The position numbers and the translations under genes were made by a program. A model generated the notes under the pieces. That model made no database searches. It saw only the letters and a program-made list of their open reading frames with translations, and was not told the DNA's origin. This document shows, piece by piece, positions 1 to 64,000 of a DNA stretch of 64,000 nt. Numbering within the stretch: position 1 is the first letter of the stretch; each line of letters opens with the position of its first letter. Origin of the DNA: Salinibacter sp. 10B (GTDB lineage: Bacteria; Bacteroidota; Rhodothermia; Rhodothermales; Salinibacteraceae); NCBI RefSeq assembly GCF_002954405.1, contig NZ_MQWC01000004.1:3824613-3888612 (forward strand). Reading direction: 5' to 3'.

Positions 1-1592
1 CGGAGCAGATGACGTACGTGACCGAGCATTCGGAAGCGAGGGCATTGGCAGTGGCAAATCCGGAGCGTCTCGAACAGGCTGCCGAGATTCTGCCGGACCT
101 GCCAAACATCGAAACGGTGATCCTTTGTGAACCTGGGGAGGAGGACGGGTATCCAGACTTGCCGGACGACGTTTCCCTCGTGACCCTTGACGAGGTCCGA
201 GCACGGGGCCGAAACGCAACTGAGGATCAATCCGCGTCGGTCCAGGCTCTTCGCGATCAGATCGATCCCCAGGACCTGGCAACCATCATCTACACGAGCG
301 GGACGACGGGGCGGCCAAAGGGGGTCATGCTGACGCATGAAAACATTTCGTCAAATGCCCTCAACTCGGTTGGGGACCTCACGGGGTTCGAGAACGGACC
401 GGACGGGGAGGTAGTGCTCTCATTTCTCCCCCTCACCCACATTTTTGCACGGATGCTCCAGTATGCCTTTATGCTTCGGGGCGTGAGCATCTACTTTGTT
501 CATCCCGACAACTTGGTGGAAGCGCTCCCGAAGGTGCAGCCTACGGCTTTTGCGTCGGTCCCCCGTGTGTTGGAGAAGGTCTATGCGGGCATTCGGAAGA
601 AGATTTTAGGGATGGAGGGACTACAACGACGCATTGGAGAGTGGGCGCTGGAATTGGCCCAGGAATACGAGATGGACAAGACGATGCCGGGGACGTACGA
701 GTTAAAACGGTGGGTAGCGGACCGGCTCGTGTTTCGGAAGTGGCGGGCAGCGCTGGGGGGACGTGTGAAGTGGATCGTAGTGGGAGGGGCAGCCCTTCAG
801 CCGGACCTTGCCAACACGCTGGCAGCCGCGGGCATCACGACCCTGCAAGGCTACGGTCTCACCGAAACGAGTCCCGTCATTGCCTATACGCGCCCGCAGC
901 GCATCAAGCCGGGCACCGTGGGCGAACCGCTGCCCGGCGTAGAGGTGCGCATCGCCGACGATGGGGAAATCCTGACTCGCGGGCCGCACGTCATGAGGGG
1001 CTATTACAAGCGGCCGGAGAAAACCGATGAGGTGTTGACGGAAGAGGGGTGGTTTCATACCGGCGACATCGGGGAGTTTGATGACGACGGCTATCTGAAG
1101 ATTACCGACCGAAAGAAAGACCTCTTCAAGCTCTCGACCGGCAAGTACGTCATGCCGCAGCCCATCGAGAATCGGCTGGGCAGTCAGCCGCTCGTGGATA
1201 AGGCCGTGGTGGTCGGCAGCGATCGGAAGTTCTGTGCGGCTCTCATCTTCCCGACTGAGGATCAGGTGCGGGTGGAAGCCGACGAGCGGGATCTTGATCC
1301 CGACGCATCCTTTAAAACACTACTTCAGCACTCCGAAATCGTAGAAGCGTTCCGAAGCTTGGTCCGGGACGCAAACGAAGGCCTTGACCATTGGGCGACC
1401 GTAAAGCGGTTCGCTCTGGTCCCCGACGAACTCACCATCGAGTCGGGACTCCTCACTCCGACGTTGAAGGTGAAACGACCCGAAGTGCAGAAGACCTTTG
1501 CGACGGAAATCGACGCGCTGTACTACGAAGAGGAACCGCCGAGTGGACCGACGGACCGAGGGGCCGTGATTGCTGAAGTCGACCCGCACTAA
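1..1592 (+). CDS. fadD: Long-chain acyl-CoA synthetase (AMP-forming), 5' partial
   Basis: Activates long-chain fatty acids to acyl-CoA with ATP, the entry step of beta-oxidation or lipid synthesis. The frame is open from base 3, so the beginning of the gene lies left of the window. The ATG at 9 is an internal methionine, because the text around it (TEHSEARAL) is a conserved internal part of this family. About 80-110 residues should be missing compared with the usual length of roughly 600-650. Visible motifs are the AMP-binding P-loop YTSGTTGRPKG (near nt 285-320), GYGLTETSP, WFHTGDIG and a DLFKLSTGKYV segment holding the C-terminal lysine region. The next gene, fadN, starts about 110 bases downstream behind its own operator-like palindrome, so it probably has a separate promoter. 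The family is clear; chain-length preference cannot be read. Confidence 0.9.
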   Translation, partial: EQMTYVTEHSEARALAVANPERLEQAAEILPDLPNIETVILCEPGEEDGYPDLPDDVSLVTLDEVRARGRNATEDQSASVQALRDQIDPQDLATIIYTSGTTGRPKGVMLTHENISSNALNSVGDLTGFENGPDGEVVLSFLPLTHIFARMLQYAFMLRGVSIYFVHPDNLVEALPKVQPTAFASVPRVLEKVYAGIRKKILGMEGLQRRIGEWALELAQEYEMDKTMPGTYELKRWVADRLVFRKWRAALGGRVKWIVVGGAALQPDLANTLAAAGITTLQGYGLTETSPVIAYTRPQRIKPGTVGEPLPGVEVRIADDGEILTRGPHVMRGYYKRPEKTDEVLTEEGWFHTGDIGEFDDDGYLKITDRKKDLFKLSTGKYVMPQPIENRLGSQPLVDKAVVVGSDRKFCAALIFPTEDQVRVEADERDLDPDASFKTLLQHSEIVEAFRSLVRDANEGLDHWATVKRFALVPDELTIESGLLTPTLKVKRPEVQKTFATEIDALYYEEEPPSGPTDRGAVIAEVDPH

Positions 1593-1657
1593 CGAGTGGG
1601 CGGACGAGTTTCCTTCTGATGGCCTGGAAGCGGTTCCTTATGTGCTATCCGTCCAAG

Positions 1658-1670
1658 TTAACACTGTTAA
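1658..1670. promoter_or_regulatory. Operator-like palindrome upstream of fadN
   Basis: TTAACACTGTTAA is a perfect 13-bp palindrome around one central base and lies 30 bases before the fadN ATG. Nearly the same sequence occurs twice upstream of fadE (6437-6449 and 6468-6480). Position and symmetry suit a dimeric repressor site that blocks transcription of beta-oxidation genes. TetR-family regulators such as Bacillus FadR do this job elsewhere, but no regulator gene is visible here. Confidence 0.55.
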
Positions 1671-1700
1671 TTTCATTTCCTAAAAGCCAATACGACTCTC

Positions 1701-4115
1701 ATGGAAACGAAGGCCCTCGACACTCGCTCTCTCCATCTTTCTGCTCCGGCGACCCATCCGCCGTTTCGCACCGCTGCTGTGCTCGGAGCGGGTACGATGG
1801 GAGCACAGATCGCCGCTCATCTCGCCAATGCTGGACTGGAGGTGCATCTTCTTGACATTACTCCGGACCATGACGACGATCCGAATGCGGTGGTGAAGAA
1901 AGGATTTGAACAGGCCCGAGAAGCGAGTCCCGACCCATTCTTTACCGACGATGTGGCCGATCGGATCTACCTCGGCAACTTTCAAGGTGACTTCGAGCGC
2001 GTAAGTGAGGTCGACTGGGTCGTCGAGGCGGTGCTGGAGCGGATGGACGTGAAGCGGGACGTGCACGCACGAATCGAGGAGCACGCGAGCGACGATGCCG
2101 TGATCTCGACCAACACGAGTGGACTCCCGATCCACGAGATTGCGGAAGAGCGGTCCGACGGCTTCAAGCAGCGGTTCCTCGGGACGCACTTCTTCAACCC
2201 GCCGCGGTACATGAAGCTGCTGGAGCTGGTGCCCACCCCGCGCACCGATCCGTCGGTGTTGGAGCGCGTGGCGCAGTTTGGCCGGCTGCATTTGGGCAAG
2301 AGCGTCGTCGTCGCCAACGACGTGCCGTACTTCATCGGCAACCGCATCGGCGTCTTTGCGCAGCTGCAGGCCCTCCGCTATTACACGGACGGGGACTACA
2401 CGATTGAGGAGATCGACACGCTGACCGGGCAGCTGGTGGGCCATCCGAAGTCGGCTACCTTCCGCACTGCCGACCTCGTGGGGCTCGACGTGCTGACGGA
2501 CGTGGCGAACAACCTCTACGACAAAGTGGAGGACGATGAGCGGCGCGAGGCCTTTCAGGTGCCGGACGTGATGCAGCGGCTCGTGGAGGAGGGGCGGCTG
2601 GGAGAGAAGACGAAGGAGGGCTTTTACAAGAAGGTCGACGACGAGATCAAGTCGCTCGATCCGGAGACGTTCGAGTACACGAGCGCCGAAGAGGAAGAGT
2701 TGGGCGATCTGAAGTCCATCAAGAAGGCGGGGGGGCTCGACGATCGTCTCCAGGCACTTTATCAGGACACCGGACGCGCCGGCACGTTCTTTCGGGAGAC
2801 GACGCTCGAACTGCTCGGATACAGCGCGCGGCGCATCGGCGAGATTACGGCCAACCCGGCCGATGTCGATCGGGCCATCCGGTGGGGCTTCAACTGGGAG
2901 AAGGGGCCGTTCGAGATGTGGGATGCTCTCGGCTTTGAAACTGTGCTCAACGGCATGGAGGAGCACGGCATCGAGGTGCCCGAGTGGGTGGAGGCGATGC
3001 AGAGCCGCGGGCACACACAATTTTATCGGATGAAGGACGGAGAGCGGGCCGTCTACCTGCCCGACGAGCAGGGATACGTCGATGACCCGCGCCCAAGTGA
3101 CGAGCTGCGCCTCGCGTCCGTCAAGCAGGACAATTCCAACGAGCTCTGGAGCAATGACGAGGCGGCCCTGCTCGATATCGGCGACGGCGTGGCGCTCTAC
3201 GAGTTTCGGTCAAAGGCCAACTCGCTGGGACGCAACGTGATGATGGGGCTCCGCGAGTGCATTGATCGAGTGGAACGCGATCCCGACTTGCGGGGCATGG
3301 TGATTGGCAATGAGGGCAAGAACTTCTCCGTGGGGGCCAATCTGGGCGAGATGGCGATGGCGGCCTCACAGGGCGAGTTTGAGGTCATCGGCCAGTACAT
3401 CGATGAGTTTCAGGATACGGTCCAGCAGGTGCGCTATGCGACGAAGCCGGTGGTGGCAGCTCCGCATCAGCGCACGCTCGGCGGGGCCTGTGAGATCTCG
3501 ATGGCGTGTCCCCATCCGGTTGCGGATGCCGAGACGTACATCGGACTCGTGGAGCTGGGGGTGGGGCTCATCCCGGCCGGTACCGGGACAATGCGCATGG
3601 CCGCGAAGGCGGCGAACGAAGCGCCGAATGACAATCCCAGCGAAATCCAGGCACACCTTCGGCCCTACTTTGAAACCGTAGCGATGGCGGAGGTGGCCGA
3701 GGGAGCTGCGGAGGGCATCGAGATGGGCTTCCTGCCGGAAACGACGCGCATCGTGATGCACACGGATCGGCGTCTCTATGCCGCGAAGCAGCAGGTGATT
3801 AGGCTCAGCGAGCAGGGCTACATGCCCCCGCCAGTGATGAACAACATCAAGGTGCTGGGAAAAAAGACGCTGTCGACCTTCAAGGTGGCGCTCATGCAGT
3901 ACCGCGAGGGCAACTACATCAGCGAGTACGACGAGCACCTCGCCACGAAACTGGGGACGGTCATGACGGGGGGCGACCTGAGTTCCCCGCAGGAGGTCCA
4001 CGAGAAGTATCTCCTCGAACTAGAGCGGGAGGTCTTCCTGAGCCTGCTCGGCGAGCAGAAAACCCAGGAGCGCATCTTCCACATGCTGGAGCACAACAAG
4101 CCGCTCCGCAACTAA
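1701..4115 (+). CDS. fadN: 3-hydroxyacyl-CoA dehydrogenase / enoyl-CoA hydratase fusion (FadN type)
   Basis: Bifunctional beta-oxidation enzyme that hydrates enoyl-CoA and oxidises 3-hydroxyacyl-CoA with NAD. The dehydrogenase comes first: the dinucleotide-binding motif VLGAGTMG is at about residues 27-34, LGTHFFNP (catalytic His region) near 160 and IGNRIG near 210. The hydratase half starts near residue 495, with the oxyanion-hole segment GKNFSVGANL near 541 and GGACEISMAC, which carries a catalytic Glu, near 595. This domain order and the 804-residue length match Bacillus subtilis FadN rather than E. coli FadB. A thiolase gene follows after 87 bases, the same fadN-fadA order as in Bacillus. 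The start at 1701 is the first ATG in a good position and lies just after the palindrome at 1658. Confidence 0.93.
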   Translation: METKALDTRSLHLSAPATHPPFRTAAVLGAGTMGAQIAAHLANAGLEVHLLDITPDHDDDPNAVVKKGFEQAREASPDPFFTDDVADRIYLGNFQGDFERVSEVDWVVEAVLERMDVKRDVHARIEEHASDDAVISTNTSGLPIHEIAEERSDGFKQRFLGTHFFNPPRYMKLLELVPTPRTDPSVLERVAQFGRLHLGKSVVVANDVPYFIGNRIGVFAQLQALRYYTDGDYTIEEIDTLTGQLVGHPKSATFRTADLVGLDVLTDVANNLYDKVEDDERREAFQVPDVMQRLVEEGRLGEKTKEGFYKKVDDEIKSLDPETFEYTSAEEEELGDLKSIKKAGGLDDRLQALYQDTGRAGTFFRETTLELLGYSARRIGEITANPADVDRAIRWGFNWEKGPFEMWDALGFETVLNGMEEHGIEVPEWVEAMQSRGHTQFYRMKDGERAVYLPDEQGYVDDPRPSDELRLASVKQDNSNELWSNDEAALLDIGDGVALYEFRSKANSLGRNVMMGLRECIDRVERDPDLRGMVIGNEGKNFSVGANLGEMAMAASQGEFEVIGQYIDEFQDTVQQVRYATKPVVAAPHQRTLGGACEISMACPHPVADAETYIGLVELGVGLIPAGTGTMRMAAKAANEAPNDNPSEIQAHLRPYFETVAMAEVAEGAAEGIEMGFLPETTRIVMHTDRRLYAAKQQVIRLSEQGYMPPPVMNNIKVLGKKTLSTFKVALMQYREGNYISEYDEHLATKLGTVMTGGDLSSPQEVHEKYLLELEREVFLSLLGEQKTQERIFHMLEHNKPLRN

Positions 4116-4145
4116 GATCATCTGCTCTCCCGATCTCTCTTGTGA

Positions 4146-4166
4146 AGCCGTCCCGCCGGGACGGCT
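4146..4166 (+). other. Intra-operon stem-loop between fadN and fadA
   Basis: AGCCGTCCC, a 3-base loop, then GGGACGGCT: a perfect 9-bp GC-rich hairpin 30 bases after the fadN stop. No T-tract follows, so it is not a standard intrinsic terminator. It could be an mRNA stability or processing element setting the fadN:fadA ratio. Confidence 0.5.
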
Positions 4167-4202
4167 CAACGTTCCGACATATCAGATCTCAAGATCAACG
4201 TC

Positions 4203-5408
4203 ATGGAAGCCAAAAACGGAGCTTATATCGTCAGCAGCGTGCGTACCCCGGTCGGCAAGGCCAACAAGGGCGCACTTCAGAACTATCGTCCCGAAGATCT
4301 CGGCGCCGAAGCCGTGAAGGGCGCCCTTGGCCGCGTCGATGGCCTGGAGCCCGACATGGTTGACGACGTACTCATGGGCTGCGCCTTTCCGGAGGGACCG
4401 CAGGGCATGAACGTCGGCCGTATCATCGCCCGAAAAGCGGGACTGCCGGATCAGGTGCCCGGCGCCACCGTCAACCGCTTCTGCTCGTCCGGTTTGCAGA
4501 CCATTGCGCAGGCGTCGCAGCACATCGCCACGGGCATGGCCGACGTGGTCGTGGCTGGTGGGGCGGAGTCGATGAGCCAGGTGCCTATGAGCGGTTTCTT
4601 CTTCCAGCCCGATCCGGAGTTGACGGACGAGGACATTGGCACGTATGTCTCGATGGGCATTACCGCCGAGAACGTGGCGGAGAAGTACGAGGTGTCGCGC
4701 GAGGACCAGGACCGGTTTGCCTTGCGCTCCCACGAGCGAGCCGTCGACGCCATCGACAGTGGGCGGTTCGAGGACGAAATCGTCCCACTGGAGGTGGAGG
4801 AGACGCACTACGAGTCGGTGAACGGGCACAAGGGCGGTACCTCCACGATGTCGACTGAAGTAACGGTCGACGAAGGTCCGCGCCGCGACACGAACTTGGA
4901 GGTTCTGTCGAAGCTCCCGGCGGCGTTCAAGAAGGGCGGCAGCGTCACCCCAGGCAACTCGTCCCAGCGATCGGACGGCGGCGCCGCGACGGTCGTGATG
5001 AGCGAGCACACGATGAATGACCTCGGCGTGGATCCGCTCGGGCGGCTCGTCGGCTTCTCGGTGGCGGGCGTCGATCCGGAGCTGATGGGCATCGGCCCGG
5101 CGGAGGCCATCCCGAAGGTCTTGGAGCGGACCGGTATCGGGCTGGACGAGATTGGACTGGTCGAACTCAACGAGGCGTTTGCGTCGCAGTCCCTGGCCGT
5201 GATCCGCGAGGTGGGGTTGAACGAAGACATTGTCAACGTGAACGGTGGGGCGATCGCGCTCGGCCACCCGCTCGGGTGCACCGGCGCCAAGCTTACCGCT
5301 ACGCTCCTGCACGAAATGATCCGGCGTGAGGTGCGCTACGGCCTGTGCACGATGTGCGTGGGGGGCGGCATGGGCGCGGCGGGCATTATCGAAAATCTGC
5401 GGGTTTGA
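4203..5408 (+). CDS. fadA: Acetyl-CoA acyltransferase (thiolase)
   Basis: Thiolytic cleavage of 3-ketoacyl-CoA to acetyl-CoA and a shortened acyl-CoA, the last step of each beta-oxidation cycle. The 401-residue length is typical. The nucleophilic cysteine is C94 in NRFCSSGL. The GHPLG histidine lies near residue 355 and the second catalytic cysteine is in CTMCVGGGMG near 385. The NEAF motif is present. The gene follows fadN by 87 bases with only a hairpin between, so the two probably form an operon and a functional complex. A biosynthetic acetoacetyl-CoA thiolase has the same motifs, but the fadN neighbour favours a degradative role. Confidence 0.92.
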   Translation: MEAKNGAYIVSSVRTPVGKANKGALQNYRPEDLGAEAVKGALGRVDGLEPDMVDDVLMGCAFPEGPQGMNVGRIIARKAGLPDQVPGATVNRFCSSGLQTIAQASQHIATGMADVVVAGGAESMSQVPMSGFFFQPDPELTDEDIGTYVSMGITAENVAEKYEVSREDQDRFALRSHERAVDAIDSGRFEDEIVPLEVEETHYESVNGHKGGTSTMSTEVTVDEGPRRDTNLEVLSKLPAAFKKGGSVTPGNSSQRSDGGAATVVMSEHTMNDLGVDPLGRLVGFSVAGVDPELMGIGPAEAIPKVLERTGIGLDEIGLVELNEAFASQSLAVIREVGLNEDIVNVNGGAIALGHPLGCTGAKLTATLLHEMIRREVRYGLCTMCVGGGMGAAGIIENLRV

Positions 5409-5633
5409 CGGGGACACATCCGACCGATTCTTCGATCTGTTGGGGAGTAGGGGACAGGAGAGCGGGAGATCGGAGGATGGGTTCTGCTTCGGAGGGGCGT
5501 CTCCGGCTTGGAGGAGGATTCAGCCGACACGCTATCGTGTCCCCTGCGTTCGTTACGGTGGCCTGTGGAGGGGAGAACATTCATTGGAGGAGGGGGCCAA
5601 GGGACGAGTTTCTTGCAACCACAGGTTTGGGTT

Positions 5634-6380
5634 ATGAGTGTAGGCATTGAAGGGAAGGTCGTCGTCATCACCGGTGCCAGCAGTGGACTGGGGGCGGCGG
5701 CTGCGCGTCATCTGGCCGACGAGGGGGCGAGGGTAATTCTTGCGGCGCGACGAACGGAGCGTCTCCAGACACTTGCCGACGAGATCACTGAGAGTGGAGG
5801 AGACGCTCTTCCCGTCACGACCGACGTGACAGATCGCGATCAGGTCCAGGCCCTCATCGACACCGCCGTCGAAGAATTCGGCCGAATCGACGTGATGATC
5901 AACAATGCGGGTGTGATGCCGGCCTCACGCCTCGACCGGCTCAACGTTGACGAGTGGGACCAGATGATCGACGTGAACGTCAAGGGCGTCCTCTACGGCA
6001 TTGCGGCTGTGCTTCCCTACATGCAGGAGCAGGAATCCGGCCACGTCATCAACGTCGCCTCCGACGCGGGCCATAACGTCCATCCTGGGGAGGCGGTCTA
6101 CGCTGCCACAAAGCATGCGGTACGTGCTCTCTCCGAGGGGCTACGGCAAGAGGTAAAGCCCTACGGGGTACGTACCACAATCATCTCGCCGGGGGCTGTC
6201 GAGTCTGAGCTGCCGGAGACGATCTCCGAAGAAGATATGGCAGAGGAAATGCGGGAGGTGTACGAGGAGCACGCCATTTCGGCTGACTCGTTTGCGCGGG
6301 CCGTTGCGTTTGCGATCGAGCAGCCGGAAGCGGTGGACGTGAACGAGATTCTCTACCGGCCCACGAGCCAGAACCTGTAA
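5634..6380 (+). CDS. Short-chain dehydrogenase/reductase
   Basis: Classical NAD(P)-dependent SDR of 248 residues. It shows the cofactor motif TGASSGLG (residues 13-20), NNAG near 90, a serine in NVASDAG and the catalytic YxxxK as YAATK near 156. The frame stays open upstream to 5508, but those 42 residues look non-homologous and the natural SDR N-terminus [14 protein letters not shown] begins at the ATG at 5634. No clear ribosome-binding site precedes it. The gene sits between fadA and fadE, so a substrate linked to fatty acids is plausible, but SDR sequences do not reveal the substrate. The 225 bases before it contain no gene I can support. Confidence 0.8.
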
Positions 6381-6436
6381 GGTTTTCCCATCTGGACTGT
6401 CGAAGAGGGGCTTGCAAATCTGAAGGTTTGCAAAAC

Positions 6437-6480
6437 ATAACACCGTTAAGTAGGTTAGAGAAATAAGTTAACGGTGTTAA
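6437..6480. promoter_or_regulatory. Paired operator-like palindromes upstream of fadE
   Basis: Two copies of the fadN palindrome lie 31 bases apart, start to start (about three helical turns): ATAACACCGTTAA at 6437-6449 and TTAACGGTGTTAA at 6468-6480. TAACACCGTTAA (6438-6449) and TTAACGGTGTTA (6468-6479) are exact reverse complements, so the pair also forms a larger 12-bp inverted repeat. They end 96 bases before the fadE ATG. Together with the site at 1658 they support one regulator for these genes. Confidence 0.6.
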
Positions 6481-6576
6481 TCCCTCCAGAGGTGACGATT
6501 TGAGTCGATCCAGTCGGGGAAGAGGAGGGCAGCATCGGATTGCAATCTACGTGTCCAAAAGTGATGGAGGCTCGTC

Positions 6577-9213
6577 ATGGATCTTCCCTTGTTTGACCTG
6601 TTTGCGGGAATGCCGACCCTCGGCATTGTTGCAGGCGTTATACTCGTCGCCTTTGTGCTTGGGTACACTGGTGCTCCGTTGTGGCTCTGGGCGATTGCGG
6701 GCGCAGTCGGACTGTACGGGGGCGGGGCGCCGCTTTGGGTATGGATCCCGTACGGCGTGCTTGTAGCCGTCTTCAACATTGCCCCAATCCGGCGTCTCGT
6801 GTCGGCGTCTCTAATGAGGTTGATGGAAGCGCTTCAATTCTTGCCAACCATCTCTGAGACAGAGCAGACGGCGATTGATGCCGGGTCGGTGTGGATGGAC
6901 GGCGAGTTGTTCTCGGGCGCGCCCGATTTTGATAAGACGCTCGACCAGCTGTATCCAGAGCTCTCGGAGAAGGAGCAGGACTTCCTGGATGGGCCCTGCG
7001 AAGAGGTCTGTGAGATGGTGGACGACTGGAAGGTCCACCAGCGCGGTGATCTCTCGGCAGAGACCTGGGATTACCTGAAGGAGAATGGCTTCTTCGGGCT
7101 CATCATTCCGGAGGAGCGCGGCGGACTGGGCTTCTCGGCAGCGGGTCGAAGCGCTGTCGTGCAGAAGCTCGGCGGCCACTCTGTGCCCCTCGCCATTACC
7201 GTGATGGTTCCGAACTCGCTCGGGCCGGGCGAACTGCTGCTCCACTACGGCACCGACGAGCAAAAGGAGTACTATCTGCCGCGCCTTGCCAGTGGGGATT
7301 TGATCCCGTCCTTTGCTCTCACAGAGCCGAATGCGGGGTCGGACGCCGGGGCCATGGAGTCGCACGGAGAGGTCTTTCGGGACGACGACGGCGAACTGAA
7401 GATCCGGCTCAACTGGGAGAAGCGGTACATCTCGTTGGCAGCGATTTCCGGGGTGTTAGGATTGGCCTTCAAGCTCGAAGACCCGGACAATCTGCTCGGC
7501 AAAGGGGAAGATCTCGGCATCACCTGCGCGCTCGTTCCCACAGACGCAGACGGCGTGAAGCTGGGCCGTCGTCACGATCCGCTCGGGGTGGCGTTCTACA
7601 ACTGTCCGACCGAAGGAGAAGATGTCGTGCTCCCGCTGGATGCTATTATCGGGGGGAAGGACGGAGCGGGGCGTGGATGGGCAATGCTCATGGACGCCCT
7701 CTCGGCCGGACGGGGCATCATGTTGCCGGCACAGGCTGTGGGTGGGGGCAAGTACGTTACCCGCGTCGCCGGAGCCCACGCGGCTGTTCGGGAGCAGTTT
7801 GGCCTGTCGATTGGAAAGTTCGAGGGTATCGAAGAACCGCTCGCCCGAATTGCGGGCTACACCTACATCATGGATGCGGCCCGGCGCTACACGAACGGAG
7901 CGGTGGACAGCGGCGAGAAGCCGGGTGTCGTGTCGGCCATCATGAAGTACAACACGACGGAGATGCAGCGTGACCTCGTGAACGACGGCATGGACGTGCT
8001 GGCCGGAAACGGGATCTCCCGCGGTCCAAATAACCTGCTGGCCTTGGCCTACCAGTCGCTGCCGATTAGCATTACGGTCGAGGGCGCCAATATCCTTACC
8101 CGCACGATGATGATCTTTGGGCAGGGCGCCATTCGGTGCCACCCGTACGCTCTGAAGGAGATCGAGGCGCTCATGGAGGGCGACGTGAAGAAATTCGACG
8201 ACGCGTTCTGGAGCCACATTGGACACGTGGTACGCAATGGCGTTCGGGCATTTGGGCTTACGCTAACCCGGGGGCGACTGGCGAGCTCTCCTGTGAGTGG
8301 GCCGGCTGCGCCGTACTATCGAAAGATGGCCTGGGCGTCGGCCAGCTTCGCCTTCTTCGCCGACCTGGCGATGGGCAGCCTGGGCGGCATGTTGAAGCGG
8401 AAAGAGAAGATCACCGGCCGGTTTGCCGACATCCTCTCCTGGATGTATCTGGGCACGGCGGTGCTCACACGGTTCGAGAAGGAGGGGCGCACGACGCAGC
8501 AGGAGCCGTTCCTGCACTGGAGCATGCAGTACGCCTTTGCGAAGATGCAGGAAGGCTTCGAGGGACTGTTTGAGAATCTGAAGGTGCCGGGGCTGACGTG
8601 GCTGCTGCGGCTCGTCGTGGCGCCCTGGGCGCGATTCAACCGCTTCAGCGCCATGCCGAGTGACGAGTTGGGCGGACAGATCGCGCAGGCCATTCAGGAG
8701 AAAGACGGCGACCGCGAGTGGCTTACGAAGGACCTCTACGTGCCCAAGGATCAGTCGCAGCCGCTGGGGGAACTGGAGCACGCGTTCCGGCTCAACCGCG
8801 AGGCCTACCACGTGGGCCAGAAGATCAAGGATGCCATTCGCGACGGGCAGCTTCCCAAAAAACGGCCGCACTTGCTGTTGGACGAGGCGCGGGAGGAGGG
8901 CATCATCACCGAAGGGGAGTTCGATCTTGTGCATCGAGCGGACGAGGCCCGCGAGCAGTACATCCAGGTCGACGAGTTTGAGTTGGACGAGTACCGGCAG
9001 TATCGGATGTTTCCCGGCAATCCGACGGAGCGTGGGGCGTTTGCCTCCTCGGTCGTGGATGCATCGGAGCAGCCTGGAGCCGATGAGGAAATGACAACCG
9101 ATGAGATCGGAGACGGAGCGCCTTCGGCCCACGGGGATGGCGCGCCGAGCGTTGCGGATTCCGACGCGGACGATGAGGCGCCGGATCGGCCGGAGCCGAG
9201 TGAAACGGCGTAA
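6577..9213 (+). CDS. fadE: Acyl-CoA dehydrogenase, membrane-anchored FadE type
   Basis: Flavoprotein catalysing the first oxidation of acyl-CoA. At 878 residues it matches the large E. coli FadE class (about 814) rather than the ~590-residue Bacillus enzyme. Residues about 12-70 contain hydrophobic segments that should anchor it in the membrane. The FadE-style block DGELFSGAPDFDK follows, then the acyl-CoA dehydrogenase core (LTEPNAGSDAG near residue 248) and a long C-terminal FadE-specific domain. The last 40 or so residues are a very acidic tail with two GDGAPS copies, an extension typical of halophile proteins. Two operator-like palindromes precede the gene. The electron acceptor (usually ETF) is not encoded nearby. 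Confidence 0.92.
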   Translation: MDLPLFDLFAGMPTLGIVAGVILVAFVLGYTGAPLWLWAIAGAVGLYGGGAPLWVWIPYGVLVAVFNIAPIRRLVSASLMRLMEALQFLPTISETEQTAIDAGSVWMDGELFSGAPDFDKTLDQLYPELSEKEQDFLDGPCEEVCEMVDDWKVHQRGDLSAETWDYLKENGFFGLIIPEERGGLGFSAAGRSAVVQKLGGHSVPLAITVMVPNSLGPGELLLHYGTDEQKEYYLPRLASGDLIPSFALTEPNAGSDAGAMESHGEVFRDDDGELKIRLNWEKRYISLAAISGVLGLAFKLEDPDNLLGKGEDLGITCALVPTDADGVKLGRRHDPLGVAFYNCPTEGEDVVLPLDAIIGGKDGAGRGWAMLMDALSAGRGIMLPAQAVGGGKYVTRVAGAHAAVREQFGLSIGKFEGIEEPLARIAGYTYIMDAARRYTNGAVDSGEKPGVVSAIMKYNTTEMQRDLVNDGMDVLAGNGISRGPNNLLALAYQSLPISITVEGANILTRTMMIFGQGAIRCHPYALKEIEALMEGDVKKFDDAFWSHIGHVVRNGVRAFGLTLTRGRLASSPVSGPAAPYYRKMAWASASFAFFADLAMGSLGGMLKRKEKITGRFADILSWMYLGTAVLTRFEKEGRTTQQEPFLHWSMQYAFAKMQEGFEGLFENLKVPGLTWLLRLVVAPWARFNRFSAMPSDELGGQIAQAIQEKDGDREWLTKDLYVPKDQSQPLGELEHAFRLNREAYHVGQKIKDAIRDGQLPKKRPHLLLDEAREEGIITEGEFDLVHRADEAREQYIQVDEFELDEYRQYRMFPGNPTERGAFASSVVDASEQPGADEEMTTDEIGDGAPSAHGDGAPSVADSDADDEAPDRPEPSETA

Positions 9214-9371
9214 CCTGTCTCGTTTGACCCACAGGCCCGGCAGGAGCGGCCCACGACACATTGAGGTTGGCCGTTCCTGCTGCTGGGGCTTCGGGGTTCG
9301 GATCTTTACGGTTTGGCGTTCGGTTCACAAAACGTCCATCATCAACATCGTCCCGATGCCTCATTTCTACA

Positions 9372-9808
9372 ATGTCTGCCGTTGCCACTCGATCGTACAC
9401 GGTTGAAGAGTGCCTGGAGCTCGATGCGGATGCCGACGACGAGTGCTACGAACTCCAACACGGCTCCGTAATTTCCAAGGCCGGTGCCGAACTTGAACAC
9501 ACAATCAGGTCAAAGATAACGTTTCTTCTGAACTCCGAATACGTCTCCAGTCGGAGGGGGGCTGGGTCATGACCTCGGACTCTATGCAGGCCCGCGACCA
9601 CAGCGACAAACTGGCGGCGTACACGGACCTCGACAGCCTCCAAGAGTACTGGGTGATCGATCTCGAGAAGCCCCTTCTCGCCCAGTACACGCGCGACGCC
9701 GATGGATGGCAGTATCGGGCGCACACCGCACTCTCGGACACGGTTGTAAGCGAGGCATTCGATCTGGAGGTTCCGCTCCGGTTCAGTACTTGGTGCGTGA
9801 AACCGTGA
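9372..9808 (+). pseudogene. Decayed Uma2-family (putative restriction-endonuclease-like) gene
   Basis: Two fragments in different frames fit one Uma2-family protein. From the ATG at 9372 (MSAVATRSYTVEECLEL) comes the usual N-terminus, which runs out of frame near 9565. From 9569 a second frame gives the C-terminal half, with ARDHSDKLAAY and EYWVIDLEK. The central part, which carries the PD-(D/E)xK-like catalytic residues in intact relatives, is missing. The total coding potential of about 145 residues compares with roughly 190 normally, so an internal deletion with a frameshift is likely. Uma2 genes are abundant, often multicopy and of unknown biological role. Confidence 0.7.
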
Positions 9809-9950
9809 TTCGTGACCTGTAGAGTACGCTGCCTTCGTCAGATCTCACTCCTCACGCATCACGGTGTGGACAGCATTTAGGATGGACGGCACGACCCGTT
9901 GACGCTGCACATCGCCATCGAATTTACCCCTTACGATTTCACGATTGTTC

Positions 9951-10823
9951 ATGTCCAACGATTTTGCTCCCGACCTGCTCGCCGATCATCACATTGTTGT
10001 TACCGGTGGGGGGACGGGGCTGGGGCGTGCGATGGCCCTGCGCTTTGCCGAGCTGGGGGCGGTCGTCACCGTTAATGGACGGCGACCCGAGCCGCTGGCG
10101 GAAACGGTGACCGAGATTGAAGAAAATGGCGGGATCGCAGAAGGCATTCCGTGCAATGTGCGCGACGCCGATGAAGTACAGGCTTTCTTCACGGAGGCCG
10201 AAGAGCGGCACGGACCCGTCACGCGGCTCGTCAACAACGCGGCGGCCAATTTTCTCGCGGCGACCGAGGACATTTCGCCGAACGGCTTCGACGCCATCAT
10301 CAAGACCAACCTGTACGGCACCTTCTACTGCACGCAGGCGTGCGGGCGGCGGTGGCTGGAGCGAGACACCGAGGGCGTGGTGCTGTCCATCGCCACCACG
10401 TATGCCGAAACCGGCAGTGCTTACGTGGTGCCCTCTGCCATGTCGAAGGCCGGAATCGTGTCGATGACGCGCTCGCTGGCGGCAGAGTGGGGATCTGAGG
10501 GCATCCGGCTGAATGCCGTGGCGCCTGGTCCCTTCCCGACGGAGGGAGCGTGGGAGCGGCTGATGCCCGGAGATGACTTTGAGCAGTTGATGCGCGAGCG
10601 CATCCCGGTGCGGCGCTTCGGGGAGCCCGAGGAAATTGCCGACCTCGCGAGTTTCCTGCTCAGTACCCTGTCCGGATACATGAATGGAGAGGTCGTGACC
10701 TTCGATGGGGGAGAAGCCCTGGCCGCCGGGGGACAATTCAATGCGTTCACCCGAATGCCTCGTACAGAGGTCAAATCGATTCTCGACCAGCTTCGCCCGG
10801 ACTCTTCCGGCGATTCGGAGTGA
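9951..10823 (+). CDS. SDR-family 2,4-dienoyl-CoA reductase-like enzyme
   Basis: An NADPH-dependent SDR of 290 residues that probably reduces 2,4-dienoyl-CoA intermediates from unsaturated fatty acids. TGGGTGLG (residues about 18-25) binds the cofactor and NNAA replaces the usual NNAG. The catalytic YxxxK is replaced by SAMSK. Loss of that tyrosine while keeping the lysine is the hallmark of the mitochondrial/peroxisomal-type dienoyl-CoA reductase branch. The ATG at 9951 is preferred over a TTG two codons upstream. The fadN/fadA/fadE neighbourhood supports the fatty-acid role. The exact substrate is inferred. Confidence 0.75.
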   Translation: MSNDFAPDLLADHHIVVTGGGTGLGRAMALRFAELGAVVTVNGRRPEPLAETVTEIEENGGIAEGIPCNVRDADEVQAFFTEAEERHGPVTRLVNNAAANFLAATEDISPNGFDAIIKTNLYGTFYCTQACGRRWLERDTEGVVLSIATTYAETGSAYVVPSAMSKAGIVSMTRSLAAEWGSEGIRLNAVAPGPFPTEGAWERLMPGDDFEQLMRERIPVRRFGEPEEIADLASFLLSTLSGYMNGEVVTFDGGEALAAGGQFNAFTRMPRTEVKSILDQLRPDSSGDSE

Positions 10824-10830
10824 TCTTCGC

Positions 10831-10900
10831 CGTGCCGATTGGCGTAAGAGTACATGGGTTCTACATGTCACGTTGATCGTTCGTTAATACAATCGGCACG
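10831..10900 (+). other. Long inverted repeat over the 10903 translation start region
   Basis: CGTGCCGATT at 10831-10840 is an exact reverse complement of AATCGGCACG at 10891-10900. The second arm ends two bases before the ATG at 10903. A smaller ACATG/CATGT hairpin lies between the arms. If transcribed from upstream, the structure would hide the start region of the next gene. It could also end transcription from the reductase gene, but it has no T-tract. Confidence 0.45.
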
Positions 10901-10902
10901 TT

Positions 10903-11631
10903 ATGACTCCACTTACCCTTGATCTCTTCACGAGTGCCGTCAACGACGTCGAGCGCACACAGTACCAAATCCTGGCGGGTCTCCAGAATGCCCAGTCCGC
11001 GTTTCGTGAGCAGCGGGTCTATCCGCATCTCGGACAGCTTGCGAAGCTGCACGGGGCTCTTCTGACTGTGTTGACGCGGACGGAGGATTTTCGCACACCG
11101 AAAACGGGGCAAATTACAGGCATCGACTGGAGCGAGAAAGCCCTCACCTACGAATGGCCGGAGCTGGAAGATACCGAGATGGCTGTGGTAGAAGACCTCA
11201 TCCGATGGGCACTCCCACAGATCCGTACCACGATTGAAGAGGGGCGATCTGTCTACGAGCACGTCGAAGATAATACCGAGCTGGAGACGGTCGGCATTGT
11301 GCCGTCGTACGTGCAGGAGGGGTACCTCATGGTTCCCGAGCGCGACGAGGCGGTCATTCACGTGTTGCGCTATGAGCTCTCTATTATCCAGGAGGAGGGA
11401 GAGAAGCACCGCGCCCTGCGGACCGTGCACTGCAAGACGGTATCAGAGGACGGGCTCGACGTGCATCCGTCCAACATCAAACTCGATCTGTTGAAGGAAC
11501 GGCCCGACCTTCCGAATCCGGCCACGTATTTCTCAAATACGGCCCTTAACGTTCCCTACAGGGAGACGCTGTTGCCGGTAGTGAAGCGACGCCTCATCCG
11601 TCATTTGGCGTCGGAGAGGGGACGGGCGTAA
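10903..11631 (+). CDS. Conserved-looking hypothetical protein, 242 aa
   Basis: I do not recognise this protein. It has no signal peptide, no transmembrane segment and no familiar catalytic motif. It is acidic overall, with mixed predicted helix and strand and a possibly helical N-terminal half. Composition and codon use match neighbouring housekeeping genes, so it is very likely a real cytoplasmic protein. The ATG at 10903 is directly preceded by one arm of a 10-bp inverted repeat. It is convergent with the protoporphyrinogen oxidase gene, 117 bases apart. No function is proposed. Confidence 0.7.
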   Translation: MTPLTLDLFTSAVNDVERTQYQILAGLQNAQSAFREQRVYPHLGQLAKLHGALLTVLTRTEDFRTPKTGQITGIDWSEKALTYEWPELEDTEMAVVEDLIRWALPQIRTTIEEGRSVYEHVEDNTELETVGIVPSYVQEGYLMVPERDEAVIHVLRYELSIIQEEGEKHRALRTVHCKTVSEDGLDVHPSNIKLDLLKERPDLPNPATYFSNTALNVPYRETLLPVVKRRLIRHLASERGRA

Positions 11632-11748
11632 GTTGCGGTCGGGGGGATTCGTGTGCCTGCTGGGAGATGTGCTGCTTTCTCCGCTCGTTTGGAGCACTGA
11701 GAGGGAATGGGTGAGAGGTGGACCGAGGAACGGTCGTCCAACCTGTTT

Positions 11749-13104
11749 CTACAGCGACGAGCGGAGGCGGTCAGCGGCAGAGGCGCCCGAGGCCATCGCG
11801 TCTCCCACAGCCACTCCCTGTCGGTAATTGCCAGCAAAGTAGAGGCCTGGGGTCGTCTCCTCAAGGGCAGTCAGCGTGTCTTTTACGGCGCCGTAGCCCA
11901 GAACGTACTGAGGAATCGCACGGGGCCAGTGGACGTGACGGCTGAATACAGGATCGCCGGTGATGCCAAGCAGGCGGTCGAGGTCGCGCTCGACGATGGA
12001 CTGAATCGCGCCGGCGTCGCGGGAGGCCAATTCCGGGGCACGGGCGCCCCCGACGAATGTGGTGAGAAGGGCATGGTCCACGGGCGCTCGTCCCGGAAAG
12101 AGAGTGGAAGAGAAGAGCGTGCCAAGGATGTCGTAGTCGTGTTCCACCGGGGGCACGAGCATTCCAAATCCGTCGAGCGGGTGGGACACTGCGGACGAAG
12201 AATAGCCCAGGGCAACCACCTGCACAGGGGGATAGGGAACGTCGGTGAGAGGAGAGAGGTCGACCGAAGAGAAGAGGGAGAGGGTGTTGAGCTGGTGGAG
12301 GGGGAACGTACAGATAAGGTCATCAAAGGTCTGCGATTTGGGGGCAGGCGTCGACGGATCGACGCTGACGCTCCAGGTATCGCCGTTTTGGTGAAGGCCG
12401 GTGACCGGTGTCTCATACTGGATTGAGTCCTCAAGCGCATCGGCCAGGGCCCGCGGGAGCGTTTCGATGCCCTGCTGGAAGGAAAAAAGGCCAGAGGGAA
12501 CGTCCACGTCCGAGGAGGACTCCTCAGTTGAACGCATGGCGCCCCAAAAGAGAGACCCGTATTCGTCTTCCCATTCGACCAGACGTTCAAAGGCGTGGCG
12601 GGCCGACAACTGTTCCGGATCGCCCGCGTAGACGCCCCCGACGAACGGGGCCACCGCGTAATCAAGCACGTCTGGACCAAGGCGGCGGCGCGTAAAGTCG
12701 GCGAGGCTTTCCTTCGGATCCGAGGAGCGGCCAACGAAGGGCTCTCCGAGCAGCCGGAGCTTGGCGTACGAAGAGAAGAGATTCGTTGTCAGGAATCCGC
12801 CGACGGAGGTAGGGAGGGGGAGCGGTTGGCCGTCCCGCACGATGTATCGAGTGGAGGCCACGTCGTTGGCCCACACACGCTCCTCGTCAAGGGAAAGAGA
12901 CTGGATTGTTTTTTCCATCAGGGGACTGGGACGGAGGGAGTTGGGACCGTGCTCAACGAGAAACCCGTCGGTTGTCTCACTCCGAATGACGCCGCCCGGC
13001 CGATTCGTCGCCTCCAATACCTGAACGGAGTGCCCGTGCTGACGCAACTGGTACGCGGCGGTCAGTCCAGAAATGCCTGCACCCAAAACGCCAATACGGG
13101 ACAT
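11749..13104 (-). CDS. hemY: Protoporphyrinogen/coproporphyrinogen oxidase (oxygen-dependent, FAD)
   Basis: Flavoenzyme of haem synthesis that oxidises a porphyrinogen to the porphyrin. The FAD-binding GAGISGLTAAYQL is at residues 7-19, with EATNRPGGVIRSE after it. The C-terminal FAD segment reads GLYFAGNYRQGVAVGDAMASG, cut here as GNYRQGVAVGDA. The length of 451 is normal for HemG/HemY. Whether the substrate is protoporphyrinogen or coproporphyrinogen III cannot be told from sequence alone, and no other haem genes lie nearby. It is divergent from the CsbD-like gene, with 146 bases between that must hold both promoters. Confidence 0.9.
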   Translation of the reverse strand: MSRIGVLGAGISGLTAAYQLRQHGHSVQVLEATNRPGGVIRSETTDGFLVEHGPNSLRPSPLMEKTIQSLSLDEERVWANDVASTRYIVRDGQPLPLPTSVGGFLTTNLFSSYAKLRLLGEPFVGRSSDPKESLADFTRRRLGPDVLDYAVAPFVGGVYAGDPEQLSARHAFERLVEWEDEYGSLFWGAMRSTEESSSDVDVPSGLFSFQQGIETLPRALADALEDSIQYETPVTGLHQNGDTWSVSVDPSTPAPKSQTFDDLICTFPLHQLNTLSLFSSVDLSPLTDVPYPPVQVVALGYSSSAVSHPLDGFGMLVPPVEHDYDILGTLFSSTLFPGRAPVDHALLTTFVGGARAPELASRDAGAIQSIVERDLDRLLGITGDPVFSRHVHWPRAIPQYVLGYGAVKDTLTALEETTPGLYFAGNYRQGVAVGDAMASGASAADRLRSSL

Positions 13105-13250
13105 GGAAGAACCTGTACGCTTTATGAGAAAAAGACCCCCGAATGGGCTTCAGGGCCTGCGGTTGGAGGGAAAAGGGGAAACTCCCGAGACTCCTTATAG
13201 GTACCAACAAAGATCCGTCGTAGATCCGCAACCAAAACGAGGTGTATACC

Positions 13251-13445
13251 ATGGCGACAGAGGCAATGAACGAGAGTTGGCGGCGCATTCGTGACCAGAT
13301 TAAAGAAATTTGGGAGGATGCCGACTTCGACGACAAACAAATGAAGCGAGCCCGAGGAGAAATGGACAAAATCGTGGGCCTCATTCACGACAAGACCGGA
13401 GAGTCGCGCGAAGAGATTCGGCGAAAAATGGGAGCGATCCTCTAG
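13251..13445 (+). CDS. CsbD/YjbJ-family stress protein, 64 aa
   Basis: A small, charged helical protein with the CsbD pattern: W followed by QIKEIW, an acidic DADFDD turn, then GEMDKIVGLIHDKTG and SREEIR. E. coli YjbJ and Bacillus CsbD have the same arrangement. These proteins are induced by general stress, and their molecular role is unknown. The ATG at 13251 gives the natural start; a GTG three codons upstream is less likely. A strong intrinsic terminator follows about 100 bases downstream, so it is probably a single-gene transcript. Confidence 0.75.
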   Translation: MATEAMNESWRRIRDQIKEIWEDADFDDKQMKRARGEMDKIVGLIHDKTGESREEIRRKMGAIL

Positions 13446-13548
13446 TAGCCTTCTCGGCCCATTGCCCCGATTGGGGAGCCGTTGGCAGCATCATGGAGAA
13501 GAGAAAAACGTCTGAGTGAGGCGTCGTCACGTATCGGAGGTTTTCGTT

Positions 13549-13589
13549 GCCTGCCCCCTTTCGAATCGGGGGCAGGCTTTCTCTTTTTT
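13549..13589 (+). terminator. Intrinsic terminator
   Basis: Perfect 10-bp stem GCCTGCCCCC / GGGGGCAGGC with a 9-base loop, followed at once by TTTCTCTTTTTT. It ends the CsbD-like transcript and insulates the carboxylase gene that starts at 13683. Confidence 0.88.
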
Positions 13590-13682
13590 GGTACATTTTG
13601 GATTGGGCCGACGGCCGGTTAGATTACAACAGGGGCTGGGGATTCCGACTGTTCTCTTTCTTCGATAATCGAGTGTCCGTTC

Positions 13683-15365
13683 ATGTCCAGTTCCAATTCT
13701 CTTGGTACCGACGCCCCCCTCAACGAATCGACATTTCAAGAACGCGCTGCGCATTACGAGGCCCTCGTTGAAACGATGGAGCAGCGGGCCGCGGAGATTC
13801 GCAAGGGAGGAGGGGAGGAGCGGATTGAGCGTGAGCACGAGCGGGAAAAGCTTACGGCGCGAGAACGAGTGGAATACCTGCTTGACGACCCGACGCAGTT
13901 TGCGGAGCTCGGGTTGTTCGCCGGGTACGAGATGTACGAAGAGGAGGGGGGCTGTCCGGCGGGCGGTACGGTGATGGGGCTCGGGCCGGTGAGTGGTCGC
14001 GAATGCCTCGTGGTGGCCAACGACGCCACCGTAAAGGCCGGAGCCTGGTTTCCAATCACGGCCAAGAAGAACCTCCGGGCCCAGGAGATTGCGATGGAAA
14101 ACCACGTGCCGATTATCTATCTCGTCGACTCGGCAGGGGTTTTTCTTCCGATGCAGGACGAGATTTTTCCGGACAAAGACGACTTCGGTCGCATTTTCCG
14201 CAACAACGCGCGAATGTCCAGCATGGGCATTCCGCAGATTGCGGCCATCATGGGGAGTTGTGTGGCAGGCGGCGCATACTTGCCCATCATGAGCGACGAG
14301 GCCGTGATCGTAGAGGGGACGGGCTCAGTCTTTCTGGCAGGGCCGTATTTGGTAAAGGCCGCTATCGGGGAAGATGTGGAGGCCGAAGAGCTGGGGGGCG
14401 CGACCACACATTCCGAAATTTCTGGCGTTACCGACTATGAGGCGGAGGATGATGAAGAGGCCCTCGACATTGTGCGGTCACTCGTAGATCATCAGGGGCC
14501 GGTCGAGCGGTTTGGATACGTGCGAAAAGAGTCGGCGGAACCGGCCTATCCTGCCGATGAACTGTACGGCCTCTACCCGAGTCAGGGCAGCGAACAGTAC
14601 GAGATGCGCGAAATTCTGGCCCGTATCCTGGACGCGGACTCCTGGACCGAATACAAGCAGGGCTATGGGCGCACGCTGCTTACGGGCTATGCGCGGCTCG
14701 ACGGCTGGAACGTGGGTGTGGTGGCCAATCAGCGGGCCGTCGTACGCAACAAAACGAATCACCAGTCGCAGGGGGAAATTCAGGTCGGAGGCGTGATCTA
14801 CTCCGACGCAGCAGACAAGGCCGCCCGGTTCATTCTCAACTGCAATCAGAAGGAGATCCCCATCTTGTTTTTCCAGGATGTGACCGGATTCATGGTGGGC
14901 AAACGGGCCGAGCACGGCGGCATTATCAAGGATGGAGCGAAGATGGTGAATGCAGTGGCCAATTCCACGGTGCCGAAGCTCACGGTTGTGGTGGGCAACT
15001 CATACGGCGCCGGAAACTACGCAATGTGCGGCCGGGCGTACGACCCGCGTCTCGTGCTGGCGTGGCCCACGGCGAAGATTGCGGTCATGGGGGGACAGCA
15101 GGCGTCCAAGGTGCTCAAGCAGATCAAGGTGCGACAGTTGGAGAAGAAGGGCGAAGAGCTTTCGGAGGCAGAAGAAGAGGAGCTGTTGTCGCGCATTCAG
15201 GACCGATACGAAACGCAAACCACTCCGTACTACGCGGCGGCCCGTCTGTGGGTAGACGCGATTATCGATCCGGTTGACACGCGGTCGTGGCTCTCGAAAG
15301 GACTGGACATGGTTGACCACAATCCCGAACTGGAGCGCTTTAATCCCGGGGTCATCCAGACCTGA
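13683..15365 (+). CDS. Acyl-CoA carboxylase carboxyltransferase (beta) subunit, methylcrotonyl-CoA-carboxylase-like
   Basis: Transfers the carboxyl group from carboxybiotin to an acyl-CoA. The 560-residue protein has both crotonase-fold halves. The N half contains LVDSAGVFLPMQDEIFPD, MGSCVAGGAYLPIMSDE and FLAGPYLVKAA, with the C half around FFQDVTGFMVGKRAEHGG and GNSYGAGNYAMCGRAY. The aspartate-flanked FLPMQ text is closest to methylcrotonyl-CoA carboxylase (leucine breakdown), but propionyl- or geranyl-CoA carboxylases are close relatives. The biotin-carrying alpha subunit is not in the window, so it must be encoded elsewhere. It ends 29 bases from the convergent cyclotransferase gene. Confidence 0.85.
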   Translation: MSSSNSLGTDAPLNESTFQERAAHYEALVETMEQRAAEIRKGGGEERIEREHEREKLTARERVEYLLDDPTQFAELGLFAGYEMYEEEGGCPAGGTVMGLGPVSGRECLVVANDATVKAGAWFPITAKKNLRAQEIAMENHVPIIYLVDSAGVFLPMQDEIFPDKDDFGRIFRNNARMSSMGIPQIAAIMGSCVAGGAYLPIMSDEAVIVEGTGSVFLAGPYLVKAAIGEDVEAEELGGATTHSEISGVTDYEAEDDEEALDIVRSLVDHQGPVERFGYVRKESAEPAYPADELYGLYPSQGSEQYEMREILARILDADSWTEYKQGYGRTLLTGYARLDGWNVGVVANQRAVVRNKTNHQSQGEIQVGGVIYSDAADKAARFILNCNQKEIPILFFQDVTGFMVGKRAEHGGIIKDGAKMVNAVANSTVPKLTVVVGNSYGAGNYAMCGRAYDPRLVLAWPTAKIAVMGGQQASKVLKQIKVRQLEKKGEELSEAEEEELLSRIQDRYETQTTPYYAAARLWVDAIIDPVDTRSWLSKGLDMVDHNPELERFNPGVIQT

Positions 15366-15394
15366 GGGGACGCCATCCGCAAACGAGGCCCATT

Positions 15395-15910
15395 TCAGCG
15401 GGAGAGAAGCGGATACCCGGCCTCTGCGAGCAGTGCCTGATGCTTGCGGCGACGCTCCTCGTTGGGGTCGGGGTAAGACCGCACCGCCGCAATCTGATCA
15501 ATATAACGCGAGGGAAGGTCGTGCTGCTGTGCTCCGGCGAGGACAAGGCCGTGGTACCAGTCGTAAGGCAGAAGAGCGTCGTCTACGTAGGCAGGCTGGG
15601 CTACGTAGGCGAAGGCGTTGAAGGAGGCGTCGGGACCTTTCAGGGAGATCTCTTCTCGGGTGTAGCCGCGCCCTCGCTGCTCGGCCTCATCGAGGGCCTC
15701 AAGTTCGTCCGTATCGACCTCGAAAACCACTCCGTAGACTGTGGCTCCGGATGCGGGCACAATGTTGCACTTGCCCGACTCGTCCCGGCTCCACTTGTGA
15801 AAGTGAAGCTCGTAGTCTTCTAGCCGGACCGTCGCAACCGGTTGGGCCGAGGGAACGCGGGCCTGCAGCCGGGGGGTGAGCATGTTCGATCCGTACCCGA
15901 AATAATACAT
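15395..15910 (-). CDS. Gamma-glutamylcyclotransferase-like protein
   Basis: A member of the gamma-glutamylcyclotransferase (AIG2/GGCT) fold, whose members cyclise gamma-glutamyl groups to 5-oxoproline. The substrate-binding YGSNM motif is at residues 5-9 of MYYFGYGSNM. LDEAEQRGRGY carries the conserved glutamate region. The ATG at 15910 is chosen because YGSN sits right at the N-terminus in this family; a GTG 11 codons upstream would add an unrelated stretch. The length of 171 is usual. The glutathione-related role is family knowledge and the actual substrate is unknown. Confidence 0.8.
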   Translation of the reverse strand: MYYFGYGSNMLTPRLQARVPSAQPVATVRLEDYELHFHKWSRDESGKCNIVPASGATVYGVVFEVDTDELEALDEAEQRGRGYTREEISLKGPDASFNAFAYVAQPAYVDDALLPYDWYHGLVLAGAQQHDLPSRYIDQIAAVRSYPDPNEERRRKHQALLAEAGYPLLSR

Positions 15911-15944
15911 CAGCGACAGGGGGACGGGACGGAACGAGGACACG

Positions 15945-15974
15945 AAAAAAGCCCGCAGCTGCTACGAAAAGGCT
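15945..15974 (-). terminator. Probable terminator of the initiator tRNA transcript
   Basis: On the minus strand CGTAG-CAG-CTGCG forms a small stem flanked by AGCC/GGCT pairing and followed by TTTTTT (15950-15945). It sits about 25 bases after the tRNA 3' end, inside the start region of the cyclotransferase gene. The stem is imperfect, hence modest confidence. Confidence 0.45.
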
Positions 15975-15998
15975 CTGGGAAAGGGGGGCTTGGAACAG

Positions 15999-16071
<73 letters not shown>

Positions 16072-16311
16072 GTATGTGCTGAACTGAGGGGAGAGGCCCT
16101 ACATCTCAATTTCGCGTGGTTTAGACACACGGACATATCGGTTGTTCGGGTTCGCATATTGGAAATACGGGATTAACGGAATGTCCATAGAGCGTCCAGT
16201 TTTTCTGTAAACTTTTCAATCGGAGGGACTTCTGTGTGCGTCTTCCCCTGCTGGGTCGTATAATCAACACCGACTCACGACCTTAAATCCCATCCAGCAA
16301 CAGGACCACTC

Positions 16312-17574
16312 ATGGCTACATTGCACCCCTTTCGCGCCGTGCGCCCCCGCCCGGAGCACCTCGAGGAAATTGCCTCTGTGCCGTACGATGTTGTGAGCAC
16401 GGACGAGGCGCGTGACTTGGCCGATGGAAAGCCCCGGAGCTTTCTGCACGTTGCGCGTCCCGAGATTGACCTCGATCCCGGGGTGGACGTGCACGACGAC
16501 GCCGTCTACGAGCAGGGCGCTGCCAATCTGCGCGAGTTTGTTGAAGCAGACTATACGGAGACGGACGAGCCCTCCGTTTACGTCTATCGCCTCATCATGG
16601 ACGGGCGGGAACAGACGGGCATCTTTGGGTGCGTGTCGGTCGCGGAGTACGATGGGGATACCATTGTGAAGCACGAAGAGACGCGGCCCGCGAAGGAGGA
16701 CGATCGCACGAGGCACATCCTCACCCAGCGAGCCCATGCGGAGCCGGTTATGCTGACGTACCGCGATCAGGAGGCCATTCATAGTCTCGTGGATCGGGTA
16801 CAGAAGACCGAACCCCTTTATGACTTCGAGGCGGAGGATGGAGTGCAGCACACGATTTGGAAGGTGGCGGGGGCCGAAGGTCTCGTCGATGCGTTTCGGG
16901 AGGTGGAGCATCTCTACATCGCCGATGGGCATCATCGCTGCAAGGCAGCGAGCCGAGCGGCGGCCCAACTGCGGGAGGCGGACGACGAGGCATTGGATGA
17001 AACGCCGGGCTACGAGATGTTTCCGGCGGTCATCTTTCCGATGAGCAACATGCACATCATGGCGTACAACCGGCTGGTGTACGACCTGCCGGAATCGCCC
17101 GCGGATTTTCTCAACTGGTTGGATGAGCAGTTTGAGGTTGAGCGGGACATTGACGATCCCGTGCCTTCTATGAAAGGCGTCATCTGTCTCTATCTCGACG
17201 GCGCCTGGCACCGCATGGCCCTACCGCCGTCCAAGGGCGTGCGCGTGGTCGATCAGCTCGATGTGGCCCGACTCAGCGAGTATGTGCTGGAGCCGCACCT
17301 CGACATTACCGATCCTCGCCGCGACCCCAACATTGATTTCGTCGGTGGCATTCGGGGCACCGACGAGCTTGAGCAACGAGTGGACAGCGGCGAGGCGGAT
17401 CTGGCCGTAAGCATGTATCCGACCAGCATCGAAGAGCTCGTGGCCGTGTCGGATGAAGGCAGTCTCATGCCGCCGAAGTCCACTTGGTTCGAACCGAAGC
17501 TACGGAGTGGACTGTTGGTGCACGACTTTGCCGACGACGTGCCGGAAGATGCTCCCGTCGTACCGACGGAGTAG
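16312..17574 (+). CDS. DUF1015 family protein
   Basis: A 420-residue DUF1015 protein. It begins with the family's typical LHPFRAVRP and VPYDVVSTDEAR, and further in has IFGCVSV, HEETRPAKEDDR and YIADGHHRCKAA. The function of DUF1015 is not established. It is widely encoded beside serine-biosynthesis genes, and here serA follows after 44 bases, so the two are probably co-transcribed. A TATAAT sequence at 16259-16264 could be its -10 element, but no matching -35 box is clear. No transmembrane segments are seen, so it should be cytosolic. Confidence 0.88.
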   Translation: MATLHPFRAVRPRPEHLEEIASVPYDVVSTDEARDLADGKPRSFLHVARPEIDLDPGVDVHDDAVYEQGAANLREFVEADYTETDEPSVYVYRLIMDGREQTGIFGCVSVAEYDGDTIVKHEETRPAKEDDRTRHILTQRAHAEPVMLTYRDQEAIHSLVDRVQKTEPLYDFEAEDGVQHTIWKVAGAEGLVDAFREVEHLYIADGHHRCKAASRAAAQLREADDEALDETPGYEMFPAVIFPMSNMHIMAYNRLVYDLPESPADFLNWLDEQFEVERDIDDPVPSMKGVICLYLDGAWHRMALPPSKGVRVVDQLDVARLSEYVLEPHLDITDPRRDPNIDFVGGIRGTDELEQRVDSGEADLAVSMYPTSIEELVAVSDEGSLMPPKSTWFEPKLRSGLLVHDFADDVPEDAPVVPTE

Positions 17575-17618
17575 TGCACGCATCTCTCGACGAGCGTTGA
17601 ATTGTGTCTCTTCTTCCT

Positions 17619-18824
17619 ATGACTATTCTCGTTGCCGATAATATTGCGGAAGTCGGAGTAGAGGCCCTCGAACAAGAGGGGCACACCCTGGTCGAAAGTC
17701 CGGACGTGTCCGGAGAGGCCCTCGTGGACGCCCTTCGCACCGAGGAGCCCGACGTGCTCATTGTGCGTTCGACGAAAATAACGCCGGAGGCCCTGGACGC
17801 CAGCCCCTCGCTTGCACTCATCGTACGGGCAGGGGCCGGCTACGACACGATCGATGTCCAAGGGGCGGCCAATCGGGGCATCTTCGTGGCCAACTGCCCC
17901 GGCAAGAATTCGGTCGCCGTCGCGGAGCTTACGATGGGCCTCATCCTGTCGCTCGACCGCCGTATTCCCGACAACGTGGTCGACGCCCGAGCGGGACAAT
18001 GGAATAAGAAGGAGTATGCCCAGGCGGCGGGGCTCAAAGGACGGACAATGGGCATCATTGGGCTTGGCAACATCGGGACGGAAGTGATGAAACGAGCGCG
18101 GGCGTTTGATCTGAACGTCATCGCCTGGAGTCGCTCCCTTACCCCCGAGGTTGCGGAAGAAGCGATGGGCATCGGGTATCGCGAGGGACCGAAAGCGGTG
18201 GCCCGCGACGCGGACATTGTGTCCCTACACGTTGCGTCTACCCCTGAGACCGAAAATCTGGCGGACCGCTCCTTTTTCGAGGCGCTACCGGAAAAGGCAC
18301 TTTTCGTGAACACCACCCGTGCGGCCGTGGTGGATGAGGAGGCGCTTGCCTGGGCGCTCGATGAGAAGGACATCCGAGCGGGAATTGACGTGATGGAAGG
18401 AGAGCCCTCTGCCAAGCAAGCCGACTTTGAGCATCCGCTGGCCGATCACCCGAATCTCTACATGAGTCACCATATCGGGGCCTCCACCCAGCAGGCCCAG
18501 GATGCAACGGCCATGGAGGCGGCCCGTGTCGTGCGGACATTCGACACGGAAGGCGACGTGCCCAATTGCGTGAATCTGGCCGAGCAGACGCAGGCAACTC
18601 ATCAGATCACCGTGCGTCACCGCGATCAGGTGGGCGTCCTCGCGGGTGTGCTCGATGAGATGCGTCGGGCAAACTGGAACATCCAGGAGATGAGCAACCG
18701 CATTTTTGAGGGCAGTCAGGCGGCGGTTGCAAGCATTCGGTTCAGCGGACCGTTCACTCAGGACGTCGTCGAACGCATCGACGAAAGCGACGATGTGTTT
18801 GCCGTGTCCGTCAACGAGATTTGA
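17619..18824 (+). CDS. serA: D-3-phosphoglycerate dehydrogenase
   Basis: First enzyme of serine synthesis: oxidises 3-phosphoglycerate to phosphohydroxypyruvate with NAD. The substrate-binding IVRSTKIT and VRAGAGYDTID lie near the N-terminus. The NAD-binding GIIGLGNIG is near residue 145. The catalytic Arg/Glu/His are represented by NTTRAAVVDE, GIDVMEGEP and HHIGAST. A C-terminal ACT domain (ITVRHRDQVGVLAGVL onward) suggests allosteric control by serine, as in the E. coli-type short enzyme. The ATG at 17619 is preferred over a GTG five codons upstream. It forms a pair with the DUF1015 gene and ends at a strong hairpin. Confidence 0.92.
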   Translation: MTILVADNIAEVGVEALEQEGHTLVESPDVSGEALVDALRTEEPDVLIVRSTKITPEALDASPSLALIVRAGAGYDTIDVQGAANRGIFVANCPGKNSVAVAELTMGLILSLDRRIPDNVVDARAGQWNKKEYAQAAGLKGRTMGIIGLGNIGTEVMKRARAFDLNVIAWSRSLTPEVAEEAMGIGYREGPKAVARDADIVSLHVASTPETENLADRSFFEALPEKALFVNTTRAAVVDEEALAWALDEKDIRAGIDVMEGEPSAKQADFEHPLADHPNLYMSHHIGASTQQAQDATAMEAARVVRTFDTEGDVPNCVNLAEQTQATHQITVRHRDQVGVLAGVLDEMRRANWNIQEMSNRIFEGSQAAVASIRFSGPFTQDVVERIDESDDVFAVSVNEI

Positions 18825-18857
18825 TCCCGGACCGGCCTTGATAACCAGCTGAGAAAG

Positions 18858-18915
18858 GGAGCACTTTCCTCAACGGGACAGCGTTGAAAAAACGCTGTCC
18901 CGTTGACGGTGCTCC
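18858..18915. terminator. Nested hairpin, probable bidirectional terminator
   Basis: CAACGGGACAGCGTT (18871-18885), loop GAAAA, then the exact reverse complement (18891-18905): a perfect 15-bp stem. It is flanked by a second layer, GGAGCAC (18858-18864) with GTGCTCC (18909-18915). It lies between serA (plus) and rnr (minus), which converge here. There is no long T-tract, so stopping would depend on the very stable stem. Confidence 0.7.
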
Positions 18916-18968
18916 GCGGAAGTGAGAGGCATTGCGGCGAGGGCGCGGGTCGCCCAGGCGAAGCACAT

Positions 18969-21149
<2,181 letters not shown>

Positions 21150-21296
21150 GTGAGACGAATTCTATTTGCAAAATGTCGATAACAAGCCTCTAACTGTAAA
21201 CCGCGCGCCCCGTTCGGACCGGACAGAAAAGTCATACGGCCCGATCGTCCAGGCCGGGAACGTGTCTGCCGGCACAGCCGCATTGAATTCCCATTT

Positions 21297-24200
21297 CTAC
21301 ATGGGGCGCTCATTGGTAGATGGGGTAGTTCCGGTGCTCGTGCCTTCAGGCGAGTCCTCGTTGTTCCGGCGAGCGACGGGATCGGTAGCAGGGGTGGCCT
21401 TGTCGTTCGGGTCGTCGGGAAGCAACCAGCCGAACACACGCCTGAAGAGTTGTTGCCACGTGGAAAACTCCGTCTGGTACGACAGGCCGGCGCCCGTACT
21501 GCTGGTGAGGGTTTGTCCTCGCGTCAATTCGTCGCCGGAGCGGCGATAGAAGGCCTCCACGCTTACCCGATTGCTCAGGCGTAACTCCACGACGAATTCG
21601 CCCTGCGGCCCCTGGGCCTGTCGCTGGTCGGGGTCATCCCCGGTGTACACCCCTTCCCCCCGGATGACGAGGCGCTCATTCAGAAGCCGGAGCGCGACGC
21701 CGTAGATGAGATCCAAATCGTTGGGGTCCTCGCCTTGCACCCCAAAATTCAAATCCACGTTCGGGAGCGCAGCGCCGAGGTACCGATTGAGCTGGCTGGC
21801 CACGAGCTGGGACACGCTATTGAAGGCCAGTTGCCGGCCAGCAGTGTTGAGGCTGCCGCTCGTGGTCCCGTCCTGGCCAGTGGTCCGGCCCTGGGTGAAG
21901 GACTCTGTCGTCAGGAGGAACGTGTTGGTAAGAAGGACACTCGTGGCGTACTCGGTGGTACGGTCGGCCTGATTGAGAATCGCATCCAGCGTTTGGGAGC
22001 CCACCAGATTGTCGCGCTCGTCACGGACGAGGCCCAGACTTAGATCCACTTGGGGGGTCTCCACTCGCCCCCCGATGTCCAACTGCACACGGACTGGAAT
22101 TCGGCCCTCATCGCCACTGTAGCTGGGCAGGCCGGCCGGGGAGGCACGCGTGCGGTATTCCGCTTCAAGGTCCAGTTGGGCGTTGGTTGGGGGGCCGTCC
22201 CACGTAAGGGTGCCACTGTTAATGTTGAATCGGCGCACGAAGACCTCGCCAGCCGTGAACAGGTAGTTTCCCCCTGTGACGTTGAAGTCGCCGTAGACAA
22301 AGAATTCTCCTTCCTGGCGCTGGAGTTGAATGCGACCGGAGCCGACGGCGGTCACTACGTCGCCCACCACCGGGTCGAACACGAGGTTGACCGTCGATTC
22401 CTCGGGGGCGCGTACGTTGATGTCAATCTCCATGCCTTCGAGGAAAGACGGTTCCCCCGCGGGACGGTCGGAAAAAATATTGTCGCGGCGAGTCAGGTCG
22501 CGGAGATCCGGAATCTGGCCGGTCGAGTCGGCAAAGACAATAAATCCCGTGCCGTCGTCAACCCCGCCCTCCGATACTGGAATGAACAGTTCGCTGTCGG
22601 GGGTCGTCCGTGCGCTTTCGGAGCGAAGGGTGGTGTTAGACAGAGGGCCGGTTAGGGTGGCCGAGCCAGACGCGCGAATCTGGCCGTAGAAGGCAAGATC
22701 CTCTGCATTCGTGACGTCGACGATTTGCAACTCGTCCAGCGCCGCGGAGAGGTCAAAGGAGAAAAACCGGTAGTCGTTGAAGAGGACGCTTCCACGGAGC
22801 GTTGCCGAGCCCCGCCCATCGTCCACGTTCAGGCCTTGTATGTGTATGCCGCGCCGATCTACGTTGACGGGGCCGCTTGCGGTGTACGATAAGCCAAACT
22901 GGGGCAAGGCAAACTGCCCATTGTGTACCTGCATCTCGGCGTTGAAGATGGGACGTTGGAAGCGCCCATTCACGTGGATGGTCCCGGCCGTGTAGCCTTG
23001 TGCCTTGGCCAGATTCTCGTCGAAGATATACTTGAAGAAGAAGAGGTCGGCCCGATCTACGGTTGCTGTGAGGTCGAGTTGGTCGGGGGAGGCATCCGAT
23101 GCGGAGGCTGTTGCTTCTGCCCAGCCCGGTAGGCGAATGGTTCCCTTCAGTTGCAGCCGGTTTTCCTCAATGACACGGGGACCGTCAGGCACGAGGTTTG
23201 GGCCCGAGAGACTGTCGAGAGACGAGGGGCCGGGGGTCAGAGCGGCGTCGAGGAGAAGGTCGGGCGTATTCGGCATCAGACGGCTACGCACACGAAGGTC
23301 GCCAAGCACCCGACGGTCGAACGTAAGGCGGTGCACCTGGAAGCCACTCCGGACCTGTGGTTGTTGCCAGCCTCCCGTAACGGCAATCCGGCCGGTCAAG
23401 CGTCCTCCGAGCGGTCGAGAAAGGTTGGCAAGCTGACCCACGGGGTACAGGAGAACATCGGTAAATTCGGCCTGGAGGGTGTCCGACGAGGTTGAAGAGA
23501 TCGTTCCGTCGAGACGAATCTTCTGGGTGGTCTCAGCAAGTGGGCGCGCACTTTCCAGGTTGAGGGAGTCCACTACAATCGCATCGGTATACGTCGCGAT
23601 CGTGCTGGGGGATTGGTTGATCCAGGCATGCTGCCCGGCGCCTGCGTACAGATCGGTAATTCGGAATGTGGGCGCGCCCTGTACGGTGACCTCACTCGCG
23701 AGGCGAAACGGACCCATCGGGCCGAGTCCATCTGCTTCAGCCTGGAGTGTCCCCGTCCGGTGGGCGAGGTGGAGCTCGGTGGACGGACCCACCAGTGCTC
23801 GGTCTCCGACGCGGTGAGTATCCGCCTCTACGGAGAGATGAGTCTGGAGCGCATCGAATGGATTGGAACGAAATGGGCCGGAGAGGGCGAAGGACGTGGC
23901 GAGAGAGTCGAACCGGCTTGCTCCCATCTGTAGGCGATCCGAACGTACGTTTCCCTGGAAAGCAAGAGTGTCGGGGCTAATCGTAAGGGACGAGGTTGCC
24001 CGAAACTGGTCGGCCTGAGAGGGAGCCCCGGGCCACCACCGGCGAAGGAGGTCCATGCGGTGTATGGAGAGGGTGGCCTGGAGCTGAGTGGGAGCGTCCC
24101 GGTTGGTTGTCGTCATTGCCGCCTGGGCGCGGGAGCGAGCCGTGCCTGGCAGCGCATCTGAAACTGTAGACGTGTCGGTGGGGGCAGGGGAACGAGACGC

Positions 24201-26123
24201 CGCTCTCATCTCTTGCCGGGCGGCTCGACGCAGTGTCCTGACCCACAGGGAGCTGGAGGTGCGAAGCACTGGATGCAGTAGGTCGCCCTCGACCTGAGCC
24301 GAGGCAAGGGTGCCCTCCAGACGAAGGCGCGGCTGTGACGACGAGCGGGGCGCTAGGTCAAGGGCCATTCGGTGTGGCGGGAGGACGGTGATGCTGTCGC
24401 CCCGTTGAACCCGGGAGGTGTCGACCGTCAGCTCGACGCGTCCGGCAAGGGTATTCCAGGCCTGTCCGCGACCCTGCGTAGCGAGGGTTGCATTGAGCTG
24501 GGTAGAAGGAAGGGCGCGGGCGGTGCCGGCAAGGTCGAAGTTGGTGGCGGCGGCGGTAAGTGCATAGAGAGGGGCAGAGGCGGTCGCGTCGAGGGAGCCC
24601 TTCAGCGTGAGACGGCCTCCTGCCGGCTGCTGAAGAGAGGCTGTTCCCTGGACGATTTGGTTCTCAACCTGGAGTTCGAGGGTTGCAGTTGAGACCCGGC
24701 GGAAGCCGAGACGGGACTCGGAGAGTGAGGCCTGTACGGTGCTTCGAAGGGTGGAGGGCTGTGCTCCTTGTCCCTGAACCGAGAGGGTGCTCGTGAGGCG
24801 ACTCTCAAGGCGAGGATTTTGGGTCAGTGGGGCAAGGTTAAGGCTATCCGTTTGGAGAGAAGCCGAGTACTGCAGCGGACGTGTAGAGGTCCGCGCCACG
24901 TCGAGTGAGCCCCGAATGGTGCCGGGACGACCCTGAGCAAACAACGTCCCCTCGAGATTGAAAGAGGGACGTGTCTGCGTGCGCCATTCGACAATTCCAT
25001 CCACCGTGGCTCCAAGCTGGATGGGGCCGATTGCCCCCATGCGGTTCAGCGGAGCGTTGGGCCATACTGTTCGCACGTCCCCAGCGTGAATCGTGCTTTT
25101 CAGCAGTTGAGCTTCAAGGTTGAGGGAGTCAGGGAGGCCGAATGCAGTCCCCTCAACAGCGAGTGTGGACCGGTTATGCGTCATCGTCAATTGATTCACC
25201 ACGAACCGATCCAGAGAGCCGCCCACGCGTCCCTCCACCGTAACAACATCCTGAAACGGCAGGCGCGGCACCAGGCGTTGAAGCTCGTCGTAGTCAAGCC
25301 GGGTTTCGCTCAACTGGAGGTCGACAGACGATTCGGATAAGCGGGAGGGAGCATGGAGCGTTCCCTCTGCACGCAGTCGCGTATTTCCCAACTGGAGGAG
25401 AAAGGAGGTGAGGTGCCACCGGTTGCCTCGCTTTTCAAATTGGCCCTGAGTGGACGACAGCGACAGATTGTGTTCGGGAAGGCGAAACGCAAGCGAGGCG
25501 ACCTCGATCCGGGGCGTCGAGCGGTTCCATTCGACGGTCGCTTCGGCCTGGAGACTGTCGAGGCCAGAGCGGGTATAGTCGAAGAGCCATCGATTACTCA
25601 CGGATTGGGGCGCGGGCCCGGTCCGGGTGGTCGTAATGCGTCCCTCTCGGATGGTAATGTCCGGGGCCGTGATGGCGAGCGACCGGTTGGTCGAAGGGGA
25701 GGGGGACGTACGGGTCAGGGCGCGCTCGACGTTCCAGGTGCTGTCGGCGTACCGGTGGAGGGTGAGGTGCGGACGGATGAGTGTGATGTCGCCCACGGAG
25801 AGTTCCGCAGAGAGAAGGTCACTCCAGTGGGGCGAGGTGGACACTGAGTCGACGGTGGCTACTAGGCGACCGGATGCGTCACGCAGTCGCACCTCCGAGG
25901 CCCGGAGGTCGTAGAGGAGGGTGCCGGTCAGCGTCCCGATGCGAAGAGAGCCGGCGAATCGTTCGTCAAAGGCCGACTGGAGCTGCTGGCGGATCTTATC
26001 GCGACCGACCTCTGTCCGCGTCAGGGCAAAGAAGAGAACGGTCCCGGCCAGGGCGAGGTACACGCCCGCCCGAAGCACACGCCACGTAATGCGAGCAACA
26101 GAGACAGACGAGGAGTTACGCAC
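21297..26123 (-). CDS. TamB-like translocation/assembly module protein (DUF490)
   Basis: A very large (1608 aa) envelope protein with one N-terminal hydrophobic signal-anchor (about residues 14-34, VLRAGVYLALAGTVLFFAL). A long region of short beta-rich repeats follows, and the last ~350 residues are a TamB/DUF490 domain (GEFFVYGDFNVTGGNYLF; NVDLNFGVQG). TamB/YhdP-like proteins form hydrophobic beta-taco grooves across the periplasm, implicated in lipid transport and outer-membrane assembly. The GTG start at 26123 is preceded two codons upstream by an in-frame TGA. No TamA/BamA-family partner gene is in the window. It lies between aroB and rnr in one direction, so it is probably part of their transcript. 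Confidence 0.87.
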   Translation of the reverse strand: MRNSSSVSVARITWRVLRAGVYLALAGTVLFFALTRTEVGRDKIRQQLQSAFDERFAGSLRIGTLTGTLLYDLRASEVRLRDASGRLVATVDSVSTSPHWSDLLSAELSVGDITLIRPHLTLHRYADSTWNVERALTRTSPSPSTNRSLAITAPDITIREGRITTTRTGPAPQSVSNRWLFDYTRSGLDSLQAEATVEWNRSTPRIEVASLAFRLPEHNLSLSSTQGQFEKRGNRWHLTSFLLQLGNTRLRAEGTLHAPSRLSESSVDLQLSETRLDYDELQRLVPRLPFQDVVTVEGRVGGSLDRFVVNQLTMTHNRSTLAVEGTAFGLPDSLNLEAQLLKSTIHAGDVRTVWPNAPLNRMGAIGPIQLGATVDGIVEWRTQTRPSFNLEGTLFAQGRPGTIRGSLDVARTSTRPLQYSASLQTDSLNLAPLTQNPRLESRLTSTLSVQGQGAQPSTLRSTVQASLSESRLGFRRVSTATLELQVENQIVQGTASLQQPAGGRLTLKGSLDATASAPLYALTAAATNFDLAGTARALPSTQLNATLATQGRGQAWNTLAGRVELTVDTSRVQRGDSITVLPPHRMALDLAPRSSSQPRLRLEGTLASAQVEGDLLHPVLRTSSSLWVRTLRRAARQEMRAASRSPAPTDTSTVSDALPGTARSRAQAAMTTTNRDAPTQLQATLSIHRMDLLRRWWPGAPSQADQFRATSSLTISPDTLAFQGNVRSDRLQMGASRFDSLATSFALSGPFRSNPFDALQTHLSVEADTHRVGDRALVGPSTELHLAHRTGTLQAEADGLGPMGPFRLASEVTVQGAPTFRITDLYAGAGQHAWINQSPSTIATYTDAIVVDSLNLESARPLAETTQKIRLDGTISSTSSDTLQAEFTDVLLYPVGQLANLSRPLGGRLTGRIAVTGGWQQPQVRSGFQVHRLTFDRRVLGDLRVRSRLMPNTPDLLLDAALTPGPSSLDSLSGPNLVPDGPRVIEENRLQLKGTIRLPGWAEATASASDASPDQLDLTATVDRADLFFFKYIFDENLAKAQGYTAGTIHVNGRFQRPIFNAEMQVHNGQFALPQFGLSYTASGPVNVDRRGIHIQGLNVDDGRGSATLRGSVLFNDYRFFSFDLSAALDELQIVDVTNAEDLAFYGQIRASGSATLTGPLSNTTLRSESARTTPDSELFIPVSEGGVDDGTGFIVFADSTGQIPDLRDLTRRDNIFSDRPAGEPSFLEGMEIDINVRAPEESTVNLVFDPVVGDVVTAVGSGRIQLQRQEGEFFVYGDFNVTGGNYLFTAGEVFVRRFNINSGTLTWDGPPTNAQLDLEAEYRTRASPAGLPSYSGDEGRIPVRVQLDIGGRVETPQVDLSLGLVRDERDNLVGSQTLDAILNQADRTTEYATSVLLTNTFLLTTESFTQGRTTGQDGTTSGSLNTAGRQLAFNSVSQLVASQLNRYLGAALPNVDLNFGVQGEDPNDLDLIYGVALRLLNERLVIRGEGVYTGDDPDQRQAQGPQGEFVVELRLSNRVSVEAFYRRSGDELTRGQTLTSSTGAGLSYQTEFSTWQQLFRRVFGWLLPDDPNDKATPATDPVARRNNEDSPEGTSTGTTPSTNERPM

Positions 26124-26207
26124 GGGTCAGCAGCAGTCGGCAAACAAAGTGGGGCCCGGAGGACAAAACACTGATTACACTTTCACGCCAAGAGCGGGAG
26201 CGGCGTT

Positions 26208-27290
26208 TCACGCAGTGCAGGCAAACCGCCAGGCCTGCCGTGCATCCGATTCGGATACGCCGTCGCATACGTAGGCGTGCCCGAGTCGGTCAAGCAGGAC
26301 GAACCGAATCGTGTCGCCCTCATTTTTTTTGTCGGCGGCCATGGCGTCGTACACGGCATCGAACGAAAGAGCAGATGGATCGGCCTCCACAGGAATGGCC
26401 TGGATGAGGTGGTCGGCGCGATCGCGGGGAATGGCGTCAGGATGTCGCTGGTGAGAAAGATAGAGACCGGCTCGCATACCTACGGCTACGGCCTCACCAT
26501 GCGAGAACGTGCCGTATCCGGCCACCTTCTCAATGGCGTGACCAAAGGTGTGTCCAAAGTTGAGTACGGCCCGGCGCCCGGTTTCCCGTTCGTCGGCACT
26601 TACCACGTCGGCTTTTACCTGCACCGCCTGTTCGATGGTGCTTGCAACTGCAGAGCGGTCCTTTCGGGCAAACACGGGCGTCAGGTGGTCCTCCAGGTAC
26701 TCGAAGAGAGCAGTGTCCCCGATCAGGGCGTGCTTCACGACCTCGGCCATGCCGCCGGTATACTCGTCCATCGGCAGCGTGTCGAGGGTCGTGGGGGCAG
26801 CACAGACGAGGCGCGGCTGGTAGAACGCGCCGATCAGGTTTTTGCCGGTTTCGTGGTTGATGGCCGTCTTGCCGCCGACCGACGCGTCGACCTGCGCGAG
26901 GAGCGAGGTGGGCAGTTGCACGAGGGGAAGCCCGCGGAGCAAGGTGGCCGCGGCGAAGCCAGCGAGATCCCCAATGACCCCGCCGCCGAGTGCAAAGACG
27001 GGCGTTTGCCGGTCGATGCCCCACGTCAGGGCCTCGTCGTAGAGGGTGTGCAGGTGATCAGCGGATTTGGTTGCCTCGCCGGGGGGGAGAACGATGGAAT
27101 GTACAGTCCACCCGGCGTTCTCAAGCGTTGTGGTGAGCGGCGTGCGGTAATGGGCCGCCACGTTCTCGTCCGTTACCAGGAGGCAGCGGCCCACCCGAAG
27201 GTCGGTGTCGTCGAGCAGAGACGGAAGGGCAGTTAGGGAGCGAAAGTAGACGTCATAACTCCGCTCGCCCAGAGCGACGTGTACGGCCAT
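26208..27290 (-). CDS. aroB: 3-dehydroquinate synthase
   Basis: Second step of the shikimate pathway: converts DAHP to 3-dehydroquinate using NAD and a divalent metal. Diagnostic text includes ALGGGVIGDLAGFAAAT, LPTSLLAQVDASVGGKTAIN and GMAEVVKHALIGD, with the metal-binding histidines in LNFGHTFGHAIE and FSHGEAVAVGM. The length of 360 is normal. The start is ATG. It is first of the minus-strand run leading into the tamB-like gene (84 bases between). It is divergent from mnmM; their 209-base gap must contain both promoters. Confidence 0.94.
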   Translation of the reverse strand: MAVHVALGERSYDVYFRSLTALPSLLDDTDLRVGRCLLVTDENVAAHYRTPLTTTLENAGWTVHSIVLPPGEATKSADHLHTLYDEALTWGIDRQTPVFALGGGVIGDLAGFAAATLLRGLPLVQLPTSLLAQVDASVGGKTAINHETGKNLIGAFYQPRLVCAAPTTLDTLPMDEYTGGMAEVVKHALIGDTALFEYLEDHLTPVFARKDRSAVASTIEQAVQVKADVVSADERETGRRAVLNFGHTFGHAIEKVAGYGTFSHGEAVAVGMRAGLYLSHQRHPDAIPRDRADHLIQAIPVEADPSALSFDAVYDAMAADKKNEGDTIRFVLLDRLGHAYVCDGVSESDARQAWRFACTA

Positions 27291-27499
27291 GGGAATGCGT
27301 GTTAGTGATTGGAATCGCGCATTCCTTCACGGATGGGGACGGTGGGGGATTCCGGTCTGTGCAGGAATTTGGGGAAGTTTCGGCGAACGGGGCGGCGAGA
27401 AACAGATTCAATGCGAGGCCGACATGGGCCGCGCCGAACGCCCCGACGCCATTGGGTCGCCTCCGGTCACGCTTTCTCAGCATACTCTCATTCTTGCCA

Positions 27500-28078
27500 A
27501 TGCCGATCCAGTCCGTTCTCGACTTTGCCCATCACGTGGTCGAAGAGACGTTGTCTGCGGGGGACGTTGCCGTCGATGCCACCGTTGGCAACGGGCACGA
27601 TACGCTGGCGTTGGCGCGGGCCGTCGGTGTAGAAGGAGAGGTGTTTGGGATGGACGTACAGGCAGAGGCGCTCGATCAGGCCCGTACTCGGTTGGCGTCA
27701 GAGGGCGTCGAGGAGCGTGTCACCCTTCTCCAAGAGGGACACGAGACGATGGAGGCTCATGTGCCGGCATCGGTGCGTGGACGAGTGGGGGCGGTTATGT
27801 TCAATCTAGGATACCTCCCCGGAAGCACGTCGACGCTCACCACTACTCCGGAAACGACAATTCCTGCGCTCAAGGCTGCAAGCGCTCTTTTGCGGCCGGA
27901 GGGAGTGATGACGGTGGTACTGTACACAGGCCACGAGGGCGGTCCGGCAGAGGCGGCGGCGGTCGATTCGTGGGCCACTGATCTTCCCCAGGAGAAATTT
28001 CAGGCATTGTCCTACCGGTTCGTCAATCAGAAGAATCATCCCCCGCGATTGGTCGTGGTGGAAAAGCGGGCAGCGTGA
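27500..28078 (+). CDS. mnmM: tRNA nm5U methyltransferase MnmM (YtqB family)
   Basis: A 192-residue class I SAM-dependent methyltransferase very close to Bacillus YtqB: VDATVGNGHDTLALA (SAM site, about residues 25-39), VMFNLGYLPG near 102, VVLYTGHEGG and FVNQKNHPPRLVVVEK at the end. YtqB, renamed MnmM, methylates 5-aminomethyluridine to mnm5U at the tRNA wobble position. The frame is open further upstream, but the ATG at 27500 begins the family's natural N-terminus (MPIQSVLDFAH). The NRDE gene starts 71 bases later. A flavoenzyme at 38526 could supply the preceding step. Confidence 0.85.
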   Translation: MPIQSVLDFAHHVVEETLSAGDVAVDATVGNGHDTLALARAVGVEGEVFGMDVQAEALDQARTRLASEGVEERVTLLQEGHETMEAHVPASVRGRVGAVMFNLGYLPGSTSTLTTTPETTIPALKAASALLRPEGVMTVVLYTGHEGGPAEAAAVDSWATDLPQEKFQALSYRFVNQKNHPPRLVVVEKRAA

Positions 28079-28149
28079 ATAGGGCTGAACTCCAATCTCG
28101 GTTCCGTCGTACAGGCAACGCCCATTGTCTACACGCGGACCATGTGCCG

Positions 28150-28926
28150 ATGTGTCTCCTCGTTTTTAGCTACGACCAGCACTCCGACTACCCGCTCATC
28201 TTTGCGGGGAACCGAGACGAGTTCTATGAACGTCCGGCTGCGTCCGCAGATCGCTGGGAGGATGCGCCTCATGTGTTGGGGGGACGGGACCTGGAGGCCG
28301 GTGGGACGTGGATGGGCGTCACCCGAGCGGGTCATTGGGGCGTCGTAACCAATATTCGGGATCCGCACTCGTACCGGGCGGATGCACGGTCGCGGGGAGC
28401 GCTCGTAGCGGAGTATCTTCGGGAGACTCCGGATCCGCACTCGTATCTGGACCGAGTGGCGACGGAGGCAGAGCAGTATAATGGATTCAACTTGCTCGTG
28501 GGAACGCCCACGTCGCTCTACTACTTGTCGAATCGCAACGCGAGGGTGCAGGCTGTGGAGCCGGGAATCCACGGTCTCAGCAACGATCACCTCAATACGC
28601 CCTGGCCGAAGGTGAAGCGGGCAAAGCGAGGTCTGCAGGCGCGTTTGCAGAAAAATGAAATCACGGTGGACTCGCTTCTTGCTCTTTTAGAAGATCGCCG
28701 CCCGGCTCCCGAGGAGCAATTGCCCGAAACGGGACTGGGACGGGAGCGCGAGCGTATGTTGTCACCGATCTTCATTGAGGGGGAGCGGTACGGCACCCGT
28801 GCCTCCACGGTACTCCTGATGGAACGAGACGGAACCGTCACGTTTGCGGAACGGACCTTTGAGGCAGGGAGGCCCGTCGAGACTCGTCGGTTTTCATTTA
28901 CGGTCCGGCGTCAATCGACCGTCTAG
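28150..28926 (+). CDS. NRDE-family (TANGO2-like, DUF833) protein
   Basis: A 258-residue protein with the family signature: MCLLVFSYD at the N-terminus, FAGNRDEFYERP (the NRDE motif) and GGTWMGVTRAGHWGVVTNIR. The cysteine at position 2, exposed after Met removal, is expected by analogy with N-terminal nucleophile hydrolases. The ATG at 28150 is chosen because it places this Cys. The animal homologue TANGO2 is linked to haem and lipid handling, but the bacterial role is unsettled. It follows mnmM in the same direction. Confidence 0.87.
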   Translation: MCLLVFSYDQHSDYPLIFAGNRDEFYERPAASADRWEDAPHVLGGRDLEAGGTWMGVTRAGHWGVVTNIRDPHSYRADARSRGALVAEYLRETPDPHSYLDRVATEAEQYNGFNLLVGTPTSLYYLSNRNARVQAVEPGIHGLSNDHLNTPWPKVKRAKRGLQARLQKNEITVDSLLALLEDRRPAPEEQLPETGLGRERERMLSPIFIEGERYGTRASTVLLMERDGTVTFAERTFEAGRPVETRRFSFTVRRQSTV

Positions 28927-29123
28927 CCGCCGGAGAAGGCCGCGAGTACCACGTGGGGGGGCGAACTCCGAGCACCGTCTCTCATCCGGTCCTGAACACG
29001 AGCACTGTATCGAAGATGGGGGACAGCAAACGAACTCTTGCCAGTCCGTCTCGGAGGCAAGAGAATGTCGGGGGCGAGCAAACCGTTTTATTCACTCCGT
29101 TTCTCTGAAAAGAACGTATCACC

Positions 29124-30350
29124 ATGTCTTTTGAAAAGGTCCGCTTTACAAACGAGCGAGGAGACGAACTAGCAGCTCGGCTCGACCTGCCGGCGGAGGC
29201 GTCCCCCGATGCCTGCGCGTTGTTTGCTCACTGCTTTACGTGCTCGAAGGACTTGCGGGCCGTGGGGGCCATCAGCCGTGCCCTCAACCGGCAGAATATC
29301 GCCGTCCTACGCTTCGACTTTACGGGAATTGGGGAAAGCGAGGGCGATTTTGCTGACACCAACTTCTCATCAAACGTGGGAGACCTGGTGGAGGCGGCGG
29401 AGTATCTGGCGGAGCATCACGAGGCCCCGCGGATCCTGGTGGGGCACTCGCTTGGGGGGGCAGCCGTGTTGCAGGCGGCGCACCGCATTCCGAGTGCCGA
29501 GGCCGTGGCGACGATCGCGTCGCCGTACGATCCAGAGCACGTGACGCGCCTTCTCGACGACAAGTTGGAAGAAATCAAAAGCAGCGGGGAAGCGCGTATT
29601 ACACTGGCGGGACGGTCGTTTACGATTCGGAAGCAGTTTCTGGAGGATCTGGCCGCAACGAAGATGGAAGAGACCATTCGTACTCTGCAGCGGGCCCTGT
29701 TGGTGTTCCACTCGCCCGTCGATCAGACCGTGGGGATTGACAATGCGGCGCGCATTTTCGAGGCAGCGAAGCATCCGAAAAGCTTTGTGTCCCTCGACGA
29801 TGCCGACCACCTGCTGCGTACCCCGGCCGACGCCGAGTACGTGGGCACTGTGCTTGGGGCTTGGGCCCGGAAATACGTTGACCTGGACGAGGAAGCGGCT
29901 GTCCACACCGAAGGACAGGTGGTCACCCGCACCGAGGACGAATATCGAACTGAGATCCGGGCGGGGCAGCACTCGCTCGTGGCCGATGAGCCGGAGGACG
30001 TGGGAGGAGGAGATGAGGGCCCCACGCCCTACGATTATCTTCTGGCTGCCCTCGGCAGTTGTACAGGCATGACGCTTCGCATGTACGCCGATCGGAAGGG
30101 ATGGCCGCTGGAAGAGGCATGCGTCCGGCTTTCGCATGAAAAGGTGCATGCGGACGATTGTGAGCACTGCGACCAGGCGGAGGGCAAGGTCGACCGGATT
30201 GAGCGAGAGATTGACGTGAAGGGAGACCTGACGCAGGAACAGCGGCAGCGTCTTCTGGAAATTGCGAATAAATGTCCGGTACACCGAACGCTCCACAGCG
30301 AAATAGACGTGCAGTCCTCCCTCCGATCGGCAGCCGTGGAGGCGCCGTAA
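29124..30350 (+). CDS. Alpha/beta-hydrolase fused to OsmC-family peroxide reductase domain
   Basis: A two-domain 408-residue protein. The first ~255 residues form an alpha/beta hydrolase, with AHCFTCSKD, the nucleophile elbow GHSLGG near residue 108, the acid-loop region SPVDQTV and a histidine in DDADHLL. From about residue 270 an OsmC domain follows, with cysteines in GSCTGMTLRMYADRK and NKCPVHRTLHSE, the expected redox pair for reducing organic hydroperoxides. This fusion is known in other bacteria. Joint action on lipid or acyl peroxides is inferred. It ends 12 bases from the convergent DUF488 gene. Confidence 0.88.
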   Translation: MSFEKVRFTNERGDELAARLDLPAEASPDACALFAHCFTCSKDLRAVGAISRALNRQNIAVLRFDFTGIGESEGDFADTNFSSNVGDLVEAAEYLAEHHEAPRILVGHSLGGAAVLQAAHRIPSAEAVATIASPYDPEHVTRLLDDKLEEIKSSGEARITLAGRSFTIRKQFLEDLAATKMEETIRTLQRALLVFHSPVDQTVGIDNAARIFEAAKHPKSFVSLDDADHLLRTPADAEYVGTVLGAWARKYVDLDEEAAVHTEGQVVTRTEDEYRTEIRAGQHSLVADEPEDVGGGDEGPTPYDYLLAALGSCTGMTLRMYADRKGWPLEEACVRLSHEKVHADDCEHCDQAEGKVDRIEREIDVKGDLTQEQRQRLLEIANKCPVHRTLHSEIDVQSSLRSAAVEAP

Positions 30351-30362
30351 TTCCGGAAAAGG

Positions 30363-30779
30363 CTATTGGTCGGAGAACAGTCCCGGCTGTGCGCGCTCGC
30401 TGGGGGCACGAAGATGCGTGACAGAGACCGCCCACTCTTCTGCAAGTCGGGTGGCGACCGTTGATCGATGGCACCGTGCGGGGGCCTGGCATCCACACAT
30501 CAGCACCGGCGGGCGGCTGAGCGATTGGACGGTTGCCATGCCGAGCTTCGGTTGGGCCAGCTCAATCGGACCCTCCTTGTAGTTTACATTCCCGAAGGCA
30601 GGAACGTGCACGTAGCGGGGGCCGAACCGGGCATCGAGTTCGTCCTTTGTAAAGCCGGGCTTCGTGGTCTGTGGGGAGCGCCGAACATCGACGAGTACGG
30701 CCCCGAGAAGCTGGAGTTGATCGTCCACCTCATCGGCGGTCCACTGTGCGTATCCGAGGGTATAAATCGGGGACGGCAT
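30363..30779 (-). CDS. DUF488 family protein
   Basis: A 138-residue DUF488 protein. It has the N-terminal IYTLGYAQWTADE, VDVRRSPQTTKPGF (the family's DVR motif with S/P), and VLMCGCQAPARCHRS near the end, a Cys-rich CxCxxxxxCHR segment typical of the family. The biochemical function is unknown. The frame extends 27 codons upstream, but the conserved N-terminus starts at the ATG at 30779. Convergent with the hydrolase-OsmC gene. Confidence 0.82.
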   Translation of the reverse strand: MPSPIYTLGYAQWTADEVDDQLQLLGAVLVDVRRSPQTTKPGFTKDELDARFGPRYVHVPAFGNVNYKEGPIELAQPKLGMATVQSLSRPPVLMCGCQAPARCHRSTVATRLAEEWAVSVTHLRAPSERAQPGLFSDQ

Positions 30780-31283
30780 GAAAGTGATAGTCAAGATGAG
30801 ACAATGGAGTGTTTGGTCGTTTCTGTTTGGAAATGAGGATACGGAAGGTTCCGCTATCAACTATACAGCTCTCTCATTCCGTGCTCGTGCTGCAAAAGAA
30901 TATCGAGTGCCCTAAGTACTCTGGGCACGTTCCTCCAGAATAGTTGGAGAGAAACGAATCATGCGGAGCGCTTCACGACGGCCGTATCGTGTTGAGCAAC
31001 CCGATTCGGGGCAAAGCGGTCCGTGATAGCTGGCGTCTCAGCAGTCCACTGGAGATGGAGGCGACTTTTTTTATCGGCATATCTATAGGTGACCAGTTGG
31101 GAAAAGATATGCTGTTGAGATAGGGCCAGACGCTTACGGATGGATCATACGTACAAGGGGGGCGTTACGAAAATATGTGCATTGGAACATGTCAAAAATA
31201 GCCATGTCCTTTCGGTCCTTTGAGGAGGGTGTATTCACATCCTAGGACCTCGATAGTCTATTCATTCTTTGCCCCGCAGTGCC
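30780..31283. other. Long intergenic region, no supported gene
   Basis: About 500 bases with visibly lower GC than their surroundings. Two inverted repeats are visible: GTGCCC/GGGCAC at about 30907-30928, and GCATATC (31077-31083) with GATATGC (31106-31112), preceded by a T-run. It should hold the promoter of the DUF488 gene (minus) and of the small membrane-protein gene (plus). I see no convincing open frame. Confidence 0.6.
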
Positions 31284-31532
31284 ATGACTGAACGTATTGA
31301 TTTTGCCCTTGAGCCGGGCGTAGTAATCTTTGCAATTCTGTTCTTTGTTCTCGTAAACGTTTTGCTGGCAGCAGTGCTCTACCCGTATTTTCGGGATAAC
31401 TCCTCGACGCAGAAAACGGCGGAGAAAAAGACGCCTCGAGACCTTGTAAAGGAGACGCCCTCGGAGGAGGAGCCTCTGGACGAACGGGTGGACGAGTTTC
31501 TGGAGGAAATGCATGGGGAGCGCAGAGGCTAA
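31284..31532 (+). CDS. Small single-span membrane protein, 82 aa
   Basis: I do not recognise a family. After a short N-terminus there is one hydrophobic segment (GVVIFAILFFVLVNVLLAA, about residues 12-31), followed by a charged Lys/Glu-rich cytoplasmic-type tail. The ATG at 31284 is preferred over a TTG five codons upstream. Composition matches the neighbouring genes, which supports a real protein. It is convergent with the btuC-like gene, 20 bases apart. Confidence 0.6.
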   Translation: MTERIDFALEPGVVIFAILFFVLVNVLLAAVLYPYFRDNSSTQKTAEKKTPRDLVKETPSEEEPLDERVDEFLEEMHGERRG

Positions 31533-31552
31533 GGGGCTTTGAAGGGAGGGGG

Positions 31553-32578
31553 TCATCCGAAGTGATAGTTGCGGCGCCGGAGGAGGATCAGAAAGAACGG
31601 CACGCCGCAGAGGGCAGTCAAGACCCCGACTGGTAGTTCCTGTGCCGGGAGAATTGTGCGGGCGGCGAGGTCGGCCCAGCAGAGAAAAATGGCGCCTCCG
31701 AGAAAACTCAGGGGCACAAGCCGCCGGTGCGGAACGCCGACCATGAGCCGAACGGCGTGCGGCACGATGAGGCCGACGAAGCCGATGGCGCCGGAGACGG
31801 CGACGAGCGTGCCGGTAACGAAGGCGGCGAGGACGATCAGGCCTCGTTTCAGGGCCTCGACCGGCATGCCGAGACTTTGGGCGGGCTCTTCGCCCACAAG
31901 CATTGCGTCGAGGGGGCGCGCAAGGAGGAGCATCGTGCCCAGGCCAACCGTGGTGGCGAGAGCGGGGAGAGGGAGTTGCTCCCAACGTGTCCCGTTCAGC
32001 GATCCCAGCAGCCAAAACAGAACGGCGCGGAGCTTGTCCGGCTCCGGCGAGGAAAAGGTCACGAACGAGGTCAGCGAGGCCATAAGGGCAGACATGGCCA
32101 CGCCCGCCAAGAGCAACCGGGCAACCGACACGCGTGGCCCGTCCCGTGCCACCAGGTACACGATGGCGATGGACGCGAGTCCCCCGAGAAAGGCGGCCAG
32201 GGGCATCGTGAGGGGTTTGGAGAGAAGGGGAGGAAGAAAACCGAGATAGAAAAAGGAGGCACCGGCGGAAGCCCCACTGGAAATGCCGAGGATGTAGGGC
32301 TCAGCCAGTGGGTTGCGCACCAGGGTTTGCATAGCCACTCCGATGATGGAGAGGCCGCCGCCAACGAGGCAGGCAAGCAGGGCACGAGGCAGTCGCAAGT
32401 GCCAGACGATGCGGTCCACAATGGGATCGACGGGTCCGCCAATCCCGACGAGGTGATGGCCAAGCACGCGGTAGACGTCCCCCCACCCGATGGCTGTACT
32501 CCCAATCGCGACGGTTACCCCAATGGTGCATACGAGCACGCCCACGAGACCCAGGCCGGCGGTCCAAGGACGATTCAC
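31553..32578 (-). CDS. FecCD/BtuC-family ABC transporter permease
   Basis: Inner-membrane permease of a type II ABC importer for cobalamin, haem or ferric siderophores. The 341-residue sequence has about ten hydrophobic segments and the family motifs RLPRALLACLVGGGLSIIG, NPLAEPYILGISSGA and GAIGFVGLIVPHAVR. The GTG start overlaps the stop of the binding-protein gene (GTGA), so the two are translationally coupled. The ATPase partner is not next to it. Substrate choice between B12 and iron chelates cannot be settled from the permease alone. Confidence 0.87.
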   Translation of the reverse strand: MNRPWTAGLGLVGVLVCTIGVTVAIGSTAIGWGDVYRVLGHHLVGIGGPVDPIVDRIVWHLRLPRALLACLVGGGLSIIGVAMQTLVRNPLAEPYILGISSGASAGASFFYLGFLPPLLSKPLTMPLAAFLGGLASIAIVYLVARDGPRVSVARLLLAGVAMSALMASLTSFVTFSSPEPDKLRAVLFWLLGSLNGTRWEQLPLPALATTVGLGTMLLLARPLDAMLVGEEPAQSLGMPVEALKRGLIVLAAFVTGTLVAVSGAIGFVGLIVPHAVRLMVGVPHRRLVPLSFLGGAIFLCWADLAARTILPAQELPVGVLTALCGVPFFLILLRRRNYHFG

Positions 32579-33546
32579 GGGGTAGAAGGGCGATTGGTGG
32601 GAGTCGAACGAGGATCGGATTGCGCCGTCGGTCCGGAGGGGGAAAAGTGCGCCGGGTGTAGGGCAGCGGCCATCCGGCGGGCTCCCTCAACGAGTCGGGG
32701 ACCCGGGCGGAGTAGCAGGCTTGGCGGCAGGCTGTAGACGCGATCATTTTGGAGTGCGGGTACCACGTCCCAGGAGGGATGGAGCTCCAGAATGCGTTCC
32801 GGATCGTAGTCGCTGCCCCATGCCCCGACGATCACGTCCGGCTTTTCTGTCAGTACGTACTCTTCACTCAAGGTGGGGGCTTTCGTGTCGAGGGAATCCG
32901 TGATGCTGCGCCCGCCGGCCGCCTCCACGAGCGTGTGAACATAGCTGCCCGCCCCGAAGCTGTACAGCGTATCGTCACCAATCAGCACGAGCACGCGCGG
33001 ATGCTCGGCAGCCGGAATGGAATCGGTGCGGGAGCGAAGCGTCGCCATTTGGCGCTCTAGAGCGTGGGCGCTGTCGGCAGCGGTTGCCTCGGTGCCCAGA
33101 AGGGTTCCCATTCTCCGGATTCCATCGAACACGTCCGACAGCGAAGAAAACGAAAAGAAGTAGACGGGAATATCGAGGGAAGCGAACGTTTCGGTATCGC
33201 CCGGCGGATTTACCTGGTCGGTGGCGAGGACCAGGTCCGGGTTCTTAGCCGTGATTGCCTCAAAGTCGACCGGTAGTGCACTGATTCGATCGAGGGTATC
33301 CACGGCCGGGGGATAGTCGTCGGCGGTTGTGACGGCCACGAGCGTTGACCCTGCCCCTGCCGCATATGCAAGCTCTGTGAGGTTGGGGGCGAGGGAGACG
33401 ACCCGTCGTACAGGGCGATCGATGCGGACGGATCGGTCGAGGTCGTCGGTCAGCGTTGCGTCCGAGCGGTCGGCATCCGACGGGCCGCATCCCGTCGAGA
33501 GGAGAACGCTACACAGGAGGAGCCCGAGAACGGAGCGGTGCATCAT
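32575..33546 (-). CDS. BtuF-like periplasmic binding lipoprotein of ABC transporter
   Basis: Substrate-binding lipoprotein of the same importer. A signal peptide ends in the lipobox LSTGC (Cys20). The binding fold is recognisable from VVSLAPNLTELAYAAGAG, ITAKNPDLVLATD and VYSLPPSLLLRPGPRLVEGA. The SLAPxxTE segment and helical backbone match BtuF/cobalamin-type proteins, favouring B12 over iron. The start is ATG (two ATGs in a row). It is divergent from the response regulator at 34013, with 466 bases of hairpin-rich sequence between. Confidence 0.82.
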   Translation of the reverse strand: MMHRSVLGLLLCSVLLSTGCGPSDADRSDATLTDDLDRSVRIDRPVRRVVSLAPNLTELAYAAGAGSTLVAVTTADDYPPAVDTLDRISALPVDFEAITAKNPDLVLATDQVNPPGDTETFASLDIPVYFFSFSSLSDVFDGIRRMGTLLGTEATAADSAHALERQMATLRSRTDSIPAAEHPRVLVLIGDDTLYSFGAGSYVHTLVEAAGGRSITDSLDTKAPTLSEEYVLTEKPDVIVGAWGSDYDPERILELHPSWDVVPALQNDRVYSLPPSLLLRPGPRLVEGARRMAAALHPAHFSPSGPTAQSDPRSTPTNRPSTP

Positions 33547-33605
33547 TGAGGGAGGAGAGAGGGGGAAGCGTCGAAGACAACAAACGACAGCGCCATCCTG
33601 TTACG

Positions 33606-33702
33606 AAGCCATAGACCAGTTGTTGGTTGTTTACACCCGGGGCTTGTGGGTTCGTTGCGCATTCCCGATGGGGAATTCGGCCTGATTCAAGTGAAAACCA
33701 AC
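33606..33702. other. Structured RNA-like segment in the btuF/response-regulator divergent region
   Basis: GTTGGTTGTTTACAC (33622-33636) can pair with GTGAAAACCAAC (33691-33702), with small bulges. Inside lies a perfect hairpin ATTCCC-GATG-GGGAAT (33661-33676). It starts about 75 bases before btuF, where a leader RNA would be expected. A plus-strand AGCCATAGACCAG sequence near 33607 resembles a B12 box but in the wrong orientation for btuF. It could be a degenerate cobalamin riboswitch or an unrelated structure. Confidence 0.35.
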
Positions 33703-34012
33703 CGAGTAGGAATCTTTCTGAAGGCCACTGCGTCTGCTTTGGTGGCGATTTCGGAAAAAAGACCCGGCATCGGAAAAAGATACTCCCGCCGCAGCTTCAC
33801 CTAACCGGCGTAGTACAAATCGAAACTTGCCGACGTCCCTCCTTGCGAAGGTGGAGCGTCCGGGAGTGATCCCGCCGTACCGCTTTTCCGCTGAGGCGAT
33901 CGAGGTGATCGTGCGTTCTAGGGGACGAGAGCTGCGAGACCGACACGTCGGGGGGAGCGTCTTTTATCGGGATGCGTATTCTTTCGCGCTAGACGGAAAT
34001 GACTTTTCCCAC

Positions 34013-35401
34013 ATGAATAAGCGAATCTACGTCGTAGACGACGAGCCGAAGATTGGCAACCTCTTTTCCAATGTGCTCGAGCGCGACGGGTACGAGGTGG
34101 ACACGTACCTGAATCCCATGTCGATGCTCGATGCGCTCGACGAGGGAGCAAAGGAGCCGGACGTGGTGGTGGCGGACATGATGATGCCGGAGATGAACGG
34201 CGTTGAGCTCCTGGAGACGTTGCAGGAGCGTGGGGTGGACGTGCCGGTCATCATTATGACGGCCCACTCCTCGGTACAGACCGCCGTAGAGGCGATGCGT
34301 CAGGGGGCGTTCCACTATCTGCAGAAGCCCGTGAATCTAGAAGAGATGCGGGCGCTACTGGAGAAGGCCATTGAGCTCTACGGGGCCCAGCAGGAGCTCG
34401 AACAGATTAAGACGGAGCAGCAACAGGCCTATCCGATCCAGGGCATTTTGGGCGAGAGCGATGCCATTGTCCGGGTCCGGGAGACGATTGAAACGCTCTG
34501 CAGTGCCTCCAACACGACGGTTCTTTTTTCTGGGGAGACGGGGACGGGAAAGAACCTTGCCGCGAAGACGCTGCACTACAACTCGCCTCGTGCCAAAGAG
34601 GCCTTCACGGACATCAACTGTGCGGCCCTCCCGGACAACCTCCTGGAGGCAGAGCTTTTTGGGTATGAGGAAGGGGCCTTTACCGACGCACGCGACTCGA
34701 AGGAAGGGCTCATTGAGGTCGCCGACGAGGGCACGCTCTTTCTGGATGAGATCGATTCGATGAGCATGGCGTTGCAGGCAAAGCTCCTTTCCTTTCTCGA
34801 AAGCCGACAGTTTCGGCGCTTGGGGGGCGTGGAGGACCTGTCGGCCGATGTGCGCATTCTCTGTGCCACGAATTCGAATCTGGAAGAGAGTGTGCAGGAG
34901 GACACGTTCCGGAAGGACCTCTTCTACCGCATCAATGTGGTGAACGTCAAGATGCCTGCCCTCCGACACATGGGCGACGACGTGATGCTCATTGCCCGGC
35001 ACATGATAAGCGAATTCAACACCGAATTCGGAATGGACGTGAGCGGCTTCACGGACGAGGCCGAGGAAAAGCTCCGTGACCACATGTGGCCGGGCAACGT
35101 GCGGGAGCTCCGCAATGTGCTGGAGCGAGCAATGATCTTTACCGACGATGAGCTCATCAGCGCCGAGGACTTGACCCTTGCACCGCCTGGACGGCTCGAC
35201 GACATGCACTCGTCGGAGGGGGCCTTCCAGTTTCCACTGGGGCGTTCGCTCAAGGATTTGGAAAAGGCCTACATCCGCCGCACGCTCGAAACGCGCACGG
35301 ACGATAGCTACGCGGAAATCGCGGAGGATCTTGGCATTTCGAAGAAAACCCTTTGGGATAAGCGCAAGCGCTACGATCTGGATGAACTCGTGGAGCGGTA
35401 G
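34013..35401 (+). CDS. NtrC-family sigma-54-dependent response regulator
   Basis: A three-domain 462-residue activator. The receiver domain (IYVVDDEPKIG; phosphorylatable Asp in VVADMMMPEMNG near residue 53; Lys in LQKPVNLEEM) is followed by an AAA+ domain with Walker A GETGTGKN, the sigma-54 contact loop as GAFTDA (not the usual GAFTGA), Walker B LFLDEI and an arginine in FRKDLFYR. A Fis-type HTH ends it (YAEIAEDLGISKKTLWDKRKRY). The start at 34013 puts the receiver motif at the N-terminus; the upstream open frame is not conserved-looking. No histidine kinase is adjacent, so it is an orphan here. Targets are unknown. Confidence 0.92.
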   Translation: MNKRIYVVDDEPKIGNLFSNVLERDGYEVDTYLNPMSMLDALDEGAKEPDVVVADMMMPEMNGVELLETLQERGVDVPVIIMTAHSSVQTAVEAMRQGAFHYLQKPVNLEEMRALLEKAIELYGAQQELEQIKTEQQQAYPIQGILGESDAIVRVRETIETLCSASNTTVLFSGETGTGKNLAAKTLHYNSPRAKEAFTDINCAALPDNLLEAELFGYEEGAFTDARDSKEGLIEVADEGTLFLDEIDSMSMALQAKLLSFLESRQFRRLGGVEDLSADVRILCATNSNLEESVQEDTFRKDLFYRINVVNVKMPALRHMGDDVMLIARHMISEFNTEFGMDVSGFTDEAEEKLRDHMWPGNVRELRNVLERAMIFTDDELISAEDLTLAPPGRLDDMHSSEGAFQFPLGRSLKDLEKAYIRRTLETRTDDSYAEIAEDLGISKKTLWDKRKRYDLDELVER

Positions 35402-35555
35402 CGACCGATTCGACATTCTGTGGTCCACATCGGATATTGTCCGAACCGGTCCCGCTCCTGTCCGGCCGGGACGTGAGAGCGACGGACGGTCGTTGGGGAG
35501 GGACGCCCGGCTCTCGCTCTTCTGTTACGATTCCCGATAACGGTTTCCTCAACAC

Positions 35556-36398
35556 ATGGCTCTCCACGATTCCGAACGGCTTGCATCTGCCCTTCGTGAT
35601 CTCAAGGAACAGGAGGCGTCTGCGGCCGCGTCGTATGTAGAAGAGGCCCTGACTTCTGTATCGAATCCCCGGCGTCCAGGTTTGGCGGGGCCGCAGATGG
35701 TGGAGAGCGCATCGCCGAAAGACATTGCGAAGCGGATTGATCACACGCAGCTCCGGCCCGCAGCCACGGATGAACAGATCGACATGCTTTGTGAGGAAGC
35801 CACCACCTACGGCTTCACGGCAGTCTGCGTGCATCCGGTCGCCGTCCCGCGCGTGGCGCAGCGGCTCGATGATACGGCGGTGACGCCCTGCACTGTTGTG
35901 GGCTTTCCGCACGGAGCCAACCGGCCGGCCACCAAGGCACAGGAAGCCGAGCGGGCGGTGGCAGACGGGGCGCGCGAGCTCGATATGGTGCTCTCGCTGG
36001 GGGCCGTGACGAGCGGTCGGTATGCCGATGCCGAAGCCGATGTTCGGGCAGTGGTTACCGCCGCTCGGGATCGGGAGGATGCGGTGGGGCACCGCGTTCA
36101 GGTAAAGGTCATTCTCGAAACGGCGCTCCTGTCGGTCCCGCAGATTGCCGTGGCCTGCGTGATTGCCCGGCGGGCCGGGGCCGATTTTGTCAAAACCTCG
36201 ACGGGGTTTGCTGCTCACGGAGCGCGTGCGGAGGACGTGGCGCTGATGCGGCAGGTTGTAGGAAAAGAGCTCGGCGTGAAGGCGTCCGGAGGCGTGGGCT
36301 CCGTGGCCGACGTTGAGCGAATGGTTGCACATGGGGCTACCCGGATTGGGGCCAGTGGCTCTGTTGCGATCATGGAAGAAGCGCGAGCGTCTGCGTAA
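35556..36398 (+). CDS. deoC: Deoxyribose-phosphate aldolase
   Basis: Cleaves 2-deoxyribose 5-phosphate to glyceraldehyde 3-phosphate and acetaldehyde in nucleoside salvage. After ~55 extra N-terminal residues the family begins at IAKRIDHTQLRP. The proton-relay and Schiff-base lysines are in VKVILETALL and FVKTSTGF, with GVKASGGV further on. The length of 280 exceeds the usual ~220-260 because of the N-terminal extension. The SPOR lipoprotein gene follows after 49 bases. No other deo genes are in the window. Confidence 0.92.
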   Translation: MALHDSERLASALRDLKEQEASAAASYVEEALTSVSNPRRPGLAGPQMVESASPKDIAKRIDHTQLRPAATDEQIDMLCEEATTYGFTAVCVHPVAVPRVAQRLDDTAVTPCTVVGFPHGANRPATKAQEAERAVADGARELDMVLSLGAVTSGRYADAEADVRAVVTAARDREDAVGHRVQVKVILETALLSVPQIAVACVIARRAGADFVKTSTGFAAHGARAEDVALMRQVVGKELGVKASGGVGSVADVERMVAHGATRIGASGSVAIMEEARASA

Positions 36399-36447
36399 GG
36401 GGGAAGTCCTAGCTGTTTCCTTTCTCGGACAAGATTTGTGAGCTTAG

Positions 36448-37008
36448 ATGTCAGCATCACGCCTGTTTGTATTTTCGATACTCGCCCTGCTAGTGCTGGG
36501 GGGCTGTAGTGGGCCGTCGCAGAGTGGAAACGGGCAGAATACAGGGCCTTCTCCCTCTGATCCGGGCGCGGCGAGGGGCGATGCGGCTCGGGTTTCCGTG
36601 GCTCAGTACGAGACGTTTGACGTGACGGAGTACTCCGTGCGTCCGCCGGAGCAGACCGTCGAAGTAGCGCACCGGGTGCCGGGTCGGTTGATGCGCGGGC
36701 GGGCCGACGAGGGCGTGAAGCAGACTGTGGAAGGCTTTCGCATTCAAGTCTACTCGGCTCAGGATCAGGAGGCGTCCCAGGACTTTCGAGAACGGGTGCG
36801 TCGGTGGTGGGACGAGGTGAAGGCAGATGCGCCTCAAGACCTTTTTCGGTCGCCGCCGCCCATCGTGATTGAGTACTCGCAACCCTACTACCGGGTCCGT
36901 ATCGGGGCCTTTGCTGAACGAGAAACGGCCGCTGAGGCGCTCGAATTTGTGCGAAAGGAGTACTCGGGGGCCTTCGTGGCGCGGAGTACCGTTACCGTCG
37001 TGCGCTAG
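36448..37008 (+). CDS. SPOR-domain lipoprotein
   Basis: A lipoprotein of 186 residues. The signal peptide ends in the lipobox LGGC (Cys20), followed by a Ser/Gly/Pro-rich linker. The C-terminal ~80 residues are a SPOR-type fold (FRIQVYSAQDQEASQDFRERV, YYRVRIGAFAERETAAEAL). SPOR domains bind denuded peptidoglycan, often at the division site, so an envelope or septal role is likely. It follows deoC in the same direction but has no functional link to it. Convergent with the decarboxylase gene. Confidence 0.83.
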   Translation: MSASRLFVFSILALLVLGGCSGPSQSGNGQNTGPSPSDPGAARGDAARVSVAQYETFDVTEYSVRPPEQTVEVAHRVPGRLMRGRADEGVKQTVEGFRIQVYSAQDQEASQDFRERVRRWWDEVKADAPQDLFRSPPPIVIEYSQPYYRVRIGAFAERETAAEALEFVRKEYSGAFVARSTVTVVR

Positions 37009-37090
37009 CGGGAGAGGCAGGAGGGGCGTCCTCCGTTCGATGCACGAATCGTCGCGGTATGCTGCCCTAGGTGGGGGGGAGAGGGCTTCG

Positions 37091-38473
37091 CTAGGCGGCC
37101 AGGGACGACAGGCGCTCGACGAGCGCGTCGGCATACGTCTCGTGCTCTGGTTTCATGAGCACACTTCGCAGCACGGCGGCGTCGTCCTGATCGGCCTTCA
37201 GGGAGGGATGCAGGGTTTGCAGGGTCTCGGCCGGGAGGCGGTAGAGGCTCGTAAAGACCGGATCGTCGGTTGCGTTCATGGCTGTCTCGAAGAGGCGCTG
37301 GCTCGCCGCATCGACGGCGGAGAGGGTGGGAGAGTCCGGCGTGGGAAAATACGCGACAATGTCCGTTTCCGGGGGGGCGAGAAGGGTGAGCGCATCGGAG
37401 GTCTCGACCGCCTCGGCCCAGGTGCGGGCGGCGCGGAGGCAGGCTGCGAGGATGGCACCCACTCCATCATTGGGGGCCAGCGGCAGGGCCTTCAGTGTGC
37501 ACCAGAGTGCCCCGGCCGCAGCTCCGGCCCGCGAGCATTCCAGGCTGATCTCGCCGAGGTGCAGCTCGTCGGACGTGAAGTAGGTATACGGGGAATCGTG
37601 CTGATAGAAGCGCCCCACCGTTGGGTCGCGGAAGAGAATGCACCCGCATCCGTAGGGCTGCAGCCCGTGCTTGTGCGGGTCGATGGCAACCGAGTCGCTT
37701 TCAGCAATTGCCTCGAAATGAGACGCCGGGAATCCGTTCAGGTCTGGGGCCTGGTCGTAGGTCATGAGGCGGAAGAAGCCGCCGTACGCTGCGTCGACGT
37801 GCACCCGGGCGTCGGAGTCGCGGCAGAGCGGGAGGGCGTCGGCAATTGGGTCGACAGTGCCGAGGCCCGTCGTGCCGGCTGTGAGCACTACCGTCCCAAT
37901 GTCGTGCGTGTCTAGGAGGGTGTCGAGCGCGTCGAGGTCGAGTCGGCCGTACGTATCCGTCGGGACTGAGACCATCTCCATCTTGAGCACTTCGCTCATG
38001 CGGCCGTGAGTGTAGTGGGCATTCTCGCTCACAGCGATGGCCTGATCGGGATGCAGTTCGCGGGCCACCCAGAGGGCTTCGAGGTTGGCCACGGTGCCGC
38101 CGCCGGTCAGGTGGCCGAGCGTTTCGTCCGGCAGGCCCAGCATTTCAGCGAGGTCGGCCACCACTTCTTGTTCCATCTGGCTGGTCGGGGGGCCTCCGTC
38201 GAGGGCGTGATTGTTAGGGTTGATGCGCTGCGCAGCAGTGTATGCCGCAAGGGCCACCGGATGGGGAGGCTTCAGCATCTGCCCGGCGTAGCGCGGATGA
38301 TGAAACGGATAGTTGCCCTCTAGACGCTCCAGGTACTCGTCCATTGCAGCGTCGAGGCGGTCGGGATTGACCCCAATCGAGGAGTGATGCTCAAACGATC
38401 CCCAGGAGGCCTCCCAGTCTTCGACGTGCTGCAGGGCGCGATGGAGGAGGGCTTGGGCGGAAGGATAAGACAC
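37091..38473 (-). CDS. PLP-dependent group II amino-acid decarboxylase
   Basis: A decarboxylase of the glutamate/aromatic amino-acid family (460 aa). HLTGGGTVANLEALWVAR binds PLP phosphate, HVDAAYGGFF supplies the Asp that contacts the pyridine nitrogen, and the Schiff-base lysine is in AIDPHKHGLQPYGCG. Substrate cannot be assigned; aspartate, glutamate, tyrosine and diaminobutyrate decarboxylases share these motifs. The GTG at 38473 is the start used here. It lies just downstream of the flavoenzyme gene on the same strand (52 bases), so both may share a transcript. Confidence 0.83.
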   Translation of the reverse strand: MSYPSAQALLHRALQHVEDWEASWGSFEHHSSIGVNPDRLDAAMDEYLERLEGNYPFHHPRYAGQMLKPPHPVALAAYTAAQRINPNNHALDGGPPTSQMEQEVVADLAEMLGLPDETLGHLTGGGTVANLEALWVARELHPDQAIAVSENAHYTHGRMSEVLKMEMVSVPTDTYGRLDLDALDTLLDTHDIGTVVLTAGTTGLGTVDPIADALPLCRDSDARVHVDAAYGGFFRLMTYDQAPDLNGFPASHFEAIAESDSVAIDPHKHGLQPYGCGCILFRDPTVGRFYQHDSPYTYFTSDELHLGEISLECSRAGAAAGALWCTLKALPLAPNDGVGAILAACLRAARTWAEAVETSDALTLLAPPETDIVAYFPTPDSPTLSAVDAASQRLFETAMNATDDPVFTSLYRLPAETLQTLHPSLKADQDDAAVLRSVLMKPEHETYADALVERLSSLAA

Positions 38474-38525
38474 GAGGCTCTGTGTTGAGTGTGAGACGTT
38501 AAGAAGCTTCTCGGCGAAGAGGGCG

Positions 38526-39602
38526 CTAGGCCTCAGGAGGATGGATGGCGTCGGGGAGGAGGGGAGGGTGCTGGAGATATTCCGGTACCCGGCGGGCCAG
38601 GAGCGGAGCGGTGAGGAGTCCCTTTGAGCCCAGAGCGGTGAACGTCCAGATCCGTTCGCGGCGGGGCATTGGACCGAGAAGAGGCAGGTTGGTGTCGGTG
38701 TGCTTCACCCGTACGCCGGCTTGTTGGTCCAAAATCGGCGTCTCGTCCACTCCAGGCACCATCCGGGCGGTCTTCTCGCGAATATACGCAGTGGCCTGCG
38801 GGTCAGGGGTGAGGTCGTCGAAGTTGTTATCGTAATTGCTGCCCAGCACGAGGGCTTCGTTGTCCGGAACGACGTAGCCTCGACCCGAGAGGGGAACGAG
38901 CATGCCGGAGAGCGTGTCGGGGCGCTTCACACGAACGGTTTGTCCTTTTACCCCCGTAAGGCCAAGGTGCCGCAGCTCTGGAAACCGGGCGTACCCCTGC
39001 CCGAGGGCCAGTAGCAGCCGATCAGCGTGGAACTCTTCGGTCCGTCGTCCCCGTCCCACCTCGACAGTAGCGGTCGATGGCGTTTCGCGCCAGTACACGA
39101 CCGGGGCCTCCGTCTCAAGGGTAGCCCCCCGCTCGTGCGCCGCGGACAGCAGGGCACGCACCATTGCCGGAACGTCAATCGCTCCTCCGCGAGGAACGAA
39201 AAATCCCCCTCTCTCGCTTTGTACGCTGGGGAATCGTTCTTGCAAATCCGCCGGCGTGAGCCACTCTGCCAGGTCCGGGTGTTCTGTCGCGGCTTCACGA
39301 AATGCCGCTTCCTGGTCCTCGTCAATGATGGGGCGGAGAACACCCTGAGGAGGAAAGAGCGTGGGGGCATCGGCCTCTTCCAGAAGCGATGAGACGGCGT
39401 GGAGAGCGTCGCGGAGGCGCCAGACCGGACGTGCACGACGACCCATAAAGGGATTCACCAGTCCTGCCGCTGCGCCAGACGCTCCCGAGGCGGGTTGTTT
39501 CGCTTCGAGCACGAGGACATCGTGGTTTGCGCTGAGCGTGAAGGCAGCACAGGCGCCCGCCAACCCTGCACCCACAATGATCACATCCGCATCGTATTTC
39601 AT
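38526..39602 (-). CDS. DAO-family FAD-dependent oxidoreductase, MnmC/MnmL-like
   Basis: A 358-residue flavoenzyme of the D-amino-acid oxidase family. The FAD motif VIIVGAGLAGACAAF is at residues 8-22, followed by EAKQPASGASGAAAGLVNP, and the C-terminus has LPLLGPMPRRERIW and ALGSKGLLTAPLLA. The SGASG...GLVNP and GSKGL..APL text resembles the FAD domain of MnmC, which turns cmnm5U into nm5U in tRNA. An oxidase of glycine- or sarcosine-like compounds is the alternative. It is divergent from thiO, another DAO-family enzyme; the 256 bases between hold both promoters and no gene. Confidence 0.75.
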   Translation of the reverse strand: MKYDADVIIVGAGLAGACAAFTLSANHDVLVLEAKQPASGASGAAAGLVNPFMGRRARPVWRLRDALHAVSSLLEEADAPTLFPPQGVLRPIIDEDQEAAFREAATEHPDLAEWLTPADLQERFPSVQSERGGFFVPRGGAIDVPAMVRALLSAAHERGATLETEAPVVYWRETPSTATVEVGRGRRTEEFHADRLLLALGQGYARFPELRHLGLTGVKGQTVRVKRPDTLSGMLVPLSGRGYVVPDNEALVLGSNYDNNFDDLTPDPQATAYIREKTARMVPGVDETPILDQQAGVRVKHTDTNLPLLGPMPRRERIWTFTALGSKGLLTAPLLARRVPEYLQHPPLLPDAIHPPEA

Positions 39603-39858
39603 TTCGACACCGCCAGTTCATGGGACTCTGTTCGGAAAATCCACACGCACGAGCGACGGATCCGTTCGGGACATCATCGGGCACTGACCCGTTAAGACTC
39701 CGCAGTTGTGGTGCACTACAATTCCGGGCAAAAAGAAGACTGAAAATAGGGGACGGAGAAGACCGAGGGAGAATCCACCCTCGAAATACAGCGACCACGC
39801 TTGGAAGGAGCAATCCTTCCGTTTGTTCGCATCTCGTGAAGCAGTAAGCTGTGTCGTC

Positions 39859-40995
39859 ATGGACGATGTCGTCATTGTGGGAGGGGGGACGATTGGCCTC
39901 TCGATTGGGTTTGAGCTGGTGCGGAGGGGCGTCGATGCTACGATCCTGGAGAGAGGACGTGCGGGACGAGGAACCTCATGGCAGGCCGCCGGCATGCTCG
40001 CGCCCGATGCGGAGATCGGATTCGAAGAGTTGGAGCTCTACAAGTTGAATCGGGAGAGCCTACGCCGCTGGCCCGATTTTGCGAATCGGGTGGAGGAGGC
40101 CAGCGGCATGAAGGTCGACTATCGGGACGAGGGCACGCTCATCGTAGCCGACGACCGCGACAGTGCCGAGGCGATTCGTCGGTTGTTCGAGTTTCAAAAG
40201 GAGCAGGGACTGGAGGTCGAATGGGTGACCGGAGACGAAGCGCGCGACATCGAGCCGTTCGTCGCCCCTCGCCTGTCGGCGGCCATTTATTCGAAGTCCG
40301 ATCACCAGGTTGACAACCGGCGCTTGCTGAGGGCGCTGCAGGTGGCGTTTGAGGCAGAAGGCGGGACGCTCCACGAAGAGTCGCCGGTGGCCGCCGTCGT
40401 GCCGGACGACAAGCAGCCTGCAGCAAAGACGGCGGACGGCACCCGCGTGGAGGCAGACCAAATTGTCGTGGCAGCGGGGGTGTGGTCGCGTGAACTGGAG
40501 GGGTGGACGCCCGATACACAGCCGCCAGTGCGTCCGGTGAAAGGGCAAATGATTCAACTACAGCGCAAGCGTCCGTTTGACCTTCAGCATGTGATTCGAG
40601 GGCCGGACGCGTACCTTGCGCCGAAGAGCAATGGCCGAGTCGTCGTGGGCGCAACGAGTGAAGAGATGGGGTTCGATACGACCGTCACGGCCGGTGGTCT
40701 CTATGATCTACTGGAAGGAGCATGGGAGGTCGTGCCCGGCATCTACGATCTGCCCGTGGACGAGACCTGGGCGGGCTTGCGGCCCGCTAGCCGAGATCAT
40801 GCGCCCCTTTTGGGGAAAACGGCGGCGCCAGGGGTAACGATGGCCACCGGGCACTACCGCCACGGCATTCTCCTCACCCCCGTAACGGCGGAAGAGATTG
40901 CGAATCTGGTACAGACAGGGGAAACCTCGTCGTGGCTGGAGCCGTTTTCTCCCACGCGCTTTTCCGATGCTCACTCATCTCGCTCGCTGGCATGA
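39859..40995 (+). CDS. thiO: Glycine oxidase ThiO
   Basis: Flavoenzyme oxidising glycine to dehydroglycine (iminoacetate), the nitrogen source for the thiazole of thiamine in aerobes. The 378-residue protein begins with the FAD motif DVVIVGGGTIGLSIGFEL. It has the typical GTSWQAAGMLAP and the C-terminal LRPASRDHAPLLGKT and TGHYRHGILLTPVTA. The ATG at 39859 is chosen because the FAD motif starts at once; the open frame upstream is not homologous-looking. It overlaps thiS by ATGA. No TPP riboswitch consensus is visible upstream. Confidence 0.9.
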   Translation: MDDVVIVGGGTIGLSIGFELVRRGVDATILERGRAGRGTSWQAAGMLAPDAEIGFEELELYKLNRESLRRWPDFANRVEEASGMKVDYRDEGTLIVADDRDSAEAIRRLFEFQKEQGLEVEWVTGDEARDIEPFVAPRLSAAIYSKSDHQVDNRRLLRALQVAFEAEGGTLHEESPVAAVVPDDKQPAAKTADGTRVEADQIVVAAGVWSRELEGWTPDTQPPVRPVKGQMIQLQRKRPFDLQHVIRGPDAYLAPKSNGRVVVGATSEEMGFDTTVTAGGLYDLLEGAWEVVPGIYDLPVDETWAGLRPASRDHAPLLGKTAAPGVTMATGHYRHGILLTPVTAEEIANLVQTGETSSWLEPFSPTRFSDAHSSRSLA

Positions 40996-41225
40996 GTTCT
41001 GCCGCCGATTCTCAGATTCCGGTCACCGTGAACGGCGAGGCCCGGACGGTGCCCGACGGATATCCGCTTACGGGGGTGCTTCGGGATCTCGAAATCGACC
41101 CGGGACAAGCGACGGGCGTGGCCGTGGCCATCAATGAAAGCGTCATCCGCAGCCAGGATTGGGACGAGGTGACACTGTCGGAGGATGACACGGTAGAAGT
41201 CATTCAGGCCCAGCAGGGCGGGTAG
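40992..41225 (+). CDS. thiS: Sulfur carrier protein ThiS
   Basis: A 77-residue ubiquitin-like protein that carries the thiazole sulfur as a C-terminal thiocarboxylate. VTVNGEARTVPDG starts the fold, VAVAINESVIRSQDW matches the family, and the tail ends in the essential Gly-Gly (QQGG). Its ATG overlaps the thiO stop (ATGA), a clear coupling that fixes the start. The adenylating enzyme ThiF is not in the window, so another E1-like protein must act. Confidence 0.92.
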   Translation: MSSAADSQIPVTVNGEARTVPDGYPLTGVLRDLEIDPGQATGVAVAINESVIRSQDWDEVTLSEDDTVEVIQAQQGG

Positions 41226-41647
41226 AGGAGGCGAGGACGGGGAGCTTGTGATTTGCGCTCGTTTCCGCAGCCGCTGCTGAGGCTTTCATCGCCCGCCCCC
41301 AGTTCGGAGCGTATACGTGTTTGCCGCCCCGGACAGAGGGGGGCGGTCCGCAGTCGGTGCGCCCCGCTGGACGCACAGCCTACGACATGAAACCGGCTGC
41401 GTCGTGGGCTTAGAGACTGTTTTGATTATTTAGCGGGTTGAGAGTCGACGAGAAATGGATGGGCGTCCGTTGCTCAGAAGGCGCCTCCGTTGGATCGTGA
41501 CGATCTACAGTCGTCGCGCTCTGCTTGAACTGCCACCGTGTGAAATCAAAACAGTCTCCTTGCTTCTTGGAAAAGGAATCGACAGCGCCCGATCCACGCA
41601 GCTCCTCCGGGTCAGAACCACTCTCAGATACGCTACAACGAATTGGT
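41226..41647 (+). other. Structured non-coding gap between thiS and thiG
   Basis: A 422-base gap that interrupts an otherwise tight thi cluster. Hairpins are visible: CCGCCCC (41324-41330) with GGGGCGG (41340-41346), GTGCG/CGCAC at about 41358-41376, and CTACGAC pairing with GTCGTGG just after it. An AT-rich TGTTTTGATTATTT follows near 41418-41431 and may belong to a promoter. The TPP riboswitch consensus was looked for and not seen. No frame has convincing coding character. Confidence 0.5.
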
Positions 41648-42475
41648 ATGGCTGACGAGGTACACGCGAACGGCTCGGCGAGGTCGAAGACGAACGACAG
41701 GCTCGTAATCGGTGGGCACTCCTTTTCGTCCCGCCTTATCGTCGGCACGAGCCGTTATCCCAACCCGCAGGTGATGCTTGATGCCCTGGACGCCACAGGC
41801 ACCGAACTCGTCACGGTCGCCATCCGCCGTGTAAACGTCGAAAATCCGGCACCGGAAAGTCACCTCGATCTCCTCCGGAAGGGGGGGTACCAGATTCTTC
41901 CGAACACAGCCGGTTGCTACACGGCGCGCGAGGCGGTCCTGGTTGCACAACTCGCACGGGAGGCGCTCGGCACCGACCTCATCAAGCTAGAGGTCATCGG
42001 GGACGACGAGACGCTGATGCCGGACGTAGAGCAGTTGCTGGATGCTGCCAAGACACTGGTGGACGACGGCTTTACGGTGTTTGCGTACGCCAATGACGAT
42101 CCCATTACCTGCCGCAAGCTGGCCGACATGGGCTGCGCCGCCGTAATGCCTCTAGGGTCTCCGATTGGCAGCGGCATGGGAATTGTCAACCCCTACAATC
42201 TTCGTATTATTCGTGAGGAGGTCGACAACACCCCCCTCATCGTGGATGCAGGCATTGGGACGGCGAGTGATGCTGTCACGGCTATGGAATTGGGCTACGA
42301 CGGCATTTTGCTGAACACCGCCATTGCGGAGGCGCAACATCCCGTTGAAATGGCCCACGCGATGCGGCTTGCTGTGGAGGCGGGACGACACGCACATCGG
42401 GCGGGGCGCATCCCCCGTCGTCTCTACGCACAGGCGTCGTCTCCCACCAGTGGACAGGTGCAGGTCGACGCGTAG
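41648..42475 (+). CDS. thiG: Thiazole synthase
   Basis: Forms the thiazole phosphate of thiamine from deoxyxylulose 5-phosphate, dehydroglycine and ThiS thiocarboxylate. The TIM-barrel protein of 275 residues shows [12 protein letters not shown], the Schiff-base lysine in [26 protein letters not shown] and [11 protein letters not shown]. The upstream open frame (to 41525) is not conserved-looking; the ATG at 41648 fits the family. ThiE follows after 79 bases. It takes its glycine-derived substrate from ThiO rather than ThiH. Confidence 0.94.
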
Positions 42476-42554
42476 GATGATTGCTTGTGCACACGGCGTC
42501 GATTGGCACTGATGGGCGCGACGCCATTTTTCTCAATCCTCGACCCTGGACGGC

Positions 42555-43187
42555 ATGGCCGAACTTCCTTATCCGCGTCTCGCGCTCATTGCAGACGGAT
42601 TTACAGACGAGGCCCGGGCCGAGCGGGCCGTAACGGCGGTGCAGGCCGGTGTCCGGTGGGTGCATCTCCGCGACCACCAGGCCGGTCCGGATGCGTTCGA
42701 AACCGCGGCACGACGTATCACGGACCGACTTCGCGGCGTGGCGAGCGACGTCACAGTGACGATCAATACGCGACTTGGGGTAGCAGAGGCACTGGGCACG
42801 GGGCTTCACCTGGGCTGGCGTGGGCCGTCGGTGGCGGAGGCGCGGGAGACCCTCGGAGAGGAAGCGCTCCTCGGCTACTCGGCTCATGAGGAGATTGAGA
42901 TTGAGGGGGATCGCGTGCCGGACGTAGACTATTACTTCTTTAGTCCTGTGTATGCCACCTCCAGCAAGCCGGACCAGCCCCCGACGGGGCTTTCGGCGCT
43001 CCGGTCATTTTGCCGCACTGCGGCCCCTACGTCGACTCTTGCCCTTGGGGGCATCACGCCGGAACGAGTGCAGGCATGTCGGGCGGCCGGAGCGGAAGGC
43101 GTAGCCGTACTCTCAGGCATCATGGAAGCAGAGGTGCCCGTTGCCGCGACGCGTGCCTACCTGCGGGCCCTTGGCGAGTTGGCCTGA
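42555..43187 (+). CDS. thiE: Thiamine-phosphate synthase (ThiE/TenI family)
   Basis: Couples the thiazole and pyrimidine phosphates into thiamine monophosphate. The 210-residue barrel shows [26 protein letters not shown], the phosphate-loop text [17 protein letters not shown] and [11 protein letters not shown]. The usual ThiE motif HLGQxD reads HLGWRG here, and TenI-type thiazole tautomerases also vary at this spot. ThiE remains the better guess because the gene sits between thiG and thiD, but a TenI role cannot be ruled out. Confidence 0.78.
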
Positions 43188-43276
43188 CCGCTCCGTCGGC
43201 AGAGTGCGCTCGGGGGAGAACACAAGGAAAGGAATGTATCGGAGGCAGATCGAATCCAACAGGCTTAATCCAACTC

Positions 43277-44116
43277 ATGTCTAAACCCGTAGCCCTGACC
43301 ATTGCGACCAGTGATTCGGGCGGTGGCGCCGGCATCCAGGCCGATATCAAGGCAATGGAGGCCAATGGGGTCTTTGCCGCATCGGTGCTGGCTGCCGTGA
43401 CTGCTCAGAATACCGAAACTGTTGCGGAGGCCCATGAACTGCCGTCGTCGCTCGTGTCAACCCAGATCGACGTGGTCGCAGAAGACCTGGATGTGCAGGC
43501 GGTAAAGACAGGAATGCTGTTTACGGCCGACATCATTGAGACCGTTGCTGAACGCATCGAGGCGCACGACCTGCAGCCGCTCGTCGTCGATCCGGTGATG
43601 ATATCGAAGTCCGGATTCAAGCTGCTGAAAGACGACGCCATTGCTCCGATGCTTGAGGTGCTGATGCCGCGGGCGGCGGTCGTAACGCCGAATGCGCATG
43701 AGGCCGCACACCTCACCAGCATTGAGATTGAGACCGTCGAGGATCTTCGGCGTGCGGGGGAGGCGCTGTACGAGAAGGGACCGGAGGCCGTGCTCGTGAA
43801 AGGAGGACACCTGTCCGATGAAGACGAAGCCGTTGACGTGCTGGTGGACAGCACGGGGGTACAGAAATTCACCGCTCCCCGAATTGATACCAAGCACACG
43901 CACGGCACGGGTTGCACCTATGCGTCGGCGATTGCGGCCCACCTAGCGAAGGGATATGAGCTTCACCAGGCCGTCGGTCGTGCCAAGCGGTACATAACGG
44001 GCGCCATTCGGCATGCGCTTCCGCTGGGGAAGGGGCGGGGACCAACGAATCATTTCTTTCACCTCGACGGGGAGGCGGCCGTTCAGGCGGTTCAGGTCGA
44101 TTCCGCGCAAGGATAG
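43277..44116 (+). CDS. thiD: Hydroxymethylpyrimidine/phosphomethylpyrimidine kinase
   Basis: Phosphorylates HMP and HMP-phosphate to HMP-pyrophosphate for ThiE. Ribokinase-fold protein of 279 residues with [13 protein letters not shown] near the N-terminus, [25 protein letters not shown] and the anion-hole [15 protein letters not shown] near residue 212-226. The ATG at 43277 is the natural start; the longer frame overlaps thiE. It ends the thi cluster, five bases from the convergent gene at 44122. Confidence 0.93.
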
Positions 44117-44121
44117 AAACG

Positions 44122-44529
44122 TTATTCGTTTCCTTCGTTCGCATCTTCTGCGGAAGGCTCCTCGATTGTAGCGGTGTCCGGCACGGCAGCCGCATCTGAT
44201 GACGACTCCTCCGATTGCGACTGCTGTACGGAGTGGAGCAGGTCAATGCGGGCCTGATACTGCTCCACGAGAAGCGACGGAGGGCGCGTGTCTTCCTGTA
44301 TGGTGACGACCTCATTGCACACCATCTCGATGGCGCGCCTGGCCACCGTAGAAGGGGACAGCCCAATCTGCTGAGCCACGGCGCGAAGGCGCTCGGCCCG
44401 TTCGTGCGGCATGGACAGACGGAGCGACACATGGTTGTCATCGTCCGACGGCGTCGTTCCCTGGCCCTCGGACGGCGGATTGTACAGCGTGGCCGGGTCG
44501 GATGGACGGTCGGAGGAAGAATCGCTCAC
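44122..44529 (-). CDS. Putative ribbon-helix-helix-like DNA-binding protein
   Basis: The core VSLRLSMPHERAERLRAVAQQIGLSPSTVARRAIEMV looks like a ribbon strand followed by two helices, as in CopG/Arc-type regulators. The rest is acidic and Ser/Thr-rich. The start is uncertain. GTG at 44529 (135 aa) is used because the stretch further upstream is AT-rich and promoter-like; a GTG at 44901 would give 259 residues with an unnatural-looking N-terminus. The second half of the core could also be read as HTH. Function is unknown; it converges on thiD. Confidence 0.5.
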   Translation of the reverse strand: MSDSSSDRPSDPATLYNPPSEGQGTTPSDDDNHVSLRLSMPHERAERLRAVAQQIGLSPSTVARRAIEMVCNEVVTIQEDTRPPSLLVEQYQARIDLLHSVQQSQSEESSSDAAAVPDTATIEEPSAEDANEGNE

Positions 44530-44930
44530 GGAATGAAGAAGATGTTGGACGAGTCGGTGCGGGAGATCAATACGCAGATAATATGCCAATTGAAGAAAAC
44601 CCAGTATGGTGCCTCGGGTTCGTAATAAACGTGAAGTATTTGTAGACAGGTCGGCGATACCGGCTTCAGCATTCACGCACACTGGGGGAGTGGGCCTATT
44701 TTGCGGAATGTTCGTTGAGCATCGGGGGATGTTGAGAATCTCCCGTCCCTCCGCTACGTAACTACTTTTTCCGTAATCCCCCGGTCCCAAGTTTGGCCGG
44801 CTCGGCTTTTGGGGCCGTTCCGGCGGAGCATGGACGGTCCGGAACTTTGGGGACTTCACGTAATACAGCCGAGTCGGATCGTGCGGGCGCTGTGCGATCA
44901 CGACGGGCGCGACACATTTTAGTTATCCAC
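44530..44930. other. Intergenic region before tRNA-Trp
   Basis: About 400 bases holding the promoter of the putative regulator (minus) and of tRNA-Trp/secE (plus). AT-rich patches occur at about 44570-44660. A minus-strand frame is open through it but does not look like protein. No hairpin terminator or repeat stands out. Confidence 0.5.
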
Positions 44931-45004
44931 ACGGGCGTAGCTCAATTTGGCAGAGCAGCGGACTCCAAATCCGCCGGTTGGGGGTTCGAGTCCTCCCGTC
45001 CGTG
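44931..45004 (+). tRNA. tRNA-Trp (anticodon CCA)
   Basis: A 74-base cloverleaf. The acceptor arms ACGGGCG and CGTCCGT pair with one G-U. The D arm is AGCTC...GAGC, the anticodon loop CTCCAAA has CCA at 44965-44967, the T arm contains GGTTCGAGTCC, and the discriminator base is G. No CCA is encoded. A tRNA-Trp directly before secE-nusG is a common arrangement. Confidence 0.96.
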
Positions 45005-45125
45005 CAACCCCATTGCGGATGCGGCGTGAAGTGGGCGCCGGCTATAGCACCGGATCCCTGGTGTTCTTCGGTGTGGGAGTATGTAGATCGCCGCTAGGTT
45101 CCTTCATTGACTGCCCTCTGGCACT

Positions 45126-45308
45126 ATGTGGATTTGGGAGTACCTCCAGAACGTGGCTTCGGAGATGGAGAAGGTAAACTGGCCAAGCCGCGATGAGCTC
45201 ATCAGCAGCACCCTCATCACGATTGTTGCGACCTTTTTGGTCTCGGGGTTTATTTTCCTGACGGATCAGGCGATTAGCACCGTCCTCGAATTCATCTACC
45301 AGCAGTAG
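45126..45308 (+). CDS. secE: Preprotein translocase subunit SecE
   Basis: A 60-residue single-span SecE that clamps SecY in the Sec translocon. The amphipathic EMEKVNWPSRDEL motif, with the conserved VxWPS, comes before one transmembrane segment (about residues 28-50). Size and order (tRNA-Trp, secE, nusG) are canonical. It may be read from the tRNA-Trp transcript or from its own promoter in the 121 bases before it. Confidence 0.95.
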   Translation: MWIWEYLQNVASEMEKVNWPSRDELISSTLITIVATFLVSGFIFLTDQAISTVLEFIYQQ

Positions 45309-45372
45309 GGTGTCGAGCAAGAGGTCGCGGCACGTCTGACGCCATCAATCGCACAGATCGATCCCATTCGTC

Positions 45373-45927
45373 ATGGCTGAGGAAAACGACGACACATGGT
45401 ACGTTCTTCGGACCTTCTCGAACCACGAGAAGAAAGTGCGTCGGTACCTCGAAAGCGAAATTGAGCGGATGGGGTTGGAGGATCAGGTGAACGAAATCCT
45501 GATCCCGACCGAGACGGTGTTTGAGATGAAGGGGGGCGAGAAGAAAACCAAGGAAAAGACCTTCTTCCCGGGGTACATCCTGCTGAACTGCACGTTGACC
45601 CATAACCTCAAGGAGATGGCAGAAGACCTGCCGTCGGTGATTGGGTTTCTGACGACAGGAACTGGAGACGACCCGACGCCGCTTCGAAAAGAGGAGGTCG
45701 AGCGCATTCTCGGGAAGATGGATCGGGCCGAGGAGCGAGGGGAGAAGCCCGAAATTCCCTTTAAGGCCGGCGATCCAGTGAAGGTGGTTGACGGGCCCTT
45801 CGATAGCTTCAATGGGTTCGTCGAGGAGGTCTATCCGGAAAAAATGAAAGTGAAGGTGATGGTGTCCATCTTTGGGCGGAAGACGCCTGTGGAGCTCGAT
45901 TACCTTCAGGTTGAGCACGAAGAGTAA
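45373..45927 (+). CDS. nusG: Transcription termination/antitermination factor NusG
   Basis: Binds RNA polymerase, reduces pausing and couples to the ribosome or Rho. The 184-residue protein has the NGN domain (WYVLRTFSNHEKKVRRYL; FFPGYILLN) and a C-terminal KOW domain (AGDPVKVVDGPFDSFNGFVEEV). An insertion-rich acidic linker lies between. It is encoded 64 bases after secE and before rplK as expected. Confidence 0.96.
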   Translation: MAEENDDTWYVLRTFSNHEKKVRRYLESEIERMGLEDQVNEILIPTETVFEMKGGEKKTKEKTFFPGYILLNCTLTHNLKEMAEDLPSVIGFLTTGTGDDPTPLRKEEVERILGKMDRAEERGEKPEIPFKAGDPVKVVDGPFDSFNGFVEEVYPEKMKVKVMVSIFGRKTPVELDYLQVEHEE

Positions 45928-45934
45928 GGTGGCG

Positions 45935-46005
45935 GTCTCCACTGGAGACGGCTATTTTCGCAAACTGTTGAATAAACCGGCGGAAGTTGCCCGACGACGG
46001 TCGGG
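45935..46005 (+). promoter_or_regulatory. Hairpin leader before rplK (possible L1 feedback site)
   Basis: Two stem-loops in the 104-base nusG-rplK gap: GTCTCC-ACT-GGAGAC (45935-45949) and CCCGAC-GACG-GTCGGG (45990-46005). In many bacteria ribosomal protein L1 represses rplK-rplA by binding this leader. Whether these stems mimic the 23S rRNA site was not established here. Confidence 0.35.
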
Positions 46006-46031
46006 GGACGCTCGCACCGCCCACTGAGCAC

Positions 46032-46466
46032 ATGGCTGCACCTGTAGAATCGCAAATCAAGCTGCAAATTAAAGGCGGACAGGCCAACCCGGCGCCGCCC
46101 ATTGGGCCCGCGCTGGGGCAGCATGGCGTGAACATCATGGAATTCTGCAAGGCGTTTAACGCCGAAACGGAAGACCGGATGGGCACCCTGCTGCCGGTAG
46201 AGATTACGGTCTACGCCGATCGCTCCTTTGACTTTAAAGTCAAGAGCCCACCGGCCTCCATTCTTCTCAAACAACGGGCCGGTATCGAGACGGCTGCGGG
46301 CGATCCGCTCCGCGAGCATGCCGGCACCGTGTCCTGGCAGGACTGCATTGAGATTGCCGAGCGGAAGATGGCAGACCTGAACGCCCACACGGCTGAGCAG
46401 GGCGCCCGCATGATTGCCGGCACAGCCCGCTCGATGGGCATTGAGGTTGAAGGGAAGCCGGAGTAA
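46032..46466 (+). CDS. rplK: 50S ribosomal protein L11
   Basis: L11 of 144 residues, part of the GTPase-associated centre. [31 protein letters not shown] is unmistakable family text, cut here as [18 protein letters not shown]. The C-terminus includes [12 protein letters not shown]. The ATG at 46032 is the natural start; an open frame upstream adds unrelated residues. rplA follows after 113 bases. Confidence 0.97.
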
Positions 46467-46579
46467 CGTCGCTCGGACGCCTTGCTTTCGCAAACGATGA
46501 TCTTTTCACGCGGGAGTTTGGTCCGTTCGGAGCGATCCGGTCGCGGGCGAACGTCTGAACCGCACAACCGCACCCAATT

Positions 46580-47293
46580 ATGGCAAACGCAGAAGGAAAA
46601 CGGTATCGAACCGCGAAGGAAGTTGTCGATGAACAGGAAGAGCCCGTTAGCCTCATGCAGGCGACGGAGCTCACCCTGCAAACGGCGACCGCCAATTTTG
46701 ACGAATCGGTGGACATGGACCTCCGGCTCGGGGTCGATCCCCGCCACGCCGACCAAATGGTTCGGGGCTCCATTACGCTTCCGCACGGTACTGGGCGGGA
46801 CGTGACGGTGCTTGTCTTGGCCAGCGAAGGAAAGCAGGAGGAAGCAGAAGAGGCCGGCGCCGACTACGTAGGGCTCGATGAGCACATCGAGCGCATCCAG
46901 GAGGAGAACTGGTTGGATTTCGATGTCGTCATCGCGACGCCGGACGTCATGGGACAGGTGGGCCAACTCGGCCGCATTCTTGGTCCTCGCGGCCTGATGC
47001 CGAACCCGAAGAGTGGAACCGTGACCATGGATCTCGCCAAGACGATTGACGAGGTCAAGTCCGGGAAAATTGAGTTTCGAGTCGATCAGAGCGGAAACCT
47101 TCATACTCCGATCGGCAAGGCCTCGTTCTCGGCTCAGGAGCTTTACGAGAACGCGAAGGCCTTCCTCACGGAAGTGGTGCGGCTTCGACCGCCGTCCTCG
47201 AAGGGCCTCTACCTGCGCTCCGTGACGATGTCCGCCACGATGGGGCCTCCCATTCGGGTGGATCGCAGCTCCGTGCTGACGGAAGCCCGGTAG
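46580..47293 (+). CDS. rplA: 50S ribosomal protein L1
   Basis: L1 of 237 residues, forming the mobile L1 stalk and often repressing its own operon. Signature segments are [34 protein letters not shown] and [11 protein letters not shown]. Encoded between rplK and rplJ as usual. The 50 bases to rplJ are too short for a full L10 leader. Confidence 0.97.
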
Positions 47294-47343
47294 CGTGCTG
47301 CCGCTCCTTCGCGATTCCCTGAACCGATTCTACAGATGACACC

Positions 47344-47880
47344 ATGTCGAAGACGCGAGCCGAGAAAGCTGAAATCATTGACGACATCGGGCAGAAGCTC
47401 GATGAGTATCCCATCATCTACCTGACGAACTTTGCCGGACTCACGGTGGCCCAGTCGAATGACCTGCGGGGCCGCTTCCGCGAGGCCGGCGTGGATTATC
47501 AGGTTACAAAGAACACCCTGGCGCAGATTGCCCTCGATCGCCAAGAGGGCATGGATGCCCTCGAAGAGTTCTTTCATGGGCCCACCGCGGTGGCGTATAG
47601 CGAAGATCCGGCCAAGCCGGCCCGCGTGATTCAGGACTTCCTGGAAGAAGAGGACATGGAACGTCCTGAGTTGAAGGTGGCCTGGATTGAAGGGGAGCTG
47701 TACGAGGGACCGGAGGCGCTCGATACGCTGGCCGACCTTAAGTCCCGCGAGGAGCTTATCGGCGAGATTGTGGGGCTACTGCTGTCGCCGGCCCAGAACA
47801 TTGCGGGCGGCCTTACCAGCTCCGGGCAGAATCTTGCTGGCATTCTCAAGTCGCTTTCCGAGCGCGAGGAAGAAGAGTAG
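47344..47880 (+). CDS. rplJ: 50S ribosomal protein L10
   Basis: L10 of 178 residues, the base of the L7/L12 stalk. AEIIDDIGQKLDEYPIIYLTNFAGLTVAQ and VTKNTLAQIA are family text (the first cut here as PIIYLTNFAGLTVAQ). The C-terminal helix that carries L7/L12 is GILKSLSEREEEE. rplL follows after 138 bases. Confidence 0.96.
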   Translation: MSKTRAEKAEIIDDIGQKLDEYPIIYLTNFAGLTVAQSNDLRGRFREAGVDYQVTKNTLAQIALDRQEGMDALEEFFHGPTAVAYSEDPAKPARVIQDFLEEEDMERPELKVAWIEGELYEGPEALDTLADLKSREELIGEIVGLLLSPAQNIAGGLTSSGQNLAGILKSLSEREEEE

Positions 47881-48018
47881 TATCGCCGCTGGCCGGTCCG
47901 TCGACCTGGCCCGGTACCAGCATCGAACACCGACACTCATTCACCCTTAATGTGCGGCGCAGTCCCGAAGAGTGTCGGGACCGAGACCGCCGCAGGCACA
48001 TAGACCGACTACAATCTC

Positions 48019-48402
48019 ATGGCTGACATCGAAGAACTTGCTGAACAGCTCGTTGGACTCACCATCAAGGAAGCCAACGAGTTGGCGAATCATCTCGAAG
48101 AAGAATACGACATCAAGCCGGCCTCGGCCGGGGTCGCCGTAGCAGCCGGCGACGGGGGCGGCGGCGAAGGCGGCGGCGAAGAGGAAGAGCAGACCGCCTT
48201 CGACGTGGTGCTCACCGGCATTGGCGGCAACAAGATTCAGGTCATTAAGGAGGTCCGCTCGATTACCGGACTCGGCCTGAAGGAAGCCAAGTCCCTGGTC
48301 GACGAGGCCCCGAACCCTGTGAAAGAAGGCCTTGCGAAAGACGAGGCCGAAGAGCTCAAGGCCCAGCTCGAAGAGGCCGGAGCAGAAATTGAGCTTCAGT
48401 AG
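48019..48402 (+). CDS. rplL: 50S ribosomal protein L7/L12
   Basis: Stalk protein of 127 residues. The N-terminal dimerisation part ([20 protein letters not shown]) is followed by a Gly/Glu-rich hinge (about residues 42-54) more acidic than usual, fitting a halophile. The C-terminal factor-binding domain has [19 protein letters not shown] and [10 protein letters not shown]. It is the last ribosomal gene before the unusually long gap to rpoB. Confidence 0.97.
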
Positions 48403-49273
48403 TCGGAGCGGGCCTGACGAAGACGGTCGGGCTCCCATCCGATACATTCCTCAGCGCCGACAGGCCGACTCTCGATCAGGGGGTTGGCCTTCGGCGTCTA
48501 CACAGAGGAATACAGATTTTAGAGGCTTTCACTGAAACAACCATGGACCGGGGGCGTTGACTTTCCCTGCCTTTGGGCTATCGTACCGGTTCGTGCCTTC
48601 GCTCTAGTCCGCGGCATCCGTTCAGCTCAGAGAACACTTCTGGCTGCATCGAGCTGTCCCAACGTCCTGAATGGCAGCTGCTCAATGTGCCCTTTCAGCG
48701 TTTTCGGCTCATGCCGATCCACACCCAGGCATCTGGGCAGGTTCTGCTCGAGGGGCGAGCAGTGTCCGGGACGACCCGGATGTACGTGTTGGCTTCGGGG
48801 GGGATCGGGGGCGCGGGCATCCCCGGCGGGTCATCACGATGGTGGGGGAGGATTGGGACTCGTCTCCCTTCGAAGATGGGTGGAGACAAGCATGATGGCG
48901 GGCGCCCCGCCAATCTGGTTGAAATAAATCCATCCGCGTACGGTCGATCCCCGCATGGCTAATGAGGCACACGCCACTGGTGGGAGGAGAGGAGGAGAAC
49001 ACTCCCCAGATACAAGAGGCGCCCCTGGGGCGGAAATGCAGTACAAAGGGGCAGGCACCGCTTCAACCAGTTGTGCATGGTCACCGACACTGACTTCATG
49101 GGATGCGCTCAGGGTTGTTCGATCTCCCCGGTCACTGAGCATCAACCGCTGCCTGCGGCCCGCCACACCTGAGCCGTTTTCTAATTCCTTCGGGTTTGGG
49201 GCGTCCAATACCTGTGGATGGAAAGCCTTTCTCTGCGATTGTTTTACACTCCGCGAGCGAACTCCTGTAGCTT
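48403..49273 (+). other. Long non-coding, hairpin-rich gap between rplL and rpoB
   Basis: About 870 bases without a convincing gene, where most bacteria have a few hundred at most. A cluster of small perfect hairpins is visible: CCAG-GCAT-CTGG (about 48725-48736), CTGCTCG-AGGGG-CGAGCAG (48744-48762) and TCCGGG-ACGA-CCCGGA (48765-48780). GTCTCC/GGAGAC follows near 48870-48892. None has a T-tract. It may be an attenuator and leader separating ribosomal-protein from polymerase expression, or contain a small RNA. Confidence 0.5.
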
Positions 49274-52200
49274 ATGCCGACCCTTCTCAACGGGAATATT
49301 TCTACCAGCGGACACCTTGAAGACGCGAAGCCGCGCAAAAGCTTCGCCGACATTCCGTCCGTTTGGGACTATCCGGACTTCTTGGACGTCCAAATCAAGA
49401 CGTTCCATGATTTCGTCCAGGACGACGTCCCCCCCGAAGACCGCGAAAATGTCGGTCTCCAGGAAGTCTTTAACGAGCACTTCCCGATTAAGGACAGTCG
49501 GGAGCGGTACACGCTCGAGTTTGTGAGTTATGAGCTCGATGCGCCGAAGCACACCGTGCAGGAATGCATGGACCAGGGATTGACCTACACGGTTCCCCTG
49601 AAGGCGACCCTTCGCCTCACGAGCAAAGAGGAGGACGGAGACGAAGAGGCCATCGAAGCCATCGAGCAGGAGGTATATCTCGGCACGTTGCCGTTTATGA
49701 CGGACCGGGGGACCTTCATCGTGAATGGCGCTGAGCGCGTCATCGTCTCCCAACTCCACCGGAGTCCGGGGGTCTTCTTCGGAAAAGAAATCCACTCCAA
49801 CGGCACTGAGCTTTTCAGCGCCCGCGTCATTCCGTTCCGGGGATCCTGGATGGAATTCTCGACTGACGTGCGTGACGTGCTGTGGTCCTATGTGGACCGG
49901 AAGAAAAAGGTGCCGGTCACGACGCTTCTCCGGGCGCTGGGCTACTCCAGCGACGAGGAGATCATCCGGATGTTTGGGTTTGCCGATCCGGTGGACATCG
50001 AGAGCGAGGAGGAGTTTGAGGAATACCTCGACCGTGAGCTTGCGACGAGCGTCACGATCGACAAGACCATCGAGATCGTCGATGAGGATACCGGCGAAGT
50101 TGTAGATGAGGAGATGGAGCGAGAGGTGCTCCTGCCGGCCGAGCACGAACTGGAGGAGGGCGACTGGGAGGTGCTTGATGAGCACGACATTACGCGGGTG
50201 TATCTCGTCCGAGAAGACACCGACGACGATGAGCTCGATAAGAGCACCCTCGTCGAAACGCTCAAGAAGGACCCGACGCACACGGAAGACGAGGCGCTGA
50301 ATCACCTCTATCAGAAGCTTCGAGGAAGTGAGGCGCCGGACATCGACTCCGCCCAGCAGGCGCTCGATCGCCTCTTCTTCAATGAGAAGCGCTACGACCT
50401 TGGCGATGTAGGTCGCCACCGCATCAACGAGCGGCTCGGGATCAATGTCGAGGAGGACACGCAGGTGCTCACGAAGGAGGACGTGGTGGGCATCGTGCGG
50501 GAGCTGGTGAAGCTCCAGAACGGCGAGAGCTCGGCTGACGACATCGACCACCTTAGCAACCGCCGTGTCAAGTCCGTCGGGGAGCAGTTGGGATCGCAGT
50601 TCTCGCTCGGGCTGGCTCGCATGGCCCGCACCATCAAGGAGCGAATGAATCTGCGGGACGCCGACAAGTTTACTCCGAAGGACCTGGTGAATGCCCGGAC
50701 GATTGAGAGCGTGATCAACACGTTCTTCGGGACGAACCAGCTCAGCCAGTTCATGGATCAGACCAATCCGCTGGCGGAGATGACCCACAAGCGCCGCATG
50801 TCGGCGCTGGGGCCGGGCGGATTGACGCGGGAGCGCGCGGGCTTTGAGGTCCGAGACGTGCACTATACGCACTATGGCCGCCTCTGCCCGATCGAGACGC
50901 CGGAGGGGCCGAATATTGGGCTCATGCTCTCGCTCTGCGTTCACTCCACGATCAACGACTTCGGCTTCCTCGAAACGCCGTACCGCGTCGTAGAGGATGG
51001 ACAGGTTACCGACGAAGTGGAGTACCTCACGGCCGACGAAGAGGACAAAGCCATCATCGCGCAGGCCAACGCGCCGATTGATGAGGACGGCAACTTTGTG
51101 CGTGACGAGGTCCGCTGCCGATATCAGGGAGATTTCCCGGGGGTGCCGCCCGAAGATGTCCAATACATGGACGTGGCGCCGAACCAGATTGTCTCTCCTT
51201 CGGCCAGTCTCGTGCCCTTCCTTTCGCACAACGACGCCAACCGTGCCCTCATGGGTTCCAACATGCAGCGGCAGGGCGTTCCGCTGCTGCGCGGAGACTC
51301 TCCGATCGTAGGAACGGGCCTTGAAGGCCGGGCCGCGAAGGACTCTCGGGCCTGCGTCGTGGCAGAAGGCGACGGCGAAATCGAGTATGTCGACGCCGAG
51401 AAAATTGTGGTTCGCTACGATGAGGAACAGGACGACATGGACCTCACCTTCGGCGAGCCGGTGCGCGAGTACGAGCTCACCAAATTCCGCCGGACCAACC
51501 AGGGCACGTGCATGAATCAGAAGCCCATCGTCCAGAAGGGCGACCGGGTGGAAGAAGGCGAGGTGCTTACGGACGGCTTTGCCACCGAGAAGGGCGAGCT
51601 GGCCCTCGGCAAAAACGTGCTCTGCGCGTTCATGCCGTGGCACGGATACAACTACGAGGACGCAATCGTGATTAGCGAGCGCCTCGTGGCCGACGACGTA
51701 TACACCTCCGTCCACATCGAAGAGTTTGAGCATGAGGTGCGGGATACGAAGCGTGGGGAGGAGGAACTCACCCGCGAGATTCCGAACGTCAGCGAGGAAG
51801 CAACGAAGGACCTCGACGAGCGCGGTATCATCCGCGTGGGGGCCGAGGTGACGCCGGGAGACATCATTGTCGGAAAGATTACCCCGAAGGGCGAGACCGA
51901 CCCGACGCCGGAAGAGAAGCTTCTCCGCGCCATCTTCGGCGACAAGGCGGGGGACGTGAAGGATGCCTCGTTGAAGGCGAAGCCGGGCATGGAGGGCGGT
52001 GTCGTGATCGACACGAAGCTCTTCAGTCGGCGTGAGCTGGACCCAGCTTCGAAGAAGATGGAGGAGAAGCGGCTCGAAAACATTGAGGATCAGCACGAGC
52101 GCAAGCTCGACGATCTCAATGAGCGCTTCTGGAATAAATTCTTCTCGATTGTCGGGGGCGAAACGTCGGAAGGCTTGGAGGACCGGGACGGAACGGTCAT

Positions 52201-53137
52201 CCTCTCCGAAGGCGCCGAGTTTGAGCGAGAGGCGTTTGAAGACGTCGATCCGGCAGACATCAGCGTGCGGGCCACCTTCACCGACGATGAGGAGTTGAAC
52301 GACAAGATTCGCACGCTCCTTCGCAACTACAAGTCGCGTCGCCGCGACATCGAGGGCAAAACGAAGCGCGAGAAGCATCAGGTCGAGATGGGCGACGAGT
52401 TGCCCGCCGGCATCGTGCAGATGGCGAAGGTCTATGTGGCCCGGAAGAAGAAAATTGAGGTGGGCGACAAGATGGCCGGGCGCCACGGCAACAAGGGCGT
52501 TATCGCCAAAATTGCACCGGTAGAGGACATGCCGTTCCTCGAAGACGGAACGCCGGTCGATCTCGTTCTGAACCCGCTGGGCGTACCGTCCCGAATGAAC
52601 CTCGGGCAGATTTACGAGACGCTGCTCGGGTGGGCCGGCGACAAGCTCGGCATCAAGTACTCGACCCCGATCTTCGACGGCGCCTCGCTCGAAGACGTGG
52701 GCGATGAGCTGGAAGAGGCCGGTCTGCCGCGCGACGGCAAGGCGCAGTTGTACGATGGCCGTACCGGAGAGCCGTTCGACGAGAAGACGACGGTGGGCCA
52801 GATCTACATGATGAAGCTGGAGCACCTGGTCGAGGACAAGATGCACGCCCGCTCGATCGGGCCGTACAGCCTCATTACGCAGCAGCCGCTCGGCGGCAAG
52901 GCGCAGTTCGGTGGGCAGCGCCTCGGCGAGATGGAGGTGTGGGCGCTCTACGCCTACGGTGCCTCCAGCACGCTGCAGGAGATGCTCACCTACAAGTCCG
53001 ACGACGTGCAGGGCCGGTCCGAGGCCTACGAGTCGATCGTGAAGGGGAAGAACCTCCCGTCGCCGGGAGTGCCCGAGAGCTTCAACGTCCTGGTGCGCGA
53101 GCTTCAGGGACTGGGCCTCGAGGTGACGCTCGACTAA
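49274..53137 (+). CDS. rpoB: DNA-directed RNA polymerase subunit beta
   Basis: RpoB of 1287 residues with highly acidic insertions between about residues 260 and 360. The rifampicin region reads NQLSQFMDQTNPLAEMTHKR, followed by RMSALGPGGLTRERAGFE; the contact residues known from E. coli (Q513, D516, H526, R529, S531) are retained. GRHGNKGVIAKI and the C-terminal ARSIGPYSLITQQPLGGK mark the catalytic end. rpoC follows after 88 bases, and the two genes are separate, as normal. Confidence 0.98.
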   Translation: MPTLLNGNISTSGHLEDAKPRKSFADIPSVWDYPDFLDVQIKTFHDFVQDDVPPEDRENVGLQEVFNEHFPIKDSRERYTLEFVSYELDAPKHTVQECMDQGLTYTVPLKATLRLTSKEEDGDEEAIEAIEQEVYLGTLPFMTDRGTFIVNGAERVIVSQLHRSPGVFFGKEIHSNGTELFSARVIPFRGSWMEFSTDVRDVLWSYVDRKKKVPVTTLLRALGYSSDEEIIRMFGFADPVDIESEEEFEEYLDRELATSVTIDKTIEIVDEDTGEVVDEEMEREVLLPAEHELEEGDWEVLDEHDITRVYLVREDTDDDELDKSTLVETLKKDPTHTEDEALNHLYQKLRGSEAPDIDSAQQALDRLFFNEKRYDLGDVGRHRINERLGINVEEDTQVLTKEDVVGIVRELVKLQNGESSADDIDHLSNRRVKSVGEQLGSQFSLGLARMARTIKERMNLRDADKFTPKDLVNARTIESVINTFFGTNQLSQFMDQTNPLAEMTHKRRMSALGPGGLTRERAGFEVRDVHYTHYGRLCPIETPEGPNIGLMLSLCVHSTINDFGFLETPYRVVEDGQVTDEVEYLTADEEDKAIIAQANAPIDEDGNFVRDEVRCRYQGDFPGVPPEDVQYMDVAPNQIVSPSASLVPFLSHNDANRALMGSNMQRQGVPLLRGDSPIVGTGLEGRAAKDSRACVVAEGDGEIEYVDAEKIVVRYDEEQDDMDLTFGEPVREYELTKFRRTNQGTCMNQKPIVQKGDRVEEGEVLTDGFATEKGELALGKNVLCAFMPWHGYNYEDAIVISERLVADDVYTSVHIEEFEHEVRDTKRGEEELTREIPNVSEEATKDLDERGIIRVGAEVTPGDIIVGKITPKGETDPTPEEKLLRAIFGDKAGDVKDASLKAKPGMEGGVVIDTKLFSRRELDPASKKMEEKRLENIEDQHERKLDDLNERFWNKFFSIVGGETSEGLEDRDGTVILSEGAEFEREAFEDVDPADISVRATFTDDEELNDKIRTLLRNYKSRRRDIEGKTKREKHQVEMGDELPAGIVQMAKVYVARKKKIEVGDKMAGRHGNKGVIAKIAPVEDMPFLEDGTPVDLVLNPLGVPSRMNLGQIYETLLGWAGDKLGIKYSTPIFDGASLEDVGDELEEAGLPRDGKAQLYDGRTGEPFDEKTTVGQIYMMKLEHLVEDKMHARSIGPYSLITQQPLGGKAQFGGQRLGEMEVWALYAYGASSTLQEMLTYKSDDVQGRSEAYESIVKGKNLPSPGVPESFNVLVRELQGLGLEVTLD

Positions 53138-53225
53138 ATTTTGGGTTTCCGATTGCGGGATCTAGAGACCGTCTCCGCCGCCCGCAGTCCACCTATGCTC
53201 CAAAATCCAAGATCCACACTATTAT

Positions 53226-56200
53226 ATGCCGTACGGAAACTCGAAGGAGATCGAAAAGAACTTCGATAACATCACCATCAGCCTTGCCTCTCCGGAGGAC
53301 ATCCTGGATCGGTCCTACGGCGAGGTCATGAAGCCTGAAACCATCAACTACCGGTCGTTCAAGCCGGAGATGGGAGGGCTGTTCTGCGAGAAAATCTTCG
53401 GCCCGGTCAAGGACTACGAGTGTCACTGCGGGAAGTACAAGCGCATTCGGTACAAGGGCATTATCTGTGACCGGTGCGGCGTAGAGGTGACTCGCAAGGC
53501 CGTTCGTCGTGAGCGTATGGGGCACATTACCCTCAGCGTGCCAGTGGTGCACATCTGGTACTTTAAGACGCTTCCGAACAAGATCGGCCACCTTCTGGGC
53601 CTGAAGTCGAAGGACCTGGAGAAGGTGATCTACTACGAAAACTACATCGTCATTCAGCCGGGCTCGGCCGAGCGGTTGGGTGTGGAGAAGAACCAGCTCC
53701 TGACTGAGGAGGAGTATTTCGACATCCTCTACCAGATTCGGGAGGACAACAACCGGCTCGATGACGACGACCCCGACAAGTTTATCGCTATGATCGGGGG
53801 CGAGGCAATCGAGACGATGCTGGAGCGACTGGAGCTCGACAAGATTGCGCAGGAGCTTCGCTACCAGGTCAAGACCGAGACCAGTCAGCAGCGGAAGGCG
53901 AAGGCCCTCAAGCGCCTGAATGTTGTGGAGGCCTTTCGGGAGGCGAACAAGGACGGCACCAACAAGCCGTCGTGGATGGTGATGCGCGTGATTCCGGTGA
54001 TTCCGCCGGAGCTGCGTCCGCTTGTGCCGTTGGACGGCGGACGGTTTGCGACCAGCGACCTCAACGACCTTTATCGCCGGGTGATTATCCGCAACAACCG
54101 GCTCAAGCGCCTCATCGACATTAAGGCGCCGGAGGTTATTCTCCGCAACGAGAAGCGAATGTTGCAGGAGGCGGTCGACTCGCTCTTCGACAATAGTCGC
54201 AAGTCCAATTCGGTGCGCGGCTCCTCGAACCGGCCCCTCAAGAGCCTCAGCGACATGCTGAAGGGCAAGCAGGGGCGCTTCCGTCAGAATTTGCTCGGGA
54301 AGCGTGTCGACTATTCCGGACGTTCGGTGATTGTGTCCGGCCCGCACCTGGAACTTCACCAGTGCGGCCTGCCAAAGGAAATGGCCGTCGAGCTCTTCAA
54401 GCCGTTTATCATTCGACGGCTCATCGAGCGGGGGATCGTCAAGACGGTGAAGAGTGCCAAGAAGTACGTCGACCAAAAATCGCAGGACGTCTGGGATATT
54501 TTGGAGAAGGTTATACAGGGGAGGCCGGTCTTACTCAACCGTGCCCCCACGCTTCACCGTCTCGGCATTCAGGCCTTCCAGCCGGTCCTCACCGAGAGCA
54601 AGGCCATCGAGATTCACCCGCTGGTCTGTCCGGCGTACAACGCCGACTTTGACGGCGACCAGATGGCCGTGCACGTGCCGCTTTCCCACGAGGCGTGCCT
54701 GGAGAGCATGGTGCTGATGCTGTCGAGCCACAACGTGCGAAGCCCGGCCGACGGTGGGCCGCTGGCGGTGCCGAGCCAGGACATGGTCCTCGGTCTCTAC
54801 TACATTACGAAGGCGAAGGCCAACCAGAAGGGCGAGGGCATGCGCTTCGCGAGTGTCGACGAGGTGCGGCAGGCGTACGACCAGGACAGGGTGGCCCTCC
54901 ACGCCAAGATTAAGCTGCGCGATCCGGACGGATCGGGCGAAATCCTGAGCACGACCGTCGGTCGTGTCATCTTCAACGAGACGCTCCCCGACGGGCTGGA
55001 CTTCGTCAACGAGGTGCTCACGACGAAGAACATCCGCCCGGTCATCGCGAATGTCTTGAAGAAGACGGGCTTCAAGAAGACGGCCCGCTTCCTTGACGAC
55101 ATCAAGGACATGGGCTTCCGGCGCTCCACGACGTCGGGCATGACGTTCTCCCTTTCCGACATCATTATTCCGGAGGAGAAGGAGAAACTCATCGAGGAGG
55201 CCAATGAGAAGGTACAGAAGGCCGAGCAGAACTACTCGATGGGCTTCATCACCGACAACGAGCGGTACAACCAGGTCATCGACGTCTGGACGAAGACGAA
55301 CAACCGGGTCTCCCAGGTGCTCTTCAACGCCCTGAAGGAGCACAAGGAAGGCTTCAACCCGATCTTTACGATGGCCGACTCCGGCGCGCGTGGATCGAAG
55401 GAGCAGATTCGTCAGCTCGGCGGTATGCGTGGGCTGATGGCCAAGCCGCAGAAGAGCGTGGGCGAAGGCGGCGGCGAGATTCTGGAGAACCCGATCCTCT
55501 CCAACTTCAAGGAGGGCCTGTCGGTGCAGGAGTACTTCATTAGCACCCACGGTTCGCGGAAGGGACTGGCCGACACGGCGCTTAAGACCGCCGATGCCGG
55601 TTATCTCACGCGTCGTCTCGTGGACGTGACGCAGAGCGTAACGGTGACGGAGCACGACTGCGGCACGCTGCGCGGCATTAGCGTGGGGGCGCTGAAGGAC
55701 AACGAAGAGATTGTGGCACCGCTCTCCGATCGCATCGAGGGCCGGGTATCGGTGCACGATGTGTACGATCCCCACACCGACGAGCTGATCGTCGAGGCCA
55801 ACGAGCTGATCACAGAGGAGATTGCGGACCGCATTGCCGAGACCTCGATCGAGGAGATCGAGATTCGCTCGGTGCTCACCTGTGAGGCACAGCGCGGAGT
55901 GTGCACGCTCTGCTACGGACAGAACCTGGCGACCGGGCGCATGGTCGAGGTGGGCGAGTCCATCGGCGTGGTGGCCGCTCAGTCCATTGGGGAGCCGGGG
56001 ACGCAGCTTACCCTCCGGACCTTCCACACGGGCGGTACAGCGACGCGCGTCTCGGCCGAGTCGACGATCCAGGCCAAGTTCGACGGCACCGTCGAGTTTG
56101 AAAACCTGCGGACGGTGACGTACGAAGACTCCGACGGTCCGAAGGAGATCGTACTGACGCGTCAGGGCGAGATCCGCATCATGGATTCCGATGAGGACGG

Positions 56201-57569
56201 CCGCGAACTCACCAGCTACGTGGTGCCGTACGGCGCTGAACTTACCGTTGAGGAGGAGGCCGAGGTGGAGGAGGGAGATGTTCTCGCCAGCTGGGACCCC
56301 TACAACAGCCTCATCCTCACGGAGGCCACGGGGACGGTGCGCTTCGAGGATGTCATCGAAGGCACGACCTACCGGGAAGAGACCGACGAGCAGACCGGCC
56401 ACAAGGAGAAGGTCATTGTGGAGAGTCGGGAGCGCACCCTTACTCCGACGATCGTCGTCGAGACCGACGACGGCGACGAGCGAGACTACAACATGCCGGT
56501 CGACGCCCGTATCCAGGTGGATGAGGGCGATAAGGTGCAGGCCGGACAGACCCTCGCGAAGATGCCGCGCCAGGCCGCACAAACCAGCGACATTACCGGG
56601 GGTCTGCCGCGCGTCGAGGAGCTTTTCGAGGCCCGCACCCCCGACGAACCGGCCGAGGTCAGCGAGATCGACGGCATTGTGAGCTTCGGCGACCGGAAGC
56701 GCGGTTCGCAGGAGGTCATCGTCACGAGCCGCGACGGGGAGATGGAGAAGAGCTACATGGTTTCTCTCTCCAAGCACATGCTCGTCCATGAGGGCGACTA
56801 CGTGGAGGCCGGCGACCGGCTTTCGGACGGCCAGATTGCCCCGCACGACATCCTGTCAATCAAGGGGCCGCGCGCCGTGCAGGAGCACCTCCTCAACGAA
56901 GTGCAGGAGGTTTACCGCCTCCAGGGCGTCGACATCGACGACAAACACTTCGAGGTTGTGATCCGGCAGATGATGAAGCGGGTGAACATTACCTCGCCGG
57001 GCGACACCCACTTCCTCGAAGAGGACGTGGTGGATCGCCAGAAGATGGCCGAGGCCAACGACGAGCTCTACGACAAGTTTGTCGTAACCGACCCGAGCGA
57101 TGCCGACGTGAAGATCGGCGAGATCATCAGTCGGCGGCGACTCCGAGAGCTGAACTCCGACCTGAAGCGGGAAGACAAGCCGGAGATTGAGGTTCGTGAG
57201 GCTCGGCCTGCTGTGGGTGAGCCGGTCCTGCTTGGCATCACGAAGGCGTCGCTTGCGACCGACTCCTTCATCTCGGCGGCCTCCTTTCAGGAGACGACGA
57301 AGGTGCTCACGAACGCGGCCATCGAGGCGAAGACCGACCCGCTCGACGGGCTCAAGGAGAACGTCATCGTGGGCCACTCGATTCCGGCCGGAACGGGACA
57401 GCGGCAGTATCGCGACCTCGTGGTGGGCTCGAAGTCCGAACTCGAGGAACTGCAGGCGGCCATTGGCGGCGACGGCGAGGCGGCCGGTGGCGATGGAGCT
57501 GCCGGCGACGGCGCGCCGAGCGAGGACGAGGTTGAGCAAATCGAGGCCTCCTCTGAGTCGGAGGGATAA
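53226..57569 (+). CDS. rpoC: DNA-directed RNA polymerase subunit beta'
   Basis: RpoC of 1447 residues. The zinc ribbon is CHCGKYKR...CDRCGVEVT near residues 64-85. The active-site Mg loop is NADFDGDQM near 477. The second zinc site is in CGTLRG and [14 protein letters not shown] near 890. The trigger-loop and bridge-helix parts are intact. The last ~35 residues form a Gly/Asp/Glu-rich tail containing GDGAPS, which also occurs in the FadE tail. A strong terminator follows 43 bases after the stop. Confidence 0.98.
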
Positions 57570-57611
57570 GCCTGAGCACGCTACGTGCTTTCCACATTTG
57601 ATTGAATGTAG

Positions 57612-57646
57612 AAGGCCCCAGCACCTTGTGGTGTTGGGGCCTTTTT
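57612..57646 (+). terminator. Intrinsic terminator after rpoC
   Basis: AAGGCCCCAGCACC, loop TTGT, then GGTGTTGGGGCCTT: a 14-bp stem with one G-U pair, running straight into TTTTT. It closes the secE-to-rpoC block. Confidence 0.92.
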
Positions 57647-57906
57647 ACAGGGCTCTAGCAGCCGAGTCAAAACAATCACGTCAGGTGCTGGGCGCATCTC
57701 GATCTCATCGGCAGGCATGCGCCATGTGCTGATAACGCCGTGGATCTATCCCCTTTTGCCAAGCCGACGGGGGCTCAAAAGTCCCTAATCCCAACGGTTG
57801 ACATCGAAAACCACGCACCATTTCTGCTTGTACGCAGACGAGTTGGCGAGGGGGACTTCCTTCGGGGGGGCGGCGAGCACGTCCTGACCACTGTTCTCTC
57901 TGTGCT

Positions 57907-59364
57907 ATGACGATCTTTGATGCGCTGGTGCTGTTGGGGGCCGCCTTCGGAATTGGAGGGCTCGTCGCTGGGGGAGAGGGTCTCCGACGGATGGGCGTGT
58001 CGGCCACCGGGACGCGACGGATTGTTCATGCCGGAGTGTGTGTTTTCGTCGCCGCCGCGCCCTGGGCGTTCTCCGGGCCGGGTCCCCTATATCTCCTTGC
58101 GGGAGGCTTCGTTCTAGTCAATGCGGGCGCGTGGGGACTCGGCTGGTGGCCGAGTGTGCACGCTGCTCGGCCGTCGAGTTGGGGCACCATCGCGCTCCCC
58201 GCGGCCGTGCTGCCGGCCTTGGCTGTTACGTGGAGCGCGGCGCCCAGTCGAATTCCCCTCTTTCAGATCGCGTTTCTAGTAGTTGGACTGGCCGATCCAG
58301 TCGCGGCCTGGGTGGGGCAGCAGTACGGACAGCGGCGTCTTACGGACTCGGCAACCCTGTGGGGGATCTTGGCCTTTGCGGGAAGTGCATTCCTGCTCGT
58401 GACACTTGTCCTTCAGGGAACGGGGAAGCCCTTGGCGTATGCGGTGTCCGTTGCCGTACTGGTTGCCGTGGCAGCCACGACGGTGGAGGCAATCAGTCAG
58501 AACGGATGGGACAACCTCACCGTCGTCATTGCGATTCTTTCGGTACTGGTGCCGGTATGGGAGGGGACTGTGCCTCTTGTTCACATGGCAGGAGCGATGG
58601 CGGTGGGGGCAGGCGTTGGAGCAGGGGCGTGGTGGGCAGGGACGCTCGACGGGCCCGGAGCATCCGCGGGGGCCCTCTTCGCAGCGTCCCTTGTCGGTCT
58701 CGGCGGCGCTCCGTGGGCCGTGCCCGCGCTCGCGTTCTTCGTTCTGTCGAGTGCGTTGTCCGCCCTTCCGGCACGGGATGATAGGGGACCGGCCCCAGAT
58801 GTTCGGCGCACACTTCGTCAGGTGATGGCCAATGGAGGAGGGGCCTGGGCGCTTCTCCTCATTTGCGCCCTTGGAGCCGGAGGAACGGTCCTTTGTGCAG
58901 GCTGCTACGCAGGATTTCTCGGCGCTCTGGCGTCCGCCGCGGCCGACACCTGGGCGACCGAAGTGGGAACGCGATACGCCGGACGTCCTGTTTCGCTGAT
59001 CGATGGAATGCGGGTATCGAGGGGGGCATCGGGGGCAATTTCCGTGCTTGGGACCGTTGCGGCTCTTTTGGGGGCCGCCACCGTGGCCCTCGCTGCTCAC
59101 GTGTCGGCCTCCGGGGATCTCCTTGGGGCAGTACCGGTGGGAGGAATCATCGGGGCCGGCCTGATTGGGATGGGATGCGATAGTCTCGTGGGGGCGACGC
59201 TCCAGGCGCAGTACGCGCCGCGGGCAGGAACGGCAGCGCCCGAGCGCCCAGCTACGCCAACGGAACGGCCGGTTCGTGGGTGGGGGATGGTGGACAACGA
59301 CGTGGTGAATGGGATCGGGTCCACCGGAGGCGCAATCGCGGCTGTGCTTTTCTGGCTGATATAG
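57907..59364 (+). CDS. Fusion of phytol/dolichol-kinase-like half with DUF92 (phytyl-phosphate-kinase-like) half
   Basis: A polytopic membrane protein of 485 residues in two homologous-looking halves of different families. The N half (to ~245) resembles SEC59/VTE5-type isoprenoid-alcohol kinases: RRIVHAGVCV, GLADPVAAWVGQQYG and EAISQNGWDNLTV. The C half (from ~300) is DUF92: QVMANGGGAWALL, ASAAADTWATEVGT, GASGAISVLGT, DSLVGATLQAQY and VDNDVVNGI. In plants VTE5 makes phytyl phosphate and VTE6 (DUF92) phytyl diphosphate, so the fusion could do both steps on phytol, geranylgeraniol or a polyprenol. The substrate and the role are inferred. It stands alone, 260 bases after the rpoC terminator. Confidence 0.78.
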   Translation: MTIFDALVLLGAAFGIGGLVAGGEGLRRMGVSATGTRRIVHAGVCVFVAAAPWAFSGPGPLYLLAGGFVLVNAGAWGLGWWPSVHAARPSSWGTIALPAAVLPALAVTWSAAPSRIPLFQIAFLVVGLADPVAAWVGQQYGQRRLTDSATLWGILAFAGSAFLLVTLVLQGTGKPLAYAVSVAVLVAVAATTVEAISQNGWDNLTVVIAILSVLVPVWEGTVPLVHMAGAMAVGAGVGAGAWWAGTLDGPGASAGALFAASLVGLGGAPWAVPALAFFVLSSALSALPARDDRGPAPDVRRTLRQVMANGGGAWALLLICALGAGGTVLCAGCYAGFLGALASAAADTWATEVGTRYAGRPVSLIDGMRVSRGASGAISVLGTVAALLGAATVALAAHVSASGDLLGAVPVGGIIGAGLIGMGCDSLVGATLQAQYAPRAGTAAPERPATPTERPVRGWGMVDNDVVNGIGSTGGAIAAVLFWLI

Positions 59365-59493
59365 CAGGGGGCGTAAGAGTAACCTTCACGAGATCGGTGC
59401 TCGACGTGGTTGTATGGCCACGCGCTCTCTTTTTATTTATGTATCGGTACTACCTTCCTGTCGCTCGTGACTCTACCGAAATGACGTGTGTCC

Positions 59494-60858
59494 ATGGCCT
59501 GGTATAAACAGCTGCACTGGCAAATCCTTATTGGTCTCGTTCTTGGTCTTGCCTACGGAGTCGTTGCGGCGAGTGCCGGGTGGGCCGGATTTACGAGCGA
59601 CTGGATTGCGCCGTTCGGGACCATCTTCCTGAACTTGCTGAAGCTGATCGCGGTCCCCCTCATTTTGGCTTCATTGGTGGTAGGAGTAGCGTCGCTCCGA
59701 GATCTCAAGAAACTCTCCCGAATTGGGGGAAAGACGCTAGGGCTGTACCTGCTCACTACCACGATCGCACTTACGCTCGGGCTCGTTCTGGTGAATACCC
59801 TACAGCCCGGCAACACTGTGACCCAGGAAACCCAGACGAAGTTGGAGCAGACCTATCAGGATGAGGTTGAGATGAGCAAGAAGCTCGCCTCAGACGCAAA
59901 AAACCGTGGTCCCCTCCAGCCGCTCGTTGATCTGGTGCCCGCCAACTTCTTCAGTTCGGCGTCGGACAATGGAAATATGCTCCAGATCGTGTTCGTTGCC
60001 ATTTTCATCGGCATCGGTCTGCTTCTAATTCCGAAAGAGGATGCCGAACCCTTACTCTCGTTCTTTCGGAGTCTGAATGAGCTCGTGATCAGGCTCATTG
60101 ACCTCATTATGTATACGGCGCCGATCGGGGTCTTCGGGCTGCTCGCGGACGCCATCACGTCCATTGCTACGGGAAGTGCGGGCAACATCGTGAGTTTGCT
60201 TGGGGCGCTCGGGTTCTATTGTCTGACCGTGGTGATTGGGCTGGCGATCATGGTCTTTCTTGTGTATCCCATCTTTATGTCGCTCTTCACGCCGGTTGCA
60301 GTGGGCGACTACTTCCAGGCCATCCTGCCGGCGCAGCTCGTGGCGTTTTCGACCTCGTCGAGCGGCGGCACCCTGCCGGTGACGATGGAAGTGTCGGAGA
60401 AAAACCTTGGGGTGTCGGAGGAGATTGCGTCGTTCGTACTGCCGCTCGGAGCGACCATCAATATGGATGGCACGGCCCTCTACCAGTCGGTCGCGGCCGT
60501 TTTCATTGCCCAGGTGCTTGGCATTGGGCTTGCCATCTCCCAGCAACTGAACATTGTGCTGTTGGCAACGCTGGCTTCGATCGGGGCCGCCGCGGTGCCG
60601 AGCGCCGGAACTGTTATGCTCGTCGTGATCCTGGAGTCGATTGGCGTGCCCAGCGCTGGCATCGCGCTCATCTGGGCGGCAGACCGGCCCCTCGACATGC
60701 TTCGCACGACAAACAACGTGACGGGCGACACGATGGTCGCTTCTGTCATCGCGCAGTCCGAAGGGCAGCTGAATTTTCCGACCAACGGGGTGCAGATGGA
60801 CGTGATGGACGTGCAGGACACTCCTCAGACGGAGTCTGCGGAGGAGACCACTGCCTGA
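59494..60858 (+). CDS. Dicarboxylate/amino acid:cation symporter (GltP/DctA family)
   Basis: A sodium- or proton-coupled secondary transporter (454 aa) with about eight membrane spans. Family signatures are the serine-rich hairpin STSSSGGTLPVT and NMDGTALYQSVAAVF, then a region with the conserved DRPLDMLRTTNNVTGD. Substrate may be glutamate, aspartate or C4-dicarboxylates; the sequence does not decide. The ATG at 59494 is preferred over a GTG two codons upstream. A ~50-residue hydrophilic loop near residues 108-150 (KLEQTYQDEVEMSKK) is longer than in E. coli relatives. Confidence 0.9.
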   Translation: MAWYKQLHWQILIGLVLGLAYGVVAASAGWAGFTSDWIAPFGTIFLNLLKLIAVPLILASLVVGVASLRDLKKLSRIGGKTLGLYLLTTTIALTLGLVLVNTLQPGNTVTQETQTKLEQTYQDEVEMSKKLASDAKNRGPLQPLVDLVPANFFSSASDNGNMLQIVFVAIFIGIGLLLIPKEDAEPLLSFFRSLNELVIRLIDLIMYTAPIGVFGLLADAITSIATGSAGNIVSLLGALGFYCLTVVIGLAIMVFLVYPIFMSLFTPVAVGDYFQAILPAQLVAFSTSSSGGTLPVTMEVSEKNLGVSEEIASFVLPLGATINMDGTALYQSVAAVFIAQVLGIGLAISQQLNIVLLATLASIGAAAVPSAGTVMLVVILESIGVPSAGIALIWAADRPLDMLRTTNNVTGDTMVASVIAQSEGQLNFPTNGVQMDVMDVQDTPQTESAEETTA

Positions 60859-60974
60859 CCCGTCGGCTCGAAACGATTCCGTCACGACTCGGCACCGGGG
60901 GGAAGCGGACGGAAAGGGAGGCACGGATATCGGTTCTACAGATCCGGAGTTTTGCTCGCCAATCTCCTTGATTC

Positions 60975-62384
60975 ATGTCTGCTGTTCCTCCTGCTCGCGT
61001 TCGGGCTCTCAACGATGCCGCCGTTCGGGGCACGCGCCGGTACGTTCTGTACTGGATGCAGCAGTCGCAGCGGGCCCAGCACAACCCCGCATTGGACTAT
61101 GCCATTCAGCGGGCCAACGACTTGGGGAAGCCGCTCCTCGTCGTCTTTGGGCTGACGGACGACTATCCGGAGGCCAATCGTCGTCATTACACGTTCATGC
61201 TCGAGGGGCTCCGAGAGACGCAGGAGGCGATGCAAGAGCGGGGAGTCATGATGGTTGTGCGTCACGGGGCGCCCGATGCGGTCGCGCTGTCGTATGCGGA
61301 TGCCGCCGCGGTGCTGGTGACCGATCGGGGATACCTGCGTCATCAGAAGCGGTGGCGGCGACGGGTAGCCGATGAAGCATCCTGTCTGGTGACGGAAGTG
61401 GAAGGGGACGTAGTGGTGCCGGTCGAGACGGTCACCGACAAGGCAGAGTACGCCGCCCGCACGATCCGTCCGAAGATTCACGAGCACCTCGACCGGTTTC
61501 TTGCGCTTCCTGAGCCGGCTTCAGTTCGCATTCCGTCGATGGACCTAGAGGTGGACGACGGCCTCGTCCTCAACAATGTAGAGGCGGTTGCAGACCAACT
61601 GGACCTGGATGACAGCGTGGCTCCTGTCCGGGCTCTGTACCGCGGCGGCTTTTCGGAAGCGGAGGCGATTCTGGAGTCTTTCCAGCAGAAGCACCTGGAC
61701 GGCTACGACGAGAACCGAAATCAGGTGCAGTCGAGTGCGGTTTCGCACATGAGCAAGTATCTGCACTTTGGACAGATCTCGCCGGTGTGGCTGGCCCAGC
61801 AGATCCAAGAGACGGAGGCGCCGGAGGAGGACATTGAGTCCTACCTTGAAGAGCTGATTGTTCGACGAGAGCTGGCCGTCAACCACGTACATTTTCGGCC
61901 GGATACCTACGACGACTTCGCGTGCCTTCCAGAGTGGGCGCGCGAGACGCTCACCGATCATGCCGACGATGAGCGCGAGCATGTGTACACCCAGACGGAG
62001 TTGGAGGGAAGCAATACACACGATCCGTACTGGAACGCCGCGATGAAGGAGATGCGAGAGACCGGTTACATGCATAACTACATGCGCATGTACTGGGGCA
62101 AGAAAATTCTGGAATGGTCTCCTGATCCCCAAACGGCCTTTGAATGGACGCTGGCGCTCAATAACCGATATTTTCTGGATGGACGGGATCCAAACTCTTA
62201 CGCAAATGTGGCCTGGGTCTTCGGGCTACACGACCGCGGCTGGAAGGAGCGTCCAGTGTACGGGAAGGTGCGGTACATGAGTAAGGGGGGGCTTGAGCGG
62301 AAGGCCGACCCCGACGCTTACGTGGAAAAAGTAGATCGCCTGTCGGCTGAGGCACAGGCTCCCTCCGAACGGAATCGTGGATGA
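60975..62384 (+). CDS. Class II CPD photolyase
   Basis: FAD-dependent, light-driven repair of cyclobutane pyrimidine dimers. The 469-residue sequence is close in pattern to archaeal and animal class II enzymes: VLYWMQQSQRAQHNPAL, EYAARTIRPKIHEHL, YLHFGQISPVWLAQQI, GYMHNYMRMYWGKKILEW and RYFLDGRDPNSYANVAW. A role in solar brines with strong sunlight fits. It overlaps the start of the small membrane-protein gene by four bases. Confidence 0.93.
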   Translation: MSAVPPARVRALNDAAVRGTRRYVLYWMQQSQRAQHNPALDYAIQRANDLGKPLLVVFGLTDDYPEANRRHYTFMLEGLRETQEAMQERGVMMVVRHGAPDAVALSYADAAAVLVTDRGYLRHQKRWRRRVADEASCLVTEVEGDVVVPVETVTDKAEYAARTIRPKIHEHLDRFLALPEPASVRIPSMDLEVDDGLVLNNVEAVADQLDLDDSVAPVRALYRGGFSEAEAILESFQQKHLDGYDENRNQVQSSAVSHMSKYLHFGQISPVWLAQQIQETEAPEEDIESYLEELIVRRELAVNHVHFRPDTYDDFACLPEWARETLTDHADDEREHVYTQTELEGSNTHDPYWNAAMKEMRETGYMHNYMRMYWGKKILEWSPDPQTAFEWTLALNNRYFLDGRDPNSYANVAWVFGLHDRGWKERPVYGKVRYMSKGGLERKADPDAYVEKVDRLSAEAQAPSERNRG

Positions 62385-62608
62385 TCAACGCCATGGATAA
62401 CACCCGAAAAGGTCAACTATTTCACCTCACGTTTTGGGGCGCTGCCCTCTTGTACGTATGGGTGATTGCAATGCTCTGGCTTGGTCCGGAGTGGGGAATG
62501 TCGGGACGTACCTACTTCTTTGTCGCCATTTTGCCCGCTGTTGTGGGGGTTGTGTCGATGGCGGCCGCAGTAGGGCTCTACATGGATCTGTATCAAGACG
62601 ACTCCTGA
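62381..62608 (+). CDS. Small membrane protein, two spans, 75 aa
   Basis: Unrecognised. Two hydrophobic segments (about residues 17-34 and 45-67) with a short charged tail ending in DLYQDDS. Its ATG overlaps the photolyase stop (ATGA), which suggests coupled translation; a second ATG at 62393 is an alternative start. The overlap with photolyase makes it a likely real gene, but no link between their functions is known. Confidence 0.6.
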   Translation: MINAMDNTRKGQLFHLTFWGAALLYVWVIAMLWLGPEWGMSGRTYFFVAILPAVVGVVSMAAAVGLYMDLYQDDS

Positions 62609-62825
62609 AGCGTCCCGAGTACACGTCTATGCGACGATCTCCTTTGGTACCAGTGTCCCAAGCGTCGTTGGGGCACGGAAGTGTGGACGTATGGATGTGG
62701 ACGTCACGTTCATCCGCGCCTCCAGACTTCCATACCCACGCGAGGCCGAAGGTCCGCTGACGCAGTACCCCTTGCAGCCGGAGGCGATATGCCGTCGAGG
62801 CGAATCAGAAGGCGTGCGCAGAGGG

Positions 62826-63311
62826 CTATACTGTCGCCTGCTCGGTCGTCTTGGTATTGATCCAGGCTGGATTGATGCCCCCGATGATGCTCCCGTAGAT
62901 GAGATGCAGCACGAGGGTTGCCACGACGTACTTCGCCGCAGAGCCGAGGTAGAGGGGATGATCGGGAGCGAGTGTGTGCCCAATTCCGCCAGCGCCGAAG
63001 ATGCCCCATCCGATAAGCGGAGAGTAGACCAGCATCATGAAAAGCCAGAGGCCTACTGCGAGAGTGAGGCCGGCCTTCACGTCGATGTCAGCGCCGGCAT
63101 AGGCCACGAGGACAACGGACCAGGTGGCGCCGTAGCCGAAGTGGGCGAGAAGGGGGAGGGGGCCGATGTTCAGGCCGAACTGCTCAAGGAAGGCGGCCGA
63201 GGGAGGAAGATTAAACGGGGCGATGCCCGTCCCGTGAATTCCAAGGGTGAGGAAGGCAAACATTACAAGGCTGCCGAAAGCCCCGACGACTGCTGCTTTA
63301 AACCACTTCAT
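62826..63311 (-). CDS. Hypothetical integral membrane protein, 161 aa
   Basis: About four hydrophobic segments in a 161-residue protein rich in Gly, Ala and Leu. The text GTGIAPFNLPPSAAFLEQFG and SPLIGWGIFGAGG is distinctive, but I cannot place it in a family with certainty. The frame is open 37 codons further upstream; the ATG at 63311 is used because the membrane protein begins there (MKWFKAAVVGAFGSLVM). No functional guess is offered. Confidence 0.65.
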   Translation of the reverse strand: MKWFKAAVVGAFGSLVMFAFLTLGIHGTGIAPFNLPPSAAFLEQFGLNIGPLPLLAHFGYGATWSVVLVAYAGADIDVKAGLTLAVGLWLFMMLVYSPLIGWGIFGAGGIGHTLAPDHPLYLGSAAKYVVATLVLHLIYGSIIGGINPAWINTKTTEQATV

Positions 63312-63436
63312 GATCACTGTGCTGGGTTGGTGAGCGGAGCCAGAAGAACGCGCACCGAATCCTGATGAATGCGCGTCCTTTTTGTCGGTCTCACGCCAGA
63401 ACGTTACGTACGACCAGCACATTCAGCGCTCCCGGA

Positions 63437-63589
63437 TCAGTTCACCGTTGTTTGTTGCTCGAATTCGATCCAAACGTCGAGGCCGCGACCAGAGCCAAAT
63501 GGAGATCCGGCAGCGGCGTAGGCATGTCGTCGAGCTTTCCATTCGAGGTCGACGAAGACACGGAGGGCGGTGCGCTCTGAGTCAGTCAT
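63437..63589 (-). CDS. Small open frame of 50 aa, possible gene remnant
   Basis: ATG at 63589 leads to 50 codons on the minus strand. The protein starts MTDSERTALRVFVDLEWKA and contains GSPFGSGRGLDVWIEFE, with protein-like composition and no matching conserved domain I recognise. The GS...G...D pattern is loosely like a nucleotidyltransferase motif, but this is weak. It may be a truncated fragment. Confidence 0.3.
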   Translation of the reverse strand: MTDSERTALRVFVDLEWKARRHAYAAAGSPFGSGRGLDVWIEFEQQTTVN

Positions 63590-63920
63590 GGCACGGGGAG
63601 GGGATTTTGCAAAACAGCGTCATGGGACAGACACACAGAAGCCCAGAGTCTAACGTTGCTATGAACGCAGGAGGCTTCACGAGCGAAGACGGACGACGCG
63701 ACGAGAAGGGAAAAGGTTGTGGTTGGATCCGCGAGGCAGAAGCAGAGCAGTTCGACGGCGCGAAGACCTAGAGCGCCGATTCGAATAGCGGGAGGCGCCA
63801 AGGAGGCTCGAAGGGGCCGGCCGAGCCCCGGTCTCAAAGCGCTACGGGAGACAGAAGGAGCCCGTCCCCACTCAGATCTTGTTGGGCTGTCGAGGGGCCA
63901 TTCCCCTCCTCCTGGGGGAA
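63590..63920. other. Intergenic stretch near the right edge, no gene seen
   Basis: About 330 bases. Open frames here are low-complexity and unlike proteins. No hairpin or repeat of note. It may carry the promoter of the 50-residue frame to its left on the minus strand. Confidence 0.5.
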
Positions 63921-64000
63921 TCACACAACGTCCACTTCCCCCTCAATGCCATTTTCCTCCAGCGTGTCTCGGATGGAAGGGGCAATGCTATACTCAATAG
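63921..64000 (-). CDS. C-terminal end of a gene entering from the right edge (partial)
   Basis: On the minus strand 25 codons run in from the right edge to a TGA at 63923-63921. They read IEYSIAPSIRDTLEENGIE and then GEVDVV. Composition is acidic and protein-like, so this is probably the end of a real gene. Too little is visible for a family name. Confidence 0.5.
   Translation of the reverse strand, partial: IEYSIAPSIRDTLEENGIEGEVDVV

Follow-up and report, generated by a model that had tools for sequence, protein, structure and literature searches.

A tandem SEC59/VTE5-like and DUF92 membrane protein of Salinibacter lacks conserved loop residues in both of its putative kinase halves

In the window, by which we mean the whole 64,000-nucleotide stretch of Salinibacter sp. 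10B DNA that was analysed, the plus strand holds an intact open reading frame of 485 amino acids at positions 57907-59364, with an ATG at 57907 and a stop codon ending at 59364. Relatives carry end-to-end homologues at 45-53% identity (over the whole length, about 50% within Salinibacter and 36-49% within the order Rhodothermales), and since the fused frame is conserved from end to end, it is not a product of chance. The gene lies downstream of rpoC, which ends at 57569, and the hairpin and T run between the two, GGCCCCAGCACC-TTGT-GGTGTTGGGGCC-TTTTT, read from the sequence and absent from the terminator scan list, suggest that transcription does not simply run on from rpoC into the gene. Next downstream comes a GltP/DctA-like symporter gene, and beyond it, at 60975-62384, lies a frame that by eye resembles a DNA photolyase/cryptochrome. 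The features of the locus are as follows.

57614..57645, plus strand: hairpin and T run after rpoC
57907..59364, plus strand: whole frame, SEC59/VTE5-like half followed by DUF92 half (full-length homologues; AlphaFold pLDDT 86, pTM 0.87)
57907..58584, plus strand: N half, residues 1-226, predicted membrane domain of CdsA/SEC59 fold with predicted helices from H3-28 to H202-218 (profile, model)
58015..58029, plus strand: R37 R38 .. H41, equivalent of the PfPolK Arg-Lys-His clamp
58294..58317, plus strand: D130-x2-A133-x3-G137, opening part of the CTP motif, retained (alignment)
58351..58365, plus strand: A149-T150-L151-W152-G153, the K-[ST]-x-x-G segment of the CTP motif, which has Ala instead of Lys (alignment)
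58486..58515, plus strand: E194 and G200-x-D202-N203, conserved acidic residues in the N-half pocket, all retained (alignment)
58612..59325, plus strand: C half, residues 236-473, DUF92 (PF01940), VTE6-like by family
58762..58815, plus strand: cytoplasmic loop of DUF92, residues 286-303, ...EKGSQRD in relatives, Lys and Asp lost here (alignment; pLDDT below 50 at 291-298)
58819..58839, plus strand: QVMANGG, residues 305-311, invariant DUF92 stretch, intact (Q305 and N309 invariant in 125 proteins)
58942..58962, plus strand: ADTWATE, residues 346-352, invariant DUF92 stretch, intact (D347, T348 and E352 invariant in 125 proteins)
59179..59310, plus strand: D425-S426...Q433 and N464-D465-x2-N468, DUF92 pocket residues, intact here (alignment of 125 fused proteins)

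The initial annotation had assigned the C half to DUF92, and the assignment was borne out, with PF01940 matching at E 1.5e-42 and 146.1 bits against a gathering cut-off of 27.5, while TIGR00297 stays under its own cut-off (61 versus 205.85 bits). In the full AlphaFold model this half aligns with CdsA at Z 6.3 over 129 residues, a DUF92 profile matches CdsA at E 2.1e-4, and the profile alignment places D425 opposite the Asp of the CdsA GDLxES motif. The pocket pattern of the family (QVxANGG, ADTW.TE, DS..G..Q and N..xN) is complete in the window protein. The EK..RD loop before QVxANGG, a pattern that reflects conservation in relatives and is not a curated DUF92 criterion, has lost its Lys and Asp. 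PF01940 corresponds to COG1836 (PMC5898192). Plant VTE6, a phytyl-phosphate kinase, is a COG1836 protein and thus belongs to the same family as the C half; it stands alone in plants and cyanobacteria, whereas the DUF92 domain described here is fused and its loop altered. Very few genes are known for prenyl-phosphate kinases.

The Pfam check proposed for both halves succeeded for the C half only, as the N half matched no Pfam or NCBIfam model. N halves of relatives with intact motifs likewise gave no match above cut-off in these libraries, one Ignavibacterial N half reaching PF01148 weakly (E 0.013), so this branch lies outside their coverage. When 18 N halves were combined into a profile, it aligned with CdsA from the same genomes across 182 columns (at E 1.3e-4, or E 2.3e-5 with a profile from all fused proteins), against E 0.08 or worse in 25 controls comprising shuffled columns, reversed profiles and unrelated membrane proteins. 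This alignment pairs ADPVAAWVG of the N half with TDIFAYYVG of CdsA, and ATLWG with NKTWEG. Structure prediction, also proposed at the outset, led to the same place: the AlphaFold model of the N half (pLDDT 92.6) finds CdsA in the PDB with VIA-align as the sole match above the rest, at a Z value, moderate for a helical protein, of 9.2 over 160 residues and 3.6 A, the next and unrelated match reaching 7.0. With Foldseek alone, neither the full model nor the N half matched any PDB entry significantly, a PDB sequence search with either half found no relative, and DOLK, VTE5 and VTE6 structures were not among the structural matches, an absence that proves nothing. Judged by profile comparison, the AlphaFold model and conserved signature residues, the N half is related to the CdsA/SEC59 fold. 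We do not claim direct homology of the two halves with each other, for which hhalign gave E 0.013-0.018, no better than a reversed control (0.025).

Both halves share their fold and D-x2-A-x3-G with CdsA, the CDP-diacylglycerol synthase (PDB 4q2e, 4q2g), and the profile and fold matches would fit an N half that acts as a CDP-alcohol synthase of the CDP-diglyceride type. We regard this as very improbable. The HGGxxDRxD signature is present in the genome's own CdsA and absent from both halves, as is the K-T-x-E-G that CdsA of the same genomes carries; the N half displays instead the polyprenol-kinase clamp R-x3-H and a D-N pair. Besides, the genome already has one normal CdsA, encoded away from the fusion gene.

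Within the wider fold, we infer a link of the N half to kinases from its signature residues and from a published HHpred result on archaeal proteins. Makarova et al. 2015 reported that DUF92 matches PF01148 by HHpred and that some archaeal DUF92 proteins carry an N-terminal SEC59-like domain of the same family, and predicted an isoprenoid kinase role for these SEC59-DUF92 proteins (PMC5898192). The Arg-Lys-His clamp described for PfPolK (PMC10849223) has its counterpart in R37, R38 and H41 of the N half, which follow the pattern R-[KR]-x2-H and are found in 10 of 10 Salinibacter proteins and, outside the genus, in 114 of 115 for the Arg and 113 of 115 for the His. With the SEC59/VTE5 polyprenol kinases the N half thus shares the clamp, along with about eight membrane helices and the CTP-using fold; those enzymes are stand-alone, whereas the N half is fused, lacks the CTP-loop Lys and has a putative activity. 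The dolichol kinase CTP motif, D-x2-A-x3-G-x3-G-x8-K-K-T-x-E-G (PMC5853391), is found in part, with D130, A133, G137, G141, T150 and G153 present, Ala149 in place of the invariant Lys and Trp152 at the Glu position. The initial annotation had seen a VTE5/SEC59 pattern here and had named beforehand, as evidence against its reading, an N half without the kinase residues; the fold, the clamp, D130, E194 and D202-N203 uphold the pattern and the D, A, G and T of the motif remain, but the loop Lys and Glu are gone. Because the CTP motif fails at a defining feature, we treat the N half as an apparently SEC59/VTE5-descended domain of uncertain activity and do not class it as a polyprenol kinase.

The residue counts rest on 125 distinct fused proteins, 10 from Salinibacter and 115 from outside the genus. 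Retained in all ten Salinibacter members and nearly all others are R37, H41, D130, A133, G137, E194, D202 and N203 of the N half and N309, D347, E352, D425, Q433, N464 and N468 of the C half; G153 is likewise kept in the ten. The Glu position of the CTP motif is variable everywhere, so the Lys alone is telling: outside Salinibacter, 112 of 115 proteins have Lys there and the other 3 Arg; inside the genus the residue is Ala in seven and Ser in three of ten. In the DUF92 loop, the Lys occurs in 106 of 115 proteins outside Salinibacter versus none of ten inside, and the Asp position holds Asp in 106 and Asn in 8 of the 115 versus neither in the ten; such conservation suggests that both residues matter. 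A tree of the C halves unites the ten Lys-less proteins in one clade (support 91); the neighbouring DUF92-only proteins come from the same family and have altered loops as well. Since both halves lack conserved loop residues in Salinibacter, double-kinase activity of the window copy cannot be assumed. The claim that one chain performs both phosphorylations stands, accordingly, as a two-domain reading, but is weakened by the residues missing from both loops.

These matched losses, together with a hydrophobic pocket that is conserved, might also mean that the whole protein has left kinase chemistry in Salinibacter and serves prenyl phosphates in another membrane role, such as binding or transport. 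The pocket residue Asp465 of DUF92, the second Asp of its pocket, is Asn or His in six of the ten Salinibacter members, which would fit such a change. Most of the presumed metal and clamp residues are nonetheless kept, and nothing speaks positively for another role, so that we consider this unlikely.

A lysine-poor or acidic proteome finds no support as the source of the loss, as the state of the residue does not follow lysine content or net charge in 20-kb samples. CdsA shares the motif, and its K-T-x-E-G is intact in every one of the 13 Salinibacter genomes; general composition or salt adaptation is therefore not the cause. Lys/K+ switches are known in other systems, and one may speculate that K+ of the KCl-rich cytoplasm takes the place of the lysines; a general K+-for-Lys rule fits poorly with the unaltered CdsA motif of these cells. 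We hold it for a distant prospect that both Salinibacter sites have exchanged the phosphate-handling Lys for bound K+ or a different donor, or that the protein has become a prenyl-phosphate binder or carrier. If so, parallel changes would have remodelled two active sites of the same chain and left the pocket conserved.

Both halves are under purifying selection. For Salinibacter pairs with dS of 0.4-2, NG86 dN/dS is 0.20-0.26 in the N half and 0.17-0.31 in the C half, and identity within the genus is 0.52 and 0.545, respectively. The similar identity and dN/dS of the two halves rule out the N half as a decaying relic. A conserved pocket under selection points to a function, probably still on prenyl substrates.

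The SEC59-DUF92 fusion is widespread in the FCB group, in phototrophs (green sulfur bacteria) and non-phototrophs alike. DUF92 occurs in 177 of the 296 genomes of the phylum in our sample, which is rich in one family that clusters with Chlorobium in the tree; among the 150 DUF92 matches listed, 107 lie in frames of at least 450 codons, the length of the fusion, and 43 in frames below 320. An alignment-based search of genome contigs yielded 80 named loci, a single-protein query of the contigs found no related locus, and a plasmid collection gave no DUF92 match. The named fused homologues come from Rhodothermales, Chlorobiota, Ignavibacteriota, Neomarinimicrobiota (Marinimicrobia), KSB1 and Calditrichota. 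Those of Chlorobium, Ignavibacteriales, Neomarinimicrobiota, KSB1, Calditrichota and Rhodothermales have the two domains in the same order, about 490-530 amino acids and the same pocket residues, and differ in keeping the N-half Lys/Arg (115 of 115) and, nearly always, the DUF92-loop Lys and Asp/Asn.

Both the fusion architecture and the superfamily assignment were already known from archaea. The arCOG02245 fusions, such as Mbar_A3310 of Methanosarcina barkeri, have a SEC59-like N-terminal and a COG1836/DUF92 C-terminal domain of the cytidylyltransferase superfamily in one chain, the order also found in the window protein; they differ in being archaeal, and the comparison is with their published description rather than by sequence alignment. 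That description reports two presumed catalytic aspartates conserved in both domains and does not discuss the loop lysines (PMC5898192). The initial annotation had taken a fusion in a non-photosynthetic halophile as a sign of prenol salvage; an architecture published for archaea and spread across the FCB group regardless of phototrophy is by itself no pointer in that direction. The suggested supply of quinones or carotenoids fared no better, as the neighbourhood of the window gene, formed by rpoC and the GltP/DctA-like symporter, holds no hint of quinone, carotenoid or prenol-salvage functions. Among the 80 loci, conserved neighbours are lineage-specific, a GltP/DctA-like symporter often following the gene in Rhodothermales, and no isoprenoid gene is conserved beside the fusion.

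In one Salinibacter genome, 99% complete, the fusion gene is a pseudogene (L062 1127-1712, G007:C16) that lacks about 900 bases and has a broken frame, set between flanks 84% identical to another congener, and the gene is therefore dispensable in that species. Several genera of the same family carry DUF92 alone (L063, L064, L070, L071, L072), and further DUF92-only genes occur in the same order (L065, L068, L069). These lineages are nested among fused ones, some with a changed EK..RD, which suggests loss of the N half or re-splitting. Given that DUF92 works without an N half in the same family and order, and that the N-half CTP-loop Lys is lost, the N half might be catalytically silent in the window protein, conserved as a domain for prenyl binding, folding or dimerisation, with the DUF92 half alone still phosphorylating prenyl monophosphates. 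The DUF92 half, however, also lacks conserved loop residues, and D130, D202 and the clamp of the N half are kept in 10 of 10, which makes us doubtful of this arrangement, if less so than of a departure from kinase chemistry.

On the evidence above, we consider it fairly probable that the window protein is a derived form of a tandem of two membrane-embedded domains with the CTP-using CdsA/SEC59 fold, whose ancestral role was that of a two-step prenol kinase. The N half would descend from a SEC59/VTE5-type prenol kinase converting an alcohol into its monophosphate, and the C half would be a DUF92/VTE6-type prenyl-phosphate kinase domain converting the monophosphate into the diphosphate. Plant VTE5 and VTE6 carry out these two phosphorylations, with CTP preferred; by analogy, an ancestral two-step phosphorylation is plausible, the ancestor most likely having taken a prenol through both CTP-dependent transfers, and the fusion is an architecture of long standing that is common in the FCB group and also occurs in some archaea. 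In the Salinibacter form, both halves have lost conserved loop residues with a presumed role in handling the CTP phosphates; the rest of the pocket is retained, and both halves stay under purifying selection. Prenyl substrate binding would be expected to persist, and CTP-dependent transfer, at least in the N half, would be weakened, use a changed donor or be rescued by other residues; R143 and R144, basic residues of the N-half loop, may stand in for the lost Lys.

The initial annotation had gone further, proposing a fully active polypeptide that uses CTP for both phosphorylations of an isoprenoid alcohol, which would then be salvaged into quinones, carotenoids or lipids; we think this less likely than not. 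In its favour, the protein has both domains in conserved form and keeps most pocket residues, selection is purifying, no other SEC59-like domain was found in the genome, and three UbiA-type prenyltransferases, none of them beside the fusion gene, could consume a prenyl diphosphate. The genus-wide loss of the N-half Lys and Glu position and of the DUF92-loop Lys and Asp tells against it, as does the lack of adjoining pathway genes, and the truncated copy and DUF92-only genera described above argue against a required two-step route. The same genome encodes a geranylgeranyl-reductase-like FAD protein (L165, G000:C4, about 979881-980774; 125.7 bits, below the curated cut-off), which adjoins a methyltransferase-like frame and is not next to the fusion gene.

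To our knowledge, bacterial SEC59-DUF92 fusions have never been assayed, and a chain that unites both domains lends itself to the study of two-step salvage. What is new here is the loss of the CTP-loop Lys of the N half, along with that of the Lys and Asp of the DUF92 loop; for the N-half Lys it is confined to Salinibacter among the 125 fused proteins. The Salinibacter-type variant offers a natural experiment that may show which loop residues are needed for the chemistry, and warns that not every SEC59-DUF92 fusion should be called an active double kinase.

Two further observations concern other Rhodothermales. One genome that also has the fusion encodes, on the minus strand, a separate SEC59-like protein of about 477 amino acids with an intact KKSLEGS (L073, G057:C1:3722000-3726500). 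In three members of different families (G032:C36, G036:C154 and G037:C1), cdsA and the DUF92 gene are about 5-8 kb apart, by chance or through loose linkage.
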